In this document: piece by piece, positions 1-64,000 of the stretch
Numbering within the stretch: the stretch's first letter is position 1
Layout: each line of letters begins with the position of its first letter
From: Halovivax limisalsi
Lineage (GTDB): Archaea > Halobacteriota > Halobacteria > Halobacteriales > Natrialbaceae
DNA: 64,000 nt
Assembly (NCBI RefSeq): GCF_023093535.1
Contig: NZ_CP095757.1
Coordinates: forward strand, 992,001 to 1,056,000
Direction of reading: 5' to 3'
Program-made: the position numbers and the translations under genes
Notes under the pieces: model-generated
Seen by the model: only the letters and a program-made list of their open reading frames with translations
Database searches by the model: none
Told to the model about the DNA's origin: nothing

Positions 1-655
1 TGATCTCGTTGCGGTAGGCGCGACCGATCTGGGTGACGCCGAAGGGAAGCTGGTTGCGCGCGTACTCCTTCAGGCGGGGGAACTCGACGAAGATGCCCTG
101 GGCGGTCTCCGGGCGGAGGTAGCCCGGCTGGGCGTCGCCGGGGCCGATGTTCGTCGCGAACATGAGGTTGAAGTCCTCGACGGCCTGGCCCGCCAGGCCC
201 GCGCCGCAGGTCGGACAGACGAGTTCGTACTCCGCGACGATCTCCTCGACCTCGGGGATCGGCAGGCCCTCGGCGTCCTCGTACTCGGTCTCGTCCTCGA
301 CGACGTGGTCGGCGCGGTGGCTCTCGCCGCAGTCGGGACACTCGACGAGCATGTCGTCGAAGGTGTCGAGATGGCCCGAGGCCTCGAAGACGGGTTCGGG
401 CATGATCGTCGGCGCGTCCACCTCGACGTTGCCCTCGGCGACGGCGAAGCGTTCGCGCCAGGCGTCCTCGACGTTTTGTTTCAGGGCCGCCCCCTGCGGA
501 CCGAACGTGTAAAACCCGCCGACGCCGCCGTAAGCACCCGCCGACTGGAAGAAGTAGCCGCGGCGCTTGGCGAGTTCGACGAGTTTCTCGCCCGTTCGGT
601 CGTCGGTCCTCGCCTCATTCGGTCGGTCGTCCGAGCCCGTCGGGTCGTCGGTCAT
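1..655 (-). CDS. glyS: Glycyl-tRNA synthetase, N-terminal part (runs off the window edge)
   Basis: Charges tRNA-Gly with glycine in the cytoplasm. The minus-strand frame starts with ATG at 653-655 (MTDDPTGSDD) and stays open to base 1, so only about 218 N-terminal residues are present. Visible family features are the class II N-terminal block (KLVELAKRRGYFFQSAG), two CPxCG zinc-ribbon-like pairs (CPDCGESH and CPTCGAG), and LRPETAQGIFVEF followed by LPFGVTQIGRAYRNEI, which is the archaeal/eukaryotic alpha2-type GlyRS signature. The start lies one base after the stop of the upstream CBS-domain gene, so the two are probably co-transcribed. The acidic N-terminus fits a halophile. The C-terminal anticodon-binding domain lies outside the window. 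Confidence 0.95.
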   Translation of the reverse strand, partial: MTDDPTGSDDRPNEARTDDRTGEKLVELAKRRGYFFQSAGAYGGVGGFYTFGPQGAALKQNVEDAWRERFAVAEGNVEVDAPTIMPEPVFEASGHLDTFDDMLVECPDCGESHRADHVVEDETEYEDAEGLPIPEVEEIVAEYELVCPTCGAGLAGQAVEDFNLMFATNIGPGDAQPGYLRPETAQGIFVEFPRLKEYARNQLPFGVTQIGRAYRNEI

Positions 656-656
656 C

Positions 657-1511
657 TCAGTCGTCATAGAGCGCCCTCAGTAGGTCGACGTCGCGGACGA
701 TGCCGACGAGGCGCTCGCCCGTGACGAGCGGGATCTGTTCGATGTCGTTGCTGATCATGTCCTGGGCGGCTTCCTCGACCGACCGGGACCGCGTGACCGT
801 CACCACGTCGTCGGACATGAACTCCCGGACGGGACCGTTCGGCAGTTCGATGTCCCGGGTCGTAAACGTCCGGCTTCCGACGGCCTTGACGCCCTCCCAG
901 GACCACTCGGAGTCCTGATCCGGGAAGTTGTCCCCCGTCGATTCCTCGCCCTCGACGATGCGGGCGACGTCGAGGATGTCGACTTCCGTGAGGACGCCGG
1001 CCATCGTCCCTTCGTCGTCGAGGACGACGGTGTAGGGGACGTCGGCGTAGGAGAGTTCGGCCTCCGCGACGAGCAGCGGCGTCTCCGCGTAGGTGGTGTT
1101 GATTGCGTCGGTCGCGCAGTCGCCGACCTCGGTGTCGGCGGCGACGTTCCCCCTGGCGATGGCGTGGACGACGTCGGTCACCGTCACGATCCCTTCGAAC
1201 TCCCCGTCGACGACCGGGACCCGCCGGGCGCCCTCCTCGACCATCAGGCGCGCGACGGCCTCGATATCCGTTTCGGCCGTGGTCGTCGGGACGTCCTCCA
1301 TCAGCATCACCAGCTGGTCCTCGTCGGGCTGGTCGATGAGCGACTGCCGGGAGATCAGTCCGCGGTACTCCGGCCCGTTATCGCCCTCCGCGATCACCGG
1401 TACGGAGGAGAACGATCGCTCCTGGAGGTACTCGAGAACGTCGCTGCGCGTCCCCGGCAGCATCGCCGTCACCACCTCGTCGCGAGGGGTCATCGCGTCG
1501 GCTACCTTCAT
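657..1511 (-). CDS. Four-CBS-domain protein
   Basis: 284 residues made of four consecutive CBS motifs, roughly residues 5-65, 70-125, 128-185 and 225-284; the last ends GIVRDVDLLRALYDD. CBS pairs (Bateman modules) bind adenosyl ligands such as AMP, ATP or S-adenosylmethionine and act as energy or ligand sensors. No catalytic or membrane domain is attached, so this is a stand-alone sensor whose partner cannot be read from sequence. The start is supported by a TATA-like box at 1535-1543, about 28 nt upstream of the ATG, as expected for a leaderless transcript. Its stop is one base from the glyS start, suggesting an operon. Whether it modulates GlyRS is unknown. Confidence 0.9.
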   Translation of the reverse strand: MKVADAMTPRDEVVTAMLPGTRSDVLEYLQERSFSSVPVIAEGDNGPEYRGLISRQSLIDQPDEDQLVMLMEDVPTTTAETDIEAVARLMVEEGARRVPVVDGEFEGIVTVTDVVHAIARGNVAADTEVGDCATDAINTTYAETPLLVAEAELSYADVPYTVVLDDEGTMAGVLTEVDILDVARIVEGEESTGDNFPDQDSEWSWEGVKAVGSRTFTTRDIELPNGPVREFMSDDVVTVTRSRSVEEAAQDMISNDIEQIPLVTGERLVGIVRDVDLLRALYDD

Positions 1512-1534
1512 GTCGACCGGCTACGGCCAAAACC

Positions 1535-1610
1535 CGTATAAAGCCAGTGTTTCTCGCGTGTACGCGCCCCGCGCCGGGCGACGATCGGGATCGCTTCGAC
1601 GACTTTATAC
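1535..1610. promoter_or_regulatory. Divergent promoter pair with matching TATA boxes
   Basis: Two near-identical TATA-like boxes of the form CTTTATACG face away from each other: one on the minus strand at 1535-1543 for the CBS gene and one on the plus strand at about 1602-1610 for the small gene at 1634. Each centres about 27-28 nt from its ATG, the spacing of leaderless haloarchaeal promoters. Confidence 0.6.
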
Positions 1611-1633
1611 GTATCCGAGTGAGAGTGTCTATC

Positions 1634-1798
1634 ATGGTGGCGAGCCACGTTCACGGATCGGCCTCGACGGAGACCGTCGTCGCCTCGATCGATTCGGACA
1701 CCGGCGGTGACGAGTACGTCATCGCCGACATCTCCACGGACGACGCCTGGCTCTCGATGGCCGCCGACGCGGCCCCGACACTCGACTCCTGGCGATAG
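1634..1798 (+). CDS. Small conserved haloarchaeal protein (54 aa, DUF7556-like)
   Basis: A 54-residue acidic protein reading MVASHVHG... and ending MAADAAPTLDSWR. The motif EYVIADISTDDAWLSM resembles a family of very short haloarchaeal proteins (recalled as DUF7556); no function is known. An upstream in-frame start at 1547 is possible, but the TATA-like box at 1602-1610 lies about 27 nt before the ATG at 1634, which favours the short form. It is divergent from the CBS gene. There are no Cys residues, signal peptide or membrane segment. Confidence 0.65.
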   Translation: MVASHVHGSASTETVVASIDSDTGGDEYVIADISTDDAWLSMAADAAPTLDSWR

Positions 1799-1843
1799 GC
1801 GCCCGTCACGAGCGCGCTCGACCCTTTTCTCCCGTCGCCACGC

Positions 1844-2320
1844 ATGAACTCGACCACCGGACCTGACGTCGAACGCGCCGCGAGGTCGCCGGGCGGCGTC
1901 GTCACGCGCGGCCTCGGCGCCCTGGTGCCGACGGCGATCGCGCGCCGTTCGATCGACGTCTCGATCGGGATCGAGCGCCGTGTCTACGAGCGCGGCGAGC
2001 CGGTCCCCTTCTCGGTGACGTTCCGGAACCGGTTGCCGGTCGCCGTCTCGCTGGCGACCCCGACCCAGCGGCGCTGGGGCTGGACGATCGACGGCCACCT
2101 CGAAGGGACGACCGAATCTCGGACGCTCGCCAGTCGACCGGCCGAATTCGCCTTCGGCGCCCGCGAAACCCGCCGGATCCCGGTCGAGTGGAACGGGCGC
2201 ATTCGGCGCGCGGGCTCGCCGGACGAGTCGGTCGTCCCCGACGCCGGCGAGTACGAACTCTCCGCCTTTCTCGCGACCGAGAACCGGCCCTCGGACTCGA
2301 CCATCATCCGGCTCCGGTGA
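1844..2320 (+). CDS. Hypothetical protein with a BsuPI-like beta-sandwich pattern
   Basis: 158 residues. The core (about residues 38-158) reads as an immunoglobulin-like beta domain: VYERGEPVPFSVTFRNR, then ATPTQRRWGWTIDGHL, and a C-terminal DAGEYELSAFLATENR. This 'GEPV-x-F-x-V-x-F-x-N' pattern resembles intracellular proteinase inhibitor (BsuPI)-type domains. No signal peptide is evident. It follows the small gene by 45 bp and could be in the same transcript, and it converges on the peptide transporter operon. Function is unknown and the fold call is tentative. Confidence 0.6.
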   Translation: MNSTTGPDVERAARSPGGVVTRGLGALVPTAIARRSIDVSIGIERRVYERGEPVPFSVTFRNRLPVAVSLATPTQRRWGWTIDGHLEGTTESRTLASRPAEFAFGARETRRIPVEWNGRIRRAGSPDESVVPDAGEYELSAFLATENRPSDSTIIRLR

Positions 2321-2408
2321 ACGAACGGATCGGCCCGATGGCGCCGGTCGAGCGGCGCTGGACAGGTCGCCCACGGGCGAGACCGGGAGCGACTGCGCAC
2401 CCGCCCCG

Positions 2409-3740
2409 TCAGCGGTGGCGGTGGCAGGCCGAGCGGTGGACGTCGTCGCCGTAGCGCGTCGGCACTTCGTACTCGGGTCGTTCCTGCGCGCAGATGCTCG
2501 GCTCCGCGAACGCCTCGGTGAGGCGGGTCGCGGCCTCCGTCCACGCCTCGCTGCCGGCATCTGCGCCGTCCTCGCTCGCGATCAGGTCGATCGCCTCGGT
2601 GACGATCTCGCCGGCATCGCCGCCGGGAAGGCCGTGCGGGAAGAATCGTTCGGAGAGCTCCGCGACGGGGGCCGAGTCGATCGTGTGGCGGTCGACGGCG
2701 CGCACGAACGTGCGAACGTCGTCCCACTCGCGCTCGGTGAGGTCGAAGCCCTCCGGCGCGATCAGCTTCGGACAGCGCGTCCGGAACCGACAGCCCGACG
2801 GCGGATTCGTCGGGCTCGGCACGTCGCCCTCGAGCACGCCCCTGACGCCCTCGTCGCGCGGATCGGGGACGGGAATCGAGTCGAGCAAGGCGTTCGTGTA
2901 CGGGTGTCGTGGGTTCTCGAACAGCTCCTCGGTCTCTGCGAGTTCGACGATCCGTCCGAGGTACATCACGGCGACGCGGTCGGCGATGTAGCGGATCACC
3001 GAGAGGTCGTGGGCGATGAAGAGGTAGGTGAGGCCGAACTCGTCCTGGAGTTCCTCCATCGTGTTCAGCACCTGCGCCTGGATCGAGACGTCGAGCGAGG
3101 CGACCGGCTCGTCACAGACGATGAAGTCCGGGTTGACCGACAGCGCCCGCGCGAGGTTGATCCGCTGGCGCTGCCCGCCGGAGAACTCGTGGGGATACCG
3201 GGTGTAGTGATGCGGATCGAGGCCGACCTTCTCGAGCAGCATCCGCGCGCGATCGCGCCGCCCGTCCGCATCGAGCATGTCGTGGGCCGCCATCGGCTCT
3301 TCGACGATCTGGCCGACCGTCATCCGCGGGTCGAGCGACGACTGGGGATCCTGGAAGATCAACTGGACGTCGGCCCTGAGGCTGCGCATCTCCCCGTCGG
3401 AGAGATCGGTCAGGTCCCGCCCGTCGAACTCGATCGTCCCGTCGGTCGCCTCGAGGAGTCGCAGGACCGTCCGGCCGAGCGTGCTCTTGCCACAGCCCGA
3501 CTCGCCGACGAGGCCGAGCGTCTCGCCCTCGTAGACCTCGAAGGAGACGTCGTCGACGGCCTTGACCGGTTCGTCCTCGATGCGGAGCGGCGGAAATCGA
3601 TCCCCGTCGAACCGGACGTCGCCGAAGAACCCGCCGCCGTTCGAGAAGTACTTGCTGAGTCCCTCGACGCGCAGGAGCGGCTCTGCGGCGTGTTTCGAGG
3701 TGGGTGTGTCGGTCCGTAGCGTCGCACCCTCCTCACTCAT
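2409..3740 (-). CDS. Peptide/nickel-type ABC transporter ATP-binding protein (DppF/OppF class)
   Basis: Second ATPase of an oligopeptide/dipeptide importer, acting on the cytoplasmic face of the DppBC permease. It shows Walker [10 protein letters not shown], the ABC signature [15 protein letters not shown], Walker [15 protein letters not shown], and the C-terminal oligopeptide-transporter Cys motif [12 protein letters not shown]. That Cys motif is normally compact, but here about 80 residues separate RCPKLI from its partner [10 protein letters not shown] and the terminal HRSACH; similar insertions occur in haloarchaeal members. The ATG at 3740 overlaps the end of the upstream ATPase gene; a GTG at 3749 would add three residues. 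It is the last gene of the five-gene operon. Confidence 0.93.
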
Positions 3741-4938
3741 CGAGGTCACCCCCGGCGTCGATCTCGGCGGCCCGACTCGCGCCCGTCGTGGCTTCGGCCT
3801 TGGCGTCCGTCGCGAGCGGGTCGCTGGTCTCGTAGCCGACGTCGAACGCCTCGCCCTTGAGGCAGGCCGAGCGGTGTTCGACCTGTTCCGTCGGATACTC
3901 GCCGTGTTCTGTCGGCCGTTCGCCTTGCACCGTCATCTGCTCGTCGGTCTCCGCCGACGCGACCGGGCGCGGGTCCGGGTGGATCCGTTTGCAGATCTCC
4001 TTCGCGTCCGGACACCGCGGGTGGAACCGACAGCCCGGCGGCGGGTTGATCGCCTCGGGCATGACGCCGCTGATCGGGTTCAGATCCTCGACGGTTCGGT
4101 CCGGCCGGGGCATCGATTCGAGCAACGCTCGCGTGTAGGGGTGGCTCGTCTCGTAGAACAGCTCGTCGACCGGCGCCGACTCGACGATCTCGCCGAGGTA
4201 CATGACGTTGACCCGGTCGCAGATCTCGGCGACGACGCCCATGTCGTGGGTGACCCAGATAAAACTCGTTCCGTACTTTTTCTGGAGGTCGTCGACGAGA
4301 TCGAGGATCTGGCCCTCGACGGTGACGTCGAGCGCGGTCGTCGGCTCGTCGGCGATGATCAGGTCCGGTCGGCAGGCCAGCGCCATCGCGATCAGGACCC
4401 GCTGGCGCATCCCACCCGAGAACTGGTGGGGATACTCGTCGTACCGGTTCGCCGGGTCCGGAATGCCGACCTCGCGGAGCATCTGTATCGCTTCGGCCTT
4501 CGCTTCGGTTTTCGAGAGGTCGCGGTTGACCTCGATGAACTCCCGGAGCTGACCGCCGATCGTAAAGACCGGATTGAGCGACTCCATCGGATCCTGAAAG
4601 ATGACGGCGATCTCGTTGCCGCGGATCTCGCGGCGAACCGCCTCGTTCGAGAGCATGTCCTCGTGCCGTCGCACCTGTCCGTCCGACCCCTCCTCGGCGG
4701 CGAAGATCGTCTTCCCGCGGTAGGTGATCTCGCCGGCGACGATCTCGCCGGGCGACTCGATCAGTCTGAGTAGACTCATCGAGGCGACGCTCTTGCCGGC
4801 GCCGCTCTCGCCGACGATACCGACGATCTCGCCCTCGTAGACGTCGAAGGAGATGCCGTCGACGGCGCGAACGGTGCCGCTCTCCGTGAAGAACTGCGTC
4901 TGCAGGCCGCTGACGCTGAGTAGTGGGTCTTCGCTCAT
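3733..4938 (-). CDS. Peptide/nickel-type ABC transporter ATP-binding protein (DppD/OppD class)
   Basis: First ATPase of the importer, 401 residues. It shows Walker [13 protein letters not shown], signature FSGGMRQRV, Walker [15 protein letters not shown], the H-loop WVTHDMGVV, and the C-terminal Oligo_HPY region with [18 protein letters not shown]. An extra acidic tail of about 60 residues follows the final Cys. The start region is duplicated: an identical ATG context lies 20 nt upstream and opens a 7-codon frame whose TGA overlaps this ATG. The gene overlaps the downstream ATPase start and follows the DppC-like gene by 22 nt. Confidence 0.94.
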
Positions 4939-4961
4939 GGTGAGTGGTCTTCGCTCATGGT
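4926..4961 (-). repeat. 16-bp direct repeat duplicating the dppD start region
   Basis: Bases 4926-4941 and 4946-4961 are identical (offset 20). On the coding strand each copy contains ACCATGAGCGAAGACC. The upstream copy opens MSEDHSP and stops in a TGA that overlaps the true ATG; the downstream copy is the start of the DppD-like protein. This may be a slipped-strand duplication or a short coupling leader. Confidence 0.8.
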
Positions 4962-5968
4962 TAGTTGTCGATTCGCGGGTCGAGGGCGTCCTGCAGCCCG
5001 TCGCCGAGCAGGTTGAAGCCCATGATGGTGAGCATGATCGCGAGTCCGGGCCAGATCGAGAGCCAGATGTTCGAGTGCATGTAGCCGTGCGAGGTGTTCA
5101 GCATCTGCCCCCAGTCGGGCGTCGGCGGCTGGGCGCCGTAGCCCAGGAACGACACGCCGGCGACGATGAGGATCGTGATGCCGATCTGTAGGGTCGCGTA
5201 GACGAGCATCGGTGCGAAACTGTTGGGCACGACGTGTCTGAGGATGATGTGGCGATCTTTCACGCCCGCCGCCCGCGCCGCCTCGATGTAGTCCATCTCC
5301 CGCACGCTCAACACCCGACTGCGGATGATGCGCGAGAAGACGGGGATGAAGACGATGCCGACGGCGATGATGATCCACGTGATGCCGGAGTTGCCCACGA
5401 AGACGGTGAAGACGATGATGAGCAGCAGCGCCGGGATGGCGTAGATGATCTCGACCGCCCGCATGAGCGAGTCGTCGACCCAGCCGCCGTAGAAGCCGGC
5501 GACGGCGCCGACGACCGTCCCGCCGATCAGCCCGATCCCCGTTGCCACGATGCCGACGCTGACCGAGACCCGAGTGCCGTAGACGATCCGGGTGAAGTAA
5601 TCGCGCCCCTTGGGATCGGTGCCGAGCGGGTAGCGCTTGAACCCTTCCCAGGTCTCCCAGCTCCACGGCCACTCGGCGAAGGCCGGCGGGATATCCGTTC
5701 CGGGCTCCTCGCCGGGTTGGGGAATGGCCGTCGGATGATCGAAGATCGGGAGCCATTCGGCCATGGCGTAGTCCTCGTAGGCGCCGAACGTGAGCGTCGA
5801 GAGGTAGGTATCGATCGTCACGAACGCCGTGACCGCTAGGACGAATCCGACGATGTACAGCCCCCACCGGGCCGTCGTATCCCGCATGATCGTGCGGACC
5901 GTGTGGCGCCACCCGACGGCCGCGTCGGTGCCTCCTCGGCCGTCGACCTGCGATTCGCCGACCGCCAT
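4961..5968 (-). CDS. Peptide/nickel-type ABC transporter permease (DppC/OppC class)
   Basis: 335 residues. The N-terminal OppC_N-type transmembrane segment (YIVGFVLAVTAFVTIDTYL) is followed by an extracytoplasmic loop and then the BPD_transp_1 domain with about five membrane helices. The EAA loop that docks the ATPases is MDYIEAARAAGVKDRHIILR, with the downstream HVVPN. The C-terminus GLQDALDPRIDN is standard for the family. The start lies one base after the stop of the DppB-like permease gene, so translation is probably coupled. Confidence 0.94.
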   Translation of the reverse strand: MAVGESQVDGRGGTDAAVGWRHTVRTIMRDTTARWGLYIVGFVLAVTAFVTIDTYLSTLTFGAYEDYAMAEWLPIFDHPTAIPQPGEEPGTDIPPAFAEWPWSWETWEGFKRYPLGTDPKGRDYFTRIVYGTRVSVSVGIVATGIGLIGGTVVGAVAGFYGGWVDDSLMRAVEIIYAIPALLLIIVFTVFVGNSGITWIIIAVGIVFIPVFSRIIRSRVLSVREMDYIEAARAAGVKDRHIILRHVVPNSFAPMLVYATLQIGITILIVAGVSFLGYGAQPPTPDWGQMLNTSHGYMHSNIWLSIWPGLAIMLTIMGFNLLGDGLQDALDPRIDN

Positions 5969-5969
5969 C

Positions 5970-6971
5970 TCACTCCACCTCCCCGTAGGTGACGCGCGGA
6001 TCGACGTACGCGTAGGCGATGTCCGTGATGATGACGCCGATGACGAACAGCGCCGCCAGGATCAGCGTGATCCCCATCATCACCTGGTAGTCGCTCTGCT
6101 CGATCGACTGGACGAACAGCCGCCCCATTCCGTTGATGTTGAAGACGGTCTCGGTCAGGACGGCGCCGCCGATGGCCGTCGAGAGGTTGAGGCCGACGAT
6201 CGTGATGACGGGCAACTGCGCCACCTGGAACGCGTGTTTTCTGAGGATGGTCCGCTCCCGAATCCCGTAGGCGCGGGCCAGTCGGACGTAGTCCTTCTGG
6301 AGCGAGTCGATCATCTGGGTGCGCTCGACGCGCATCAGCGTCGCCATCTGGAGCGTCCCCAGCGCGATCATCGGCAACAGCAGGTGCCTGATCGTCTCGA
6401 TGTAGAGTTCGGGCTTCGTGTCGATACCGCGGTAGGCCTCCGGCGACCGCCACGGGTAGACGAGCCCGCTCGAGGGCAGCCAGCCGAGTTTGACCGCGAA
6501 GATGAGGATCAGGACGATCCCGATCCAGAACGACGGCGTGCTCACGCCGACGAGCGCGACGATTCGCGAGGCGTGGTCGGACGGGTTATTCCGCCGCTTG
6601 GCCGCGAGGATCCCGAGCGGGATGGCCGTCACGAGCGCGAAGGCGTACGCCGAGAGCACCAGCATGAGCGTCGGCCCGATGCGATCGCGCATCAGCGACG
6701 CCACCGACCGTCGGCGGTGAATGCTCTGGCCGAGATCGCCCTGCAGGAGGCCGGTCATGTAATTGATGTACCGTTCGTGGACCGGTCTGTCGAGGCCGAA
6801 CCGGGCTTCTATCGTCCGAACCATCTGCTCGTCGAACTCCTGGCCCTGCAACATCAGCCGGACCGGATCGCCCGGTCCGAAGTTGGCCAGGGCGAAGACG
6901 ATCGCGGAGATTCCGATGAGCACGGGGATCGCCTGCAGGAGTCTGTACGTCGTGTATCGAAGGAGTCCCAT
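5970..6971 (-). CDS. Peptide/nickel-type ABC transporter permease (DppB/OppB class)
   Basis: 333 residues beginning MGLLRYTTYRLLQAIPVL, the usual DppB first helix. The FGPGDPVRLML segment, a long extracytoplasmic loop and the inner-membrane permease domain follow. The EAA-type motif is QKDYVRLARAYGIRERTIL. It ends IAYAYVDPRVTYGEVE, as in family members. It pairs with the DppC-like protein to form the channel. A 110-bp gap separates it from the binding-protein gene; that gap may allow the abundant binding protein to be expressed differently from the membrane components. Confidence 0.94.
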   Translation of the reverse strand: MGLLRYTTYRLLQAIPVLIGISAIVFALANFGPGDPVRLMLQGQEFDEQMVRTIEARFGLDRPVHERYINYMTGLLQGDLGQSIHRRRSVASLMRDRIGPTLMLVLSAYAFALVTAIPLGILAAKRRNNPSDHASRIVALVGVSTPSFWIGIVLILIFAVKLGWLPSSGLVYPWRSPEAYRGIDTKPELYIETIRHLLLPMIALGTLQMATLMRVERTQMIDSLQKDYVRLARAYGIRERTILRKHAFQVAQLPVITIVGLNLSTAIGGAVLTETVFNINGMGRLFVQSIEQSDYQVMMGITLILAALFVIGVIITDIAYAYVDPRVTYGEVE

Positions 6972-7081
6972 AGTGCGGAGCTAGCGAGTCAATCCGAGCT
7001 GTCACCTGGTACCTGTCTGAGACGGGCCGACGCGTCGCGCCGATCCCGGAGTCGCGCGGTCTGGATCGTCACGGTGGTTGA

Positions 7082-8719
7082 TCACTGGATCGTCACGTCG
7101 TTGTAGGTCGAGGCGAGGTCGGGGTTCGTCGAGACGTTCGGGTGCGGCTCGAGTCCCGAGACGTAATCGCCGTGGGCGAGCGTGTTGTCCTGGGTGAGCA
7201 TCGGATAGGCCGGCAGTTCCTCGACGATCTCGCGGATGACCGGCTCGTAGATGTCGTACCGGGCGTCCTGCCCGGCCGTCTGGCGCCCTTCGCGGATCGC
7301 CTCGTGGAAGCCGTCGCTCCCCTCGTAGTAGTGGCCCTGGTTGAGTCCGGCCTGACTCTCGTGGAACAGCGGGTACAGGTAGAAGTCCGGATCCGGCCCG
7401 CCGGTCCAGCCGAGCATGTACATCGCGTAGTCGTCCTCGTTTCCGGTCGTGTAGCGCTCGATGAGCTGGTCGAACGAGAGCACCTGCACGTCGGCGCTGT
7501 ACCCGATCTCGTTCAGGCGAACGGAAATGCGCTCGGCGAACTGCCCGCGCAGGCCCGCTGGGGCGATGATCGTCGGCTCCCAGTCGGATGGCGCGTGTTC
7601 GTCGAGCAACTCCTTCGCCCGGTCCGGGTCGTAGGAGGGCAGCAGCTCCTGGTACTCGTCCTCCGGGAACCCCCAGACGTCGTTGACGACCGGCGGGATC
7701 GGGCTGTACATCGGACGCGCGACGTTCGAGGCGTTGTTCTCGATGAAGTCGGACATCGAGTAGGAGTGAGCGATGCCGTGGCGGACCTCCGGAATCGTCG
7801 TCGGGCCCTCGTTACAGTTAAAGGCCATGTACATGTACGACGGACTCTCGGCGCCTTTCACCTCGACGCCGCTCTCGCCCTCGAGGACGCTCCAGTCGTT
7901 GTTCGGGATGTCGAGCGCGACGTCCGTGTTGGCCGACCGGATGTCCGAAATACGACTCGCGTTGTCCGCGTTCGCGACGAACCGGATCGTGTCGATATTC
8001 GCGTTCATCTCGTCGTTCCAGTAGTCGTCCCACTTCTCGACGACGACGTACTCGTTCTCCTGGAGCTCCTCGAAGGTGTACGGTCCCGATCCGACGGGAT
8101 CCGTGTTGTAGGCGTCCCGATCCTCGGTCCGAACCGAGCTATTCGGGATCGTCACCGCCATCGTCTGCAGTTCGAACGGCCCGTAGGGCTCGTCCATGTT
8201 GACCTCGAGCTGGTGGTCGTCGATGACCTCCACCGAGCTGATCATGTCGTAGGACGAGGCGTTCTCGGTCTCCTCCTCGACCGGCGCGACGAACGCGTGG
8301 CGCACGTCTTCGGCCGTCAGCGGATCGCCGTTGTGGAACTCGATGCCCTCGTGGATCTCGAACATGTAGCGCCGACCGTCGTTCTCGACCTCGGGCATGC
8401 CCGTCGCCACGTTGGGCTCCAGTTCGAGTCCCTCGTTGAACTCGTAGAGGCCGTCGAAGATGAACCCCATCACCTGGAAGCTGTAGGCGTCGTTCGAGAC
8501 GACCGGATCGTACTCTTCGGAGCGTTCCTGAGACTGGGTAACGTGGATGAACGACCCATCTCCGCCGTCGCCGCCACCCCCGCCGTCGGATCCGTCCGAG
8601 CCGTCGCTCCCGTCCGAACCATCGCCACCGCCGGTGCAGCCCGCGATCGCCGCGACCGACATCGCTGCACCGGACCCGAGCACCCGCCGCCGCGTGAGGG
8701 CCGGTTTATCGTGTGCCAT
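7082..8719 (-). CDS. Peptide/nickel-type ABC transporter substrate-binding lipoprotein (DppA/OppA class)
   Basis: 545 residues, SBP_bac_5 family. The N-terminus carries a twin-arginine signal (LTRRRVLGSG) and a lipobox ending IAGC, so Cys28 is the likely lipidated residue of a Tat-exported, membrane-anchored protein. A flexible Gly/Ser/Asp linker with repeated GSD triplets (about residues 29-55) precedes the binding domain. Family features include IFDGLYEFNEGLELEPNVAT, GIEFHNGDPLTAEDVRHAF and DPVGSGPYTF. The actual ligand (peptide, nickel or sugar) cannot be read. It is the first gene of the operon, preceded by an AT-rich promoter. Confidence 0.93.
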   Translation of the reverse strand: MAHDKPALTRRRVLGSGAAMSVAAIAGCTGGGDGSDGSDGSDGSDGGGGGDGGDGSFIHVTQSQERSEEYDPVVSNDAYSFQVMGFIFDGLYEFNEGLELEPNVATGMPEVENDGRRYMFEIHEGIEFHNGDPLTAEDVRHAFVAPVEEETENASSYDMISSVEVIDDHQLEVNMDEPYGPFELQTMAVTIPNSSVRTEDRDAYNTDPVGSGPYTFEELQENEYVVVEKWDDYWNDEMNANIDTIRFVANADNASRISDIRSANTDVALDIPNNDWSVLEGESGVEVKGAESPSYMYMAFNCNEGPTTIPEVRHGIAHSYSMSDFIENNASNVARPMYSPIPPVVNDVWGFPEDEYQELLPSYDPDRAKELLDEHAPSDWEPTIIAPAGLRGQFAERISVRLNEIGYSADVQVLSFDQLIERYTTGNEDDYAMYMLGWTGGPDPDFYLYPLFHESQAGLNQGHYYEGSDGFHEAIREGRQTAGQDARYDIYEPVIREIVEELPAYPMLTQDNTLAHGDYVSGLEPHPNVSTNPDLASTYNDVTIQ

Positions 8720-9114
8720 ACCACCAATGTCCTAACGGGACAGGCAATATAGTTTACGATAATTCATAGTATACATTAATAATTGAAACTGGTATGTTTA
8801 CACTGCGAGATATTTGAGCGTATAATACCTCCTAACCGAAATATAGAACCGAAAATACCTTATAATATAAATTATTGATAGAAGTAATTTTAAAATACAA
8901 ATGTACTATCGTTCGTTGTGGGCGCCGGATGGTCCTCGATCCATCGACGAACGAGACGGGAAGTATCGTCTCTCGCACGGGTGGCTCAGGTTCCCGTCAC
9001 CACGACGGCGGCCGATCGAACCGACGAAGCATCCGCCAGCGCCACGCACGACGAGCAGGCGGGTCATCCTCGCCGAGCGGTGGGCTTTTCCTGCGGGCCC
9101 TCGTGGCCAAGCGC
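8720..9114. promoter_or_regulatory. AT-rich intergenic region with the dpp operon promoter
   Basis: No gene is supported here. Bases about 8745-8905 are extremely AT-rich against a GC-rich background. A TATA-like box on the minus strand at about 8744-8753 (AACTATATT) is 25-34 nt upstream of the dppA-like start, and a short inverted repeat (TGTCC at 8728-8732, GGACA at 8738-8742) lies between it and the ATG, where a regulator could bind. The right part (about 8930-9110) is GC-rich; a weak TATA-like GCTTTTCC at 9084-9091 fits a leaderless start at 9115. Confidence 0.6.
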
Positions 9115-9537
9115 ATGAACCTCAGGGAGGTCGAGACGTCGGGGGAGTACGTCGCCAGACTCGAAACGGGCGCGGACTGGCGCGAGGAACTCGAATCGAT
9201 GGCCGCGTCGGTCGACGCCGACGCCGCCTGGTTCACGGCGCTCGGCGCCGTCCAGGACGCCGAACTCTGGTTCTACGACCAGGACGAGAAGACGTACAGC
9301 CCCATCACGTTCGACGAGGAACTCGAGGTCGCCAGCTGCGTGGGTAACGTCTCCTTCCTCGACGGCGAGCGGTTCGCCCACACGCACGCGGTCCTCTCGC
9401 GTCCCGACGGCGAGTCGATCGCCGGCCACCTGAACGCCGCCACGGTGTTCGCGGGCGAGGTCTACATGCGCGCGTTCGACGCGACGCTCGAACGCGAACA
9501 CGACGAGACGACCGATCTGGACCTCTGGCCGCTGTGA
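9115..9537 (+). CDS. PPC/DUF296-domain protein
   Basis: 140 residues. PPC (plants and prokaryotes conserved, formerly DUF296) domains form trimers; in plants they follow AT-hooks and bind DNA, while most prokaryotic copies stand alone and have no assigned role. Diagnostic parts are a start like 'GEYVARLETGADW', AAWFTALGAVQDAELWFYD, and the metal-ligand-like HTHAVLSRPDGESIAGHLN near the C-terminus. The ATG at 9115 is chosen over the longer frame from 8875 because the protein then starts at the domain and a TATA-like box sits about 28 nt upstream. It is monocistronic. Confidence 0.85.
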   Translation: MNLREVETSGEYVARLETGADWREELESMAASVDADAAWFTALGAVQDAELWFYDQDEKTYSPITFDEELEVASCVGNVSFLDGERFAHTHAVLSRPDGESIAGHLNAATVFAGEVYMRAFDATLEREHDETTDLDLWPL

Positions 9538-9590
9538 TCCGGGTGGAACCATAGCCTGCCCGCTTATCCGTGGATGACACGCTGTTCGCG

Positions 9591-10454
9591 CTATACTGTT
9601 CCAAATAGGCGTGCGACTCGCCCGTCTATCTCGGTCCGGCGAACGTGGGCGAGTGGCGACTCGAGTTTCGAGAGGACGGTGTCGGTCACGTGTGACTCGT
9701 CGGTGAACAGGTACACCCACGTACACTCGCGTGATTCGACGGTATCGCTGGATATTCCGCGAAGATACCCGGTCTCGACGCCGAGCGCGTCGCGAATGGG
9801 TGCGACGTATTCACCCTCCAGGGAGCCGCCCGGCGGGAGTTCCTCGAAGAGCCGCGTGACTCCCGGGTCGATCGCTTCGAGGGGCTTTCGCTTTCCGTTG
9901 TAGCGATCGATCGGCACGTCGTAGTCCACATCGAACGTGGAGACGACGATCGCGTCTGGACCGATCGCGATTCGATCGTTGACGAGGTGAAACCCGCCGT
10001 ACTCGCCGGTCCGTTCGTATTCGTCGGCGGCCTCGACGTGCTGGAGCAACTCGTCGACGTCGAACGTGCCGAGGTAGGTCGCGGCGTTGGCGTGCAGTAG
10101 GGATCCGGTGACCGATTGCTGGGCGAGGTCGGTGAAGTCGAACAGTTCACCGACGTGGTCCGGTTGCCACCCGTCGGCGTAGTTGAAGCGAACCCCGTTT
10201 CCGGGAGGCTGTCGGTGCATCGTCAGCCAGAACCGGAAATTTTCCGGATCCGTCGGTCGACGACGCTCGACGCCCCAGTCGACGTCCGCGACGACGGGAT
10301 ACCCCTCGTCGTCGACGGGTGTCGGTTCCCCGCCACCGCCCCGGGAACCGTTCGATTCGAATTCATCGCTATCTTCTTCACCTGTCCCGAAACAGCCACC
10401 GATTCCCGCCCCGAGCGAAGCAAATCCGGCGGTAATTGCTCGGCGACGCAACAT
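9591..10454 (-). CDS. Haloarchaeal lipoprotein of unknown function
   Basis: 287 residues. The N-terminus MLRRRAITAGFASLGAGIGG-C contains a Tat-like RRR and a lipobox ending at Cys21, followed by an acidic, Gly-rich linker, so it is probably a membrane-anchored surface protein. The rest holds no motif I recognise; it includes HVGELFDFTDLAQQSVTGSL and a segment with predicted alternating beta strands near TFDVDYDVPIDRYNGK. It is transcribed alone from an AT-rich promoter, with an ATAAATATATTT-type TATA region at 10479-10490. It converges on the PPC gene. Homologues are likely confined to haloarchaea. Confidence 0.7.
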   Translation of the reverse strand: MLRRRAITAGFASLGAGIGGCFGTGEEDSDEFESNGSRGGGGEPTPVDDEGYPVVADVDWGVERRRPTDPENFRFWLTMHRQPPGNGVRFNYADGWQPDHVGELFDFTDLAQQSVTGSLLHANAATYLGTFDVDELLQHVEAADEYERTGEYGGFHLVNDRIAIGPDAIVVSTFDVDYDVPIDRYNGKRKPLEAIDPGVTRLFEELPPGGSLEGEYVAPIRDALGVETGYLRGISSDTVESRECTWVYLFTDESHVTDTVLSKLESPLAHVRRTEIDGRVARLFGTV

Positions 10455-10755
10455 AGTTACCTCGTATAGATATTAACAATAAATATATTTCGAGAGGTAC
10501 TATTTGACTGGCGGAGCGTGACGATCGCTCGCCGAAATGCGGCCGGCTGTACCTCGACGCGGTATGGCTACCGGTATGGTGTCGGTGGTCTCGGACTATC
10601 GCCCGTTTCGATCGGCACCGCGGACCGTCCGGGAGCGGTGAACTTTTCTTTGTCTCTCCCGCTGGTACGTCACATGCACGAGACCACCCTGGATCAGCGC
10701 GCTCGATTCGGTCGGCGCGCGGAGACGACCGCCCACTGCGATATCGCGAGCTGAC
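10455..10755. promoter_or_regulatory. Divergent intergenic region between the lipoprotein gene and polC
   Basis: The left end is AT-rich and carries the lipoprotein gene's TATA region (10479-10490, minus strand). On the plus strand a TATA-like AACTTTTCTTT lies at 10641-10651, about 27 nt upstream of an ATG at 10674 that opens a 26-codon frame ending one base before polC. Apart from that short frame, nothing coding is supported. Confidence 0.5.
10674..10754 (+). CDS. Possible 26-aa leader ORF immediately upstream of polC
   Basis: A short frame (MHETTLDQRARFGRRAETTA and six more residues) runs to a TGA at 10752-10754, one base before the polC ATG. Its start is the first ATG after the best TATA-like box (10641-10651) at leaderless spacing, so a leaderless transcript would begin here rather than at polC. 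It may be translated and coupled to polC, or may simply be 5' UTR. The composition is less acidic than typical genes here, so coding status is weak. Confidence 0.25.
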   Translation: MHETTLDQRARFGRRAETTAHCDIAS

Positions 10756-13700
10756 ATGCGGGAGGTTGACGAACGCTACTTCGAGTCGCTGGAAGCCCAA
10801 CTCGACGAGGCGTTCGACGTCGCCGAACGCGCCCGGTCGCGCGGCGGCGACCCGGAACCCGAGGTCGAGATCCCGGTCGCGCGCGACATGGCCGACCGGG
10901 TCGAGAACATCCTCGGGATCGACGGCGTCGCCGAGCGCGTCCGCGAACTCGAAGGCGAGATGAGCCGCGAGGAGGCCGCGCTCGAACTCGCGGTCGACTT
11001 CGCCGAGGGTCGCGTCGGTGACTACGAGACGAAGGCGGGCAAAGTCGAAGGAGCCGTCCGCACGGCGGTCGCCCTGTTGACCGAGGGCGTCGTCGCGGCG
11101 CCGATCGAGGGGATCGACCGCGTCGAATTCCTCGAAAACGGCGACGGGACGGAGTTCGTCAACGTCTACTACGCGGGGCCGATCCGCTCCGCGGGTGGCA
11201 CCGCCCAGGCGCTCTCGGTACTGGTTGCCGACTACACCCGCGCGCTGGTCGGCCTCGAAACGTACCAGGCCCGCGACGACGAGGTCGAGCGCTACGCCGA
11301 GGAGATCTCGCTGTACGACTCCGAGACCGGGCTCCAGTACACCCCGAAGGACGAGGAGACGAAGTTCATCGCCGAGCACCTCCCGATCATGCTCGACGGG
11401 GAGGCCACCGGCGACGAGGAGGTCTCCGGCTTTCGCGATCTCGAACGCGTCGACACCAACTCCGCCCGCGGCGGGATGTGTCTCGTCCTCGCGGAGGGGA
11501 TCGCGCTCAAGGCCCCGAAGATCCAGCGCTACACCTCCCAGCTCGACGAGGTCGACTGGCCCTGGCTGCAGGACCTGATCGACGGCACCTACTTCGACGA
11601 CGCGGCTGACGGCGATGAAGCGAACGACGGCGAAGACGCGGCCGAAGCCGACGATGCGGACGGTGAGGATGCGGACGACGAAAGCGACGCCAGCGTCGCG
11701 GACGGCGAGAGCGAATCAGCCGGCGGCGACGACGGGGCGGCGATGGGCGCTCCTGGCGACGAGTCGGGTCCCGATTCGTCCGACTTCGACGGGCCCGAGC
11801 GCGTCGAGTCCTCGAAAAAGTTCCTCCGGGACCTGATTGCAGGCAGGCCCGTCTTCTCACACCCGTGCGCTGAAGGCGGCTTCCGCCTCCGATACGGCCG
11901 CGCGCGGAATCACGGCTTCGCGACGGCGGGCGTCCACCCGGCGGCGATGCACCTGCTCGACGACTTCCTCGCGACGGGGACCCAGATCAAGACCGAGCGC
12001 CCGGGGAAGGCGGCGGGCGTCGTCCCCGTCGACTCGATCGAGGGGCCGACGGTCAAGCTGGCAAACGGCGACGTCAGGCAGATCGACGACCCCGAGACCG
12101 CCCTGGAGTTGCGAAACGGCGTCGAGAAGATCCTCGACCTGGGCGAGTACCTGGTCAACTACGGCGAGTTCGTCGAGAACAACCACCCGCTCGCGCCCGC
12201 CTCCTACGTCCCCGAGTGGTGGATCCAGGACCTGAAGGCTGCGGGTGCGGACGTCCAGGCGCTGCGGGATGATCCGGCGATCGACCTCGACCACCCGACG
12301 GTCGAGCGCGCGCTGGCGTGGGCCGAGGCCTACGACGCGCCGCTGCACCCCAACTACACGTACCTCTGGCACGACCTCTCGGTCGATGCGTTCTGCGACC
12401 TGGCGGCCGCGGTCGCCGCGGGTCGCATCGAGGACACCGACGGCGGACAGGTCCTCGAACTCGACAATACGGACGCGACGCGCGAGGCACTCGAGACGAT
12501 CGTGATCGAACACCGCCAGCGCGAGGACCGCATCGAGATCGACGATCCGCGCCCGTTCGTCCGCTCGCTGGGCTGTCGAATCACGAAAACGGGTCGCATC
12601 GAGCGCGACTGGGCCGACGCGGACCTCTCCGAGCGCGCCCGGAACTGGGGCACCGCCGAACCGGGCGACGACGCCGTCGCGGCGGTCACCGAGGTCGCGC
12701 CGTTCGAGATCCGCGAACGCGCGCCGACGCGGATCGGCAACCGGATGGGCCGCCCGGAGAAGTCCGAGAGCCGGGACATGAGCCCCGCCGTCCACACGCT
12801 CTTTCCCATCGGCGAGGCCGGCGGCGCCCAGCGCGACGTCTCGAAGGCGGCCTCCCACGCCGACACCATGTCGGACACGCCCGGCGTGGTCGAGATCGAG
12901 GTCGGGCGCACCCGCTGTCCGGAGTGTGACACCGAATCCTACGACCATCGGTGTCCGGAGTGTGACAGCCGAACCGAACCCGACTACCGCTGTCCCGACT
13001 GCGACGAGCGCATCCGGCCGGACGAGGCGGGTCGCGTCGAGTGCGACCGCTGCGAGAAAACCGCGACCTGCGTCGAGTCGCGCCCGATCGATATCGACGC
13101 GGCCTACCGCGACGCCCTCGAGTCGGTCGGCGAGCGCGAGAACGCCTACGACATTCTGAAGGGCGTCAAGGGGCTCACCTCGACGGACAAGCTGCCCGAA
13201 CCCATCGAGAAGGGCATCCTCCGGGCGAAACACGACGTCTCCTCGTTCAAGGACGGCACCGTCCGCTACGACATGACCGACCTTCCCGTCACCTCGGTCC
13301 GCGCGAGCGAACTCGACGTCACCGTCGGCCAGCTCCGGGCGCTGGGCTACGAGGCGGACGTACACGGCCAGGCGCTCACCCACGAGGACCAGCTGGTCGA
13401 ACTCAAGGTCCAGGACGTCGTCCTCTCCGACGGCGCCGCCGAGCACATGCTCCAGACCGCCGACTTCATCGACGACCTCCTGGAGCAGTACTACGGGCTC
13501 GACCCGTACTACGAACTCGAAGACCGCGACGAACTGGTCGGCGAACTCGTCTTCGGGATGGCGCCCCACACCAGCGCCGCGACCGTCGGCCGCGTGATCG
13601 GCTTTACGAGCGCGGCCGTCGGGTACGCCCATCCGTACTTCCACGCGGCGAAACGGCGCAACTGCTTCCACCCGGAGACGGAGATCGTCTATCGAGAGGG

Positions 13701-15045
13701 AGATCGACGGTCCCTCCCAGCGAAGGCGAGGGACGGCATTCCACCCGAAGAAGAGCCGCAGTACGTCTCGATCGAAGACTTCGTCGAGTCTCGGCTCGAC
13801 GACCCAGAGGAAGACGATTTCGGATCCCTCTATCAGGAACTGGACGACGGCCCGTACACGCTGGCCTACCAGAAGGGGCTGAACGCGCCCGGTGCTGTCA
13901 CCGCCGTTTCGAAACACCCGGCTCCCGACCATCTCGTTCGAGTGCGCACCGAGTCCGGGACGTCACTGCGCGTTACGCCGGATCACGTGATGCTCCGGCG
14001 GGTCTCCCGCGACGAAGTCGACATCGACAACTTCCGCGTCGAGCGAACGCAGGCGCACACGCTCGAACCGGGTGATCTCGTTCCGGCCCCGGCCGAACCA
14101 CCGTCATCGTTCGCCGACGGATCGATCGAGGAGTACCTGTTCCACGGCGGGAAAGAGGTGCACGACGAACCTTCGAAAGTTATCGAGTGGGAACGGGTCG
14201 AACGGGTCGAGACCGTCGAATCGACCGTCGAGTACGTCTACTGTCTGGAAGAAGGCTACTCGAACACGGTCTGTGCGAACGGGCTGTACACCGGTCAGTG
14301 CGACGGGGACGAAGATTGTGTGATGCTCCTTCTAGATGGGCTTTTGAATTTTAGCAAATCGTTCCTTCCCGACCAACGCGGCGGACGGATGGACGCCCCG
14401 CTGGTTATGTCGTCGCGAATCGATCCATCCGAGATCGACGACGAGGCCCACAACATGGATATCGTCTCGCAGTACCCCCGCGAGTTCTACGAGGCGAGCC
14501 TGGAGATGGCCGACGCCGACGCGGTCGACATCCAGATCGGCGAGGATACCGTCGGCACCGACGGCGAGTACACCGGATTCGAACACACGCACGACACGAC
14601 CGACATCGCAATGGGCCCCGACCTCTCGGCGTACAAGACGCTCGGCTCGATGATGGACAAGATGGACGCCCAGCTCGAGATCTCGCGCAAACTTCGGGCC
14701 GTCGACGAGACCGACGTCGCAGAGCGCGTCATCGAGTACCACTTCCTGCCCGACCTGATCGGCAACCTGCGCGCCTTCTCGCGCCAGGAGACGCGCTGTC
14801 TCGACTGCGGCGAGAAGTTCCGCCGCATGCCCCTGACCGAGGTCTGTCGGGAGTGCGGCGGCAACGTCAACCTCACCGTCCACGAGGGCTCGGTGAACAA
14901 GTACATGGACACCGCCATCAGGGTCGCCGAGGAGTTCGGCTGTCGCGACTACACCAAACAGCGACTGGAAGTCCTCGAGAAATCTCTGGAGAGCATCTTC
15001 GAGAACGACAAGAACAAGCAGAGCGGGATCGCGGATTTCATGTAG
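10756..15045 (+). CDS. polC: DNA polymerase II (PolD) large subunit DP2, with an in-frame intein
   Basis: Catalytic subunit of the euryarchaeal replicative DNA polymerase D, acting with the DP1 exonuclease subunit at the fork. The precursor is 1,429 residues; after removal of the 212-residue intein about 1,217 remain, normal for haloarchaea. The N-terminus MREVDERYFESLEAQLDEAF and the block NVYYAGPIRSAGGTAQALSV are standard DP2 sequence. An acidic low-complexity insert occupies about residues 278-350. Zinc-binding CPEC/CPDC/CDRC clusters lie near residues 719-775, and a second pair (CLDCGEK, CRECGG) near 1351-1375. The intein interrupts RRN|CDGDED, directly before the catalytic aspartates. 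The C-terminal tail ends NDKNKQSGIADFM. Confidence 0.97.
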   Translation: MREVDERYFESLEAQLDEAFDVAERARSRGGDPEPEVEIPVARDMADRVENILGIDGVAERVRELEGEMSREEAALELAVDFAEGRVGDYETKAGKVEGAVRTAVALLTEGVVAAPIEGIDRVEFLENGDGTEFVNVYYAGPIRSAGGTAQALSVLVADYTRALVGLETYQARDDEVERYAEEISLYDSETGLQYTPKDEETKFIAEHLPIMLDGEATGDEEVSGFRDLERVDTNSARGGMCLVLAEGIALKAPKIQRYTSQLDEVDWPWLQDLIDGTYFDDAADGDEANDGEDAAEADDADGEDADDESDASVADGESESAGGDDGAAMGAPGDESGPDSSDFDGPERVESSKKFLRDLIAGRPVFSHPCAEGGFRLRYGRARNHGFATAGVHPAAMHLLDDFLATGTQIKTERPGKAAGVVPVDSIEGPTVKLANGDVRQIDDPETALELRNGVEKILDLGEYLVNYGEFVENNHPLAPASYVPEWWIQDLKAAGADVQALRDDPAIDLDHPTVERALAWAEAYDAPLHPNYTYLWHDLSVDAFCDLAAAVAAGRIEDTDGGQVLELDNTDATREALETIVIEHRQREDRIEIDDPRPFVRSLGCRITKTGRIERDWADADLSERARNWGTAEPGDDAVAAVTEVAPFEIRERAPTRIGNRMGRPEKSESRDMSPAVHTLFPIGEAGGAQRDVSKAASHADTMSDTPGVVEIEVGRTRCPECDTESYDHRCPECDSRTEPDYRCPDCDERIRPDEAGRVECDRCEKTATCVESRPIDIDAAYRDALESVGERENAYDILKGVKGLTSTDKLPEPIEKGILRAKHDVSSFKDGTVRYDMTDLPVTSVRASELDVTVGQLRALGYEADVHGQALTHEDQLVELKVQDVVLSDGAAEHMLQTADFIDDLLEQYYGLDPYYELEDRDELVGELVFGMAPHTSAATVGRVIGFTSAAVGYAHPYFHAAKRRNCFHPETEIVYREGDRRSLPAKARDGIPPEEEPQYVSIEDFVESRLDDPEEDDFGSLYQELDDGPYTLAYQKGLNAPGAVTAVSKHPAPDHLVRVRTESGTSLRVTPDHVMLRRVSRDEVDIDNFRVERTQAHTLEPGDLVPAPAEPPSSFADGSIEEYLFHGGKEVHDEPSKVIEWERVERVETVESTVEYVYCLEEGYSNTVCANGLYTGQCDGDEDCVMLLLDGLLNFSKSFLPDQRGGRMDAPLVMSSRIDPSEIDDEAHNMDIVSQYPREFYEASLEMADADAVDIQIGEDTVGTDGEYTGFEHTHDTTDIAMGPDLSAYKTLGSMMDKMDAQLEISRKLRAVDETDVAERVIEYHFLPDLIGNLRAFSRQETRCLDCGEKFRRMPLTEVCRECGGNVNLTVHEGSVNKYMDTAIRVAEEFGCRDYTKQRLEVLEKSLESIFENDKNKQSGIADFM
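13663..14298 (+). other. Mini-intein inside PolC (212 residues, C-terminal Gln)
   Basis: The extein sequence HAAKRRN is followed by Cys970, which starts the intein (CFHPETEIVYREGDR), and the intein ends at Gln1181 (NGLYTGQ) before the +1 Cys of CDGDEDC. Splicing block A is at the start. Block B includes TSLRVTPDHVML, with the conserved T-x-x-H. Blocks F/G cover VEYVYCLEEGYSNTVCANGL. No LAGLIDADG endonuclease motif is visible, so it is a splicing-only mini-intein. The last residue is Gln rather than Asn, as known for Pyrococcus PolII inteins at this same insertion site. Splicing must happen for polymerase activity because the insertion abuts the active site. Confidence 0.92.
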
Positions 15046-15376
15046 ACCAACGTTTTGCGCTGCGGGCGCGGCGAAGCCGCGCCCTCGGCAAAACGTTGAT
15101 GAAAAGCACTCCTCGCTCCCGTTGGTCGCTCGTCGGCCCGCTCGCTTCGCTCGCGGTCGTTCGAGAGCGCTTCCTCTCTCGTCATCACGAAACGGCTTTG
15201 CCGTTTCGAACGACTCCGCTGTTCGCTATTTCGCGGTTCTCGGCCGTCGGCCTCCGAACCACGCTTCGCTCACGGTGAGTGCGTTGTCCCGAACTGCAAC
15301 GCGTCCCTTCCCACGGCTCTTGCCCGATCGCCATGAACCGAAACAGGTTCGGTCCGGGGGCCCATTTCGCCCCGTA
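15046..15376. other. Non-coding spacer rich in inverted repeats
   Basis: No gene is supported. Besides the polC-proximal hairpin, it contains CGAAACGGC-TTT-GCCGTTTCG at 15188-15208 and several short palindromic runs of the CGCTCGCTTCGCTCGCG type that recur in haloarchaeal intergenic DNA. The small membrane-protein gene starts at 15377. Confidence 0.55.
15048..15098 (+). terminator. Long inverted repeat just after polC
   Basis: Starting three bases after the stop codon, CAACGTTTTGC and GCAAAACGTTG flank a GC-rich stem (GGGCGCGGC / GCCGCGCCC) with a three-base GAA loop at 15073-15075. It could form a strong hairpin that ends or processes the polC transcript. Archaeal termination usually relies on T-runs, which are only short here, so an RNA-stabilising or processing role is equally possible. 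Confidence 0.55.
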
Positions 15377-15658
15377 ATGGCAACCCAGCGGCGGATGCGA
15401 TTCGTCCACGGGACGGTCGCCTGGATGCTGGCGACGGTGCTCGTCCTGGCAGCGCTGGGCTCGCTCTCGCTCGAACTGTTCTTCGTCTGCTCGCTGATCG
15501 GGCTGTTGATCGTCACGGAGCTGACGGCGCCGATCAACGTCACGCCGGCGTGGCGCCGCCGGCTGCGGTGGGTGATCGCCCTCGGACTGGTCGGCTTCGC
15601 GGCGATCGTCGTGCGGCGGATCCTGGCCATCTTGCCGCCGGAGGTGCTACCGTGGTGA
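15377..15658 (+). CDS. Small membrane protein of the DUF4350-MoxR operon
   Basis: 93 residues with three predicted membrane helices: AWMLATVLVLAALGSLSLEL, FFVCSLIGLLIVTEL and VIALGLVGFAAIVVRRILAI. No enzymatic motif is seen. Start ATG 15377 is chosen because upstream in-frame sequence is non-coding in character and the hydrophobic core begins soon after. Its stop (TGA 15656-15658) overlaps the GTG start of the next gene, so it is translationally coupled to the DUF4350 protein and MoxR ATPase. Function is unknown. Confidence 0.7.
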   Translation: MATQRRMRFVHGTVAWMLATVLVLAALGSLSLELFFVCSLIGLLIVTELTAPINVTPAWRRRLRWVIALGLVGFAAIVVRRILAILPPEVLPW

Positions 15659-16869
15659 GCGACGACGCGCGTGATGGCGAGGAAGTGAGCGACGAGGCAC
15701 GGGCCGAAGCGGACGCATCCCGACGTCGCGACGTCGATCCCGACGGCCCCGTCGTCGCGCGGTTGCGCCGGCTGGTTCGCGGGGACGTCGCCTGGCCGCG
15801 ATTGTTGCTCGCGGGGCTGGCGGCGGTCGTGATCCTCGCGGTCGTCGTCGCGCTCGCGACGTCGTCGGCGGCCTTCGGCGCGTACAACGGCGCGTGGGAC
15901 GGCGCGGGCGACTTCCGGAGCGCGCTCGAGGGCGACGCGGACGTGACGATGGCCCAGTCGACGACCACCTACGCGGACGTCGAGGCGAACGGGACCGTCG
16001 CGTTCGTCGTCGCGCCGGCCGACACGTACGACCCCGCGGACGCGGACCGCGTCGCGTCCTTCGTCGAGAACGGCGGAACGCTGGTCGTCCTCGAGAACTT
16101 CGCGGCGCCCGGCAACGCGTTGCTCGTGGACGTCGGCGCCGAGGCGCGTTTCGACGGCCGGTTGTTACAGGACGAACGCCGGCACGCGGCGGGACCGGCG
16201 ATGCCGATCGCCGCGGTGGCGCCCAACCGGACGGCGCCGGGCGGTGCCCGGTCGCTCGGACTCAACTACGCGACCGCCGTCGAGCCGGGCGCGGCGACGG
16301 TCGTTGCAGAGACGAGCGAGTACGCCCATCTCGGTCCCGAGACGGCCGATCTCTCTGCCGTCGACCTCTCGAAGTATCCGGTCGCGACGGTCGAATCGGT
16401 CGGCGAGGGCACCGTCTACGCGATCGGCGACCCGAGCATCACGATCAACGCGATGTTCGACGAGGAGGACAACGCGGCGTTTCTCACCGGCCTCGCGGGG
16501 GAGGGCGAGCGAGTGCTCTACGACGTCTCGCACGCCGATGGCGTGCCGCCGCTGTGGCGGGCGATCCTGACCGTACGGCGTTCCGGCGCGCTCCAGGCGC
16601 TCGTGGGACTCGGCGCGATCGGCGCCCTGGCGCTGTTCGCCAGCGGGCGCGAGTCGGCGATCGGGCGCCGGCTTCGGGCGCGCTGGCGAGACGGCGGGCA
16701 CGGAGAACTGGGAGGTCCGTCGGCGGCCTCGTCGGGCGCGCGAGCGGGGCTCTCCCCGGCCGAGCGGGCCGCGCTGGTGCGCGACCGCCACCCGGAGTGG
16801 AGCGACGCGCGCGTTCGGCAGGCGATAACAGCGCTTAACCGACCGGCCGCGAAAGGTGAACGCGAATGA
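15655..16869 (+). CDS. DUF4350-domain membrane protein
   Basis: 404 residues from a GTG start that overlaps the upstream stop. An acidic cytoplasmic head (about residues 1-45) is followed by a membrane helix (LLLAGLAAVVILAVVVAL), then an extracytoplasmic Rossmann-like DUF4350 domain (about 75-270) with the hallmark VASFVENGGTLVVLENF and GNALLVDVG, and a second helix (ALQALVGLGAIGALALFAS) before a basic cytoplasmic tail. DUF4350 proteins usually sit between a MoxR ATPase and a DUF58 protein. Here MoxR follows with a 4-bp ATGA overlap but no DUF58 gene is present in the window. It is probably part of a MoxR-dependent membrane or chaperone system. Confidence 0.82.
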   Translation: MSDDARDGEEVSDEARAEADASRRRDVDPDGPVVARLRRLVRGDVAWPRLLLAGLAAVVILAVVVALATSSAAFGAYNGAWDGAGDFRSALEGDADVTMAQSTTTYADVEANGTVAFVVAPADTYDPADADRVASFVENGGTLVVLENFAAPGNALLVDVGAEARFDGRLLQDERRHAAGPAMPIAAVAPNRTAPGGARSLGLNYATAVEPGAATVVAETSEYAHLGPETADLSAVDLSKYPVATVESVGEGTVYAIGDPSITINAMFDEEDNAAFLTGLAGEGERVLYDVSHADGVPPLWRAILTVRRSGALQALVGLGAIGALALFASGRESAIGRRLRARWRDGGHGELGGPSAASSGARAGLSPAERAALVRDRHPEWSDARVRQAITALNRPAAKGERE

Positions 16870-17864
16870 GTGACGGTGCGAAATCGACGGACCCCCGGGA
16901 CGTCTACGAACGGATCCAATCGGAAGTCGAGCGCGTCCTCGTCGGTAACGACGACGTCGTCGAGTTCCTGACGATCGCCGCGCTCACCCGCGGGCACGTC
17001 CTGCTCGAGGGCGTCCCCGGCGTGGCGAAGACGACGCTCGCGAACCTCTTCGCTCGCGCGAGCGGCCTCTCCTACTCCCGGATCCAGCTCACGCCGGACG
17101 TCCTGCCCGCGGACATCACGGGGACGCACATCTACCGCGAGGCGACCGGCGAATTCGACCTCCAGCGCGGGCCGGTCTTCGCCAACCTGGTCGTCGCCGA
17201 CGAGATCAACCGCGCGACGCCGAAGACCCAGAGCGCCCTGCTCGAGGCGATGGCGGAGCGGACCGTCACCCTGGAGGGCGAGACGCTCTCGCTCCCGCAG
17301 CCGTTCATGGTGATCGCGACGCAGAACCCGATCGAGATGGAGGGCGTCTTCGAACTGCCCGAGGCCCAGCGCGACCGATTCACGTTCAAGCTCGTCGTCG
17401 ACCTGCCGGATCGGGCCGACGAGCGCGAGGTGCTCGATCGCTTCGACGCCGATCCCGAACTCGGCCCCGAGGACGTCGAGCAGGTGGTCGACCCCGAGGC
17501 GATCGTGGCGGCGCGGGCGGCCGTCTCCGAGATCCACGTCGCCGAGCCGGTCAAGGAGTACATCCTCGATCTGACCGCGGCCTCGCGCGCGCATCCGGAT
17601 ATCGTCCACGGCTGTTCGCCCCGCGCCACGCTCGCGTTGCTCGACGGCGCGAAGGCGCGCGCGGCTATCCACGGTCGTTCCTACGCCATTCCCGACGACG
17701 TCAAGGGACTCGCCGAACCAACGCTCGTCCACCGCCTCATCCCGAGCACGGACGCCGAACTCTCCGACGTCACGACCGCCGATCTGGCGGCGGACCTGCT
17801 CGACTCGATCGAGCCGCCGGGCGCCGACGAGCTCGACGCCCCGGCGAGCGCCGCCGAGCACTGA
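16866..17864 (+). CDS. MoxR-family AAA+ ATPase
   Basis: 332 residues; the start overlaps the DUF4350 stop by 4 bp. It shows Walker A LLEGVPGVAKTTLA, Walker B LVVADEINRATPKTQSALLE, sensor region PFMVIATQNPIEMEGVFELPEAQRDRF split across sensor 1 and the arginine finger, and a C-terminal lid with the sensor 2 segment GCSPRATLALLDGAKA. MoxR ATPases act as chaperones that mature or load cofactors onto VWA- or DUF58-type partners; the partner here is not adjacent. The downstream gene is the first of the STAND array, 186 bp away and with its own promoter, so the two are likely separate units. Confidence 0.93.
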   Translation: MSDGAKSTDPRDVYERIQSEVERVLVGNDDVVEFLTIAALTRGHVLLEGVPGVAKTTLANLFARASGLSYSRIQLTPDVLPADITGTHIYREATGEFDLQRGPVFANLVVADEINRATPKTQSALLEAMAERTVTLEGETLSLPQPFMVIATQNPIEMEGVFELPEAQRDRFTFKLVVDLPDRADEREVLDRFDADPELGPEDVEQVVDPEAIVAARAAVSEIHVAEPVKEYILDLTAASRAHPDIVHGCSPRATLALLDGAKARAAIHGRSYAIPDDVKGLAEPTLVHRLIPSTDAELSDVTTADLAADLLDSIEPPGADELDAPASAAEH

Positions 17865-18009
17865 GCAGCTGGGACCGTCGACCGCCGCATCCCGGCGGAC
17901 CCGCGACGCAGCCGGGTCCGCGGCCAGTTGCCCGTTCGACCGAGTCGGACGGTCACCCAATCCTCGACGCCGTCCGTTCGATCGCCGACCGTGTGAACCG
18001 GTGTTCGCT

Positions 18010-18026
18010 GGCCAACAGTTATTATG
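18010..18026 (+). promoter_or_regulatory. Shared upstream box and TATA, array gene 1
   Basis: GGCCAACAGTTATTATG begins 41 nt before the ATG at 18051. The TTATTATG half matches a haloarchaeal TATA element at about -28 for a leaderless transcript. The GGCCAACA half sits where a BRE or an activator/repressor site would lie and recurs upstream of other array members. Confidence 0.6.
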
Positions 18027-18050
18027 ACACACCGTCCAATTGTCGCCTCG

Positions 18051-21000
18051 ATGGACGTTCCTGACGTGGACGATCTCGTCCTCGCGGCGCTCGAGCGAAC
18101 CGGCGCGACCGAGTCGGCGCCCGCGCTTTCCGCGACGGCGATCGCGGACGCGATCGACCTGCCGGAGACGATGGCCGCCCGGGTCTCCTTGCTCTCGACG
18201 CTCTCGGCGATGGCGTCCGACGGATCCATCGAAGTGCGATCGACGGATGGGGACGACCCGGACGCGTACGCCCTCACGGCACGGGGCCGCAGTCGGGCGC
18301 GAACGGTGCTCGACCGGTACGAGTCGGCGTCGGTCACCGCGCGCGGGGATGACGAACGCGTCGAGGGAACGCTCTCCGAGATCGCCGATCGATTCGGGCT
18401 CGACCTGGTGACGGCGATGGCGCGGCTCGCGCCCGGCGGGGAGGTGACCGTCGAGGCGACGCTCGAGTCCGCGTTCGTCGACCGGAAGGGAGAACGCGAG
18501 ACGGCCGAACGACTGCTCGAGGCGGTCGAAGGCGGCGAGTCGACCCTGTTCGTCGTCGAGGGCGAGGCTGGGATCGGCAAGACGACCCTGTTTCGCGAGT
18601 GCCGTTCGATGGCGGCCGATAGGGGATTCGAGACGCTTGTCGGCCGAGCCGACCCGGATCGTTCGGATCCGTACCACGCGATCACCGACGCCGTTCCGTG
18701 GGCGATCGAGCACCTCGATGGGGCCACAGTTCCGACGTCGGCCACGGCAGCCACCAATCGGTCGCTGGACGATGCCGTGGCGGTTCGGTACGGCGCGATC
18801 GCGGACGAGTTACGCGAGCGCGCGAGCGACCGGCCGATCTTCCTGGGAATCGAGGACCTGCAGTGGGCCGACGCCGCGTCGCTCTCGCTGCTCGCCTCGC
18901 TGCTGGAGGGACTCGAGTCGGCGCCGATCGCGGTCGCTCTCACGGGGCGAATCGACGAGTCGGCGGACGAGTCCCTCGTCGCGGACCTCATCGACGCGGC
19001 CGCCTGCGAGGCGACGGTCTGTGAGCTCGAGCCGTTCGGCCGCGAGGACGTCCGCGAGTTGATCGAACGTCGGGTCGGTCGCAGGGGCGTCCCCGAGGCC
19101 TGCCTCGACGCGATCTACGAGCACACCGGCGGGGTTGCCCTCTTCGTCGAGGAGACGGTCGACGACCTGCTCGATCGGGGCGTGATCGACCCCCAGCGCG
19201 GGACGTACCCCGAATCGCTGGCCGACGTCCCGCTCCCGACCGTCGTCGAGTCGACGATCCGGGATCGACTGGACCGCCTCGACGGTGGGACGCGACGCGT
19301 CCTCGAGGCGGCGGCGGTCGCCGGGACGACCGTTTCCCTGTCGACGCTTCGGGCGGTCCTGGAGAGCGATCCGGCGCAACTGCACGACCAGGCCCAGCTC
19401 CTCGTCGACGGTCGCGTCTGGGAGCGCCTGGACGAGGGGACGTACCGGTTTGCGAGTCACGTCCTTCGGTCGACGGTGCTGGAGACGCTCGATCCGGACC
19501 GGCGCGCGTCGCTCGAACGGCGGGTGGCCGATCACATCGTCGACGGGTCGGAGCCGCCCCACGCGGAACTCGCCCGGCGGTACGATCGGGCCGGCGAGCC
19601 CGAACGGGCGCTCGACCACGCGATGGCGGCGGGCGAGGCGGCGCTCGACGTCTACGCTCACGAGGACGCGGTCGACGCCTACCAGCACGCGCTGGGACTC
19701 GCCCGCGATTTGAATCGCGACGCCGAGGCGATCGAGGCGCTGGAATCGCTCGCGCTGGTCTACCGGCTCGGCGGCGAGTACGAGTCGGCCCACACCCACC
19801 TCGAATACGTGCGGAGCCACGCCGACGATCCCGACCGCGTCAGGCGTACCTACGCCTCCCAGGCGATCATGGACACCGACGTCGGCGAGATGGAGCGGGC
19901 GATCGAATTCGCCGACCGCGGCCTGGCCCTCGACGGGCCGCGCTCGACGGCGTACGTCCAGTTGCTCGACGTCCTCGCGAGCGTGCAGTTCCAGCGTGGC
20001 GACCTCCGCGAGGCGATCGCCACCGCGAGATACCAGTACGAACTCGCGGAGCGTCTCGACGACACGCTGTCGATGGGGCGAGCGTCGTTTCACATCGGGC
20101 GAAGCCAGCGACAACTGGGGCGGGCCGAACGGGCCGTCGAGTCCCTCGAAGCGGCGCGGGCCCTGCTCGAACCGCTCGACGAGCCCGTCCACCTGGGGGA
20201 CTGTCTGAACGAGCTGGGCATCTCCTACATCACGACCGATCGATTCGACGCGGGCGTGGCTGCGATGGAACGCTGTGAGGACCTCGCCGCGGAGACCGGC
20301 GAGGTGCGCCTGGCGATCCGCGCGCTCAACAACCTCGGCGTGCACGCCCTCAGCAGGGGCGACTGGGAGCACGCCCGCGAGCGGTTCGATCGGTTGCACG
20401 AGCTGGCCGCCCGCGTCGGCAACGACCGGATGCGCATCATCGCCCTCAGCAACGAGGGCGTGATCGACCTCGAGACCACCGACGTCGAGCAGGCCAGGGA
20501 GACGTTCGAGACGGCGCTGGAACTCTCCCGGTCGATCGGCCACGATCACCAGTCGACGTTCGCCAGGATCAACCTGGCCCAGACGGAGGTGCTCGCGGAT
20601 CGGCTCGACCGGGCCGACCGGTACGCGACGGAGGCGCTCGAACGCGCGCGGGCGGACGAGTACGTCAGGACGGAGGCGGACGCCATGCGCATGCAGGGCG
20701 CGATCGCACGCGAACGCGGCGACTTCGAGCGGGCCGTCGATCGACAGCGCGAGGCCCTCGAGCGGGCGCGCGAGAGCGAGAACAGCATGGAGATCTCCAA
20801 GGCGGCGCGCGATCTCGCGGAGTCGCTGGTGGCGGTCGGCGAGGCGGAGACGGCCCTGGAGCTGTGTGACGAAGCCGCCGAGCACGTCCCGGACGGCTTC
20901 CGCATCGACCGCCTCACGCTGGAGGCGACCCGCGCTCGCGCGCTCTCGGCGGCCGGCGACTCGGAGGGCCCCGAGACCCTGCGATCGGTCCTCGAAGAGG

Positions 21001-21245
21001 CGATAGAGATCGATCTCGCGCAGGTCGAACTCCAGTTGCGACGCGACCTGGCGTGGCTCGCGCTCGAGTCGGGTGATCGATCGGCCGCCATCGACCACCT
21101 CGAACGCGGCTCCGCGCTCGCCGAACGGATGCGAACCGCACGCCACCGCGAGTGGTTCGACGCCGCTCTCCGGGCCGTCGAGGACGGCTGCGCGGCCGAC
21201 GCGTTGCGGCCGCTCAGCGGCCCGTTCGAGACCCCGTCGGCGTGA
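18051..21245 (+). CDS. STAND ATPase array gene 1: winged helix, AAA_16 NTPase, TPR repeats
   Basis: 1,064 residues starting MDVPDVDDLVLAALER. Residues 1-90 look like a winged-helix DNA-binding domain (ALSATAIADAIDLPETMAAR, then the wing DAYALTARGRSRARTVL). A linker domain precedes the NTPase: Walker A GEAGIGKTT at 171-179 and Walker B with IFLGIEDLQWAD at 263-274, typical of AAA_16/MalT-like STAND proteins. An ARM/winged segment follows to about residue 500. From about 505 to 1045 there are consecutive TPR-like helical pairs (for example AIEFADRGLALDG, NELGISYITTDRFDAG, ALNNLGVHALSRGDWE). Proteins of this plan are ligand-gated switches; here the effector is probably transcription control. The ATG at 18051 is preferred over 18024 because of the TATA spacing. 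Confidence 0.85.
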   Translation: MDVPDVDDLVLAALERTGATESAPALSATAIADAIDLPETMAARVSLLSTLSAMASDGSIEVRSTDGDDPDAYALTARGRSRARTVLDRYESASVTARGDDERVEGTLSEIADRFGLDLVTAMARLAPGGEVTVEATLESAFVDRKGERETAERLLEAVEGGESTLFVVEGEAGIGKTTLFRECRSMAADRGFETLVGRADPDRSDPYHAITDAVPWAIEHLDGATVPTSATAATNRSLDDAVAVRYGAIADELRERASDRPIFLGIEDLQWADAASLSLLASLLEGLESAPIAVALTGRIDESADESLVADLIDAAACEATVCELEPFGREDVRELIERRVGRRGVPEACLDAIYEHTGGVALFVEETVDDLLDRGVIDPQRGTYPESLADVPLPTVVESTIRDRLDRLDGGTRRVLEAAAVAGTTVSLSTLRAVLESDPAQLHDQAQLLVDGRVWERLDEGTYRFASHVLRSTVLETLDPDRRASLERRVADHIVDGSEPPHAELARRYDRAGEPERALDHAMAAGEAALDVYAHEDAVDAYQHALGLARDLNRDAEAIEALESLALVYRLGGEYESAHTHLEYVRSHADDPDRVRRTYASQAIMDTDVGEMERAIEFADRGLALDGPRSTAYVQLLDVLASVQFQRGDLREAIATARYQYELAERLDDTLSMGRASFHIGRSQRQLGRAERAVESLEAARALLEPLDEPVHLGDCLNELGISYITTDRFDAGVAAMERCEDLAAETGEVRLAIRALNNLGVHALSRGDWEHARERFDRLHELAARVGNDRMRIIALSNEGVIDLETTDVEQARETFETALELSRSIGHDHQSTFARINLAQTEVLADRLDRADRYATEALERARADEYVRTEADAMRMQGAIARERGDFERAVDRQREALERARESENSMEISKAARDLAESLVAVGEAETALELCDEAAEHVPDGFRIDRLTLEATRARALSAAGDSEGPETLRSVLEEAIEIDLAQVELQLRRDLAWLALESGDRSAAIDHLERGSALAERMRTARHREWFDAALRAVEDGCAADALRPLSGPFETPSA

Positions 21246-21360
21246 CGGGGGCGCGTTCCAGCTGATCCGACCGGGGGAATTCGACTGGAATCCGGACGTC
21301 GATCCGGGCGGCGCGGACGGTCCGTTCGATCGACGATCGCACGAGCGCGCCCCGGTCGCG

Positions 21361-21377
21361 GGCCAACACCTATTATG
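21361..21377 (+). promoter_or_regulatory. Shared upstream box and TATA, array gene 2
   Basis: GGCCAACACCTATTATG begins 40 nt before the ATG at 21401. It is nearly identical to the box of gene 1, including the TATTATG element, although the surrounding intergenic DNA is unrelated. Confidence 0.6.
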
Positions 21378-21400
21378 CCGACCCGTAAACTGTCGCCCCA

Positions 21401-24400
21401 ATGGACGTTCCTGGCGTGGACGACCTCGTCCTCGCGGCCCTCGACCGGGCCGACGCGGACGCGTCGGCGGCCGCGCTGCCGGCGACGGCGATCGCGGACA
21501 TGATCGACCTGCCGGAGACGATGGCCGCCCGTATCTCGCTGCTCTCGACGCTCTCGTCGATGGAATCGGACGGACTCGTCGACCAGGTCTCGACCGAGGG
21601 CGACGACCCGGACGCGTACGCCCTCACGGCACGGGGTCGCAGTCGGGCGCGAACGGTGCTCGACCGGTACGAGCCGGCGACGGTCACCGCCCGCGCGGAC
21701 GGCGAGCGCGTCGAGGGGACCCTCTCCGAGATCGCCGATCGATTCGGGCTCGACCTGGTGACGGCGATGGCGCGGCTCGCGCCCGGCGGGGAGGTGACCG
21801 TCGAGGCGACGCTGGGGTTCGCGTTCGTCGATCGGGAGGGAGAACGCGAGACGGTCGGTCGCCTCCTCGAGGCGGTCGAAGGCGGCGAGTCGACCCTGCT
21901 CGTCGTCGAGGGCGAGGCTGGGATCGGCAAGACGACCCTGTTTCGCGAGTGCCGTTCGATGGCGGCCGATAGGGGGTTCGAGACGCTTGTCGGCCGGGCC
22001 GACCCCGATCGCTCGGACCCGTATCGCGCGATCACCGACGCCGCACCGTGGGCGATCGAGCACCTCGAGGGAGCGCCCGTTCCGGCCCCGAACTCGGCAG
22101 CCACGAACCAGTCGCTCGAAGACGCCGTGGCGGTTCGGTACGGCGCGATCGCGGACGAGTTACGCGAGCGCGCGAGCGACCGGCCGATCTTCCTGGGAAT
22201 CGAGGACCTGCAGTGGGCCGACGCCGCGTCGCTCTCGCTGCTCGCCTCGCTGCTGGAGGGACTCGAGTCGGCGCCGATCGCGGTCGTTCTCACGGCGCGA
22301 AGTGACGAATCCGCCGACGATGATCTCGTCGAAGCGCTCACCGACGCGGCCGCCTGCGAGGCGACGGTCTGTGAGCTCGAGCCGTTCGGCCGCGAGGACG
22401 TCCGCGAGTTGATCGAACGTCGGGTCGGTCGCAGGGGCGTCCCCGAGGCCTGCCTCGACGCGATCTACGAGCACACCGGCGGGGTCGCCCTCTTCGTCGA
22501 GGAGACGGTCGACGACCTGCTCGATCGGGGCGTGATCGACCCCCAGCGCGGGACGTACCCCGAATCGCTGGCCGACGTCCCGCTCCCGACCGTCGTCGAG
22601 TCGACGATCCGGGATCGACTGGACCGCCTCGACGGTGGGACGCGACGCGTCCTCGAGGCTGCGGCGGTCGCCGGGACGACCGTTTCCCTGTCGACGGTCC
22701 GGGCGGTCTCGGCGACGTCCTCGGATCGCCTTCGCGACCAGGCCCAGCTCCTCGTCGACGGTCGCGTCTGGGAGCCCCTCGACGGCGAGCGGATCCGGTT
22801 CGCGAGTCACGTCCTGCGATCGACGGTGCTGGAGACGCTCGATCCGGACCGGCGCGCGTCGCTCGAACGGCGAGTGGCCGACCACCTGGCCGACGAGCCC
22901 GACCCGCCCCACGCGGAACTCGCCCGGCGGTACGATCGGGCCGGCGAGCCCGAGCGTGCGCTCGACCACGCGATGCAAGCGGGCGAGGCGGCGCTCGACG
23001 TCTTCGCCCACGAGGACGCGGTCGACGCCTACCAGCACGCGCTGGGACTGGCTCGCGATCTCGACCGCGACGCCGAGGTGATCGAGGCGCTCGAATCGCT
23101 CGCGAACGTCTATCGGATAAGCGGAGAGTACGAGTCGGCCCACACCCATCTGGCGTACGTCCGATCCAACGCCGACGACGTCGACCGCATCAGGCGAACC
23201 TACGCCAGGCAGGCGATAATACACGCAATGGTCGGGGAACACGACCGGGCGATCGAACTCGCCGAACGCGGACTCGCACGCGACGGGCCTCGCTCGGCCG
23301 CGTACGTCGAGCTACTCGACGTGCTCGCCGTCGCACAGTATTTACGCGGTGATCTCGGCGAGGCGATCGCGACGGCCCGGCACCAGTACGAACTCGCGGA
23401 GCGTCTCGACGACGCCCTGCTGATGGGCCGAGCGTCGTTTCACCTCGGCCGGAGCCACCGGCAACGTGGGCGGGCCGAACGGGCCCTCGAGTTTCTCGAA
23501 GCGGCCTGCGACCTGCTCGAACCGCTCGACGACCGCATCAGTCTGGCGAACTCGTTGAACGAACTGGGGATCTCCTACATCACGACCGGCCGGTTCGAGG
23601 CGGGCGTGGCGGCGATGGAACGGTGTCAAACGCTCGCCGAGGAGACCGGCGACGTCATGTTGGCCCTCCATTCGCTCAACAACCTCGGCGTACACGCGAT
23701 CGGGCGGGGCGACTGGGAGCGCGCCCGCGAGCAATTCGATCGCCTCCACGAGCTGGCCGCTCGCGTCGGCAACGACCGCATGCGCGTCATCGCCCTCAGC
23801 AACGAGGGCGTGATCGATCTCATGAGTACCGACGTTCGGGCGGCGAGGGAGACGTTCGAGACGGGACTGGAGCTGTCCAAGTCGATCGGCCAGGACCACA
23901 AGACGACGTTCGGACGGGTCAATCTGGCACAGGTCGAGGTGCTGGCGGGCCGATTCGACCGGGCCGAGCGCCACGCGACGACGGCGATCGAGGAGTCGCG
24001 GGCGGACGGCTACGTCAGGGCGGAAGCCGATGCGATGCGGATGGAGGGCGTCATCGCGCGCGACCGCGGCGACTTCGAGCGAGCCGTCGAACGGACCCGG
24101 GACGCCCTCGAACGGGCGCGCGAGAGCGAGAACTGCGTCGAGATCTCCAAGGCGGCGCGCGACCTCGCGAAAGCGCTCGTCGCGATCGGCGAGATCGAGA
24201 CGGCCCTGGAGCGCTGCGACGAGGCCGCAGAGCAGGTCCCGGAGGGCTTCCGGATCGACCAGCTCGCGCTGGAGGCGACCCGCGCTCGCGCGCTCTCGGC
24301 GGCCGGCGACCCGGACGGTCCCGAGGCACTCCGATCGGTCCTCGAGGAAGCGATGGCGATCGATCACGCGCAGGTCGAACTGCAAGTCCGACGCGACCTG

Positions 24401-24595
24401 GCGTGGCTTTCGCTCGGTTCGGGTGACCGATCGGCCGCCATCGACCACCTCGAACGCGGCTACGCGCTGGCCGAACGGACGCGCACCCGCCGCGATCGCG
24501 AGTGGTTCGAGGCCGCGATCCGAGCCGTCGAAGCCGGTTGTGCGGCCGACGACCTGCGGCCGTTCTGCGGGCCGTTCGAGGCCTCGCCGTCGTAA
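21401..24595 (+). CDS. STAND ATPase array gene 2
   Basis: 1,064 residues, the same length and domain order as gene 1: winged helix (1-90), Walker A GEAGIGKTT at 171-179, Walker B IFLGIEDLQWAD, then TPR repeats. Long stretches are nearly identical to gene 1 at the DNA level, including synonymous sites: bases 22343-22696 differ from 18993-19346 at only 2 of 354 positions. The TPR half has diverged far more (for example HAMVGEHDRAIELAERGLAR against DTDVGEMERAIEFADRGLAL). This suggests a shared switch core with a separately evolving sensor half. Transcription is probably independent, from its own promoter. Confidence 0.85.
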   Translation: MDVPGVDDLVLAALDRADADASAAALPATAIADMIDLPETMAARISLLSTLSSMESDGLVDQVSTEGDDPDAYALTARGRSRARTVLDRYEPATVTARADGERVEGTLSEIADRFGLDLVTAMARLAPGGEVTVEATLGFAFVDREGERETVGRLLEAVEGGESTLLVVEGEAGIGKTTLFRECRSMAADRGFETLVGRADPDRSDPYRAITDAAPWAIEHLEGAPVPAPNSAATNQSLEDAVAVRYGAIADELRERASDRPIFLGIEDLQWADAASLSLLASLLEGLESAPIAVVLTARSDESADDDLVEALTDAAACEATVCELEPFGREDVRELIERRVGRRGVPEACLDAIYEHTGGVALFVEETVDDLLDRGVIDPQRGTYPESLADVPLPTVVESTIRDRLDRLDGGTRRVLEAAAVAGTTVSLSTVRAVSATSSDRLRDQAQLLVDGRVWEPLDGERIRFASHVLRSTVLETLDPDRRASLERRVADHLADEPDPPHAELARRYDRAGEPERALDHAMQAGEAALDVFAHEDAVDAYQHALGLARDLDRDAEVIEALESLANVYRISGEYESAHTHLAYVRSNADDVDRIRRTYARQAIIHAMVGEHDRAIELAERGLARDGPRSAAYVELLDVLAVAQYLRGDLGEAIATARHQYELAERLDDALLMGRASFHLGRSHRQRGRAERALEFLEAACDLLEPLDDRISLANSLNELGISYITTGRFEAGVAAMERCQTLAEETGDVMLALHSLNNLGVHAIGRGDWERAREQFDRLHELAARVGNDRMRVIALSNEGVIDLMSTDVRAARETFETGLELSKSIGQDHKTTFGRVNLAQVEVLAGRFDRAERHATTAIEESRADGYVRAEADAMRMEGVIARDRGDFERAVERTRDALERARESENCVEISKAARDLAKALVAIGEIETALERCDEAAEQVPEGFRIDQLALEATRARALSAAGDPDGPEALRSVLEEAMAIDHAQVELQVRRDLAWLSLGSGDRSAAIDHLERGYALAERTRTRRDREWFEAAIRAVEAGCAADDLRPFCGPFEASPS

Positions 24596-24737
24596 CGCCC
24601 GGCCGAAACGCGTTCTCCCTCGACGACGGCCGGACCCGCGAGGCGGTCGAGTGCGACCGGCGCGATCGATGGAATCGCCGATGGGCCGTCGCGCTCCCTT
24701 TCGTTCGGTCGACGGGCGCGTGAACGATTTATTCGTC

Positions 24738-24754
24738 GGCCGACAGCTATTATG
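24738..24754 (+). promoter_or_regulatory. Shared upstream box and TATA, array gene 3
   Basis: GGCCGACAGCTATTATG begins 41 nt before the ATG at 24779, with one change in the GGCCAACA half and the same TATTATG element as genes 1 and 2. Confidence 0.6.
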
Positions 24755-24778
24755 GTAGTCCAGCTAATCCCCTCCTAG

Positions 24779-27700
24779 ATGGACGTTCCCGGCGTGGACG
24801 CTCTCGTTCTCGTGGCACTTGCCCGGGCCGACGCGGACGAGTCAACGGCCGCGCTGACGGCCACGGCGATCGCGGACAGGATCGATCTGCCGGAGACGAT
24901 GGCGGCTCGGGTCTCGCTGCTCTCGACGCTCTCGGAGATGGCGTCGGACGGACTGGTCGAGGCCGTGTCGATCGACGACGAGGACGCGGACGCGAACGCC
25001 TACACCCTCACGGCCCAGGGGCGTAGTCGGGCGCGAACGGTACTCGACCGGTACGAGTCGGCGACGGTCACCGCCCGCGCGGACGGCGAGCATGTCGAGG
25101 CTACACTCGCCGGGATCGCCGATCGGTTCGATCTCGACCTGGTGACGGCGATGGCGCGACTCTCGTCGAGCGGGGAAGTGACGATCGAAGCGACGCTCGA
25201 CACCGGCTTCTTCGACCGGAAGGACGAACGCGACACGGCCGACGGGCTGTTCGAGGCGGCCGCGACCGGGGAGACGACGCTGTTCGTCATCGAGGGCGAG
25301 GCGGGGGTCGGCAAGACGATGCTCTTTCGCGAGTGTCGCTCGATGGCGGCCGAGCGCGGCTTCGAGACGCTGGTCGGCCAGGCCGACCCAGACCGCTCGG
25401 ATCCCTACCACGCGCTGACCGACGCCGTTCCGTGGGCGATCGAGCACCTCGAGGAGGCGCCCGTTCCGACCGCGGAGTCGGCGACGACGAACCAGTCACT
25501 CGACGAGACCGTCGCGCTGCGCTACGGCGCGATCGCAGACGAACTGCGCGATCGCGCGAGCGAGACGCCGATCATGCTGGGGATCGAGGACATGCAGTGG
25601 GCCGACGCCGCCTCGATTTCGCTGCTGGCGTCGCTGCTGGAGGGACTCGAGTCGGCGCCGATTGCGATCGTCCTCACGGTGCGAAGCGGCGAGTCCGCCG
25701 ACGATCCCCGGCTTTCCGACCTGACGGATGCGGCTTCCTGCGAGACGACGGTCTGTGAGCTCGAGCCGTTCGACCGCGCGGACGTTCGGGAACTGATCGA
25801 ACGGCGCGTCGGGCGACGTGGCGTCCCGGAGGCCTGTCTCGACGCGATCTACGAGCACACCGGCGGAGTCGGGCTCTTCGTCGAGGAGACGGTCGACGAC
25901 CTGCTCGATCGGGGCGTGATCGACCCCCAGCGCGGGACGTATCCCGAGTCGTTGACGGACGTTCCATTGCCGAGCGTCGTCGAATCGACGATTGCGGATC
26001 GCCTCGATCGCCTCGACGAGGCGACGCGACGCGTGCTCGAGGTAGCGGCGGTCGCCGGGACGAGCGTCTCGCTGTCGACGCTCCGGGCGGTTGCAGCCGA
26101 TTCCTCGCGATTGCACGATCAGGCCCAACTCCTGGTCGACGGGCGAGTCTGGGAGCGCCTCGACGACGAGCGGTTCCGATTCGCGAGCCACGTCCTCCGC
26201 TCGACGGTGCTGGAGACGCTCGAGGCCGACCGGCGCGCGTCGCTCGAACGGCGGGTGGCCGATCACCTTGCGGAACGGGCGGACCCGCCCCACGCCGAGA
26301 TCGCACGGCGCTACGATCGGGCCGGCGACGCCGAGGCCGCCCTCGAACACGCGATGGCCGCGGGCGAGACGGCGCTGGACGTCTTCGCCCACGAGGACGC
26401 CGTCGACGCCTTCCAGCACGCGCTGGGGCTGGCTCGCGACCTCGACCGGGATGACGAGGTGATCGAGGCGCTCGACTCGCTCGCGAACGTCTACCGACTC
26501 CGCGGTGAGTACGACGCCGCGCACACGCATCTGCGGTACGTCCGGAGCCACGCCGACGACGTCTATCGGATCAGGGCCACCTACTCCATGCAGGCGGTGA
26601 TGCACAACGAGGTGGGCGAGTTCGAGGTTGCGATCGACCTGGTCGAACGCGGGCTCGAACTCGACGGGCCGCGTTCCGAGGCCTACTTCCAGTCGCTCGA
26701 CGTCCTCGCCTCCGCGTACTTTCACGCGGGGGAGTTCCGCAAGTCGATCGCCACCGCCCGCTTTCAGTACGACCTCGCCGATGCCACCGACGACGACCTC
26801 GCGAAGGGCCAGGCCTGTTTCAACATGGGGCGAAATAACCGCTCGCTCGGCCGACCCGATCGGGCGATCGAGTTTCTCGAGGAAGCCCGCGAGCTGTACG
26901 AATCGAGCGACGATCCGATCGGCCTGTCGGGCTGTCTGAACGACCTGGGCATTTCCTACATCACGACCGGGCGCTACGAGGAGGGCGTCGAAGCGATGGA
27001 ACGCTGTGAAGAACTCGCCGAGGAGACCGGCGACGTCGGGACGGCGATCCACGCGCTCAACAACCTCGGTATTCACGCGATCGGCCAGGGCGACTGGGCC
27101 GAGGCTCGCGAGCGCTACGACCGCCTGCAGGACCTCGCGGCGCGCGTCGGCAACGACCGGATGGCCGCCCACGGAATGGCCAACGAGGGGGTGATCGACC
27201 TGCAGAGTACGGATATAGAGCGGGCTCGGGAGACGTTCGAGACCGCCCTCGAACTCTCGCGGTCGATCGGCCACGACCACCAGGCGACGTTCGGCACGCT
27301 GAACCTGGCCACCGTCGAGATGCTGTCGGGCGAGTTCGACCGCGCCGCCCGCCACGCGAGCGAGGCCCTGGACCGGGCGCGCGAAGACGAGTACGTCAGG
27401 GCCGAGGCCAACGCGATGCGCCTGCAGGGGCTCATCATGCGCGAACGCGGCGATTTCGAGGCGGCGGTCGAGCGCCACCGCGAGGCCCTCGACCGCGCCC
27501 GAGAGAGCGGCAACGAGATCGAAATTTCGAAGGTGGCGCGCGATCTCGCCGACTCGCTGATCGCCGTCGAGGAGATCGAGGACGCCCTCGAACGCGCCGA
27601 GGAGGCCCGCGAGACCGCCCCGGAGGGCTTTCGGATCGACCAGCTCGCCATCGAGGCGACCCGCGGTCGCGCGCTGACGGCGGCCGGCGACGCCGAGGGA

Positions 27701-27973
27701 CCCGAGACCCTGCGATCGGTCCTCGAAGAGGCCATAGAGATCGATCTCGCGCAGGTCGAACTGCAAGTCTGCCGCGACCTGGCGTGGCTCGCCCTCGATT
27801 CGGGCGACCGATCGGACGCCATCGAGCACCTCGATCGCGGCCTCGCGCTGGCCGTCGAGACCAGCACCCGGCTCCAGGAGGCGTGGTTCGCGGCCGTCCT
27901 CGAGGCGGTTCGGGACGACGGGATCGAAGCCGACGCGTTGCAGCCCGTCTCCGGCCCGTTCGACGCCGGGTGA
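24779..27973 (+). CDS. STAND ATPase array gene 3
   Basis: 1,064 residues starting MDVPGVDALVLVALARADAD. Domain order is as in genes 1 and 2, with Walker A GEAGVGKTM at about 173-181 (shifted by a two-residue insertion in the wing) and Walker B IMLGIEDMQWAD. It is more distant from genes 1 and 2 than they are from each other, but shares identical DNA patches such as the segment encoding LFVEETVDDLLDRGVIDPQR. TPR repeats fill the C-terminal half (NDLGISYITTGRYEEG, ALNNLGIHAIGQGDWAEA). It is the last member of the MDVP sub-family and ends 34 bp before the convergent stop of the histidine kinase gene. Confidence 0.85.
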   Translation: MDVPGVDALVLVALARADADESTAALTATAIADRIDLPETMAARVSLLSTLSEMASDGLVEAVSIDDEDADANAYTLTAQGRSRARTVLDRYESATVTARADGEHVEATLAGIADRFDLDLVTAMARLSSSGEVTIEATLDTGFFDRKDERDTADGLFEAAATGETTLFVIEGEAGVGKTMLFRECRSMAAERGFETLVGQADPDRSDPYHALTDAVPWAIEHLEEAPVPTAESATTNQSLDETVALRYGAIADELRDRASETPIMLGIEDMQWADAASISLLASLLEGLESAPIAIVLTVRSGESADDPRLSDLTDAASCETTVCELEPFDRADVRELIERRVGRRGVPEACLDAIYEHTGGVGLFVEETVDDLLDRGVIDPQRGTYPESLTDVPLPSVVESTIADRLDRLDEATRRVLEVAAVAGTSVSLSTLRAVAADSSRLHDQAQLLVDGRVWERLDDERFRFASHVLRSTVLETLEADRRASLERRVADHLAERADPPHAEIARRYDRAGDAEAALEHAMAAGETALDVFAHEDAVDAFQHALGLARDLDRDDEVIEALDSLANVYRLRGEYDAAHTHLRYVRSHADDVYRIRATYSMQAVMHNEVGEFEVAIDLVERGLELDGPRSEAYFQSLDVLASAYFHAGEFRKSIATARFQYDLADATDDDLAKGQACFNMGRNNRSLGRPDRAIEFLEEARELYESSDDPIGLSGCLNDLGISYITTGRYEEGVEAMERCEELAEETGDVGTAIHALNNLGIHAIGQGDWAEARERYDRLQDLAARVGNDRMAAHGMANEGVIDLQSTDIERARETFETALELSRSIGHDHQATFGTLNLATVEMLSGEFDRAARHASEALDRAREDEYVRAEANAMRLQGLIMRERGDFEAAVERHREALDRARESGNEIEISKVARDLADSLIAVEEIEDALERAEEARETAPEGFRIDQLAIEATRGRALTAAGDAEGPETLRSVLEEAIEIDLAQVELQVCRDLAWLALDSGDRSDAIEHLDRGLALAVETSTRLQEAWFAAVLEAVRDDGIEADALQPVSGPFDAG

Positions 27974-28007
27974 AACCAGGGGAAAAGAGCGCGTGCGGCC
28001 CCGCGGA

Positions 28008-29108
28008 TCAGGCGCGGGCCAGCGTCACTTCGAACCGAGCGCCGCCCAGCGGCGAGTCGCCGACAGTGAGATCGCCGCAGTAGGTGTTCGCGATCTCGGC
28101 GGCCAGGTGGGTGCCCAGGCCCGTCCCGCCGGAGTCGCCGATCGAGACGCCGCGGTCGAAGATGCGTTCGCGATCCTCGCGGTCGATGCCGGTACCGTCG
28201 TCGTCGACGTAGACGGTCACCGACTCGTCGGTCGCGCTCGTGTGAATCCGGATCTGCGAGCCGCCGGAGTGGACGAGCGCGTTCTCGAGCAAGTTCGCGA
28301 AGAGCTCCTTGAGCAGCGTCCCACCCTCGACGCGCAGGTCGTCCACGTCGGTCTCGACGTCGAAGTCGTGCTGGCTCGCGAGGTCGGCGTGTCGGTCGAC
28401 GGTCTCGCGGATCACGCGCGGGAGCTCGACGGGAGAGAGTTCCTCGTCGGCCTCGAGCTGGTGGAGCGTGCGGACGTTCTCGATGAGGTCGATCGCCTCG
28501 GTGACGCCGTTCTTGGCGTAGCCGTGGTACTCGCGCTGATTCTCGGTGAGGTCGCCCTCGGCGAGCAGGTCGAGGTAGCCGTCGATGACGGTGAGCTTGT
28601 TGCCGAGGTCGTGTCTGAGCACGGAGTGGAGGAACTCGGCGCGCTCCTGGGCCTCGGTTCGCTCGGTGGTGTCCGTCGCGACGCAGACGATCCCCTCGAC
28701 GCTCCCCGAGTCGTCCGTCATGACCGATGCGGAGAGGCTGGTCGGGATGGCCTCGCCGTCGGCGGTCTCGAAGTAGCTCTCGAGGTCGGTGACGCTGCCC
28801 TCTCGCAGGAGGTGTTCGATGAGTTCGCCGGAGTGAAGCATCGAGGAGAGCTCGGCGTTACGGTCCGGATCGGCGAGGACGTAGTCGATCGGCTTGCCGA
28901 CGAGGTCGTCGGGGTCGTAGCCGAGCATGTCCCGGACGGCCTCGTTCGCGAGGCGGATCCGCCCGTCGGGACCGAGCTTGACGAGCACGTCGACCATCGT
29001 GTCCATCAGGTTCTCGAGGTCGGCCGTGCGCTTGCGAACCCGCTCGGCGAGCTCCTCCCTCGAGAGGATCGTCAACTCCTCGTCGCGCTCGATACCGGCG
29101 TCGTCCAT
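28008..29108 (-). CDS. PAS-domain histidine kinase embedded in the STAND array
   Basis: 366 residues, no membrane segment, so a cytoplasmic sensor kinase. A short coiled N-terminus (LAERVRKRTADLENL) leads to one PAS domain (about 33-150, with GRIRLANEAVRDMLGYDPDDL). The HisKA dimerisation helix carries the phospho-acceptor His in FLHSVLRHDLGNKLT. The HATPase domain shows an N box ELFANLLENALVHS, G1 DDDGTGID and G2 GGTGLGTHLA. Haloarchaeal kinases of this type often lack an adjacent response regulator, as here. It lies antisense between the two sub-families of STAND genes. A TATA-like box (29131-29140) sits about 27 nt upstream of its ATG. Confidence 0.93.
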   Translation of the reverse strand: MDDAGIERDEELTILSREELAERVRKRTADLENLMDTMVDVLVKLGPDGRIRLANEAVRDMLGYDPDDLVGKPIDYVLADPDRNAELSSMLHSGELIEHLLREGSVTDLESYFETADGEAIPTSLSASVMTDDSGSVEGIVCVATDTTERTEAQERAEFLHSVLRHDLGNKLTVIDGYLDLLAEGDLTENQREYHGYAKNGVTEAIDLIENVRTLHQLEADEELSPVELPRVIRETVDRHADLASQHDFDVETDVDDLRVEGGTLLKELFANLLENALVHSGGSQIRIHTSATDESVTVYVDDDGTGIDREDRERIFDRGVSIGDSGGTGLGTHLAAEIANTYCGDLTVGDSPLGGARFEVTLARA

Positions 29109-29130
29109 TCGACCGACAATTGGTCCGCCA

Positions 29131-29140
29131 CATAATGAAT
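29131..29140 (-). promoter_or_regulatory. TATA-like box of the histidine kinase gene
   Basis: On the minus strand it reads ATTCATTATG, centred about 27 nt before the ATG at 29108. On the plus strand the flanking CGCCACATAATG resembles the GGCCACATA half of the array boxes, which may be chance. Confidence 0.45.
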
Positions 29141-29253
29141 TCCACGGTCACCCGGGAGTGAGAGCGTGCGACTGGGGCGGCCGATATCGAACAGACCGCC
29201 CGACTGTACCCGCGCTGGCTCGTCGCTTCGATCGATCGTCTCCGTCCCATACG

Positions 29254-29266
29254 ATTTTATTTAACC
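29254..29266 (+). promoter_or_regulatory. TATA box of array gene 4
   Basis: An AT-rich element (ATTTTATTTAA) centred about 25 nt before the ATG at 29285. The GGCC box of the other array genes is absent or degenerate (CCCATACGA in its place), so gene 4 may be regulated differently. Confidence 0.5.
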
Positions 29267-29284
29267 GTCCGGTAATGGGGTACA

Positions 29285-32200
29285 ATGAACGAGTACGGCG
29301 TCGACGAACTCGTGCTGCTCGCGCTGGCGAGCGAGTTCGAGCCGACGGAAGCCGGCTCCGGCGGTGCGACCGCCTCGGCCCTCGCGGACGCGCTCGGCTA
29401 CGCGGCGTCGCTGGCGGACCGCCTCTCGCTGCTCTCGACGGTTTCGTCGTTGATCGGGGACGGGCTCGTCGCCGAGGAGACCCGCCGGATCGACGAGCGG
29501 GAGGGCGAACGGAGCGTCTACCGATTGACCCCGGCCGGGCGCGAGCGGGCGCGGACGCTGCGGGCCGCCGTCGACGACGCGCCCGTGACCGTCGTCGCCG
29601 GCGGCGCCGAGATCGAGTGTTCGCTCGGCGCCGTTCCGGAGCGATTCGGACTCTCCGTCCCCGAGGCGCTCGTTCGTCGGTCGCCGGGCGGCGTGCTCTC
29701 GCTCGACGAACCGGCGGACGACGCTCTCGTCGGCCGCGACGCCGAACTCGACCGACTCGATACCGCCCTGGATCGGGTTCGAGACGGCCCGGCGCGAACG
29801 GTGGCCGTCTCCGGCGACGACGGTGTCGGCAAGACGGCGCTCGTCGAGGCCTTCGTCGAACGGGCGCGGGCGGCCGGCGTCGACGTGCTGGTCGGCTGGA
29901 GTCGGCGCGACGGCGGCCGGGCCTACGGCCCGATTCGCGAGGCGCTCCGAGCGCCCTTCGAGTCGCTCGCGGCGCCGTTCGACGCGCTCGACCACCCGGG
30001 CGCTCGCTTCGCGCAGCGCCGGACCGCGCTCTACAACGACGTGACCGATCGCCTCCGGGCCCACGCCGACGCGACGCCGACGGTCCTCGTCATCGAGGAC
30101 CTGCACTGGGCCGACGCCGCGACGATCGACCTGCTGGCCCACGTCGTGACGGCGGCGACGGACGCGTCGCTCCTCCTCGTCGCGACGTACCGACCCGACG
30201 GCGTCGACGACGAACACCCGCTCCTGGAGCGCGTCGGCGACGCCGAGGGGCTCGCCCCCCTGGAACTCGAACCGTTCGACCGGCGCGAAACCGCGCGACT
30301 GGTCGAGAGCGAGGTCGGGCGACGCGGCGTCCCCGACCCGTTCGTCGACGCGATCTACGAGGCGACCGGCGGCAATCCCCGCTTCGTCGTCGAGACGATC
30401 GCCCACCTGCGAGAGACGGGGTCGCTCGATCCGCGGATCGATCGCTACCCGGACGCCGTCGCGGACCTCGAGATCCCGTCGGTCGTCGAGACGGCCGTCG
30501 AACGCCGGTTCGACGGCCTCGACGAGACGACGGCGCGCGTGTGCTCGGTCGGCGCCGTCCTCGGCGATCCGATCCCGATCGACCTGCTGGTCGATCTCGT
30601 CCCGGCGCCGGAACCGCGGGTGCGCGAGCGGATCGACCTGCTGGTCGACGCCGGGTTCTTACAGCGCGGCGACGACGGACGACTCCGCTTTCGCAGCGAG
30701 GTGGTGCGTTCGACGGCGCTCGCGACGATCGATCGCGACCGACGGCGCGCCCTCCACCGAACGGCGGCGACGGTTCGCGCCGACCGCGGCGACGCGCGCC
30801 CGGCGACGATCGCCGCCCACGCCGAGCGCGCCGGCGATCTCGACCGGGCCCTCGCCTACTATCGTCGGGCGGCCGACGAGGCGACCGAGGTCTACGCGCA
30901 CGAGGTGGCGATCGACCACTACGAGCGGGCGCTGGGGCTGGCGCGCGATCTCGACCGCGGGTCGGTCGTCCTCGACGTCCTCGAGGCGATCGCCCGGATC
31001 TACTACACTCGCGGCGATTACGAGGACGCCGACCGCTACGTCCGATACGTCAGGGACCGAACGGACGATCCCGAGCGCATCCGCCGGAGCTACTACTACC
31101 AGTCGCGCTCGCGCTTCGTTCGCGGCGAGTACGACGCGGCGGAGTCCCTCGCCAGGCGCGGCCTCGCCGTCGGGGGCGAGGAGATCACCGAGGCGGTCTG
31201 TCTGCTCACCGACTACCTCGGCAGCGCGTACTTCGGTCGGGGCGAGTACGAGGCGGCCATCGAGCACCACGAACGGCTGCGCGATCGGGCGCGGGCGATC
31301 GACTACACGCGCGAACTCGGACGGGCCTACCAGAACCTCGGCGATTGCTACGCGAGACTCGGCGAGATGGATCGCGCGATCGACCTGCTCGGACGCGCGG
31401 TCGACCTCCTCGAAGACGCCGACGACGAGCGGGAACTGGCGATCTGCCTGAACGACCTGGGTGTCACGTACAAACGCATCGGCGCCACCGCCGACGCCGT
31501 CGACGCCCTCGAGCGCTGTGCCAGGCTGGCCGAGCGAACCGGCGACGTCCCGACGAAGGCGCTCGCAACCATGAACCTCGGGTACTTCATGATCGATCGC
31601 GGCGCCTACGAGTCGGCACTCGAGTACAACGATCGCTGCCGACAGTTCGCCGAGCGAATCGACGACTGCACGACCAGCGCCGTGACGACCGTCCATCGGA
31701 GTCTCATCGAGTGCGAGATCGGCGACGTTTCCGTCGCGGCCGAGGAGCTGGAGGCGGCGCTCGAACGGCTCGAGACTACCGGTTCGAACCGCCGCATCGT
31801 CCAGACGCGGTGGCGGCTGGGGGGCGTGGCCGTGCTCCTCGGCGACGAAGAGCGGGCCCGGCGGCTCCTCGAACGCGCCCTGGAGGGGGCGATCGAACAC
31901 GACTTCCCCACACTTCGCGGGAACTGCGAGGCCAGCCTCGGTGCCGTCGAACGGGAATTCGGCTCCCTCGAGCGCGCGGCGGCGCTCGGACGCCAGGCAC
32001 TCGACCGCGCCGAAGATACCCACGACGCGTCCATCCGCCACCGCCGGGCCGAGCAACTCGCCCGGACGTTGCTCCGGCGCGGCGAGGTCGACGAGGCGTT
32101 GGACCTGTCCCGGATGGCTCGCCGGTCGATCCCGTCCGGTCAGGCCCGCCACGCGGTCAAGATCGACGCGACCTACGGCCGGGCACGCCTGGCGTCGGGC

Positions 32201-32452
32201 GACCGGGACGGCGCGCGAGAGACGCTGACGGCGGCGCTCGAACGCGCTCGCGGGCTGTCGAACGAGGCCCGCCTCGTCGCCCTGTGCGGTCTCGGCCGGC
32301 TGGAGTGGGTCGCGGGGAACCACCAGCGGGCGGCCGCTCGGTTCGGGACGGGACGACGCGTGGCCGCGGACACGGGTCACGAACTCCACCGCGGTCGGTT
32401 CGAGGCGGCGCTGGCCGACCTGGACGGCGAGACGGTTTCGCCCGGAGAGTGA
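29285..32452 (+). CDS. STAND ATPase array gene 4
   Basis: 1,055 residues starting MNEYGVDELVLLALASEFE. It founds the second sub-family: N-terminal winged helix (TASALADALGYAASLADRLS, wing SVYRLTPAGRERARTL), Walker A GDDGVGKTA at about 177-185, Walker B VLVIEDLHWAD, an AAA_16-like arginine segment LLLVATYRPDG, and TPR repeats from about residue 505 (YYTRGDYEDADRYVRYV, NLGDCYARLGEMDRAIDL, NDLGVTYKRIGATADAV). Relative to genes 5 and 6 it is the most divergent, with HWAD instead of QWAD after Walker B. Role as for the other members: a probable ligand-sensing ATPase switch with a DNA-binding head. Confidence 0.85.
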   Translation: MNEYGVDELVLLALASEFEPTEAGSGGATASALADALGYAASLADRLSLLSTVSSLIGDGLVAEETRRIDEREGERSVYRLTPAGRERARTLRAAVDDAPVTVVAGGAEIECSLGAVPERFGLSVPEALVRRSPGGVLSLDEPADDALVGRDAELDRLDTALDRVRDGPARTVAVSGDDGVGKTALVEAFVERARAAGVDVLVGWSRRDGGRAYGPIREALRAPFESLAAPFDALDHPGARFAQRRTALYNDVTDRLRAHADATPTVLVIEDLHWADAATIDLLAHVVTAATDASLLLVATYRPDGVDDEHPLLERVGDAEGLAPLELEPFDRRETARLVESEVGRRGVPDPFVDAIYEATGGNPRFVVETIAHLRETGSLDPRIDRYPDAVADLEIPSVVETAVERRFDGLDETTARVCSVGAVLGDPIPIDLLVDLVPAPEPRVRERIDLLVDAGFLQRGDDGRLRFRSEVVRSTALATIDRDRRRALHRTAATVRADRGDARPATIAAHAERAGDLDRALAYYRRAADEATEVYAHEVAIDHYERALGLARDLDRGSVVLDVLEAIARIYYTRGDYEDADRYVRYVRDRTDDPERIRRSYYYQSRSRFVRGEYDAAESLARRGLAVGGEEITEAVCLLTDYLGSAYFGRGEYEAAIEHHERLRDRARAIDYTRELGRAYQNLGDCYARLGEMDRAIDLLGRAVDLLEDADDERELAICLNDLGVTYKRIGATADAVDALERCARLAERTGDVPTKALATMNLGYFMIDRGAYESALEYNDRCRQFAERIDDCTTSAVTTVHRSLIECEIGDVSVAAEELEAALERLETTGSNRRIVQTRWRLGGVAVLLGDEERARRLLERALEGAIEHDFPTLRGNCEASLGAVEREFGSLERAAALGRQALDRAEDTHDASIRHRRAEQLARTLLRRGEVDEALDLSRMARRSIPSGQARHAVKIDATYGRARLASGDRDGARETLTAALERARGLSNEARLVALCGLGRLEWVAGNHQRAAARFGTGRRVAADTGHELHRGRFEAALADLDGETVSPGE

Positions 32453-32584
32453 ACCGCTCACTTCGACCGGCGACGCCCCGCTATCCGGCCCGAACGGGTG
32501 CCGGAGACAGACGGCGACGGATGGTGTTCGTCCGCCGACCGCCTACCGACGCTCCGGCGGTGCGAGGGCGACCATCGCCCGGCT

Positions 32585-32603
32585 GGCCACATAGTTTTAT
32601 ATG
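32585..32603 (+). promoter_or_regulatory. Shared upstream box and TATA, array gene 5
   Basis: GGCCACATAGTTTTATATG begins 41 nt before the ATG at 32626, combining a GGCCACA box with a good TATA element (TTTTATATG) at about -28. Confidence 0.6.
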
Positions 32604-32625
32604 AAACGGGAACAACACGAAGCCG

Positions 32626-35600
32626 ATGGACGAGTACGGTGTCGAGGACTTGCTCCTGCTCGCGCTCTGCGAGCGGGCCGAGGCCGACGACGCGTCGGCG
32701 GGGGCGACCGTCTCCGAACTCGGCGACGCGATCGTTCGCTCCGAGTCCGTCGCCGATCGGCTCACGCTCCTCTCGGCGATGTCGACGTTGACGGAGCGGG
32801 AGCTGGTCGACGAGCGGACCGAACGCGTCGCGGATCGAGGCGGCGAGCGGAGTCTCTACCGGCTGACGGAGGCGGGACGTCGGCGGGCGATCGAACGCTG
32901 GGACGCGGCGTGTGAGCTGCCCGTGACGGTTCACGACTGCGACGGGACGACCGAGTGCCGACTCGGCGACGTTCCCGACCAGTTCGACCTCTCTCTCGCC
33001 GAGGCGCTGGTCAGGCGCGCTCCGTCGGGCGATCTGTCGCTGCCGGCGGAGTTCGACGGCGGGATCGTGGACCGCGAGGCCGAACTCGCCCGGCTCGAGG
33101 ACGCCTTCGAGGCGACGCTCGAGGGCGATCCGCGAACGGCGATCGTCTCCGGCGACGCGGGCGTCGGGAAGACGACGCTGGTGGAGGCCTTCGCCGACCG
33201 GGCCCGCGCCGCGGGGGCCGCGGTTCTCGTCGGCCGGGCCAGCCCGAGCGGCGGTGCTGCCTACGGCCCGCTCCGCGACGCGCTCGAGGGTACGATCGAC
33301 CGGCCGGAGGCGTTACCGTTCGCCGACGGCTGGGCCGAGGCCGAGGACGCCGAGATGTACCGGACGCAACTCGCGGCCCTCTACTCGAAGGTGACGACGG
33401 AACTCGCCGCCCACGCCCGCGAGACGCCGACGGTGCTCGTGATCGAGGACTTGCAGTGGGCCGACGAGGCGACGGTCGACCTCCTCGCGCACGCCGCCGG
33501 CGAACTCTCCGAGGTGGGATTGCTTCTCGTCGCCACGTACCGCCCATCCGGCGTCGCGGACGAGAACCCTCTCCGACCGAGACTGGACGAGGGCGCCGAC
33601 GGCACCGCGACCGACCGGACCGTCGAACTCGCGCTCGAGCCGTTCGACCGGGAGCGGACGGCCGACCTGATCGAAGCCGAGGTCGAACGACGCGGCGTCC
33701 CCGAATCGTTCGTCGACGCCGTCTACGAGGGGTCGGGCGGCAACCCGCTCTTCGTCGTCGAGACGGTCGCGGGGCTGCTCGAGTCGGGCGCGCTCGATCC
33801 GCGCGTCGATCGCTACCCGGCGGCGATCGACGACAGCGAGCTCCCCGACGTGGTCGAGGAGACGATCGAGCGGCGCTTCGGCAGGCTCGACGACGAGACG
33901 CGCCGGGTGGTAGCCGTCGGCGCGGTGCTCGGCGATCCGATCCCCGTCGACGTACTCCTGGCAATCTCGCCGCGTCCCGAACCGGACGTTCGCGAGCGGA
34001 TCGACCTGCTGATCGACGGCGGGATCTGGGCGCGCGACGGCGACGACAGGCTGCGCTTTCGGAGCGAAGTCCTGCGGTCGACGGCGCTGTCGTCGATCGG
34101 TGACGATCGGCGGCGGTCGCTCCACGGAACGGTCGCCGAGCACCTGGCGGGTGAGGGGGACAACCCGCCGGCGACCGTCGCCTCCCACTACGAGCGGGCG
34201 AGGGAGCGTGAAGCCGCCCTCGAGTGGCACCGACGCGCGGCCGCCGACGCGACGGCGGTCTACGCCCACGACGTGGCGGTCGAGCACTACGAGACGGCGC
34301 TCTCGATCGCCCGCGACCTGGGTCGCGAGGAGACCGTCCGCGACCTGCTCGAGGAACTCGGCGATATCCACGCCACCCGCGGCCAGTACGAGGAAGCCGA
34401 CAGGCAGTTTCGCTACGTCCGCGAGCGGACCGACGATCCCGAGCGCATCCGGCGCAGTTACCGCTACCAGGCCAGGATGGCGTTCGAGAGCAGCAAGTAC
34501 GACGAAGCCGAGGCCTACGCCCGCGACGGCCTGGCGGTCGACGGCGACGAGATCACCGAAGAAGTCTGCCGGCTCACGGACTATCTCGGCAGCGCGTACT
34601 TCGGGCGCGGCGAGTACGAGGCGGCGGTCGAGACCCACGAGCGGTTGCGGGATCGCGCCGCCGAGATCGACTGCACCCGTTCGCTCGGCCGAGCGAACCA
34701 GAACCTGGGCACCTGTTACATGAACCTCGGCGAGTTAGACCGCGCGGTCGAGTTCAACGAGCGAGGCGTGGAACTGCTCGAACGGACGGACGACGATCAC
34801 GCGCTTGCGAGCGCGCTCAACGACCTCGCCCTGGCGTACGACGGGGTCGGCGACTACGAGTCGGCCGTCGAGGTGCTGGAACGTTGCGACGAGCTGGCCG
34901 GCCGAACCGGCGACGTCACGGCCACCATCCTCGCCAAGACGAACCTGGCGCTGTTCGCCCAGCGACGCGGCGAGTGGGAGACGTCCCGGGACCTCAACGC
35001 CGAGGTCCGCGAGATCGCCGATCGCATCGACGATCGCGAAGCGCGGGCGCTCGCGGTCTGGAACGAGCACACGATCGATCGCGATATCGGCCGGCTGGAG
35101 GATGCGATCGACGGGTTCGAACGGGCCCTCGAGATCGTCAACGAGACGGAAGCCACCAACCGTCGAACGTTCTTCGAGTGGGGGCTCGGCGAGGCGCACT
35201 TCTTCGCCGCCGACTTCGACAGCGCCGAGGAACACCTCGACCGGGCGCTCGACCTCGCGACCGACCACGGCTACGAGCGCCTGATCGGGGCCTGCAAGTC
35301 GGTCCGCGGGGCCATCGAACGGGAGCGAGGCGCGACGGAGCGTGCCGTCGAATTGCAGCGCGAGGCGCTGGATCTCGTCTCGGACACTGACAGCGAGGTC
35401 ATCCTGTCGATTCGCACCAACCGGCTCGCCCGGACGTTGCTCCACGCGGGTGAGATCGAGGAAGCGCTGGACCGTGCCGGGAGGGCCTGCGAGGCGATGC
35501 CGGACGGAACTCCGGTCGTCGCTGCGTCGATCGATGCGACCCTCGGCGGCGCACAGCTGGCCGCAGGCAACCGGGAGGCGGCCCGCGAGACGCTCGAATC

Positions 35601-35832
35601 GACGGTCGAACGCGCCCGCGATCTCTCGAACGAGGCGCTCGTCGTCGCGCTGCGCGAACTCGGACGGCTCGAAACGATCGAGGGCGACGAGACTGCGGCG
35701 CGCGAGCGCCTGGCGGAGGGCCGTCGGATCGCCGCGGACGCTGGTCTCCGCGTGTACCTCCCACACTTCGACGAACTGCTCGCCGAGCTCGACGGCGAGG
35801 CGGCTGTCGAGGGCGAGGGGCGTACCGCGTAG
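32626..35832 (+). CDS. STAND ATPase array gene 5
   Basis: 1,068 residues starting MDEYGVEDLLLLALCERAE. Winged helix at 1-95, Walker A GDAGVGKTT at about 176-184, Walker B VLVIEDLQWADEATVDLL, then the ARM-like segment and TPR repeats (IHATRGQYEEADRQFRYV, NLGTCYMNLGELDRAVEF, NDLALAYDGVGDYESAVEV). It is the closest relative of gene 6, with long shared DNA patches such as that encoding ARETLESTVERARDLSN. The ATPase partner segment RASPSGGAAYGPLRDALEG is conserved in both. It has its own promoter box, so it is likely expressed independently of its neighbours. Confidence 0.85.
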   Translation: MDEYGVEDLLLLALCERAEADDASAGATVSELGDAIVRSESVADRLTLLSAMSTLTERELVDERTERVADRGGERSLYRLTEAGRRRAIERWDAACELPVTVHDCDGTTECRLGDVPDQFDLSLAEALVRRAPSGDLSLPAEFDGGIVDREAELARLEDAFEATLEGDPRTAIVSGDAGVGKTTLVEAFADRARAAGAAVLVGRASPSGGAAYGPLRDALEGTIDRPEALPFADGWAEAEDAEMYRTQLAALYSKVTTELAAHARETPTVLVIEDLQWADEATVDLLAHAAGELSEVGLLLVATYRPSGVADENPLRPRLDEGADGTATDRTVELALEPFDRERTADLIEAEVERRGVPESFVDAVYEGSGGNPLFVVETVAGLLESGALDPRVDRYPAAIDDSELPDVVEETIERRFGRLDDETRRVVAVGAVLGDPIPVDVLLAISPRPEPDVRERIDLLIDGGIWARDGDDRLRFRSEVLRSTALSSIGDDRRRSLHGTVAEHLAGEGDNPPATVASHYERAREREAALEWHRRAAADATAVYAHDVAVEHYETALSIARDLGREETVRDLLEELGDIHATRGQYEEADRQFRYVRERTDDPERIRRSYRYQARMAFESSKYDEAEAYARDGLAVDGDEITEEVCRLTDYLGSAYFGRGEYEAAVETHERLRDRAAEIDCTRSLGRANQNLGTCYMNLGELDRAVEFNERGVELLERTDDDHALASALNDLALAYDGVGDYESAVEVLERCDELAGRTGDVTATILAKTNLALFAQRRGEWETSRDLNAEVREIADRIDDREARALAVWNEHTIDRDIGRLEDAIDGFERALEIVNETEATNRRTFFEWGLGEAHFFAADFDSAEEHLDRALDLATDHGYERLIGACKSVRGAIERERGATERAVELQREALDLVSDTDSEVILSIRTNRLARTLLHAGEIEEALDRAGRACEAMPDGTPVVAASIDATLGGAQLAAGNREAARETLESTVERARDLSNEALVVALRELGRLETIEGDETAARERLAEGRRIAADAGLRVYLPHFDELLAELDGEAAVEGEGRTA

Positions 35833-36069
35833 CCGCGACGCGACCGCCCGTCCCGAACCGTCCCAGCTGAGGGGTAGTGTGGAGTCAACCGATCGCAGCG
35901 TCGTCTCGGTTCTCGACGCGTCGGTTCCGGCCCGGGACGCCTGACCGGACGTGCCACCGGTGTTCGACCACCCTCGCACCGTCGAGGACGAAGCGGGTAC
36001 GGCCGTCGACCGTCGGATCGGAACCCGCTACCGGCCCGCTCGGATGATCCATTGTGGGAACACCTCGCC

Positions 36070-36085
36070 GGCCACACGGCTTATG
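36070..36085 (+). promoter_or_regulatory. Shared upstream box and TATA-like element, array gene 6
   Basis: GGCCACACGGCTTATG begins 40 nt before the ATG at 36110. The GGCCACA half is kept, while the TATA half (CTTATGTGATA) is weaker than in the other genes. Confidence 0.55.
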
Positions 36086-36109
36086 TGATACGCCGCAAAC
36101 AGGTCTCCG

Positions 36110-39100
36110 ATGGACGAGTACGGTGTCGAGGACTTGCTCCTCCTCGCGCTCTGCGAGCGGACCGCGGTCGACGGCGCGTCGGCGGGGGCGACCGTCTCCG
36201 AACTCGGCGACGCGATCGTCCGTTCCGGGTCGGTCGCCGATCGGCTCGCGCTCCTCTCGGCGATGTCGACGGTGACGGAGCGTGGGCTGGTCGACGAGCG
36301 GACCGAACGTGGCGCGGACCTGGGCGGCCAACGGAGCCTGTACCAGCTGACGGAGGCGGGCCGTCGGCGAGCGCTCGAACGCCGGGACGCGGTGAGCAAG
36401 TTACCGGTGACGGTTCACGACTGCGACGAGACGACCGAGTGCCGGCTCGGCGACGTTCCCGAGCGGTTCGGTCTCTCCGTCACCGAAGCGCTCGTCAGGC
36501 GCGCTCCGTCCGGCGACCTGTCGCTGCCGGCGGACTTCGGCGACGGGATCGTCGATCGCGACGCCGAACGTGCCCGCCTCGATGCGGCCTTCGAGGCGAC
36601 GCTCGAGGGCGATCCGCGAACGGCGATCGTTGCCGGCGACGCGGGCGTCGGCAAGACGGCGCTGGTGGAGGCGTTTACCGATCGGGTCCGCGATGCGGGA
36701 GCCGACGTTCTCGTCGGCCGGGCCAGCCCGAGCGGGGGTGCGGCCTACGGCCCGCTCCGCGAGGCGCTCGGCGGTGCGATCGACCAGCCGGAGGCGATGC
36801 CGTTCGCCGACGGGTGGGCCGAGGCCGAGGACGCCGAGATGTACCGGGCGCAACTGGCCGCCCTCTACTCGAAGGTGACGGCCGTACTCGCCGATTCCGC
36901 CAGCGAGACGCCGACGGTGCTCGTGATCGAGGACCTGCAGTGGGCCGACGCCGCGACGGTCGACCTCCTCGCGCACGTCGCTGCCGAGGTCTCCGACGCG
37001 CCGTTGCTGCTCGTCGCCACGTACCGTTCGTCCGGCCTCGCGGACGACGCGCCCCTGGGATCGAGATTGGCGAGCCACGCCGACGGCGCCGCGACGGACC
37101 GGATCGTCGAACTCGCGCTCGATCCGTTCGATCGGGAGCGGACGGCCGAACTGATCGAGGCCGAAGTCGAACGCCGCGGCGTCCCCGATTCGTTCGTCGA
37201 CGCGGTCTACGAGGGGACGGGCGGGAACCCCGTGTTCGTCGTCGAGACGGTCGCGGGGCTGCTCGAATCGGGGGCGCTCGATCCGCGGGTCGATCGGTAC
37301 CCGGACGCGGTCGCGGAGATCGAGATTCCGGACGTCGTCGAGGACATAATCGAGCGACGCTTCGCCGCACTCGACGGCGAAACGCGGCTGGTTCTGGACG
37401 CCGGGGCGGTACTCGGTGATCCGATCCCCGTCGACGCGCTCCTCGCGGTTTCGACGCCGCCCGAACCGGCGGTTCGCGAGCGGTGCGACCTGCTCGTGGA
37501 CGGTGGGATCTGGGTTCGCGACGGCGAGGACCGGCTGCGCTTTCGGAGCGACGTCCTCCGGTCGACGGCGCTGTCGGCGATTGCAGACGAGCGACGGCGA
37601 TCGCTCCACGGGCGCGCCGCCGAGCACCTGGCCGATGGCGAATCGAGCCCGCCGGCGACCGTCGCCTCGCACTACGAGCGGGCGGGCGAGCGCGAAACCG
37701 CCCTCGAGTGGTACCGGGACGCGGCGGCCGACGCGACGGCGGTCTACGCCCACGACGTCGCGGTCGAGCACTACGAGACGGCGCTCTCGCTCGCCCGCGA
37801 CCTGGATCGCGAGGAAACCGTCCTCGACCTCCTCGAGGAACTCGGCGATATCCACGCCACCCGCGGCCAGTACGACGAGGCCGACAGGCAGTTTCGCTAC
37901 GTCCGCGAGCGAGCGGACGAGCCCGAGCGAATTCGGCGCAGTTACCGCTACCAGGCCAGGATGGCCTTCGAGAGCGGCCGATACGACGAGGCCGAAACCT
38001 ACGCGCGCGACGGCCTGGCGGTCGGCGGCGACGAGATAACCGAAGAAGTCTGCTGGCTCACGGATTACCTCGGGAGTGCCCACTTCGGCCGGGGCGAGTA
38101 CGAGGCGGCGATCGAACACCACGAGCGATTGAGAGATCATGCCGTCGCGATCGACTACACCATCTCGCTCGGGCGGGCCCACCAGAATCTGGGCACCTGT
38201 TACGGGCAACTCGGCGAGATGGAGCGGGCGGTCGAACACACCGAACGGGGCGTGGAACTGTTCGAAGCGGCGGGTGACGACCGAGAGCGAGCGAGCGCGC
38301 TCAACGACCTCGCCGTCGCCTATAACAGAGCCGGCGACTACGACGAGGCGACTCGGACCGCCGAACGCTGCGTGGACCTGGCCGAACGAACCGGCAATAC
38401 AACGGCGCTCAGGTTGGCCAAGATGAATCTCGCCGTCTTCGCGAAACAGCGCGGCGACTGGGATCGATCGCAGGACCTCTTCGAGGAGATCTACGAACTG
38501 GCCGAGCGAATCGACGATCGGGATTCGCAAGCGCTCGCACGCTGGAACGAGAGCGTAACCGAACTCGAGATCGGGCGCGTTGACGACGCGATCGACGGAT
38601 TCCGGACGGCGCTCGAACTCGCGCGCGAAACCGAAGCGGCCTGGCGAATCGCGTACTACGAGCGGGGCCTCGGCGCCGCGTACGTTCTCGCGTCGGCGTT
38701 CGATCGGGCCGAAGCCCACCTCGAGAACGCCCTCGAGATCGCGACCGAACGCGACTACACCCAGATTATCGCCGCGGCCAGGTCGATTCGCGGCGCCATC
38801 GCGCGGGAGCGGGGCGAGATCGAACGGGCGCTCGAGGTACAGCGCGAGGCGCTGGAGCTGGTCTCGGACCTCGACGACATCGTCCGCTACGCCCGGATGA
38901 ACCGACTCGCGCGAACGCTGATCCGCGCCGGGGACTCCGCGGAGGCGCTGACCGCGGCCCGGACGGCCCGCGACGGACTGCCGGACGGAAATCCCCTGGT
39001 CGAGGTGAAGATCGCCGCGACATACGGGGCGGCGCAACTGGCCGCAGGAAACCGGGAGGCGGCCCGCGAGACGCTCGAATCGACGGTCGAACGCGCTCGG

Positions 39101-39322
39101 GACCTCTCGAACGACGCGCTCGTCGTCTCGCTGCGCGAACTCGGCCGGCTCGAGGCGCTGGAAGGCGATGCGACGGCCGCGCGCGACCGCCTGACGGAGG
39201 GTCGGCGGATCGCCGCGGAGGCCGGCCTCCGCGTGTACCTCCCGCACTTCGACGAGCTGCTCGGCGAGGTCGAGGGGAACCGGGCCGACGATGGCGACGG
39301 CGGCGCGGAGCCCTTCGTGTAG
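36110..39322 (+). CDS. STAND ATPase array gene 6
   Basis: 1,070 residues starting MDEYGVEDLLLLALCERTA, nearly the same N-terminus as gene 5. Walker A GDAGVGKTA at about 176-184, Walker B VLVIEDLQWADAATVDLL, then TPR repeats (IHATRGQYDEADRQFRYV, NLGTCYGQLGEMERAVEH, NDLAVAYNRAGDYDEAT). As with genes 1 and 2, identity with gene 5 is concentrated in the N-terminal head, the NTPase core and the last repeats, while the central TPRs differ. It closes the array; the PIN/KH ATPase gene follows 108 bp downstream with its own TATA box. Confidence 0.85.
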   Translation: MDEYGVEDLLLLALCERTAVDGASAGATVSELGDAIVRSGSVADRLALLSAMSTVTERGLVDERTERGADLGGQRSLYQLTEAGRRRALERRDAVSKLPVTVHDCDETTECRLGDVPERFGLSVTEALVRRAPSGDLSLPADFGDGIVDRDAERARLDAAFEATLEGDPRTAIVAGDAGVGKTALVEAFTDRVRDAGADVLVGRASPSGGAAYGPLREALGGAIDQPEAMPFADGWAEAEDAEMYRAQLAALYSKVTAVLADSASETPTVLVIEDLQWADAATVDLLAHVAAEVSDAPLLLVATYRSSGLADDAPLGSRLASHADGAATDRIVELALDPFDRERTAELIEAEVERRGVPDSFVDAVYEGTGGNPVFVVETVAGLLESGALDPRVDRYPDAVAEIEIPDVVEDIIERRFAALDGETRLVLDAGAVLGDPIPVDALLAVSTPPEPAVRERCDLLVDGGIWVRDGEDRLRFRSDVLRSTALSAIADERRRSLHGRAAEHLADGESSPPATVASHYERAGERETALEWYRDAAADATAVYAHDVAVEHYETALSLARDLDREETVLDLLEELGDIHATRGQYDEADRQFRYVRERADEPERIRRSYRYQARMAFESGRYDEAETYARDGLAVGGDEITEEVCWLTDYLGSAHFGRGEYEAAIEHHERLRDHAVAIDYTISLGRAHQNLGTCYGQLGEMERAVEHTERGVELFEAAGDDRERASALNDLAVAYNRAGDYDEATRTAERCVDLAERTGNTTALRLAKMNLAVFAKQRGDWDRSQDLFEEIYELAERIDDRDSQALARWNESVTELEIGRVDDAIDGFRTALELARETEAAWRIAYYERGLGAAYVLASAFDRAEAHLENALEIATERDYTQIIAAARSIRGAIARERGEIERALEVQREALELVSDLDDIVRYARMNRLARTLIRAGDSAEALTAARTARDGLPDGNPLVEVKIAATYGAAQLAAGNREAARETLESTVERARDLSNDALVVSLRELGRLEALEGDATAARDRLTEGRRIAAEAGLRVYLPHFDELLGEVEGNRADDGDGGAEPFV

Positions 39323-39398
39323 GCGCAGGACCATTCCGCGTAAGCGCTTGACCCCGACGAGGGGGGACCCCGCTACGTAAGCGACGCCCTTCCGCACG

Positions 39399-39406
39399 CT
39401 TTTACC
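39399..39406 (+). promoter_or_regulatory. TATA-like box of the PIN/KH ATPase gene
   Basis: CTTTTACC centred about 28 nt before the ATG at 39431, fitting a leaderless transcript independent of the upstream array. Confidence 0.5.
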
Positions 39407-39430
39407 CGTCCGAGGCGAACTGCCGGGTAT

Positions 39431-41341
39431 ATGCACGTCGTCCCGGACACCAGCGTGGTCATCGACGGCCGCGTCTCCGCGTCGGTCGAGGACGGAACCT
39501 TCGCGGCGGCGACGGTGTCTGTTCCCGAGGCCGTCGTGGCCGAACTGGAGGCGCAGGCGAACGACGGCCTCGACAGCGGCTGGGAGGGCCTCTCGGAGCT
39601 CGACCGGCTCGCCACGCTGGCCGAAGACGGGCGAATCGAGCTCGAGTACGTCGGCGAGCGCCCGACCGCCGGCGAGCGCGGCCGCGCCTCCGAGGGCGAG
39701 ATCGACGCGCTCATCCGCGACCTGGCCGAGGAGCGCGACGCGACGTTCGTCACGAGCGACGTCGTCCAGGCCGAGGTCGCGAAGGCGAAGGGGCTGACCG
39801 TCGAGTACATCTCGCCGAAGGCCCGCGACGTGGGTCGGCTCTCGATCGAGGACTTCTTCGACGACGAGACGATGAGCGTCCACCTCAAGACGGGGACGAT
39901 CCCGAAGGGCAAACGGGGCCAGCTCGGCGAGATGCGGTACGAGGAGATCGCCGAGGAGCCGACCGACGAGGCCACGATGGACGAGTGGGCCCGCGAGGTG
40001 GTCGACGCCGCCAAGGAGTCGCCCGACGGCTTCATCGAGCTCTCCGAGCCGGGGATGAAGATCGTCCAGTTTCGCGACTACCGCATCGCGGTCGCGCGCC
40101 CGCCGTTCGCGGACGGCATCGAGATCACGGCCGTGCGGCCGATCGCCCAGACCGACATCGAGGACTACGACCACGCCGACGAGCTGAAAGAGCGCCTGCT
40201 CGAACGCCAGCGGGGCGTCCTCATCTCCGGCTCGCCGGGCGCCGGGAAGTCGACGCTCGCCCAGGCGGTCGCGCGCTACCTCGAAGCGCACGACTACGCG
40301 GTCAAGACGATGGAGAAGCCCCGGGACCTCCAGGTGGGCCCGGAGATCACCCAGTACACGGAGCTGGGCGGGCAGATGACGAAGACGGCCGACGCACTCC
40401 TGATGGTCCGCCCGGACTACACGATCTACGACGAGGTCCGCAAGACCGACGACTTCGAGGTCTTCGCGGACATGCGCCTGGCCGGCGTCGGGATGATCGG
40501 CGTCGTCCACGCGACGCGGCCGATCGACGCCCTCCAACGGCTCATCGGCCGGGTCGAACTCGGCATGATCCCCCAGATCGTCGACACGGTCGTCTACGTC
40601 GAGGCGGGCGCCATCGACACCGTCTACGACGTCCGCACGGAGGTGAAGGTCCCCGCCGGCCTGACCGAGGAGGACCTCGCGCGCCCGGTCATCCAGGTGA
40701 CGAACTTCGAGACCGGCGTCCCCGAGTACGAGATATACACGTTCAACCGCCAGGTCGTCACCGTCCCGCTGGACGACGACGAGGGCGGCCCCGGCGCCCG
40801 CGAGTCGGGCGTCGACCGCATCGCCAAGCAGGAGATCGAACGCGAGATCCGCTCGATCGCCAGGGGGTACGTCGACGTCGCCCTGAAGAGCCAGGATCGA
40901 GCCGTCGTCTACGTCGATGACGACGACATCTCTTCGGTGATCGGCAAGGGCGGCGGCCGCATCTCGGACGTCGAGGACCGCCTCGGCATCGACATCGACG
41001 TCCGCACGCACGAGGAGAACCCCCACTACGGGTCCGGCGGCGGGAGCGCGAGCGGCGCCGGCGGGCACGCCGGGAGCGGAGGCGGCTCCGCAGGTGGCGC
41101 CGGCGGGGGTGGCCAGCCCGACGGCCAGCTCGTCCAGCCGGAGATCACCTCCCGCCACGTCGTCATCCCGGTCGAGGGCCACGACGGCGAGACCGTCGAG
41201 GTTCAGGCGAACGGCGAGTACCTCTTCACGGCGACGGTGAGCCGCGGCGGCGAGATCCAGGTGTCGCGCGGGAGTGCGATCGCGGACGAGTTAGAGGACG
41301 CGATCGATCACACGGAGCCGATCACGGTCGTCTCGACGTAG
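39431..41341 (+). CDS. PIN-domain / PilT-VirB11-like ATPase / KH-domain protein
   Basis: 636 residues with the archaeal 'PINc/VapC family ATPase' plan. Residues 1-135 form a PIN nuclease-like domain (DTSVVIDG at the N-terminus, ATFVTSDVVQAEVAKAKG with the later acidic residue). A secretion-type ATPase follows, with Walker A GSPGAGKST at 267-275 and the VirB11/PilT-type region VRPDYTIYDEVRKTDDFEVF plus GVVHATRPIDALQRLIGRVE. A KH RNA-binding domain (SSVIGKGGGRISDVEDRLG) lies near residue 500. A Gly/Ser-rich linker (about 536-565) precedes a conserved beta-rich C-terminal domain. It probably acts on RNA or ribosomes in the cytoplasm; the exact role is not established. Its last 92 bp recur downstream. 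Confidence 0.92.
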   Translation: MHVVPDTSVVIDGRVSASVEDGTFAAATVSVPEAVVAELEAQANDGLDSGWEGLSELDRLATLAEDGRIELEYVGERPTAGERGRASEGEIDALIRDLAEERDATFVTSDVVQAEVAKAKGLTVEYISPKARDVGRLSIEDFFDDETMSVHLKTGTIPKGKRGQLGEMRYEEIAEEPTDEATMDEWAREVVDAAKESPDGFIELSEPGMKIVQFRDYRIAVARPPFADGIEITAVRPIAQTDIEDYDHADELKERLLERQRGVLISGSPGAGKSTLAQAVARYLEAHDYAVKTMEKPRDLQVGPEITQYTELGGQMTKTADALLMVRPDYTIYDEVRKTDDFEVFADMRLAGVGMIGVVHATRPIDALQRLIGRVELGMIPQIVDTVVYVEAGAIDTVYDVRTEVKVPAGLTEEDLARPVIQVTNFETGVPEYEIYTFNRQVVTVPLDDDEGGPGARESGVDRIAKQEIEREIRSIARGYVDVALKSQDRAVVYVDDDDISSVIGKGGGRISDVEDRLGIDIDVRTHEENPHYGSGGGSASGAGGHAGSGGGSAGGAGGGGQPDGQLVQPEITSRHVVIPVEGHDGETVEVQANGEYLFTATVSRGGEIQVSRGSAIADELEDAIDHTEPITVVST

Positions 41342-41343
41342 CG
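41252..41343 (+). repeat. 92-bp direct repeat, copy 1 (3' end of the PIN/KH ATPase gene)
   Basis: Covers the last 29 codons, the stop and two bases beyond. It is identical base for base to 41529-41620, 277 bp downstream. Confidence 0.9.
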
Positions 41344-41387
41344 AGTGCTTCGTGAGTCTCACCGCGAGCGTCGCAGACGCGAGCGGA

Positions 41388-41405
41388 TTTTTGGTGCAGA
41401 TTTTT
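41388..41405 (+). terminator. T-run terminator after the PIN/KH ATPase gene
   Basis: Two runs of five T (41388-41392 and 41401-41405) begin about 45 bases after the stop codon in otherwise GC-rich DNA, as expected for archaeal intrinsic termination. Confidence 0.5.
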
Positions 41406-41425
41406 GCGTGAGTGGTGAGCGAGGG

Positions 41426-41458
41426 CGCGGTTTCGAGGCCGAAAGGCCGAGAACCGCG
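41426..41458 (+). repeat. Hairpin with GGCC-GAAA-GGCC tip
   Basis: CGCGGTT (41426-41432) pairs with AACCGCG (41452-41458), and GGCC-GAAA-GGCC at 41437-41448 forms an inner stem capped by a GNRA tetraloop, with a small internal loop between. It lies between the two 92-bp copies. Confidence 0.5.
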
Positions 41459-41528
41459 TCGTAGCGGACGGGGAGCCGTGCGACCCGTGAGCCAGCGAGC
41501 GAACCCGAACGGAAAAAGGTGCGCGCGT

Positions 41529-41620
41529 GAGATCCAGGTGTCGCGCGGGAGTGCGATCGCGGACGAGTTAGAGGACGCGATCGATCACACGGAGCCGATC
41601 ACGGTCGTCTCGACGTAGCG
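41529..41620 (+). repeat. 92-bp direct repeat, copy 2
   Basis: An exact second copy of the end of the PIN/KH ATPase gene, including its stop codon. It lies in non-coding DNA. Exact identity implies a recent event or active correction. Confidence 0.9.
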
Positions 41621-41663
41621 GATGTCCCGTCGGCGGCCAGGCCGACTCGCGCACCCGGCCGCC

Positions 41664-42086
41664 TCATCCGCCGTTCGCGTCGGTATCGAGTTCGTACAGA
41701 TCCGGATTGCGGACGTAGAAGAGCACCCAGGCGGCGACGAAGCCGGCGGCCATCGCGAGCAGTTCGGCCAGGAACCCGCCCACGCTCCCGCCGATGGCGA
41801 GCAGCGCGGCGGTCGAGCCGGCGACCGCGCCGAGGACGACGAACGCGACGTCGGCGACCACCCGGAGGCGGTCGTGGTGCCAGTAGTGCTGGCGCTCCTC
41901 GTCGTACCAGACGCCGACGTAGATCATCACCGGAGCCATCGACGCGATGACGGTGACGGCGCCGTACTCCGGGGAGAGGACCCCGAGGGTGACCAGCGCG
42001 ACGTTGAGCACGTTCGAGGCGAACGCGGCGGCGACGAGTCCGACGGTGAGCCACCCCCAGCGCGGCAGTCGCTCTTTATCGAGCAT
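41664..42086 (-). CDS. Four-helix membrane protein of unknown function
   Basis: 140 residues with about four predicted membrane helices (WGWLTVGLVAAAFASNVLNV, GAVTVIASMAPVMIYVGVWY, VVADVAFVVLGAVAGSTAAL and FLAELLAMAAGFVAAWVLFY). A charged loop DEERQHYWHHDR lies after helix 2. The start is supported by a TATA-like GATTATT (minus strand, about 42111-42117) at leaderless spacing. It converges on the PIN/KH gene and may be transcribed independently of the MarR-like gene upstream. No family was recognised. Confidence 0.7.
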   Translation of the reverse strand: MLDKERLPRWGWLTVGLVAAAFASNVLNVALVTLGVLSPEYGAVTVIASMAPVMIYVGVWYDEERQHYWHHDRLRVVADVAFVVLGAVAGSTAALLAIGGSVGGFLAELLAMAAGFVAAWVLFYVRNPDLYELDTDANGG

Positions 42087-42176
42087 GGACCATAGCGGGG
42101 ACAGCGGCGCAATAATCCTGGCGACTCGATTCGACCGACGCCCCCGTCGGGTTCGTGCCGATGACCGACCGGCAGC

Positions 42177-42470
42177 TCACTCGGCGCAGCAGGCGTCTTC
42201 CGCCGGGGGCGAGTCGTCGAGACCGCCGTCGGCGGCGACCGGCTCTTCGAGCCGGTAGAGGCTCTGTCGCGCGTCGGCGAAGTAGATCCCCTCGTCGACG
42301 ATGTCGAGTTCCTCGAGGCGTTCGAGCGCGTAGCGGACCGTCCGGGCCGAGAGCATCGACTCCTCGACGATCTGCTTCTGCGTGAGGGGGCCGTCGTACT
42401 CGAGCACCTTGTACACCAGCTTGGCGCTCGGAGGGCAATCCGAGAGGTCGTCCGCGTCGATTCCGTCCAT
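42177..42470 (-). CDS. MarR-like winged-helix transcriptional regulator
   Basis: 97 residues starting MDGIDADDLSDCPPSAKLVY. The winged-helix core is KLVYKVLEYDGPLTQKQIVE, the recognition region MLSARTVRYALERLEELDIV, and a wing EGIYFADARQSLYRLEE. The C-terminus ends EDACCAE, with adjacent cysteines, and a further Cys occurs near residue 12, so metal or redox sensing is possible. The ATG at 42470 is preferred over a longer frame to 42602 because the TATA-like box at 42497-42505 lies about 30 nt upstream. Target genes are unknown; it is not obviously linked to neighbours. Confidence 0.83.
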   Translation of the reverse strand: MDGIDADDLSDCPPSAKLVYKVLEYDGPLTQKQIVEESMLSARTVRYALERLEELDIVDEGIYFADARQSLYRLEEPVAADGGLDDSPPAEDACCAE

Positions 42471-42812
42471 CGTTACGATTCGAAACTCTCCAGATGCATA
42501 AAGTTGACTCACTTCCGCTGGTGGAAGATCTGGGCCGAAGGCGGCCGGTACCGTCGGATTCTCAAATCGAGACAGGTGGCGGAACGGCACCGATTCCAGC
42601 AAGCCGGGATCGGCCGGCGACGCAGCTGGGGTGACGATCAGCGATCGAATCGGTTTCGCCGATCGGAACCGAGTTGCGGAACGGCTCCGTCGCTGCTCGG
42701 CTTCGTCGTGATCGGATTCGGGTGGCCGGACGAGGCAGAGTCGTGGGACGCGCCCGGATCGCAGAACGGACCCCGACCGCGGAGAGACGCGGCGGTCTGG
42801 CTGGATCGGTGC
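42471..42812. other. Intergenic region upstream of the MarR-like gene
   Basis: Only the promoter of the MarR-like gene is supported: a TATA-like AACTTTATG on the minus strand at 42497-42505. The remainder (about 42510-42812), downstream of the DUF5305 gene, shows no coding character in any frame that fits haloarchaeal composition and no clear repeat. Confidence 0.5.
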
Positions 42813-44018
42813 CTAGATTCTGTGCCAGGCGTCCTCGTCCGAGGGGTCGAGGTCCGCCGGCGGTTCGAGGGTGGCGCCGCCTGCCTCCCGCTCGATCCGG
42901 GATCGGTCGGTTTCGGACGTCGACTGGCCCGGCCCGCCGGCCCCCGGTCCGCGCCCGGCGGGCGGCGGAGTGAACTCGTCGTCGCCCTCCTCGTCGAGAT
43001 CGATATCCGGCCAGGCGGTCTCCTCCCAGAGGCCGCGGTCGGTGTAGTAGTAGACGACGCCGTCGGTCACCGTCGCGTAGAGGCCCCGCTGGCGGTCGTG
43101 GACGACGCGGTTGTTCGTGTCGACGGCGACGTCGACGACGTCCTCGAGCGTCTCGAGGGAGATGTGGTGGTCGCCGATCCACATCGGGATCGACCCGCGG
43201 GAGATCCACTCCGCGTACCGCCGTTCGTGCAGCGCCCGGAGCGCCGCCTGCTCGTCGACGGGCCGGCGCCGGTCGAGCGTCCAGGCGGCGCCGAGACCGA
43301 GTGTCCCCACCAGCGCGAACAGGCCCACGAACGCCGGGCTTCGCGGTTCCGTTTCTGTTACCGTCCGGCTCTCCGTGTGGGGCTGGGCGGCCGACGGCGT
43401 CGGCTCGACCAGCCAGGCGGCGGAGTCGGTGACGACCAGTTCCGTCTCGACGTCGACCGACTCCGCGCTCGCGCCCAGCTCGTATCGGGTTTCGACCACG
43501 ACGATCGTCCGGACGCTGCCGACGCCGCCGACCTGGCGCTCGACGGCTCGCCGGTCGGCCAGGACGGCTTCGAGGTCGATCGTCGCCTCGCTCGTCGCCA
43601 CGCCGTCCTCGACGGTCGGTTGCGTCCGCGCGATCCGTTCCTCTCGCTCCCAGAAGACCGACTCGTCGCGGACCGCTTCGTGACGGAGACCCACGTCGTG
43701 GACGACCGCACTCGCCTCGGACGGGACGCTCGTTTCCGGTTCGAGCGTCAGCGTCGACGTCGCGTTTCGCAGGTAGACCGGCTCGTCGGAGAGTACCGTG
43801 CCCTCGCTCCAGAGTCCGTCGGACTCGACGACGGCGCTCGTTCCGACCGTCGTCTCGACCGTACCGCGATCGATCTCCTGCGTCGTCGTCCGCTCGTGCG
43901 GCGTCGCCACGGCCCACCCGCTGATCAGCAGCGCCAGCACGCCGACGATCGCCAGCGCCAGGACGAGTCGCGAGCCGTACCTGGCGACCAGCAGGTCGAT
44001 GCGCGCGTCGCCGATCAT
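42813..44018 (-). CDS. DUF5305-like membrane protein of the signal-peptidase cluster
   Basis: 401 residues. One helix near the N-terminus (LVLALAIVGVLALLISGWAV), an extracytoplasmic beta-rich region (about 40-225), a second helix (AFVGLFALVGTLGLGAAWTL), and an acidic cytoplasmic tail (to 401) containing IPMWIGDHHISLETLEDVVD. This layout matches DUF5305 proteins, which in haloarchaea and some other archaea sit beside SipW-like signal peptidases. It follows the signal peptidase gene by 118 bp in the same direction. It may assist export or anchoring of the secreted proteins in the cluster. Confidence 0.75.
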   Translation of the reverse strand: MIGDARIDLLVARYGSRLVLALAIVGVLALLISGWAVATPHERTTTQEIDRGTVETTVGTSAVVESDGLWSEGTVLSDEPVYLRNATSTLTLEPETSVPSEASAVVHDVGLRHEAVRDESVFWEREERIARTQPTVEDGVATSEATIDLEAVLADRRAVERQVGGVGSVRTIVVVETRYELGASAESVDVETELVVTDSAAWLVEPTPSAAQPHTESRTVTETEPRSPAFVGLFALVGTLGLGAAWTLDRRRPVDEQAALRALHERRYAEWISRGSIPMWIGDHHISLETLEDVVDVAVDTNNRVVHDRQRGLYATVTDGVVYYYTDRGLWEETAWPDIDLDEEGDDEFTPPPAGRGPGAGGPGQSTSETDRSRIEREAGGATLEPPADLDPSDEDAWHRI

Positions 44019-44136
44019 GTCGCGTCCCCCCGGTGCCCGTCCGCCCCCGGTCGGGCCTCGATTCCCCCGTCGACCGCCGTTCGTTCGCGAACTCGATTCG
44101 TGTGTCCTGTCATGCGTGTCTCTCCCGGTCGTTCGA

Positions 44137-45312
44137 TCAGCCGATCCATCGTCGCACCCGCCTGTGGAGTCGCCTGGCGGCCGGGACGTGGTCTCCCGGC
44201 CGCCGCAGTCTGAGGTCGCCCGATCCGAAGACGACCAGCACGAGCGCGACCGTCGCCCCCACGACGACCGCGTCGACCACCGCGACGGCGAGGTACGGAT
44301 GGACGTCGTGGGCGGCGACGAGCACGCCCGGCGGCGCGACCAGCAGGTAGCGATACTCGCTGACCGTCCGGAGATAGCGTCCCTCCGCGGTCGGCGCCGC
44401 GAGCTGGACGGTCGTTTCGGCCTGCGCGCTCGGGCCGACGGTCCGGGTCGCGGGCTCGACGGTGACGCCGGGACTGGCGGCCTCCGTCCGGACGACGACC
44501 GGCAGCCAGCCGGCGTTGTCGACGACGCGGGTCAGCTCGCCCGTCTCGCCGGGCGCGAGCACCTGCGGATCGTCGGTCGGCCGGTCCGTGCTCACGACGT
44601 CGTAAGCGGTGGTCCCCGACGGGATCACCATCGCGGCCGTCGCGAGCGTCACGAGCACGAGCAGGACGAGCCCGATCGCCGTCCAGACGCTGAGGACGTT
44701 CTCGCGCGCGTAGGACCGCTCGGCGTCCCGGCGAGCCGGCCCCGCCCGATCGAGGACGAACCCGAAGCCGGCGAGGACGATCCCGATCCCGACGAGCAGC
44801 GCGCCCGCTCCGCCACCGTCCGAGGGGCCGCCGGTGACGCCCGAGACGGTTCCCGCGAGCGCGTCGGCGGCCGCGCCGATCTCCATCGCGATCGTTCCGA
44901 GATGCGGGATCGTCACGACGCCCCCGCCGAGGCGGAGCGCCGTGGCGACGACCTGCCCGTCGGTCACCGGCGGCTCGCCCGCGTCCTGGTCGGTGAACGG
45001 GTTCGCGTCGCCCCTGGTAACGTAGCCCTCGTCGGTCACGTCGACGACGCGGTGGGTCGTCAGCTCCCCCTCGTTGACCTCGCGCGCTTCGAAGACGACG
45101 ACGTCGCCTTCGGAGATCTCCCCCGAGACGCCGTCCGGCACGGCGACGAAGCCGTCGCCGGCCGCGAGTTCGGGCGCCATGCTCCCCGACGCGACGTACC
45201 CGAGCAGGATCGGCTGGCCCAGCACGTGACCCAGCAGTAGCGCCGCCACGACGACGGCGATCCCGATCCCGATCGTCCGGTCGATGTATCCCCATCCGTC
45301 CATTATCCCCAA
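44137..45312 (-). CDS. SipW-like (archaeal S26B) signal peptidase I with an extended C-terminus
   Basis: 391 residues. The first membrane helix (IGIAVVVAALLLGHVLG) leads to the catalytic Ser44 in YVASGSMAPELAAGD, His87 in TTHRVVDV and Asp102 in YVTRGDAN: the Ser-His-Asp arrangement of archaeal/ER-type signal peptidases, unlike the bacterial Ser-Lys dyad. After about residue 150 there are further helices and an extracytoplasmic beta-rich domain of about 150 residues, longer than a minimal signal peptidase. An alternative start at 45303 (MDGWG) is possible. It clusters with two secreted proteins on the same strand and is probably their dedicated processing enzyme. Confidence 0.88.
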   Translation of the reverse strand: MGIMDGWGYIDRTIGIGIAVVVAALLLGHVLGQPILLGYVASGSMAPELAAGDGFVAVPDGVSGEISEGDVVVFEAREVNEGELTTHRVVDVTDEGYVTRGDANPFTDQDAGEPPVTDGQVVATALRLGGGVVTIPHLGTIAMEIGAAADALAGTVSGVTGGPSDGGGAGALLVGIGIVLAGFGFVLDRAGPARRDAERSYARENVLSVWTAIGLVLLVLVTLATAAMVIPSGTTAYDVVSTDRPTDDPQVLAPGETGELTRVVDNAGWLPVVVRTEAASPGVTVEPATRTVGPSAQAETTVQLAAPTAEGRYLRTVSEYRYLLVAPPGVLVAAHDVHPYLAVAVVDAVVVGATVALVLVVFGSGDLRLRRPGDHVPAARRLHRRVRRWIG

Positions 45313-45483
45313 TCCTCATCCGTCATCTCCGTCTTCCACCCCCGTTCGGCCCCCACCGAACGGTCTGGAACGTGCGTTGCGACGGTCCACTAGGATTTAG
45401 CTTCTATGGCGAGCAACCCTCTCTATCTCATTTCAACACTCCCTTGAACACAACTCGTTTACATTCTAAAACCCTATCCGTCG

Positions 45484-46422
45484 TTAATCGTAGAACTTTC
45501 GACGACGAATAAGCGAGCGGAGGACGAGGAGGGCGAGCGCCGCCGGCGGCGTTATCGTCACGGCGAGCGGCGAGGCGAGTTCGGACGCGCCGAACGCCGG
45601 GGCTGCGGGCTCGGTGGCGGTGACGGTCGCCGCGGCGACGCCGCCGATCGAGGCGACGTAGGTGCCGTCGCGCTCGACCTGCCAGGTGAACGTCACCGTC
45701 CGTCGCTCGCCCGGCGCCACGGACACGAGCCGATCGTCCAGGAGAACGCCGTTGACGGCCATCCCGAGGACCTCCTCGATTCGCTCGCTCCCGGGATTGG
45801 ACACGGTCGCGGTGGCCGAGACGGTCTCGCCGACCGAGACGTCGGTCCGCTCGACCGAGACGGCCGTGACCGTCAGCCGACTCGGCACCGGTTCGACCGG
45901 TTTTTCGGGTCCGTCGCCGTCGCCCGGCGGTTCCGGCGGAATCTCGGGTCCGCCGGGAGGTAGCCCGGGCGACGCCCCGGGCGCTCGGGTGACGATCGTG
46001 AACGTCTGCGGACCCGAGGCCGCGGTCCGGGTGTCGATCTCGACGCCGACGGCGCGCACCTCGCCGGGTTCGAGCCGGAGCGCATTCGTCTCGTCGAGGG
46101 GCCTCCCCGGCGTTTCGTCGACGTAAAACGTGATCCCCGGACGGTCGTGATCGATCCAGAGATCGCGTCGCGCGTTAGCGCGCACGGTGAAGACTTCGTG
46201 GGCGGTCGTGGTCGCCCGGTCGGCGAGGTCGTCGAACCGAAGCGTGAGCTCGCCGTCTTCGATCGTCGCGTACTCGCTCGCCGGCGACAGCGACACGCCG
46301 CTCTCGTCGTCGGTATCGTCGCGCTCGACGGCCACCGCCGGAACGGTCGCGACCGACGCGACGACGGCGAAACCGAGCAGCAGGACCAGCGCACGGACCC
46401 ATCCCCCAGAGAGTGCTCCCAT
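45484..46422 (-). CDS. Secreted, membrane-anchored beta-domain surface protein
   Basis: 312 residues. A Sec-type signal peptide (VLLLGFAVVASVATVPAVAV) is followed by an N-terminal beta domain (about 35-140, with VSLSPASEYATIEDGELTLRF split over strands), a Pro/Gly-rich hinge (about 150-175), a CARDB-like adhesion domain (VERTDVSVGETVSATATVSN, VAPGERRTVTFTWQV), and a C-terminal helix with a basic stop (ALALLVLRSLIRRRKFYD). It is probably exposed on the cell surface. The N-terminal domain resembles that of the next gene upstream, suggesting the two interact or are paralogous subunits. Confidence 0.72.
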   Translation of the reverse strand: MGALSGGWVRALVLLLGFAVVASVATVPAVAVERDDTDDESGVSLSPASEYATIEDGELTLRFDDLADRATTTAHEVFTVRANARRDLWIDHDRPGITFYVDETPGRPLDETNALRLEPGEVRAVGVEIDTRTAASGPQTFTIVTRAPGASPGLPPGGPEIPPEPPGDGDGPEKPVEPVPSRLTVTAVSVERTDVSVGETVSATATVSNPGSERIEEVLGMAVNGVLLDDRLVSVAPGERRTVTFTWQVERDGTYVASIGGVAAATVTATEPAAPAFGASELASPLAVTITPPAALALLVLRSLIRRRKFYD

Positions 46423-46524
46423 CGGTACTGTCGAAACGCGGTTCTACGATTCCGTCCGTTCCCCGGACGCCCGCTCGTGACGAGCGTTCGCGCCCCCCAG
46501 CGCGACGCGCTTCGGTGCTGTCGG

Positions 46525-46986
46525 TTACGCGGTCACGTCGATCGTGACGGTTTGGTTCAGCGAGGCCCCCGAAGCCGCGCCGTCGGTGACGATCTCGACG
46601 TCGACCGCGGTGCTCGAACCGGATGCGACGGTCGAACTGCCCGGTGTGAGCGTCACGGAGATCCCGTTCGCGCTCACGGTCCACGGCGAGTTGAGCGCGA
46701 TCTGTGCGCTGTGATTGTTGACGATGTCGAATACACCCGTCAGCGTGACCGTCGCGTCGAGGTTGACGTTACTCAGGTCGAGTTGCAGCGTCCCGCTGGA
46801 GACGCTCGCGTAACTGCTCGTCGGGCTGAACCCGACGAGTGCCGACCCCGAGTCGTCGTCCGCGGTACTGACCGTGACCGTTCGATCCGCGCTGACGGTA
46901 CTGAACGCGCCCGTTCCGAGCAGTGCGCCGCCGCCCGCCACGATTCCACCCAATCCCGCTAACACGTTGCGTCGATTCATGTTCAT
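46525..46986 (-). CDS. TasA/camelysin-like secreted protein with Tat signal
   Basis: 153 residues. A twin-arginine-type signal (MNRRNVLAGLGG, then a Gly/Ala core ending GAFSTVSADR) precedes a Ser/Thr-rich beta-sandwich domain (ADDDSGSALVGFSP, DIVNNHSAQIALNSP, TVASGSSTAVDVEIVTDG). 'GTGAFSTVSADRTVTV' followed by a jelly-roll-like domain is typical of haloarchaeal proteins related to CalY/TasA or DUF1102 families, which form extracellular fibres in bacteria and related pili in some archaea. The neighbouring SipW-like peptidase supports this reading. The start could also be MNRRN at 46980. It is the first gene of the minus-strand surface cluster. Confidence 0.7.
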   Translation of the reverse strand: MNMNRRNVLAGLGGIVAGGGALLGTGAFSTVSADRTVTVSTADDDSGSALVGFSPTSSYASVSSGTLQLDLSNVNLDATVTLTGVFDIVNNHSAQIALNSPWTVSANGISVTLTPGSSTVASGSSTAVDVEIVTDGAASGASLNQTVTIDVTA

Positions 46987-47089
46987 GGTACATCCACCAC
47001 CCCCCGGTGGCGTTGATCGATCCGATGGGTCCCACTCCCTTTGTATTGCGCAACCGGAAAACGGATAGCTCTCGTAGAACCAAGTTCAA

Positions 47090-47134
47090 GGCCTACTTGA
47101 GGCCATATTTCCAAACAAATAACGGCCATTGGCC
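47090..47134. promoter_or_regulatory. Palindromic sites between the TasA-like gene and the winged-helix membrane gene
   Basis: GGCCT (47090-47094) and AGGCC (47100-47104) form an inverted repeat, nested in CAAGT/ACTTG at 47081-47099. A second palindrome, GGCCATTGGCC, lies at 47124-47134 next to a TATA-like TAATATATTT (47136-47145). These are candidate operators for the divergent pair. Confidence 0.45.
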
Positions 47135-47184
47135 CTAATATATTTGTAGCGGACGGGCATACACTTCGATCCGCACACGGGGGT

Positions 47185-47730
47185 GTGAGGGTGAGAGGAC
47201 TGACACGAACGGAATCGTCACGACGCGGCGACGTTTTCGACCTGTTGAGCAATCGCCGTCGGCGCTACGCGATCCACTACTGCAAGCAGGCGGACGGCCC
47301 GGTGACGCTTGGCGAGCTGGCCGAGCAGGTCGCCGCCTGGGAGCTCGAGAAGGAGATCGCGGCGCTCACCTCGGCCGAGCGAAAGCGCGTGTACACCGCG
47401 TTACAGCAGACGCACCTGCCCACGCTCGAACGCGCGAACGTGATCGAGTTCGAGGACCACTCCGTCGAACTGACCGAGGAGGCGGCCGAGCTCGAGGTCT
47501 ACCTCGACATCGTCCCCGGGAACTCGATCCCCTGGGGCGTCTACTACCTCGGACTCAGCGCGCTCGGCTCCGCCGTCCTGGCCGGCGTCTGGATCGGGCT
47601 GGTGCCGACGAGCACGGTCCCGACGCTCGGCTGGGCGATGATCGTCCTGGCTGCCGTCGGAATCTCTGCGCTCGCACACGTGCTGTCGAGTCGGCGCTAC
47701 CGACTGGGGGAGATCGACCGGCCGCCGTAA
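47185..47730 (+). CDS. Membrane-anchored winged-helix protein (DUF7344-like)
   Basis: 181 residues from a GTG start (a second GTG lies at 47191). The N-terminal winged-helix domain has the haloarchaeal signature DVFDLLSNRRRRYAIHYC, then ELAEQVAAWELEKE and YTALQQTHLPTLERANVIEF. Two membrane helices follow (GVYYLGLSALGSAVLAGVWI and LGWAMIVLAAVGISALAHVL). Proteins of this kind are thought to be one-component membrane-tethered transcription regulators. Its divergent position to the TasA-like gene with palindromes between them makes it a candidate regulator of the surface cluster. Confidence 0.8.
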   Translation: MRVRGLTRTESSRRGDVFDLLSNRRRRYAIHYCKQADGPVTLGELAEQVAAWELEKEIAALTSAERKRVYTALQQTHLPTLERANVIEFEDHSVELTEEAAELEVYLDIVPGNSIPWGVYYLGLSALGSAVLAGVWIGLVPTSTVPTLGWAMIVLAAVGISALAHVLSSRRYRLGEIDRPP

Positions 47731-47750
47731 CGGGGGCTTGAACACGAATC

Positions 47751-48593
47751 ATGTCCGGGGCGACGCTCTCGAGACTGGGGCTGGTGCTGGTGGTGGTCGG
47801 AGCCCTGGCGCTGTCCGGCCCCGCGTTCGGCTTCGCCTCGCTCGGTGCGGATCGCGGCGTAGGCGTCACCACCGCCGATACCGAAACGGCGATGCTTTCG
47901 ATCTACTCGACCGGCGAAACGCCCGATCAGCACGCCGACGCCGACGTCATCGAGATCGCGAACAACGCGGGCGTGACCTTCGAGACGCTCGATACCGAGG
48001 CGACGATCGTCGACGATCCGAACGGCGCGCTCGCGTTCACTCAGAACGGCTTCGCCGCGACGCTCGCCCCGGGCGAGTCGACTGGCCTCGAGATGACGTG
48101 TGCCGGCGGGGGCAAAGGAACGGCGACCGTCTCGGTGACGGCGAACGCGACCGGTCCCGGCCTTTCGATCACCGGCGTCTCGTACTCGCGTACCTTCGAC
48201 TACGCCTGCACCGGCGGTGGTGGAACGGGTCCCGTCGCCTTCGACGCGAGCGACCTCGCGACGAGCGATACGGCCCAGACGTTCACGTTCGACGGGAGCG
48301 CGCTCAAGAACAAGGACGCGGTGACGATCGACGTCTCCGCGCTCCAGGACGCCGGGCTGGTCGACTACGGCAACGTCACCGATGCGGACGTAACCGTGGT
48401 CCGGGGAAGCGCACGCGACGTCGGGTTCGACCCGTCGACGGGCGAACTGACGTACGTCCAGCAGGGCGGCGGGAGCGGGACCGTCGAGATCCGGCTCTCG
48501 AACCTGAACGTGCTCGATTCCGGGAGCGAGACGGTGACGTACGCCGACGATCGGGGTCGATCCGACAGCGATCGCGTGACGGTCGGCTCTTGA
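47751..48593 (+). CDS. Secreted beta-rich protein of the surface cluster
   Basis: 280 residues with a Sec-type signal (LGLVLVVVGALALSGPAFGF) and an N-terminal beta domain (about 35-155; TADTETAMLSIYSTGETPD, VTFETLDTEATIVDDPNGAL), a Gly-rich hinge and a second beta domain (about 165-280; QTFTFDGSALKNKDAVTIDV). No anchor is visible at the C-terminus, so it is likely released or assembled outside. It contains two Cys (MTCAGGG, DYACTGGG) that could form a disulfide. It lies 20 bp after the winged-helix membrane gene and is probably co-transcribed with it. Confidence 0.68.
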   Translation: MSGATLSRLGLVLVVVGALALSGPAFGFASLGADRGVGVTTADTETAMLSIYSTGETPDQHADADVIEIANNAGVTFETLDTEATIVDDPNGALAFTQNGFAATLAPGESTGLEMTCAGGGKGTATVSVTANATGPGLSITGVSYSRTFDYACTGGGGTGPVAFDASDLATSDTAQTFTFDGSALKNKDAVTIDVSALQDAGLVDYGNVTDADVTVVRGSARDVGFDPSTGELTYVQQGGGSGTVEIRLSNLNVLDSGSETVTYADDRGRSDSDRVTVGS

Positions 48594-48753
48594 GCGCAAA
48601 CGGCCGTCGGTGCCGCCGGACCGCGCGCCCGACCCGCCTCGAGGACCGTCGCCCGTCCGCCGCGTCGCGGCCGGTTCCGGTCCGTCTCGCGAGCGAGCTC
48701 GCCGCCACGCGGACTCCGAACGGCTTTTGACCACGCACCACGCAGGTCCGCGT

Positions 48754-49071
48754 ATGTCGACTTCGACGATCAGCGAACGGCGCGAGCACCTCCGGTCGAT
48801 CGGGGTGACCGCCTCCTGTTCGCTCTTCGGCGTCGCCGCCGGCGTCCTCTCCTACGTCGTCGTGGGGGCCGATGAGGCCGCCGCCGGCAACAGTCTGGGC
48901 CTGGCCATCGCCGTCGGGGCGATCGTCGCCCAGTACCTGATCGTGCAGGTGGCCGGCCTCTACGACGAGGAGGAGTTCGGGTTCAAACACTACTTCTTCA
49001 TCTCGTTTATGATCTTCTCGTTCTGGTTCGTCACCTGGGGCATCCTGCTGACCGAATCCGTCTTCAACTGA
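48754..49071 (+). CDS. EMC6-like small membrane protein
   Basis: 105 residues with three predicted helices (SCSLFGVAAGVLSYVVVGA, LAIAVGAIVAQYLIVQVAGL and FKHYFFISFMIFSFWFVTWG). It matches the archaeal EMC6-like family, related to a subunit of the eukaryotic ER membrane protein complex, which is commonly found beside the ABCE1 gene in haloarchaea. The start is supported by a TATA-like GGCTTTTGA about 28 nt upstream. The ABCE1 start follows one base after its stop, so the two are co-transcribed. A role in membrane-protein insertion is inferred from the eukaryotic relative. Confidence 0.75.
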   Translation: MSTSTISERREHLRSIGVTASCSLFGVAAGVLSYVVVGADEAAAGNSLGLAIAVGAIVAQYLIVQVAGLYDEEEFGFKHYFFISFMIFSFWFVTWGILLTESVFN

Positions 49072-49072
49072 C

Positions 49073-50887
49073 ATGGCCGACGATAGCATCGCCGTCGTCG
49101 ATCTGGATCGCTGCCAGCCCGACCGGTGTAACTACGAGTGCAAGAACTACTGCCCGCCCAACCGCACGGGCAAGGAGTGCATCACGCTTCGTGGCGAGGA
49201 GGCCGACGAGGGCCAGCCCGAACAGGTTCGCATCTCCGAGGAGATCTGTCTGGGCGAGACCTGCGGCATCTGCGTCGAGAAGTGTCCGTTCGACGCCATC
49301 GAGATCATCAATCTGCCGCAGGAGCTGCAGGACGACCCCGCCCACCGCTACGGCGAGAACGCCTTCTCGCTGTACGGCCTGCCGGTCCCCCAGGAGGGTC
49401 AGGTCACCGGCATCCTGGGTCCGAACGGCATCGGGAAGACGACCGCCGTTCGCATCCTGGCCGGCGAACTCGAACCCAACCTCGGACAGTACGCCGACCC
49501 GCCCGGCTGGGAGGCCGTGCTGGACGCCTACCGCGGGACGGAACTGCAGGACTACATCGCCGACGTCCGCGACGGCGACGTGACCGTCGCCAGAAAGCCC
49601 CAGTACGTCGACCAGATTCCCTCCCAGTTCGACGGCAACACGCGCGAATTGCTCGAACGCACGGACGAGCGGGGCGAACTCGACTATCTCGTCGACCGAC
49701 TCTCGATCCGGCCGGTGATGGACCAGGCCATCGACGACCTCTCCGGCGGGGAACTCCAGCGCGTCGCCCTCGCGGCGGCGCTCGCCCGCGAGGCCGACTT
49801 CTACTTCCTGGACGAGATCTCGCCCTATCTGGACATCGGCCAGCGGGTGACCGCGGCGCGACTCGTCCGCGAACTCGCCGAAGAGGACGACAAGTCGATG
49901 CTGGTCGTCGAACACGACCTGGCCATCCTCGACTTGCTCTGTGACACCCTCCACGTCGCCTACGGTGAACCCGGCGCGTACGGCGTCATCACCGACCCAA
50001 AGTCCGTTCGCAACGGCATCAACGAGTACCTCAAGGGTTATCTGGAGAACGAGAACATGCGCGTCCGGCCCGACCGGATCGAGTTCGAGGAACACGCCCC
50101 GCGGACCGAGAGCCGCGGCGACACGCTCGTCTCCTACCCGGATCTCCGCAAGTCCTACGGCGACGGCGAGTTCGCCCTCGACGTCGAAAGCGGCGAGATC
50201 CGCGAGAACGAGGTACTGGGAATCGTCGGTCCGAACGGGATCGGGAAGTCCACCTTCGCGAAATTGCTGACCGGCGAACTGGAGCCCACCGATGGCGATG
50301 CGGAACTCGACCTCGACATCTCCTACAAACCGCAGTACGTCACCATCGACCAGCCGATGCGCGTCGACGCCTTCCTCTCGTCGATCACCGACCAGTTCGG
50401 CTCCTCGTACTGGAACACCGAAATCGCGGGGCCGCTGCAGTTAGAGCGGATCATGGAGCAGAACCTCGACGACCTCTCGGGCGGCGAGCGCCAGCGGGTC
50501 GCGATCGCGGCGTGTCTCTCCGATAGCGCGGATCTCTATCTCCTCGACGAGCCCTCCGCGCACCTCGACGTCGAACAGCGCGTCCAGGCGACGCGGGCGA
50601 TCCGCCGGTACGCCGAACAGCAGGACGCGACCGTCCTCGTCATCGACCACGACATCTACATGATCGACCTGCTGGCCGACCGCCTGATGGTCTTCGACGG
50701 CGAACCCGCCGTTTCCGGCCACGCGGGTCGGCCCCAGTCGATGCGCGGCGGCATGAACGACTTCCTGGCGAATCTGGAGATCACGTTCCGCCGGGACGAA
50801 CGGACCTCTCGCCCGCGGATCAACAAACCCGATTCGCAACTCGACCGCGAACAGAAGCGCGAGGGCGAGTACTACTACGCACCGTAA
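49073..50887 (+). CDS. Ribosome recycling ATPase ABCE1 (Rli1)
   Basis: 604 residues. It splits post-termination ribosomes into subunits in the cytoplasm. The N-terminal iron-sulfur domain has two [4Fe-4S] motif sets (DRCQPDRCNYECKNYCP and CLGETCGICVEKCP). Two ATPase cassettes follow: Walker A GPNGIGKTTAV and signature LSGGELQRV in the first, GPNGIGKSTFA and LSGGERQRV in the second, with hinge sequences between. The C-terminus ends REQKREGEYYYAP. Both Walker B regions (YFLDEISPYLDIG and YLLDEPSAHLDVE) are intact. It is coupled to the EMC6-like gene. Confidence 0.98.
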   Translation: MADDSIAVVDLDRCQPDRCNYECKNYCPPNRTGKECITLRGEEADEGQPEQVRISEEICLGETCGICVEKCPFDAIEIINLPQELQDDPAHRYGENAFSLYGLPVPQEGQVTGILGPNGIGKTTAVRILAGELEPNLGQYADPPGWEAVLDAYRGTELQDYIADVRDGDVTVARKPQYVDQIPSQFDGNTRELLERTDERGELDYLVDRLSIRPVMDQAIDDLSGGELQRVALAAALAREADFYFLDEISPYLDIGQRVTAARLVRELAEEDDKSMLVVEHDLAILDLLCDTLHVAYGEPGAYGVITDPKSVRNGINEYLKGYLENENMRVRPDRIEFEEHAPRTESRGDTLVSYPDLRKSYGDGEFALDVESGEIRENEVLGIVGPNGIGKSTFAKLLTGELEPTDGDAELDLDISYKPQYVTIDQPMRVDAFLSSITDQFGSSYWNTEIAGPLQLERIMEQNLDDLSGGERQRVAIAACLSDSADLYLLDEPSAHLDVEQRVQATRAIRRYAEQQDATVLVIDHDIYMIDLLADRLMVFDGEPAVSGHAGRPQSMRGGMNDFLANLEITFRRDERTSRPRINKPDSQLDREQKREGEYYYAP

Positions 50888-51040
50888 GTCGGTCGATGCC
50901 GATCCGCTACGGTAGACGAACGACGCCACGTCAATCGGTCGGCCGACCCGCGTGGGGTCTCGGCTCGATCCCGTCGTTCCGCCAGTCGGTCGATGTGTCG
51001 ATCGGCGTTAGATCGAATTGATTCTGACGACGAATCGCCC

Positions 51041-51280
51041 TCACTCCGCTTCGCCGCGAACCGATTCGACGCGTTCCTTCCCGCGTTCGCGCCACTCGTC
51101 GATGCGTTTCCTGGTCGTCACGCGACTTTCGCCGACGACCGCGCCGAGCATGCCGCCCAGCGCCGCGCCGGAACTGGCGGCGCTGCGACTGAACAGGCCG
51201 CCGATCCCGGCGCCGACGGCCGCGCCGATGGCTGCGTAGCGGGCTCGACTCAGTGCGAGGGTGAGTTTGTCTCGTACCAT
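51041..51280 (-). CDS. Small glycine-zipper-like protein
   Basis: 79 residues. The central YAAIGAAVGAGIGGLFSRSA and ALGGMLGAVVGESR form Gly-zipper-like hydrophobic helices, flanked by charged ends (MVRDKLTLALSRAR and EWRERGKERVESVRGEAE). Such short proteins often associate with membranes. A TATA-like GGATAAACG (minus strand, about 51304-51312) is at leaderless spacing from the ATG. It is convergent with ABCE1. No specific function can be assigned. Confidence 0.65.
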   Translation of the reverse strand: MVRDKLTLALSRARYAAIGAAVGAGIGGLFSRSAASSGAALGGMLGAVVGESRVTTRKRIDEWRERGKERVESVRGEAE

Positions 51281-51424
51281 ACGCGTACGTACGTTCCTGA
51301 CGCGGATAAACGTACGGACAGATTATACGTCCAGGTGAACTGTCAACACGGATGCGTGACGGGATCGCAGTCGACCGGATCGACGTCGTCCCGGTGGTGG
51401 CCGGCGTGAGACGGCTAGCCCCCG

Positions 51425-52168
51425 CTACGCCCGCCAGAGCACGGTGAGCGCGATCACGAGTAGCACCAGGCCCGGCAGCGCGGCGCCGAGGGCGGTCGTC
51501 GGGACGGCGAGACTCCCGGTCGCGGCCACGACGGCGCCGAGCACGGCGACCAGTCCGCCGAGGAAGGCGGCGGCGACCGCGACCGGGCGCCACCGGCCCG
51601 ATCGAGGCGCGTCCGCCGTCGCGTCCGCGCGCTCGCGCGGATCGACGAGCCGCCACTCGCCCGTCGTCGAGACCCGAAGGTCGTAGCGCTCGGCGAGTCG
51701 GGCGGCCGCCGCCCGTCCGAGTTCCGCGGCCGATGCGGACCACCACGAGATCGATTCGGGATCGTCGTCGGAGACGCGCTCGAGGTAGACGGATTCGCCG
51801 ACGACGTGGTCGATCGACGCGGCGTCGTACCCCGCGGCCGCGACGATCCTGGCCAGCAGGTACTCGTCGGACCAGGGGATCGGCTTCTCCAGGTCGAAGG
51901 TCGTCTCGCGACCGTGGGGGAGTCGTACCGCGAGGCGGACCGTCCGACCGTCGACGTCGACGACGTCGGTGACCGTCGCCTCGACGTGACCCTCCGGCGT
52001 CGTCATCACGTCGACGCGACCGAGTTCGTCGGCGAGCGCGCTGTCGCGTCGATGGGGCGTGGCGGTGTCGGCCACGTCGCTCGACGACCCGTCTCGGCGC
52101 GACTCCGTCCGCTCGTTCGCCGGCGCGCCGTCGTCGATCTCGATCTCCACGTCGTCTCGTTCCGTCAT
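51425..52168 (-). CDS. Hypothetical protein with two C-terminal membrane helices
   Basis: 247 residues from ATG 52168 (an earlier in-frame start is possible but reads through likely promoter DNA). An acidic disordered head (1-45) precedes a soluble beta-rich domain (about 50-150: EGHVEATVTDVVDVDGRTVR, HGRETTFDLEKPIPWSDEYL) and a helical part with WWSASAAELGRAAAARLAER, then two membrane helices at the C-terminus (VAVAAAFLGGLVAVLGAVVA and ALGAALPGLVLLVIALTVLW). It is divergent from the ABC ATPase gene. No family was recognised; such proteins appear common in haloarchaea. Confidence 0.65.
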   Translation of the reverse strand: MTERDDVEIEIDDGAPANERTESRRDGSSSDVADTATPHRRDSALADELGRVDVMTTPEGHVEATVTDVVDVDGRTVRLAVRLPHGRETTFDLEKPIPWSDEYLLARIVAAAGYDAASIDHVVGESVYLERVSDDDPESISWWSASAAELGRAAAARLAERYDLRVSTTGEWRLVDPRERADATADAPRSGRWRPVAVAAAFLGGLVAVLGAVVAATGSLAVPTTALGAALPGLVLLVIALTVLWRA

Positions 52169-52337
52169 GGTCGGGTCCGAATGCGTCCGGTTCTGGTTCC
52201 CGTACGACCCCGACGGGTAAATCCCTGGCTCCATCGAAGTCGACGGAGGACGGATGGCGGCCGACCTCGGCATTCGGGTGTCGGCTTCACCGGCCGTCGT
52301 CGCTGCCGGCGCCCCACGACACGTCGACGATCCAAGT

Positions 52338-52346
52338 GATTTAGTA
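52338..52346 (+). promoter_or_regulatory. TATA-like box of the ABC ATPase gene
   Basis: GATTTAGTA centred about 27 nt before the ATG at 52369, consistent with a leaderless transcript. Confidence 0.5.
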
Positions 52347-52368
52347 GCGGGCCGACGGAGGGTCGCGT

Positions 52369-53145
52369 ATGTCCCCCGACGCCGCCGCGGCGCCCGCCAT
52401 CGAGATGGACGGCCTCACGAAGCGCTACGGAGAGACGACGGCCGTCTCGTCGGTGACGACGACGATCGAATCGGGAACGGTGTACGGCTTTCTCGGGCCC
52501 AACGGCGCGGGCAAGACGACGACGATGAAGATGCTGACGACGCTCACCCGCCCGACCGAGGGATCCGCCCGCGTCGCCGGCCAGTCGATCACGGACCGGC
52601 CGGCGGTCACACCCCACATCGGCTACCTCCCCGAAGAGCCGCCGCTGTACGACGAACTCACCGGCCGCGAACAGCTCGAGTACGTCGCTGGCCTGCGCGA
52701 ACTCCCGACCGAGCGGGCCCGGGCCGACATCGAGGCGATGCTCGATCGCTTCGACCTGGCCGACGACGCGGACAAGCGCATCTCGGATTACTCGAAGGGG
52801 ATGCGCCAGAAGGTCGGCGTCATCCAGGCCGTGCTGCACGAACCCGCCGTAGCCTTTCTCGACGAGCCGACGAGCGGCCTCGACCCGCGGGCGGCCCGGA
52901 CGATGCGCGACACCATCGCCGAACTCGCCGACCGCGAGATGACGATCTTCCTCTCGACGCACATCCTCCCCGTCGTCGAGGAACTCGCCGACGAGGTGGG
53001 CGTCATCCACGACGGCGAACTCGTCGCGGAAGGATCGCCCGCCGAACTCGCGGCGGAGGCAGAAGCCGGCGAGGGTGGTACCCTCGAAGACGCGTTCCTC
53101 TCGATCACGCGCGAACCCGACGCGCCAGTGGCCGAAGCCGAGTGA
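52369..53145 (+). CDS. ABC transporter ATP-binding protein (multidrug/Nat-type exporter class)
   Basis: 258 residues. Walker A GPNGAGKTTTM, Q-loop LPEEPPLYDELTGREQLEY, ABC signature DYSKGMRQKVGV, Walker B VAFLDEPTSGLDPRA and the H-loop STHILPVVEELADE. This is the CcmA/NatA-like class that pairs with multi-helix permeases for export. The nearest permease gene is convergent (53257-54930) rather than co-directional, with a 111-bp gap between the stops. It is probably its partner, but the arrangement means separate promoters. Confidence 0.93.
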   Translation: MSPDAAAAPAIEMDGLTKRYGETTAVSSVTTTIESGTVYGFLGPNGAGKTTTMKMLTTLTRPTEGSARVAGQSITDRPAVTPHIGYLPEEPPLYDELTGREQLEYVAGLRELPTERARADIEAMLDRFDLADDADKRISDYSKGMRQKVGVIQAVLHEPAVAFLDEPTSGLDPRAARTMRDTIAELADREMTIFLSTHILPVVEELADEVGVIHDGELVAEGSPAELAAEAEAGEGGTLEDAFLSITREPDAPVAEAE

Positions 53146-53256
53146 CGGAGCGCTCGACCGCGACGGCCGTCGTCGGATGTCAGCGCGTGGGTCGCGTTCG
53201 CCGACCGCGTACTCTGGGACGCCGAGTAAATCGCCGCGACCGACGCGGGCCTCGCC

Positions 53257-54930
53257 TCACCCGTCGCGGTCGACGTCGAACCGGTCGAAGGTCTCGATCG
53301 CGTAGAGGACCGAGACGATCGGCGCCAGGAGGCCGAGGCCGAGGACGGCCCAGGCTCCGACGGTGACCGCGCCGGCCGAGACGGCGTACGCTGGACCGGG
53401 CGCGAGCTGCCCGAGGGCCGTCGCCACGTCGGCGACGAGCGCCGCGCCGCCGTCGGTGGAGAGGATGGCCGCCGCCGCGCCCGGGAGCGCGAGGGCGATC
53501 GTGTAGGTGAGAAACGCCGCCTTGCCCGGCATGACGGCCTCGCGGTTGCTCGTGATCCGGACGCTGCCGAAGCGGGGGAATACCGTCCCGATCCCGGCGC
53601 CCAGCGCCGGGCTCGCGACGACGCCGACGACCGTCGCGGTCACGAGGAGCGCCGTCGACCTGATCGAGAGCGGACTGACGAGACCGACGAGGGTGGCGAC
53701 GACGAGTCCGACCGGCGCAGCGACGAGCACGCTCGCGAGGATCGTCCCGCCGACGGCCTGTCGCCCGGAGACGGGCGTCGTCAGCACGCCCGGCAGCGCG
53801 CGCCCGTAGTCGCCGAGGACGTTGAGCGAGAAGAGCGCGCCCGCCCCCCAGACGACGTACGCGCAGAGTAAGACGGCGAACGTCGTCGGAAGCCGGCCCA
53901 TGCGGATGATCTCTTCGACGAAGTAGATCGCCCCGAAGAGGGGATAGGCGACGTAGAGCAGCTGCACCGGCGCCCGTCTCGTCCGCCGGATGGTCGTCAC
54001 GGCGACGGTTCGCGTCGCCCGGTCGACGGCACCCGCGAGCAGTCCCTCGAGCCGATCCGACGAGCGGACCTCGCCGGCCGTCGCCTCGCTCCTGGCCGGA
54101 TCCGCGAACCAGTGAACCCGCGCCGAGGCGACCCCCGCGGCGAGGACGACCGGAATCGCGACGGCGGCGCCGAGGACACTCCCGACGAGCGCGACCGCCG
54201 ACGGCGAGACGCCCGGGACGGCCAGGAGGAGCCACGCGCCCGGCCAGCCGGCCGGGGTCCCGCCCAGCGTCTCGAACGCGACGACGAGCAGCCGGTCGAA
54301 CCAGCCGGTCGTGATCGCCCCGAAGTAGCCGACGCCCACGAGGACGAAGAGGATCGTTCGATAGCGGGCGACCGGCTCGTAGCTCGTCAGGAGGTGGCGA
54401 ATCCAGCTGCCGACGAGAAAGCCGACGGGGAGCGCGGTGAGCAGAATCAGCGCCAGGACGAGCAACGCCGCGGCGACCGGGACGACCGAGCCGGCGCCGT
54501 AGGCGAACGCCCCGGCGAGCAGGGCGACCGGCGGACCGAGCCAGATCGAAAACAGGAGTACCTCGGCGCCGACCAGCCCGAACACCGCCGTTCCGGTCGT
54601 CGTCGAGAGGAGGAGACAGGCGGGCTCGTCGACGGACGACGACGAGGTGACGCTTCGGACCGTCGCCACGACCGTCGCGCCGAGCCAGGCGACCGCGGCG
54701 GCGCCGGCGGCGGCGTTCGCGATGGAGAATCCGCCCAGGTCCGACACCGCGCCGGCCGCGACCGCCTCGCCGGCCTGCGGCATCGCCAGCACGCCGAGCA
54801 GCGTGATCGGACCGAGCGCGAACAGCGCGACGAGTCCCATCAGGAGGAGCTTCGTCCGGTCGCCGGCGACGATCCGCAGGGTTCGCCGGACCTCGGTCCG
54901 GGCGACCAGCGCCGCGACGCCCGGCTTCAT
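53257..54930 (-). CDS. Multi-helix ABC-type permease
   Basis: 557 residues from ATG 54930 (MKPGVAALVARTEVRRTLRI). About 12 predicted membrane helices, including LLLMGLVALFALGPITLLGV and the block ALVLALILLTALPVGFLVGS, with cytoplasmic segments rich in Arg. The N-terminal soluble stretch and repeated helix groups match ABC-2-type or Nat-type permeases. It is convergent with the ATPase gene. Upstream in-frame sequence to 55107 has non-coding composition and is excluded. The transported substrate is unknown. Confidence 0.8.
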   Translation of the reverse strand: MKPGVAALVARTEVRRTLRIVAGDRTKLLLMGLVALFALGPITLLGVLAMPQAGEAVAAGAVSDLGGFSIANAAAGAAAVAWLGATVVATVRSVTSSSSVDEPACLLLSTTTGTAVFGLVGAEVLLFSIWLGPPVALLAGAFAYGAGSVVPVAAALLVLALILLTALPVGFLVGSWIRHLLTSYEPVARYRTILFVLVGVGYFGAITTGWFDRLLVVAFETLGGTPAGWPGAWLLLAVPGVSPSAVALVGSVLGAAVAIPVVLAAGVASARVHWFADPARSEATAGEVRSSDRLEGLLAGAVDRATRTVAVTTIRRTRRAPVQLLYVAYPLFGAIYFVEEIIRMGRLPTTFAVLLCAYVVWGAGALFSLNVLGDYGRALPGVLTTPVSGRQAVGGTILASVLVAAPVGLVVATLVGLVSPLSIRSTALLVTATVVGVVASPALGAGIGTVFPRFGSVRITSNREAVMPGKAAFLTYTIALALPGAAAAILSTDGGAALVADVATALGQLAPGPAYAVSAGAVTVGAWAVLGLGLLAPIVSVLYAIETFDRFDVDRDG

Positions 54931-55193
54931 CGGGACGCACCACCACTTGACTTGGCTGCCGGCCGGTCTCGGTTCCCGCCCGCGGGGACCGACGTCCGTA
55001 CTGCGACCGCACGGGATCGATCGGGTGCTGCCTCCCCCGCTTCGGGCCAGCGTCGACGGGCGGAGGGGCCGCGTCCCTGTCGGGAAACCATTTGTTCGAA
55101 CTGTCACGTTCGACGGTAAAAACGTTCGGATCGCCGTCCGCCGTCGCCTCGCGCCGCCGGCCGGTGTGACCCGGCGCCGCGTTCGGACTTCGC

Positions 55194-55715
55194 TTACCCT
55201 AGTTGGCGGTTACAGCTGCCACAGAGGGTCTCTTCCTTGATGTCGACTTCGCGGACGGTCGGCGAGAAGTTCATCACGCAGCGGTTGTTCTCGCAGTGTT
55301 CGAGTCCGCGCGTGTGGCCGATCTCGTGGACGATCTCCTTGCGGATGCGATCCTCGACGATCTCCGCGGCGCTCTTGTTCGAGAAGCCGCCGTCGGAGCT
55401 GGTCTGGAGGCGGTAGGTCGAGACGACGCTGCCGCTGCCGTCGAGATAGGCCAGGCCGAAGACGTAGTTGCGCCGGCGGTAGAAGAGGTCGTTCGGGGTG
55501 ATGGCGATGTTCTTCTCCCCGCGACCGACGCGCTCGGCCAGCTGAATGAAGTTCTCCGCGCTGTACTGGTTCCGGCCGGCGTCGTAGGCGCCGTTCGGGA
55601 TGGACTGGGACTCGCCGATCGTGACCTCGCAGTCGTAGACCGAACGCAACGCCGACGAGGCGGCCCGCTTGACCGTGGCGGACACCTCTCCGACCGGAAC
55701 GATGTCGACGTGCAT
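55194..55715 (-). CDS. amzA: Archaemetzincin (zinc metalloprotease)
   Basis: 173 residues. The catalytic zinc motif VHEIGHTRGLEHC is followed by CVMNF and a C-terminal CGSC pair: the extended HEXXHXXGXXHCX4CXMX17CXXC signature of archaemetzincins, with a second structural zinc site. The start MHVDIVPVGEVSATVK is chosen because family members begin near this sequence and because the TATA-like GTTTATGG (minus strand, 55739-55746) is about 28 nt upstream. Longer starts at 55742 and 55748 would overlap that box. It is divergent from the UPF0146 gene. Physiological substrates are unknown. Confidence 0.93.
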   Translation of the reverse strand: MHVDIVPVGEVSATVKRAASSALRSVYDCEVTIGESQSIPNGAYDAGRNQYSAENFIQLAERVGRGEKNIAITPNDLFYRRRNYVFGLAYLDGSGSVVSTYRLQTSSDGGFSNKSAAEIVEDRIRKEIVHEIGHTRGLEHCENNRCVMNFSPTVREVDIKEETLCGSCNRQLG

Positions 55716-55738
55716 GACGACGGCTATGAGTGCGTTCG

Positions 55739-55746
55739 CCATAAAC
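55739..55746 (-). promoter_or_regulatory. TATA-like box that fixes the archaemetzincin start
   Basis: Reads GTTTATGG on the minus strand, about 28 nt from the ATG at 55715. It overlaps alternative upstream ATGs, which would place them before the transcription start. Confidence 0.5.
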
Positions 55747-55757
55747 ATCCCGCCGTA

Positions 55758-56192
55758 ATGCCCCCAGATGCTGGCGATTCCGGCACCGATCGGCGGGCCG
55801 ACGCCGAACTCGTCGCGGTTCTCTCGCGTTACGATCGCGTCGTCGAGGTCGGGATCGGCCGTCGCCCCGACGTCGCGGCGGCGCTGGCGGCGCGCGGCGT
55901 CGACGTCACGGCGACCGATGTCCACGAGCGCGCGGTGCCCGACGGCGTCCGGTTCGTCCGCGACGACGTCGTCGATCCCGACTCGTCGATCTACGCCGAC
56001 GCGGCGGCGATCTACGCGCTGAACTTGCCGCCGGAGCTACACCGCCCGCTCGCGGCCCTCGCCGACCGCGTCGGTGCCGACGCGCTCTTCACCACGCTCG
56101 GCGCCGATCGGCCGCAGGTCCCCGTCGAGCGACGCTCGCTCGACTCGCAACCGCTGTTCGTCCGCGAGGGAGCAGACCCGCCGCCGGGCTGA
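55758..56192 (+). CDS. UPF0146 family protein (methyltransferase-like fold)
   Basis: 144 residues. A truncated Rossmann methyltransferase-like region ([60 protein letters not shown]) matches UPF0146 proteins of archaea, which lack the full catalytic set. The start at 55758 is close to the divergent archaemetzincin gene, so the two promoters overlap within about 45 bp. Function is unknown; it is not expected to bind SAM without more of the motif set. Confidence 0.85.
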
Positions 56193-56307
56193 GTGGGTCG
56201 CTGCGCCGACCCGTTGGTCGCCGCTGGACCGATTGCCCGCTCGTCGACGGGGATCGTCCCCGCGGCCGATCGGGTGGCTTTATTCGCCAGCACTCCGAGG
56301 AACACGC

Positions 56308-57270
56308 ATGACCGATTCGCTCGCCGCGGACGCGGTCGTCCTGGATATCGACGGCGTCCTGGTGGACGTGGCCGGCTCCTATCGCCGGGCGATCGTCGAG
56401 ACGGTCGAACGCGTCCACGGCCGATCAGTGCCGCGCTCGGCCGTCCAGGCGTTCAAGGACGCCGGGGGGTTCAACAACGACTGGGAGCTGACGTACGCGC
56501 TGGCGTTGTACGTCCTCGCGAGCGCCGAGGGGTACGACGACTCGATCGACGCCTACACCGACGCCATCGAACACCGGGGCGGCGGCCTCGACGCGGCCGT
56601 CGCCGTCGTCACGGACGCCCTCGGGGCCCGCGCGTTCGAGCGGGTCGAAGAGCGCTGGGATCGCGAGCACCTCCGCGACGTCTTCCAGGCGCTGTACCTC
56701 GGGACGGACCTCTATCGAACGCTCGAGGGCGGCGAACCGTCCGTGCCGCCGAAACCGGGCGTGACGGACGTCGAGCCGGACGCGCCGGTAGTCGGCAGCG
56801 ATCGCGAACCGACCGCGAGCGAGTCCGACCTGCGCGGCTTCATCCACGACGAACCCGTCATCCTCGCGGACGGGACGCGCCAGTGGCTCCAGTCGACCGT
56901 CGAACTGGGCATCCTGACGGGCCGCCCCGAGGCCGAAGCCGAGATCGCGCTCGGCCGGGTCGGTCTGGACGGCATTCCAGCTGCGCACCGCTTTACGATG
57001 GACGACTGGGGCGAGGGCAAACCGCACCCCGCCGCGCTCACGACGCTCGCCGAGCGCCTCGACGCCGACGCGGTCGCCTTCGTCGGCGATACGCTCGACG
57101 ACGTGCGGACGGCGACGAACGCGGCAGAGGCGGACGCCCGCCGGGTCTACCACGGGGTGGGCGTGCTCACCGGCGGGTTGACCGGCGACGACGGCCGCAC
57201 CGCGTACGCGAACGCGGGTGCCGCGGCGGTCTGCGAGTCCGTCAACGCACTTCCCGACTTGCTCGAATAG
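56308..57270 (+). CDS. HAD-superfamily hydrolase (TIGR01548-like)
   Basis: 320 residues with the full HAD signature: motif [13 protein letters not shown], motif [15 protein letters not shown], the lysine motif GEGKPHP, and motif [14 protein letters not shown]. The long cap region (about residues 30-200) with [20 protein letters not shown] matches the TIGR01548 family, found in archaea and cyanobacteria, whose substrate is not settled. A TATA-like GCTTTATTC about 27 nt upstream supports the ATG at 56308. It is monocistronic. Confidence 0.85.
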
Positions 57271-57401
57271 TCTGCATCGATCGACGCCGCCGACGCCGCG
57301 TCGCTCCTGCCGGTACGCGCAGAACCGTCGGCGCGTACCGGCGTCGTTCACTTTCACTCCGCGTGGCTGATCGGTTTATCCCTCCCCGACGAAGGGGTGG
57401 T

Positions 57402-57626
57402 ATGAGTATCAATCTCCATCGCGTGATCGAGGGCGCCGACGGCACCGTCGCGTCCGACGGGGCGCGAATCGACGCGGACGTGGCGGCCGCGGTCGAACCC
57501 GGCTCGTCGATCACGGTGGCGCTCGAGGCGTCGGGCCCGAATACCAGAACGCGGACGATATCGGTCGAGTTGTCCCGTTCGGAGGCGCGACTCCTCGGCG
57601 GTCGGCTCCTCGATTCGACGGAGTGA
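57402..57626 (+). CDS. Small acidic hypothetical protein (74 aa)
   Basis: 74 residues: MSINLHRVIEGADGTV... ending SEARLLGGRLLDSTE. A single predicted beta-rich unit; no Cys, signal or membrane segment. Composition and codon use match neighbouring genes, and a TATA-like TTTAT at about 57375 is at leaderless spacing from the ATG, supporting a real small gene. No family was recognised. Confidence 0.55.
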   Translation: MSINLHRVIEGADGTVASDGARIDADVAAAVEPGSSITVALEASGPNTRTRTISVELSRSEARLLGGRLLDSTE

Positions 57627-57773
57627 CCCCTCCGGCTCCGGTCCCGGCGGTCACCATCGGGTCGAGCGCGAGCGTTCGTCTCGATCCCCGCCGCCAGGCG
57701 CGCCCGGCAACTCGACGGTTACGACCGCCGCTGTCCGGGTAGTTATAGAGGGCTGTTCGTCGTAGGCGACGCC

Positions 57774-59453
57774 ATGGCCGACGATTCGTCCGAGCCGGAG
57801 TCGCCGCCCGGCCGGCACACCTCGCCCTGGCTGGCCGACTTCCAGCCGTCGTTCGAACCCCTCTCGGAATCGACGTCGACCGACGTCGTCGTGGTCGGTG
57901 CCGGTATCGCCGGCCTCTCGACGGCGGCCGAGCTCGCCGTCCGGGGGTACGACGTCGTGGTTCTCGAACGCGACCGGATCGCCGGGGGAACGACGGGCCG
58001 ATCGACGGCGAAGGTGACCAGTCAGCACGGCCTGCTGTACCGCGCGCTGCGCGGGGACTTCGGGATCGAGCGGGCCCGCCAGTACGCCGACGCGAACGAG
58101 CGGGCGATCGCGACGGTCGCCGAGCGCGTCGAGGCGCTCGACCGCGTCGACGATTGCGGCTTTCGACGGCGGCCGGCGTACGTCTACGGCGACGATCGCG
58201 GGGCGATCGAGCGCGAGGTCGAGGCCGCTCGGTCCGTCGGCCTCCCGGCGTCGCTCGTCACGTCGGTTCCGCCGTACGAAGCCGCCGAGTGCGGGGTGCG
58301 ATTCGACGACCAGGCCTGTTTCGATCCGGCGTGCTACCTGCGCGCGCTGGCAGCGGCCCTCGTCGATCCGGCGGTCGACCTCGAGGCGACGCTCGCGGGC
58401 GTCGACCGTGACGGCGACGACCGCGAACCGGGTGCGGAGGACGGCGACGACCCGGGTGAACGCGAGGGCGACCCCGGCGACCCTGTCGTCGGTACCCGCC
58501 AACGGGGCGAGGTCAGCGTTCACGAGTCGACGCGGGTCGAGGGCGTCGACCCCGGCGCGTCGCCCCGCGTCGGGACGCCGGCGGGGACGGTGACCGCCGA
58601 GTACGTGGTGCTCGCGACGGGGTTTCCGCTCCTCGATCGGGTCGGCCTGTTCGCCCGCCTCGTTCCGAAGCGGTCGTACGTCCTCGCCCTCCGGATCGAC
58701 GGCGATCCGCCGGACGGAATGTACTACCGTCCGCCGGAGGGAAGCCGCCCGTACCGGTCCGTCCGAACGCACGAGGGGCCCGACGAGACGCTCGTCCTCG
58801 TCGGCGGCGAGAACCACAAGACGGGACAGGGCGGTTCGACGCGCGAGCGGTACCGGCGGCTCCGCGAGTGGGCCGAAACCCGCTTCGACGTCCGCGAGGT
58901 CGCCTACCGCTGGTCGACGCAGGATTACGTTTCCGCCGATCGGATTCCCCTCGTCGGCCCGGCGGGGCCCGGGGCGCGCAACGTCTTCCTCGCGACCGGG
59001 TTCGGCGGGTGGGGCATGACCGGCGGCACCGTGTCGGGCAGCCTGCTCGCCCGGTCGATCGACGGCGAGGACCCGCCGCTCGCCTCGCTGTACGATCCGC
59101 GACGATTCACCCCGTCGGCCTCGATCGGCCGGGTCGCGTCGGAGAACGCGGACGTCGCGGGGCAGTTCGCCACGGACTGGCTGCGGGCCCTCCTGCGCTC
59201 GTCGCGTCCGGCACTCGATCCGGGCGAGGGAACGGTCGTTCGCGAGGGCGGCCGTCCCGTCGCCATCTCGCGCGACGAATCGGGGACGCTCCGCGCGGTG
59301 TCGGCCGTCTGTCCCCACGCTCGCTGCGTCGTCGACTGGAACGACGGCGAAGGGACCTGGGACTGTCCGTGTCACGGCTCCCGGTTCGAACCCGACGGTC
59401 GCGTGATCGAGGGCCCGGCCACGGACGAACTACCGTCGGAGGAGCGGCCGTGA
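57774..59453 (+). CDS. FAD-dependent oxidoreductase with C-terminal Rieske domain
   Basis: 559 residues. After an acidic head, the FAD-binding Rossmann motif is VVVVGAGIAGLSTAAELA at about 38-55, as in DadA/glycine-oxidase (DAO) family proteins. A middle substrate domain follows, including SADRIPLVGPAGPGARNVFL and ATGFGGWGMTGGTVSGSLLA. The last 100 residues form a Rieske [2Fe-2S] domain with CPHARC and CPCHGSRFEPDG. This fusion (YhfW type) is known in bacteria and archaea, and the substrate is undefined. A acidic linker of about 30 residues (near 215-245) is a halophile-type insertion. A TATA-like AGTTATAGAG is about 28 nt upstream. Confidence 0.9.
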   Translation: MADDSSEPESPPGRHTSPWLADFQPSFEPLSESTSTDVVVVGAGIAGLSTAAELAVRGYDVVVLERDRIAGGTTGRSTAKVTSQHGLLYRALRGDFGIERARQYADANERAIATVAERVEALDRVDDCGFRRRPAYVYGDDRGAIEREVEAARSVGLPASLVTSVPPYEAAECGVRFDDQACFDPACYLRALAAALVDPAVDLEATLAGVDRDGDDREPGAEDGDDPGEREGDPGDPVVGTRQRGEVSVHESTRVEGVDPGASPRVGTPAGTVTAEYVVLATGFPLLDRVGLFARLVPKRSYVLALRIDGDPPDGMYYRPPEGSRPYRSVRTHEGPDETLVLVGGENHKTGQGGSTRERYRRLREWAETRFDVREVAYRWSTQDYVSADRIPLVGPAGPGARNVFLATGFGGWGMTGGTVSGSLLARSIDGEDPPLASLYDPRRFTPSASIGRVASENADVAGQFATDWLRALLRSSRPALDPGEGTVVREGGRPVAISRDESGTLRAVSAVCPHARCVVDWNDGEGTWDCPCHGSRFEPDGRVIEGPATDELPSEERP

Positions 59454-59711
59454 CGTGTCGGGAACCGCCCCGATCCCGGCCTGATTCTCCCCCGGAACCC
59501 GTCTGACCCGGCCATCGCCCGGCACCGAACGCGTCACGGCGCCGGTTGCTGTGAACCGAAACAGTTTTTCGATCAAAATACCAAACCTGGGCTACCAATC
59601 TCGGAAACCTAGCGGATTATGTATAGTGATTTCCAATAACCGAACCAATTATGGCTTCGACCACTCTCTTGCCCGGATTCGACACGCAGAAAAACGGAAG
59701 CGACACGCGCG

Positions 59712-59731
59712 ATAGTGGGTCCCATCACTAT
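59712..59731. promoter_or_regulatory. Inverted repeat abutting the sulfatase start codon
   Basis: ATAGTG (59712-59717) and CACTAT (59726-59731) flank eight bases, ending two bases before the ATG at 59734. The upstream DNA (about 59555-59650) is AT-rich with a possible TATA element (AATTATGG, about 59648). The repeat may be an operator or an RNA hairpin masking the start. Confidence 0.4.
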
Positions 59732-59733
59732 TC

Positions 59734-61185
59734 ATGACGGATGACGCGTCGGTTTCGAACGTGGTCCTGATCACGATCGATTCGCTGCGAACCGACGCGA
59801 TCGGACCGTACGACGACGATCGACACACGCCCGTGCTCGATTCGATCGCCGAGCGCGGAACGGTGTACGACCAGGCGTTCGCGACCGGCAACTGGACGCC
59901 GTTTTCGTTCCCCTCGATGCTCGCGTCGCGGCCGGTGTTCGCCGACGGCGACGACATCGGCGTGCCGGACTCGCCGACGCTCGCGAGCGCCCTCTCTGAG
60001 GCGGAGGTCGCGACGGGCGGGTTCAACGCGGCGAACGGCTTTCTCACCTCCTACTGGGGCTACGACGACGGATTCGACGAGTTCGACGCGTTCGTCGCGG
60101 AGGTCGGCTCCAGCATCTACAGCCGGTACCTGGCGACCCATCCGACCGTCGAAGCGTGGGTTCAGCTGGCGACGTCGCCGTTCCGCCGGCTGGCCGCCAA
60201 ACTCCGCGGGGAGACCGACGACCGGCCGTTTCTCGACACCTCCCGGCTGTTCGACGTCGAACTCGCGGCGCAGTCGTTCGTCGAGGACGCCGACGCCCCG
60301 TTCTTCCTCTGGGTCCACTACATGGACGTCCACACGCCGTACACGCCGGCGCCCCGGTACATCCGCGAGGTGACCGACGACCGCCTCGGCACGCACCGGA
60401 TGCTGCTGGCCCACACCAAGACGGGACTCGGCTGGGAGGTCTCGGATCGCACCCGCTCGGATCTGCGGACGCTCTACCAGGCGGCGGTCAGGCAGGTCGA
60501 CGCGAGCGTCGGTCGCATCCTCGAGACGATGGAGGCGGCTGGCGTCGACGACGAGACGGCGGTCATCGTCGCGGGCGACCACGGCGAGGAGTTCCAGGAG
60601 CACGGCCACCTCGCCCACTATCCGAAGCTCTACGACGAACTCATCAACGTTCCGCTGCTCGTCGACGTGCCGGGCGTCGATGGGAACCGGGTCGCCGACC
60701 CGGTCGGCCTGGACGCGATTCCGCCGACGGTGACCGACCTCCTCGACGTCGAGGCGCCCGACCCGTGGACGGGCGAGTCGCTCCTGCCGAGCGTCCGCGG
60801 CGAGGCCGCGCCGCGCGACGAGCCGATCGTCTCGGTCACCGTCCGCGGCGAAGAGGTCACCTCGCAGCCGATCCCGCGCTCGCTCGACGACGGCGACCTC
60901 CTGGTCAGCGCGCGCGACGACGAGTGGACCTACATCGAGAACGTCGAGACGGGCGACCGGGAGCTGTACCACCGCCCCAGCGATCCCGGCGAGCAGACGA
61001 ACCTCGCGGCGGATCCGACGCCCGATGCCGCCGACGCGATCGACGACCTCGCTCCCCTCGTCGGCGCGCACGCTGAGATGATCCTTGCGGACGACGAGAC
61101 CGACGAGGGACCGGCCGAGGACGGGGACGACGAGGATCTCGACGACGACCTCGCGTCTCGACTCTCCGCCCTGGGCTACCGATAG
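59734..61185 (+). CDS. Sulfatase-fold hydrolase or transferase
   Basis: 483 residues of the alkaline-phosphatase/sulfatase superfamily. Metal-binding regions are visible at the N-terminus (VLITIDSLRTDAIG), in the middle (WVHYMDVHTPYTP) and in AGDHGEEFQEHGHLAHYP. The catalytic position, NWTPFSFPSML, has no Cys in the CxPxR arrangement needed for formylglycine, so a Thr or Ser may act as nucleophile, as in phosphoglycerol- or phosphoethanolamine-transferase relatives. There are no membrane segments. The GtrA-family gene begins immediately after the stop, suggesting a shared role in surface-glycan or lipid modification. Confidence 0.85.
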   Translation: MTDDASVSNVVLITIDSLRTDAIGPYDDDRHTPVLDSIAERGTVYDQAFATGNWTPFSFPSMLASRPVFADGDDIGVPDSPTLASALSEAEVATGGFNAANGFLTSYWGYDDGFDEFDAFVAEVGSSIYSRYLATHPTVEAWVQLATSPFRRLAAKLRGETDDRPFLDTSRLFDVELAAQSFVEDADAPFFLWVHYMDVHTPYTPAPRYIREVTDDRLGTHRMLLAHTKTGLGWEVSDRTRSDLRTLYQAAVRQVDASVGRILETMEAAGVDDETAVIVAGDHGEEFQEHGHLAHYPKLYDELINVPLLVDVPGVDGNRVADPVGLDAIPPTVTDLLDVEAPDPWTGESLLPSVRGEAAPRDEPIVSVTVRGEEVTSQPIPRSLDDGDLLVSARDDEWTYIENVETGDRELYHRPSDPGEQTNLAADPTPDAADAIDDLAPLVGAHAEMILADDETDEGPAEDGDDEDLDDDLASRLSALGYR

Positions 61186-61608
61186 ATGATCAGGCGCCTG
61201 CTCCGGAGCGTCGTCGTCGGCCCGTACGCGACCCAGCTCAGACGGTTCTTCGTCGTCGGCCTGCTCGCCGCGATCGTCCAGCTGGCGTTGCTCTGGGCGT
61301 TCGTCGATCGGGTCGGGGTGCACTACATTCTCGGGGCGCTGATCGCGATCGAGCTCACGATCGTCCTCTCGTACGTGCTCAACAACGCCTGGACGTTTCG
61401 AGCGGCGCAAAACAGCGGTTCCGTCGACTACCTCGTCGGGCTGGTGAAGACGAACGTCGTTCGCGGGACGGCGATTCCCATCCAGCTCGGCCTCCTCTTC
61501 GCGTTCGTCGAGTGGGTGACGATCCCGTACCTGATCGCGAACGGCGTCGCGATCGTCCTCAGCGGCGTCTATCGATTCGTCCTCGACGCCACGTGGACGT
61601 GGGGGTGA
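61186..61608 (+). CDS. GtrA-family membrane protein
   Basis: 140 residues with four predicted helices (FFVVGLLAAIVQLALLWAFV, YILGALIAIELTIVLSYVLN, GTAIPIQLGLLFAFVEWVTI and YLIANGVAIVLSGVYRFVLD). The NNAWTF and DATWTW motifs are characteristic of GtrA-like proteins, which help move polyprenyl-linked sugars across the membrane for glycan assembly. The ATG directly follows the sulfatase stop (zero gap), so it is co-translated with it. Confidence 0.92.
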   Translation: MIRRLLRSVVVGPYATQLRRFFVVGLLAAIVQLALLWAFVDRVGVHYILGALIAIELTIVLSYVLNNAWTFRAAQNSGSVDYLVGLVKTNVVRGTAIPIQLGLLFAFVEWVTIPYLIANGVAIVLSGVYRFVLDATWTWG

Positions 61609-61715
61609 CCGCGGGTCGTCGCGACCCCGCGTCGCGGGCGATCGCGCCGGCGGTCGTCGTGGGTCGAGACCGCGGCGGTGACCACCATCAAGACCGCTTC
61701 CGTCGTTCGTTCGGT

Positions 61716-61973
61716 ATGCCCGACGATCCGATCGAACGCGTCGAGTCCGCGCTGGATCGAGCGGCCGAGGTACCCGCCGACGAGGCCGTCACCCTGCTCG
61801 AGTCGGCGCGCGCGGACCTCGCCGATGCCCGCTCGCGCGGGGCGGTCGACACCGAGACCGCGGCCGACCTGGCGACGCGTCTCACCCGGCGCATTCGCGA
61901 GATCGAGGAGCGCGACGCCTACGACGGCGGGATGGGCGCGGCGATGGAGCCCGACGAGGAAGACGCGCCGTGA
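61716..61973 (+). CDS. Small acidic coiled hypothetical protein (85 aa)
   Basis: 85 residues: MPDDPIERVESALDRAAEVP..., almost entirely alpha-helical with heptad-like spacing (LESARADLADARSRGAVD, LATRLTRRIREIEERDAY) and an acidic tail. No motif is recognised. It may be a haloarchaeal-only family. It is not clearly linked to the GtrA or F420H2:NADP reductase genes. Confidence 0.6.
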   Translation: MPDDPIERVESALDRAAEVPADEAVTLLESARADLADARSRGAVDTETAADLATRLTRRIREIEERDAYDGGMGAAMEPDEEDAP

Positions 61974-62108
61974 CCTGGGTTCGTGACCACCGCCGACGCT
62001 GGACGCCGGTCCACCGTAGACGCTGGTCGGCCGGCCCGCATGTCACTGACGGCGGCATGGCTGGCACGCTTCAATCGATTTATGGGACGGCCGCCCGGAG
62101 TGGCTGAC

Positions 62109-62777
62109 ATGCGAATCGCGCTACTCGGCGGAACGGGTGACATCGGCGAGGGACTGGCGCTGCGGTGGGCGCGCGACACCGACCACGAACTTCTCGTCGG
62201 CTCGCGCGACCCGGAGAAGGCCAGAGACGCCGTCGAAACCTACGAGGGGCGCCTGGCCGACGCGGGCGCCGACGGCGATCTGAAGGGTTTCGCGAACGAG
62301 ATGGCGGCCGATCGGGCCGACGTGGTCGTCCTCTCCGTGCCGCCGTACTACGCGGGCGATACGGTCGAGGCCGTCGCCGACACGCTCGATTCGGAGACGA
62401 TCCTCGTCACCCCCGCCGTCGGGATGAAAGGCGACGAGGACGGCATGCACTACAATCCGCCGGGCACCGGCAGCGTCACCGCGCTCGTCGCCCAGCGCGC
62501 GCCCGACGCGGTCCCGGTCGTCGGCGCCTTCCACAACCTCGCCGCGGGCAAACTCGCCGACCTCACGGTCGAGTTCGACCTCGACACGCTCGTCGTCGGC
62601 GACGACGCAGACGCCAAGCGGACGGTTTGCGGGCTCGCCGAGGACATCGAGGGGATCCGGGCGCTCGACGCCGGCCCCATCGCGAACGCCGCCGAAGTCG
62701 AGAGCGTCACCCCGCTGGTCATCAACATCGCGCGGTACAACGACGACATGCACGACGTCGGCGCGAAGTGGATCTAG
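62109..62777 (+). CDS. npdG: F420H2:NADP oxidoreductase
   Basis: 222 residues. Transfers hydride between reduced coenzyme F420 and NADP+ in the cytoplasm. N-terminal Rossmann motif LLGGTGDIGEGLALRWA followed by LVGSRDPEKARDAV, the SRxxxKA pattern that selects NADP. Downstream LSVPPYYAGDTVEAV, TPAVGMKGDEDGMHYNPPGT and VVGAFHNLAAGKLAD match archaeal NPDO. The ATG at 62109 is used because it starts the Rossmann fold; a TATA-like GATTTATGG (62077-62085) lies about 28 nt upstream. The frame to 61983 reads non-coding DNA. It is convergent with the hypothetical gene downstream. Confidence 0.93.
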   Translation: MRIALLGGTGDIGEGLALRWARDTDHELLVGSRDPEKARDAVETYEGRLADAGADGDLKGFANEMAADRADVVVLSVPPYYAGDTVEAVADTLDSETILVTPAVGMKGDEDGMHYNPPGTGSVTALVAQRAPDAVPVVGAFHNLAAGKLADLTVEFDLDTLVVGDDADAKRTVCGLAEDIEGIRALDAGPIANAAEVESVTPLVINIARYNDDMHDVGAKWI

Positions 62778-62835
62778 AACGGGTGACCACGCGCGCGCCG
62801 ACGAGGGCGGCGTGCGAACCGACGTCCGTTCGTGA

Positions 62836-63633
62836 CTACAGTTCTCGACCGTCGTACGCGTCGAGGATCTCCTGCAGTTGCGCCCGGACCGTCTCCGCCC
62901 GTTCGCGATCCGGACACGGCACGGAGGTCGGCGGCCTGTATATCCGGTTCAGCATCCACGTGAGCGCGCGGCCGATTGCGTCGTCGCCGACGGGCCCGGC
63001 GTCCCACGAGAGTTCGAGCGTTCCGTCGCTTGCGATCGAAACTGCCTGCAGGTTCGAGAGATCGTAGCACCCCGCTCGTCGGCCGTCGCGTCGTTCGACG
63101 CAGAGCGATCCAGCCGCTAGCTTCCACCGGCGATCGTCGACGACCCACTCGGCGGCGGGTTTCGTTGGGACCAGACACGCCGCCTCGTCGGGGATATCGA
63201 CGACCCCCTCGCGCCCGAGTTGCGATCCACACCGCGTCGCATCGAGGCCCGCATCGAGGTGGTGTGGGACCGCGGTCAGTACCCGCTCGCCGCCAATCCG
63301 GAGTTCGAGTTCCCGAACGAAGTAGGCGCCTGTACCGCCGTCCGTGAGCGATACCAGGTCGAACAGCACCGCTCGCCCCGCGTCGCTCGTCGGGTCCCAC
63401 CGCCACGCGGTCGTCGCGGTTCGATCCGCTTCGGGGAGCCGTTCGAGCTGCGGCCTGACGGACCGCCACGTGCGACGGCAGTCGCCGCCGTCCGGCGGCG
63501 GTTCCAGTTCGGCCGCGTCGACGTGGACGATGGCTGCGGTCGCTGCGGGGAGGATCAGCTCGAGGGTGGACGCGAGCGGGCCGGCGAACGTCGCACAGAG
63601 GAGGTCGTGGGTTCGATTCGGTGCTGGGGCCAT
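62836..63633 (-). CDS. Hypothetical protein, 265 aa
   Basis: 265 residues, no signal peptide or membrane segment. The sequence has predicted beta strands with conserved-looking patches (FVRELELRIGGERVLTAVPH, CYDLSNLQAVSIASDGTLEL) and four Cys spread over the length. The C-terminus (RERAETVRAQLQEILDAYDG) is helical. It does not match a family I recognise. The start could also lie further upstream. It lies between npdG and a thioredoxin gene and shares no obvious link with them. Confidence 0.6.
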   Translation of the reverse strand: MAPAPNRTHDLLCATFAGPLASTLELILPAATAAIVHVDAAELEPPPDGGDCRRTWRSVRPQLERLPEADRTATTAWRWDPTSDAGRAVLFDLVSLTDGGTGAYFVRELELRIGGERVLTAVPHHLDAGLDATRCGSQLGREGVVDIPDEAACLVPTKPAAEWVVDDRRWKLAAGSLCVERRDGRRAGCYDLSNLQAVSIASDGTLELSWDAGPVGDDAIGRALTWMLNRIYRPPTSVPCPDRERAETVRAQLQEILDAYDGREL

Positions 63634-63773
63634 ATTCGGCCGGTTGGTGGACGGACACTACTCGGTACCGGTCGCTCGTCGGCTGGCGGCGTTCGGGCAG
63701 CCCTGGCAGCGCCGCGTGGGCGGTGCCGCGGCTGCGGGAGTCCCGTCACACCCATCGAAAAGCGTCCGCGATC

Positions 63774-64000
63774 TCACGCGCCGGCGGACTCGAGCGCGTC
63801 TTCGATGTCCTCGCGCTGGGTGACGCCGACGAACCGCTCGACGATGCCGTCGTCGTTCTCGACGACGAGCGTCGGGAGCGACCGGACCTGGTACTCGTTG
63901 GCGACGTCCTGCTCCTCGTCGACGTTGACCTTCTCGACCTCGAAGCGCCCGTCCCAGTCGTCTTCGAGTTCCTCGAGGATCGGATCCTGGGTCTTGCAGG
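63774..64000 (-). CDS. Thioredoxin-family protein, C-terminal part (runs off the window edge)
   Basis: The last 75 residues are visible, starting just after what is probably the redox CxxC (the first visible codons are C-K-T, then QDPILEELEDDWDGRFEVEK). The cis-Pro loop reads VRSLPTLVVEN and the last strand FVGVTQREDIEDALES is typical. It is a cytoplasmic disulfide reductase of the thioredoxin class. The start and the first Cys lie beyond the window. Confidence 0.88.
   Translation of the reverse strand, partial: CKTQDPILEELEDDWDGRFEVEKVNVDEEQDVANEYQVRSLPTLVVENDDGIVERFVGVTQREDIEDALESAGA

Follow-up and report, generated by a model that had tools for sequence, protein, structure and literature searches.

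The closest described system to the gene cluster considered here is that of the Tat-fimbriae, or "tafi", TafA-based fimbriae which, as Galeva et al. (2025, iScience 28:111793) are cited in PMC12687288, depend on the Tat pathway. In TasA fibres the subunits are joined by donor-strand exchange, an N-terminal strand being given to the neighbouring subunit, and the signal peptide of TasA is taken off by SipW (PMC9674648). Strand complementation is also used by archaeal threads and bundling pili (PMC9715654).

The present cluster lies in the window, that is, the whole stretch of 64,000 nucleotides that was analysed, corresponding to positions 992001-1056000 of a single-contig haloarchaeal genome of 3.89 Mb in the family Natrialbaceae. 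Judged by homology, every gene of the cluster has a counterpart in loci whose TafA, TafC, TafE and TafF proteins exceed the cut-offs of the curated families, these being the loci of haloarchaeal Tat-fimbriae. The fibre part is of this already known kind; the pairing of a conserved palindrome with a membrane winged-helix protein as its candidate regulator is unreported and appears to be new.

Gene content and conservation of the locus

A preliminary description of this DNA had proposed a six-gene surface-protein cluster, in which a SipW-like signal peptidase, a DUF5305-like protein, a Tat-signal TasA/camelysin-like protein and a CARDB-like anchored protein are divergent from a membrane winged-helix protein and a secreted protein. 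All six open reading frames are present at 42813-48593 with the features described, and the cluster is confirmed by family matches (Table 1). Genes D, C, B and A follow one another on the minus strand from 46986 to 42813, with E and F divergent on the plus strand. Downstream of E and F are genes for an EMC6-like protein and an ABCE1/RLI protein, which flank the locus in most relatives, and the HTH_24 gene found here at 42177-42602 keeps its place beside the cluster in many other loci. Gene set and order are retained in about 20 genera, so the grouping of A to F exceeds chance. Where SipW-B loci of named genomes have full flanks (63 loci), an E-type gene is among the partners in 54/63, A in 58/63 and D in 57/63.

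Table 1. Genes and promoter features of the cluster, in window positions
Feature	Positions	Strand	Basis
A: DUF5305 membrane protein	42813..44018	-	PF17231 E 7e-44
B: SipW-like S26B signal peptidase	44137..45303	-	TIGR02228 over cut-off; Ser41-His84-Asp
Second copy of the palindrome, weak (1 mismatch), upstream of B	45432..45448	.	palindrome scan
C: signal peptide, pilin-like domain, CARDB, C-terminal membrane helix	45484..46422	-	CARDB E 1.7e-7 (Pfam)
D: putative Tat-signal fimbrial subunit, TafE/TafA type	46525..46986	-	TafE 59.5 bits; PDB 9P0A
TATA-like element CAATACAAAG of D promoter	47039..47048	-	conserved in D-E intergenic regions
Candidate operator TTCAAG-N5-CTTGAA, here TTCAAGGCCTACTTGAG, 1 mismatch	47085..47101	.	
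E: DUF7344 winged helix, two C-terminal membrane segments	47185..47730	+	PF24035 E 5e-29
F: Sec-type secreted protein, pilin-like N-domain, variable C-terminal part	47751..48593	+	TafC match 21 bits

Putative components of the fibre

The strongest single result is structural. Chain C of PDB entry 9P0A, a "Pilin" in an entry of three chains, is matched by the family profile of D at E 2e-42 and by the window D alone at E 8e-15. This pilin is a direct homologue of D, and a near-identical protein is encoded at a Natrinema locus (L047; genome G012, genus g9) whose gene arrangement is syntenic with that of the window, the two sharing 196/212 residues (92.5% identity). The solved pilin has 215 aa and the window D 153 aa, D having diverged after about residue 100. 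Literature searches found no published paper on 9P0A and no papers on Natrinema pili.

Among curated NCBIfam models the best relatives of D are TafE, against whose cut-off of 155 the score in Table 1 is to be read, and TafA (49.9 bits, cut-off 190). The D protein carries a twin-arginine signal (MNMNRRNVLAGLG...), as a tafi subunit should, and behind the signal h-region a TGAFSTVSADR box is found in 80/83 D-type proteins, with RR or KR upstream of it in 78 of the 80. The Tat signal of the preliminary description therefore stands, whereas the kinship to TasA and camelysin does not: model PF12389 (TasA/camelysin, Peptidase_M73), which detected the B. subtilis control, had no match in the whole genome, and Bacillus TasA/CalY was rejected as a direct relative of D, whose relatives are haloarchaeal Taf proteins. 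The related fold that had been suggested for an archaeal bundling pilus was recovered, although weakly. Searched with Foldseek, the AlphaFold model of D (pLDDT 80, the beta-sandwich core over 90, and residues 1-45, the region of the donor strand, at low confidence with the N-terminus undefined) ranked the bundling pilus 7UEG second, with probability 0.96, E 0.03 and TM 0.40; a Sulfolobus thread and FimA pilins were likewise near the top, all with weak scores (best E 0.02). As modelled, then, D would bear a weak likeness to the known donor-strand pilins. A search for a TafA-grade subunit at E below 1e-20 found none in this genome, so that D must presumably act here as the main subunit of the fibre.

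The proposed SipW-like peptidase with its Ser-His-Asp residues is borne out by B, which passes TIGR02228 (54.9 bits, cut-off 51.85) and reaches 41 bits with the SipW model, under the cut-off of that model. Ser41, His84, Asp99 and Asp105 are invariant in an alignment of 22 relatives, giving the ER/archaeal-type Ser-His pair and the Asp residues of a SipW/S26B signal peptidase. The protein has hydrophobic segments at residues 9-37, 162-188, 200-233 and 334-366, and a conserved extracytoplasmic beta domain sits between the later membrane helices. B is the sole protein of the genome above the TIGR02228 cut-off, and two weaker matches belong to the peptidase of a second cluster and to a third gene. 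In a tree of SipW proteins the window B groups with syntenic Natrialbaceae loci in a supported clade, to which neither the other tafA-locus peptidases nor the second cluster's peptidase belongs; two loci of this clade encode TafA proteins, of 212 bits (genome G159) and 175 bits. From gene order and letters, B would occupy the tafD position, and the SipW gene would be tafD. The DUF5305-like protein is A, which has a counterpart in the tafA locus L099 and is probably a membrane accessory of the kind that tafA loci encode.

The CARDB-like anchored protein is equally recognisable in C, which has a signal peptide, a C-terminal hydrophobic helix and a pilin-like domain at about residues 40-147. Its structure model consists of two beta sandwiches plus terminal helices, and Foldseek returned chiefly CARDB/fibronectin-type matches that are uninformative on the pilin-like domain. 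The NCBIfam TafF model gave no match to C; hhalign values are 98.5% for C with TafF and 98.8% for C with the D family, and for F they are 98.2% with TafC and 97.6% with the D family, a control pair giving 7.5%. F, as had been described, is a secreted protein by its sequence, and its match to TafC is weak (cut-off 410 bits). A pilin-like N-domain, in which the cysteines C117 and C153 are conserved, precedes a C-terminal region that is completely different in length and sequence between species. The D-like domain within C points to a membrane base and the variable part of F to a swappable tip, and on comparison of their sequences C is a candidate base or anchor, the counterpart of TafF, and F a candidate tip subunit, the counterpart of TafC.

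A palindrome upstream of D and the winged-helix protein E

To our knowledge, next to nothing has been reported on the control of archaeal non-type-IV fimbriae. The divergent membrane winged-helix protein of the preliminary description is E, in which the DUF7344 domain is followed by hydrophobic segments at residues 119-142 and 144-170. A protein 52% identical to E is encoded at the tafB position in L099, and gene order and letters suggest that E stands at that position too, the DUF7344 gene being probably tafB. It had been proposed that E is a regulator dedicated to the cluster. A conserved palindrome supports the idea of a cognate regulator, but "dedicated" needs care and can be meant only relatively, since this genome has eight full-length E-type genes, four of them in taf-type clusters.

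In an alignment of the D-E intergenic regions from five species of the genus, little is conserved beyond the TATA-like element and the palindrome TTCAAG-N5-CTTGAA, which stands about 36 bp upstream of it. The core octamers of the TATA-like element, ATACAAAG and AATACAAA, are each found exactly in 11/20 D-E intergenic regions, and the palindrome, if up to 2 mismatches are allowed, in 13/20 divergent D-E regions, where 0.2 would be expected from letter shuffles. Across the Natrialbaceae its distance upstream of the subunit gene is about 110-170 bp, and among the named loci of this family that have an E orthologue a site with no more than 2 mismatches is present in 18/21, always 131-173 bp upstream of D. 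Loci with E homologues of other clades are mostly without it and their best matches are scattered, and the palindrome goes with a single clade of DUF7344 winged-helix proteins. The site remains with D where E has moved off (L046, L047, L048, L051 and L108).

The palindrome is special by place and not by number. Enrichment across whole genomes was considered and rejected, there being 28 exact copies against 26 of a reversed control in 145 genomes. An exact copy at such a locus is usually the only one in its genome: 14 genomes of this 145-genome sample have a single exact copy, at the D-type promoter of an A-B-C-D/E locus. In family f4 a further exact copy stands in the promoter of a D-type gene that is on its own. 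Several other exact copies are inside open reading frames and were read as chance; the second copy in the window, upstream of B, is possibly chance as well. The simplest reading, which we infer from this distribution, is that E binds the palindrome. Because the site lies upstream of the TATA-like element, at the distance given above, an activator would fit better than a repressor.

Proposed assembly, alternatives and relation to known fibres

We consider it probable, at roughly 0.8, that the product of the cluster is a thin surface fimbria of the tafi kind, with D chained by strand donation, C at the base, F at the tip and E on the palindrome. D would be exported in folded form via Tat and then cleaved by B, the SipW-type peptidase, directly ahead of the AFSTVSADR segment, and the N-terminal strand thus freed would be donated to the next subunit, so that a chain would grow by donor-strand exchange. 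C, through its pilin-like domain, CARDB and membrane helix, would anchor the fibre at the cell surface, and F would cap the far end as an adhesin or adaptor, its pilin-like N-domain leading into the variable C-terminal part. A may be an accessory in the membrane, and the membrane-anchored E, placed on the palindrome upstream of D, would set transcription of the D-C-B-A operon. The sequences themselves show the gene set and its synteny, the homologies, the signal boxes, and the conserved palindrome with its association to E; donor-strand exchange for D, the fibre order C-D-F, and E as binder together with its sign are the parts of this scheme that we infer. The earlier proposal of an extracellular fibre served by a signal peptidase of its own is supported by the homology to the 9P0A pilin and by part-by-part homology to tafA loci.

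The fibre may be as proposed and the palindrome nevertheless be read by another factor, either the HTH_24 protein or an unlinked regulator, with E acting elsewhere. This is the alternative that survives best, although we hold it to be rather unlikely. It draws on the synteny of the HTH_24 gene in many loci, on some E homologues from other clades, about 62-64% identical, whose loci are without the site, and on the E-type family being large, with members outside taf loci. The HTH_24 gene is, however, unlinked in G016, G019 and G024, yet G019 retains the exact site, and with the linkage lost in genomes retaining the site the linked gene was set aside as the regulator. G016, moreover, keeps HTH_24 and has neither an E orthologue nor the site, and in G026, of another family, tandem sites have an E homologue of 46% identity on one side and the three type IV pilin genes of an operon on the other. 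With E as the reader of the site, a wider proposal can be framed, in which a membrane-bound one-component DUF7344 regulator controls one fibre operon via a single-copy operator and the same pair is reused in a different haloarchaeal family at a type IV pilus operon, and to this we would give even odds. If it is true, the DUF7344 family would be a modular switch common to archaeal surface filaments. As a regulator-operator candidate the pair is specific and cheap to test.

It is improbable that D is only an adaptor, in the role of TafE, with the bulk of the fibre coming from a D-type paralogue of the second cluster (G000:C1:1384670-1392547) and the present locus providing accessory parts. D does score higher as TafE than as TafA, and the second cluster has several D-type proteins along with SipW, DUF5305 and E homologues of its own. 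The two SipW proteins belong, however, to separate supported clades, so that each cluster looks self-contained, and it is the single D of L047 that comes nearest to the solved pilin. A somewhat less probable suggestion concerns the promoter of D, namely that the palindrome works at the RNA level, as a hairpin or a processing site within a long 5' leader of D, and not as a protein operator. Many loci have TTCAGG...CTTGAA, a change in the D-sense left half that would retain a G-U pair. The conserved TATA-like element between the site and D would nevertheless leave the site out of the transcript. Both halves are conserved as sequence, the occurrence of one copy in each genome speaks for a dedicated protein, and Rfam gave no match. 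Least probable is a surface-protein, S-layer or adhesin module that does not polymerise, in which D would be a secreted monomer: the generic beta sandwich of the D model, its weak structural matches and the lack of a TafA-grade major subunit in this genome would suit it, but the near-identity of the L047 protein to a pilin solved with three chains in the entry, and a locus composition that is the same as in tafA loci, speak against it.

Among described fibres, that of Bacillus subtilis (TasA/TapA/SipW) resembles the window locus in that a SipW-type peptidase adjoins a beta-rich fibre subunit (PMC9674648), and differs from it in that the signal of the window subunit is Tat and not Sec and that PF12389 has no match. 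With the AbpA bundling pilus of Pyrobaculum calidifontis (7UEG) the D model shares a weak likeness of fold, no sequence match between D and AbpA having been found. The relation to tafi is much closer. TafA exceeds its cut-off in 22/292 genomes of a sample of the class, and L099, the tafA locus of one of them, encodes TafA, TafC, TafE and TafF proteins that all exceed their cut-offs; it also has DUF5305, DUF7344 and a SipW-type peptidase, the DUF7344 gene lying between tafA and tafC and the peptidase gene after tafC. The window locus has the same component set in one place, with a Tat subunit, TafC- and TafF-type proteins, a SipW-type peptidase, DUF7344 and DUF5305. It differs in having a single subunit gene where tafi have both tafA and tafE, in the Sec-type signal of F and its lack of a LamG domain, in the CARDB borne by C, and in the palindrome, which was not found in the tafA loci examined of families f4 and f5. 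All window scores lie under the Taf equivalog cut-offs, which makes the cluster a diverged branch and not a set of Taf equivalogs. A cluster kept across the Natrialbaceae is in this way placed in a recently named class of archaeal fimbriae and tied to a solved pilin.

Paralogous loci in the window's own genome

The genome of the window carries a paralogous second cluster, in which some of the D-type Tat-signal proteins lie within ORFs of 370-600 aa and the peptidase falls, in the SipW tree, in a clade separate from that of the window's SipW. Further relatives of E, the DUF7344 winged-helix protein and candidate regulator, are encoded elsewhere in this genome, and one is also accompanied by additional secreted-looking ORFs. 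The acetyltransferase-like and oxidoreductase-like genes at L116 may be part of surface-polysaccharide synthesis.

Loci with D-type or E-type genes
Feature	Genome	Position
Second cluster: several D-type Tat-signal proteins, SipW-type peptidase, DUF5305, three DUF7344 proteins	G000	L058, C1:1381000-1397000
E paralogue close to a short secreted N-, Q- and G-rich protein	G000	L114, C1:2508500-2521500
E-type winged-helix genes surrounded by acetyltransferase-like and oxidoreductase-like genes	G000	L116, C1:2179500-2194500
Solitary D-type gene	G067	L153:5974-6687
Three type IV pilin-like genes directly downstream of E homologue	G026	L119:5107-7410

Related genes in other genomes

One genome of the class (G170) has two TafA-type genes on separate contigs (C2 and C8), scoring 214 and 158 bits. 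The solitary D-type gene of G067 has a promoter with the exact palindrome and a TATA-like element, and no E or SipW homologue was found near it within the 12 kb fetched. In G026, from another haloarchaeal family, tandem TTCAAG-N5-CTTGAA sites lie between the E homologue and the type IV pilin-like genes.
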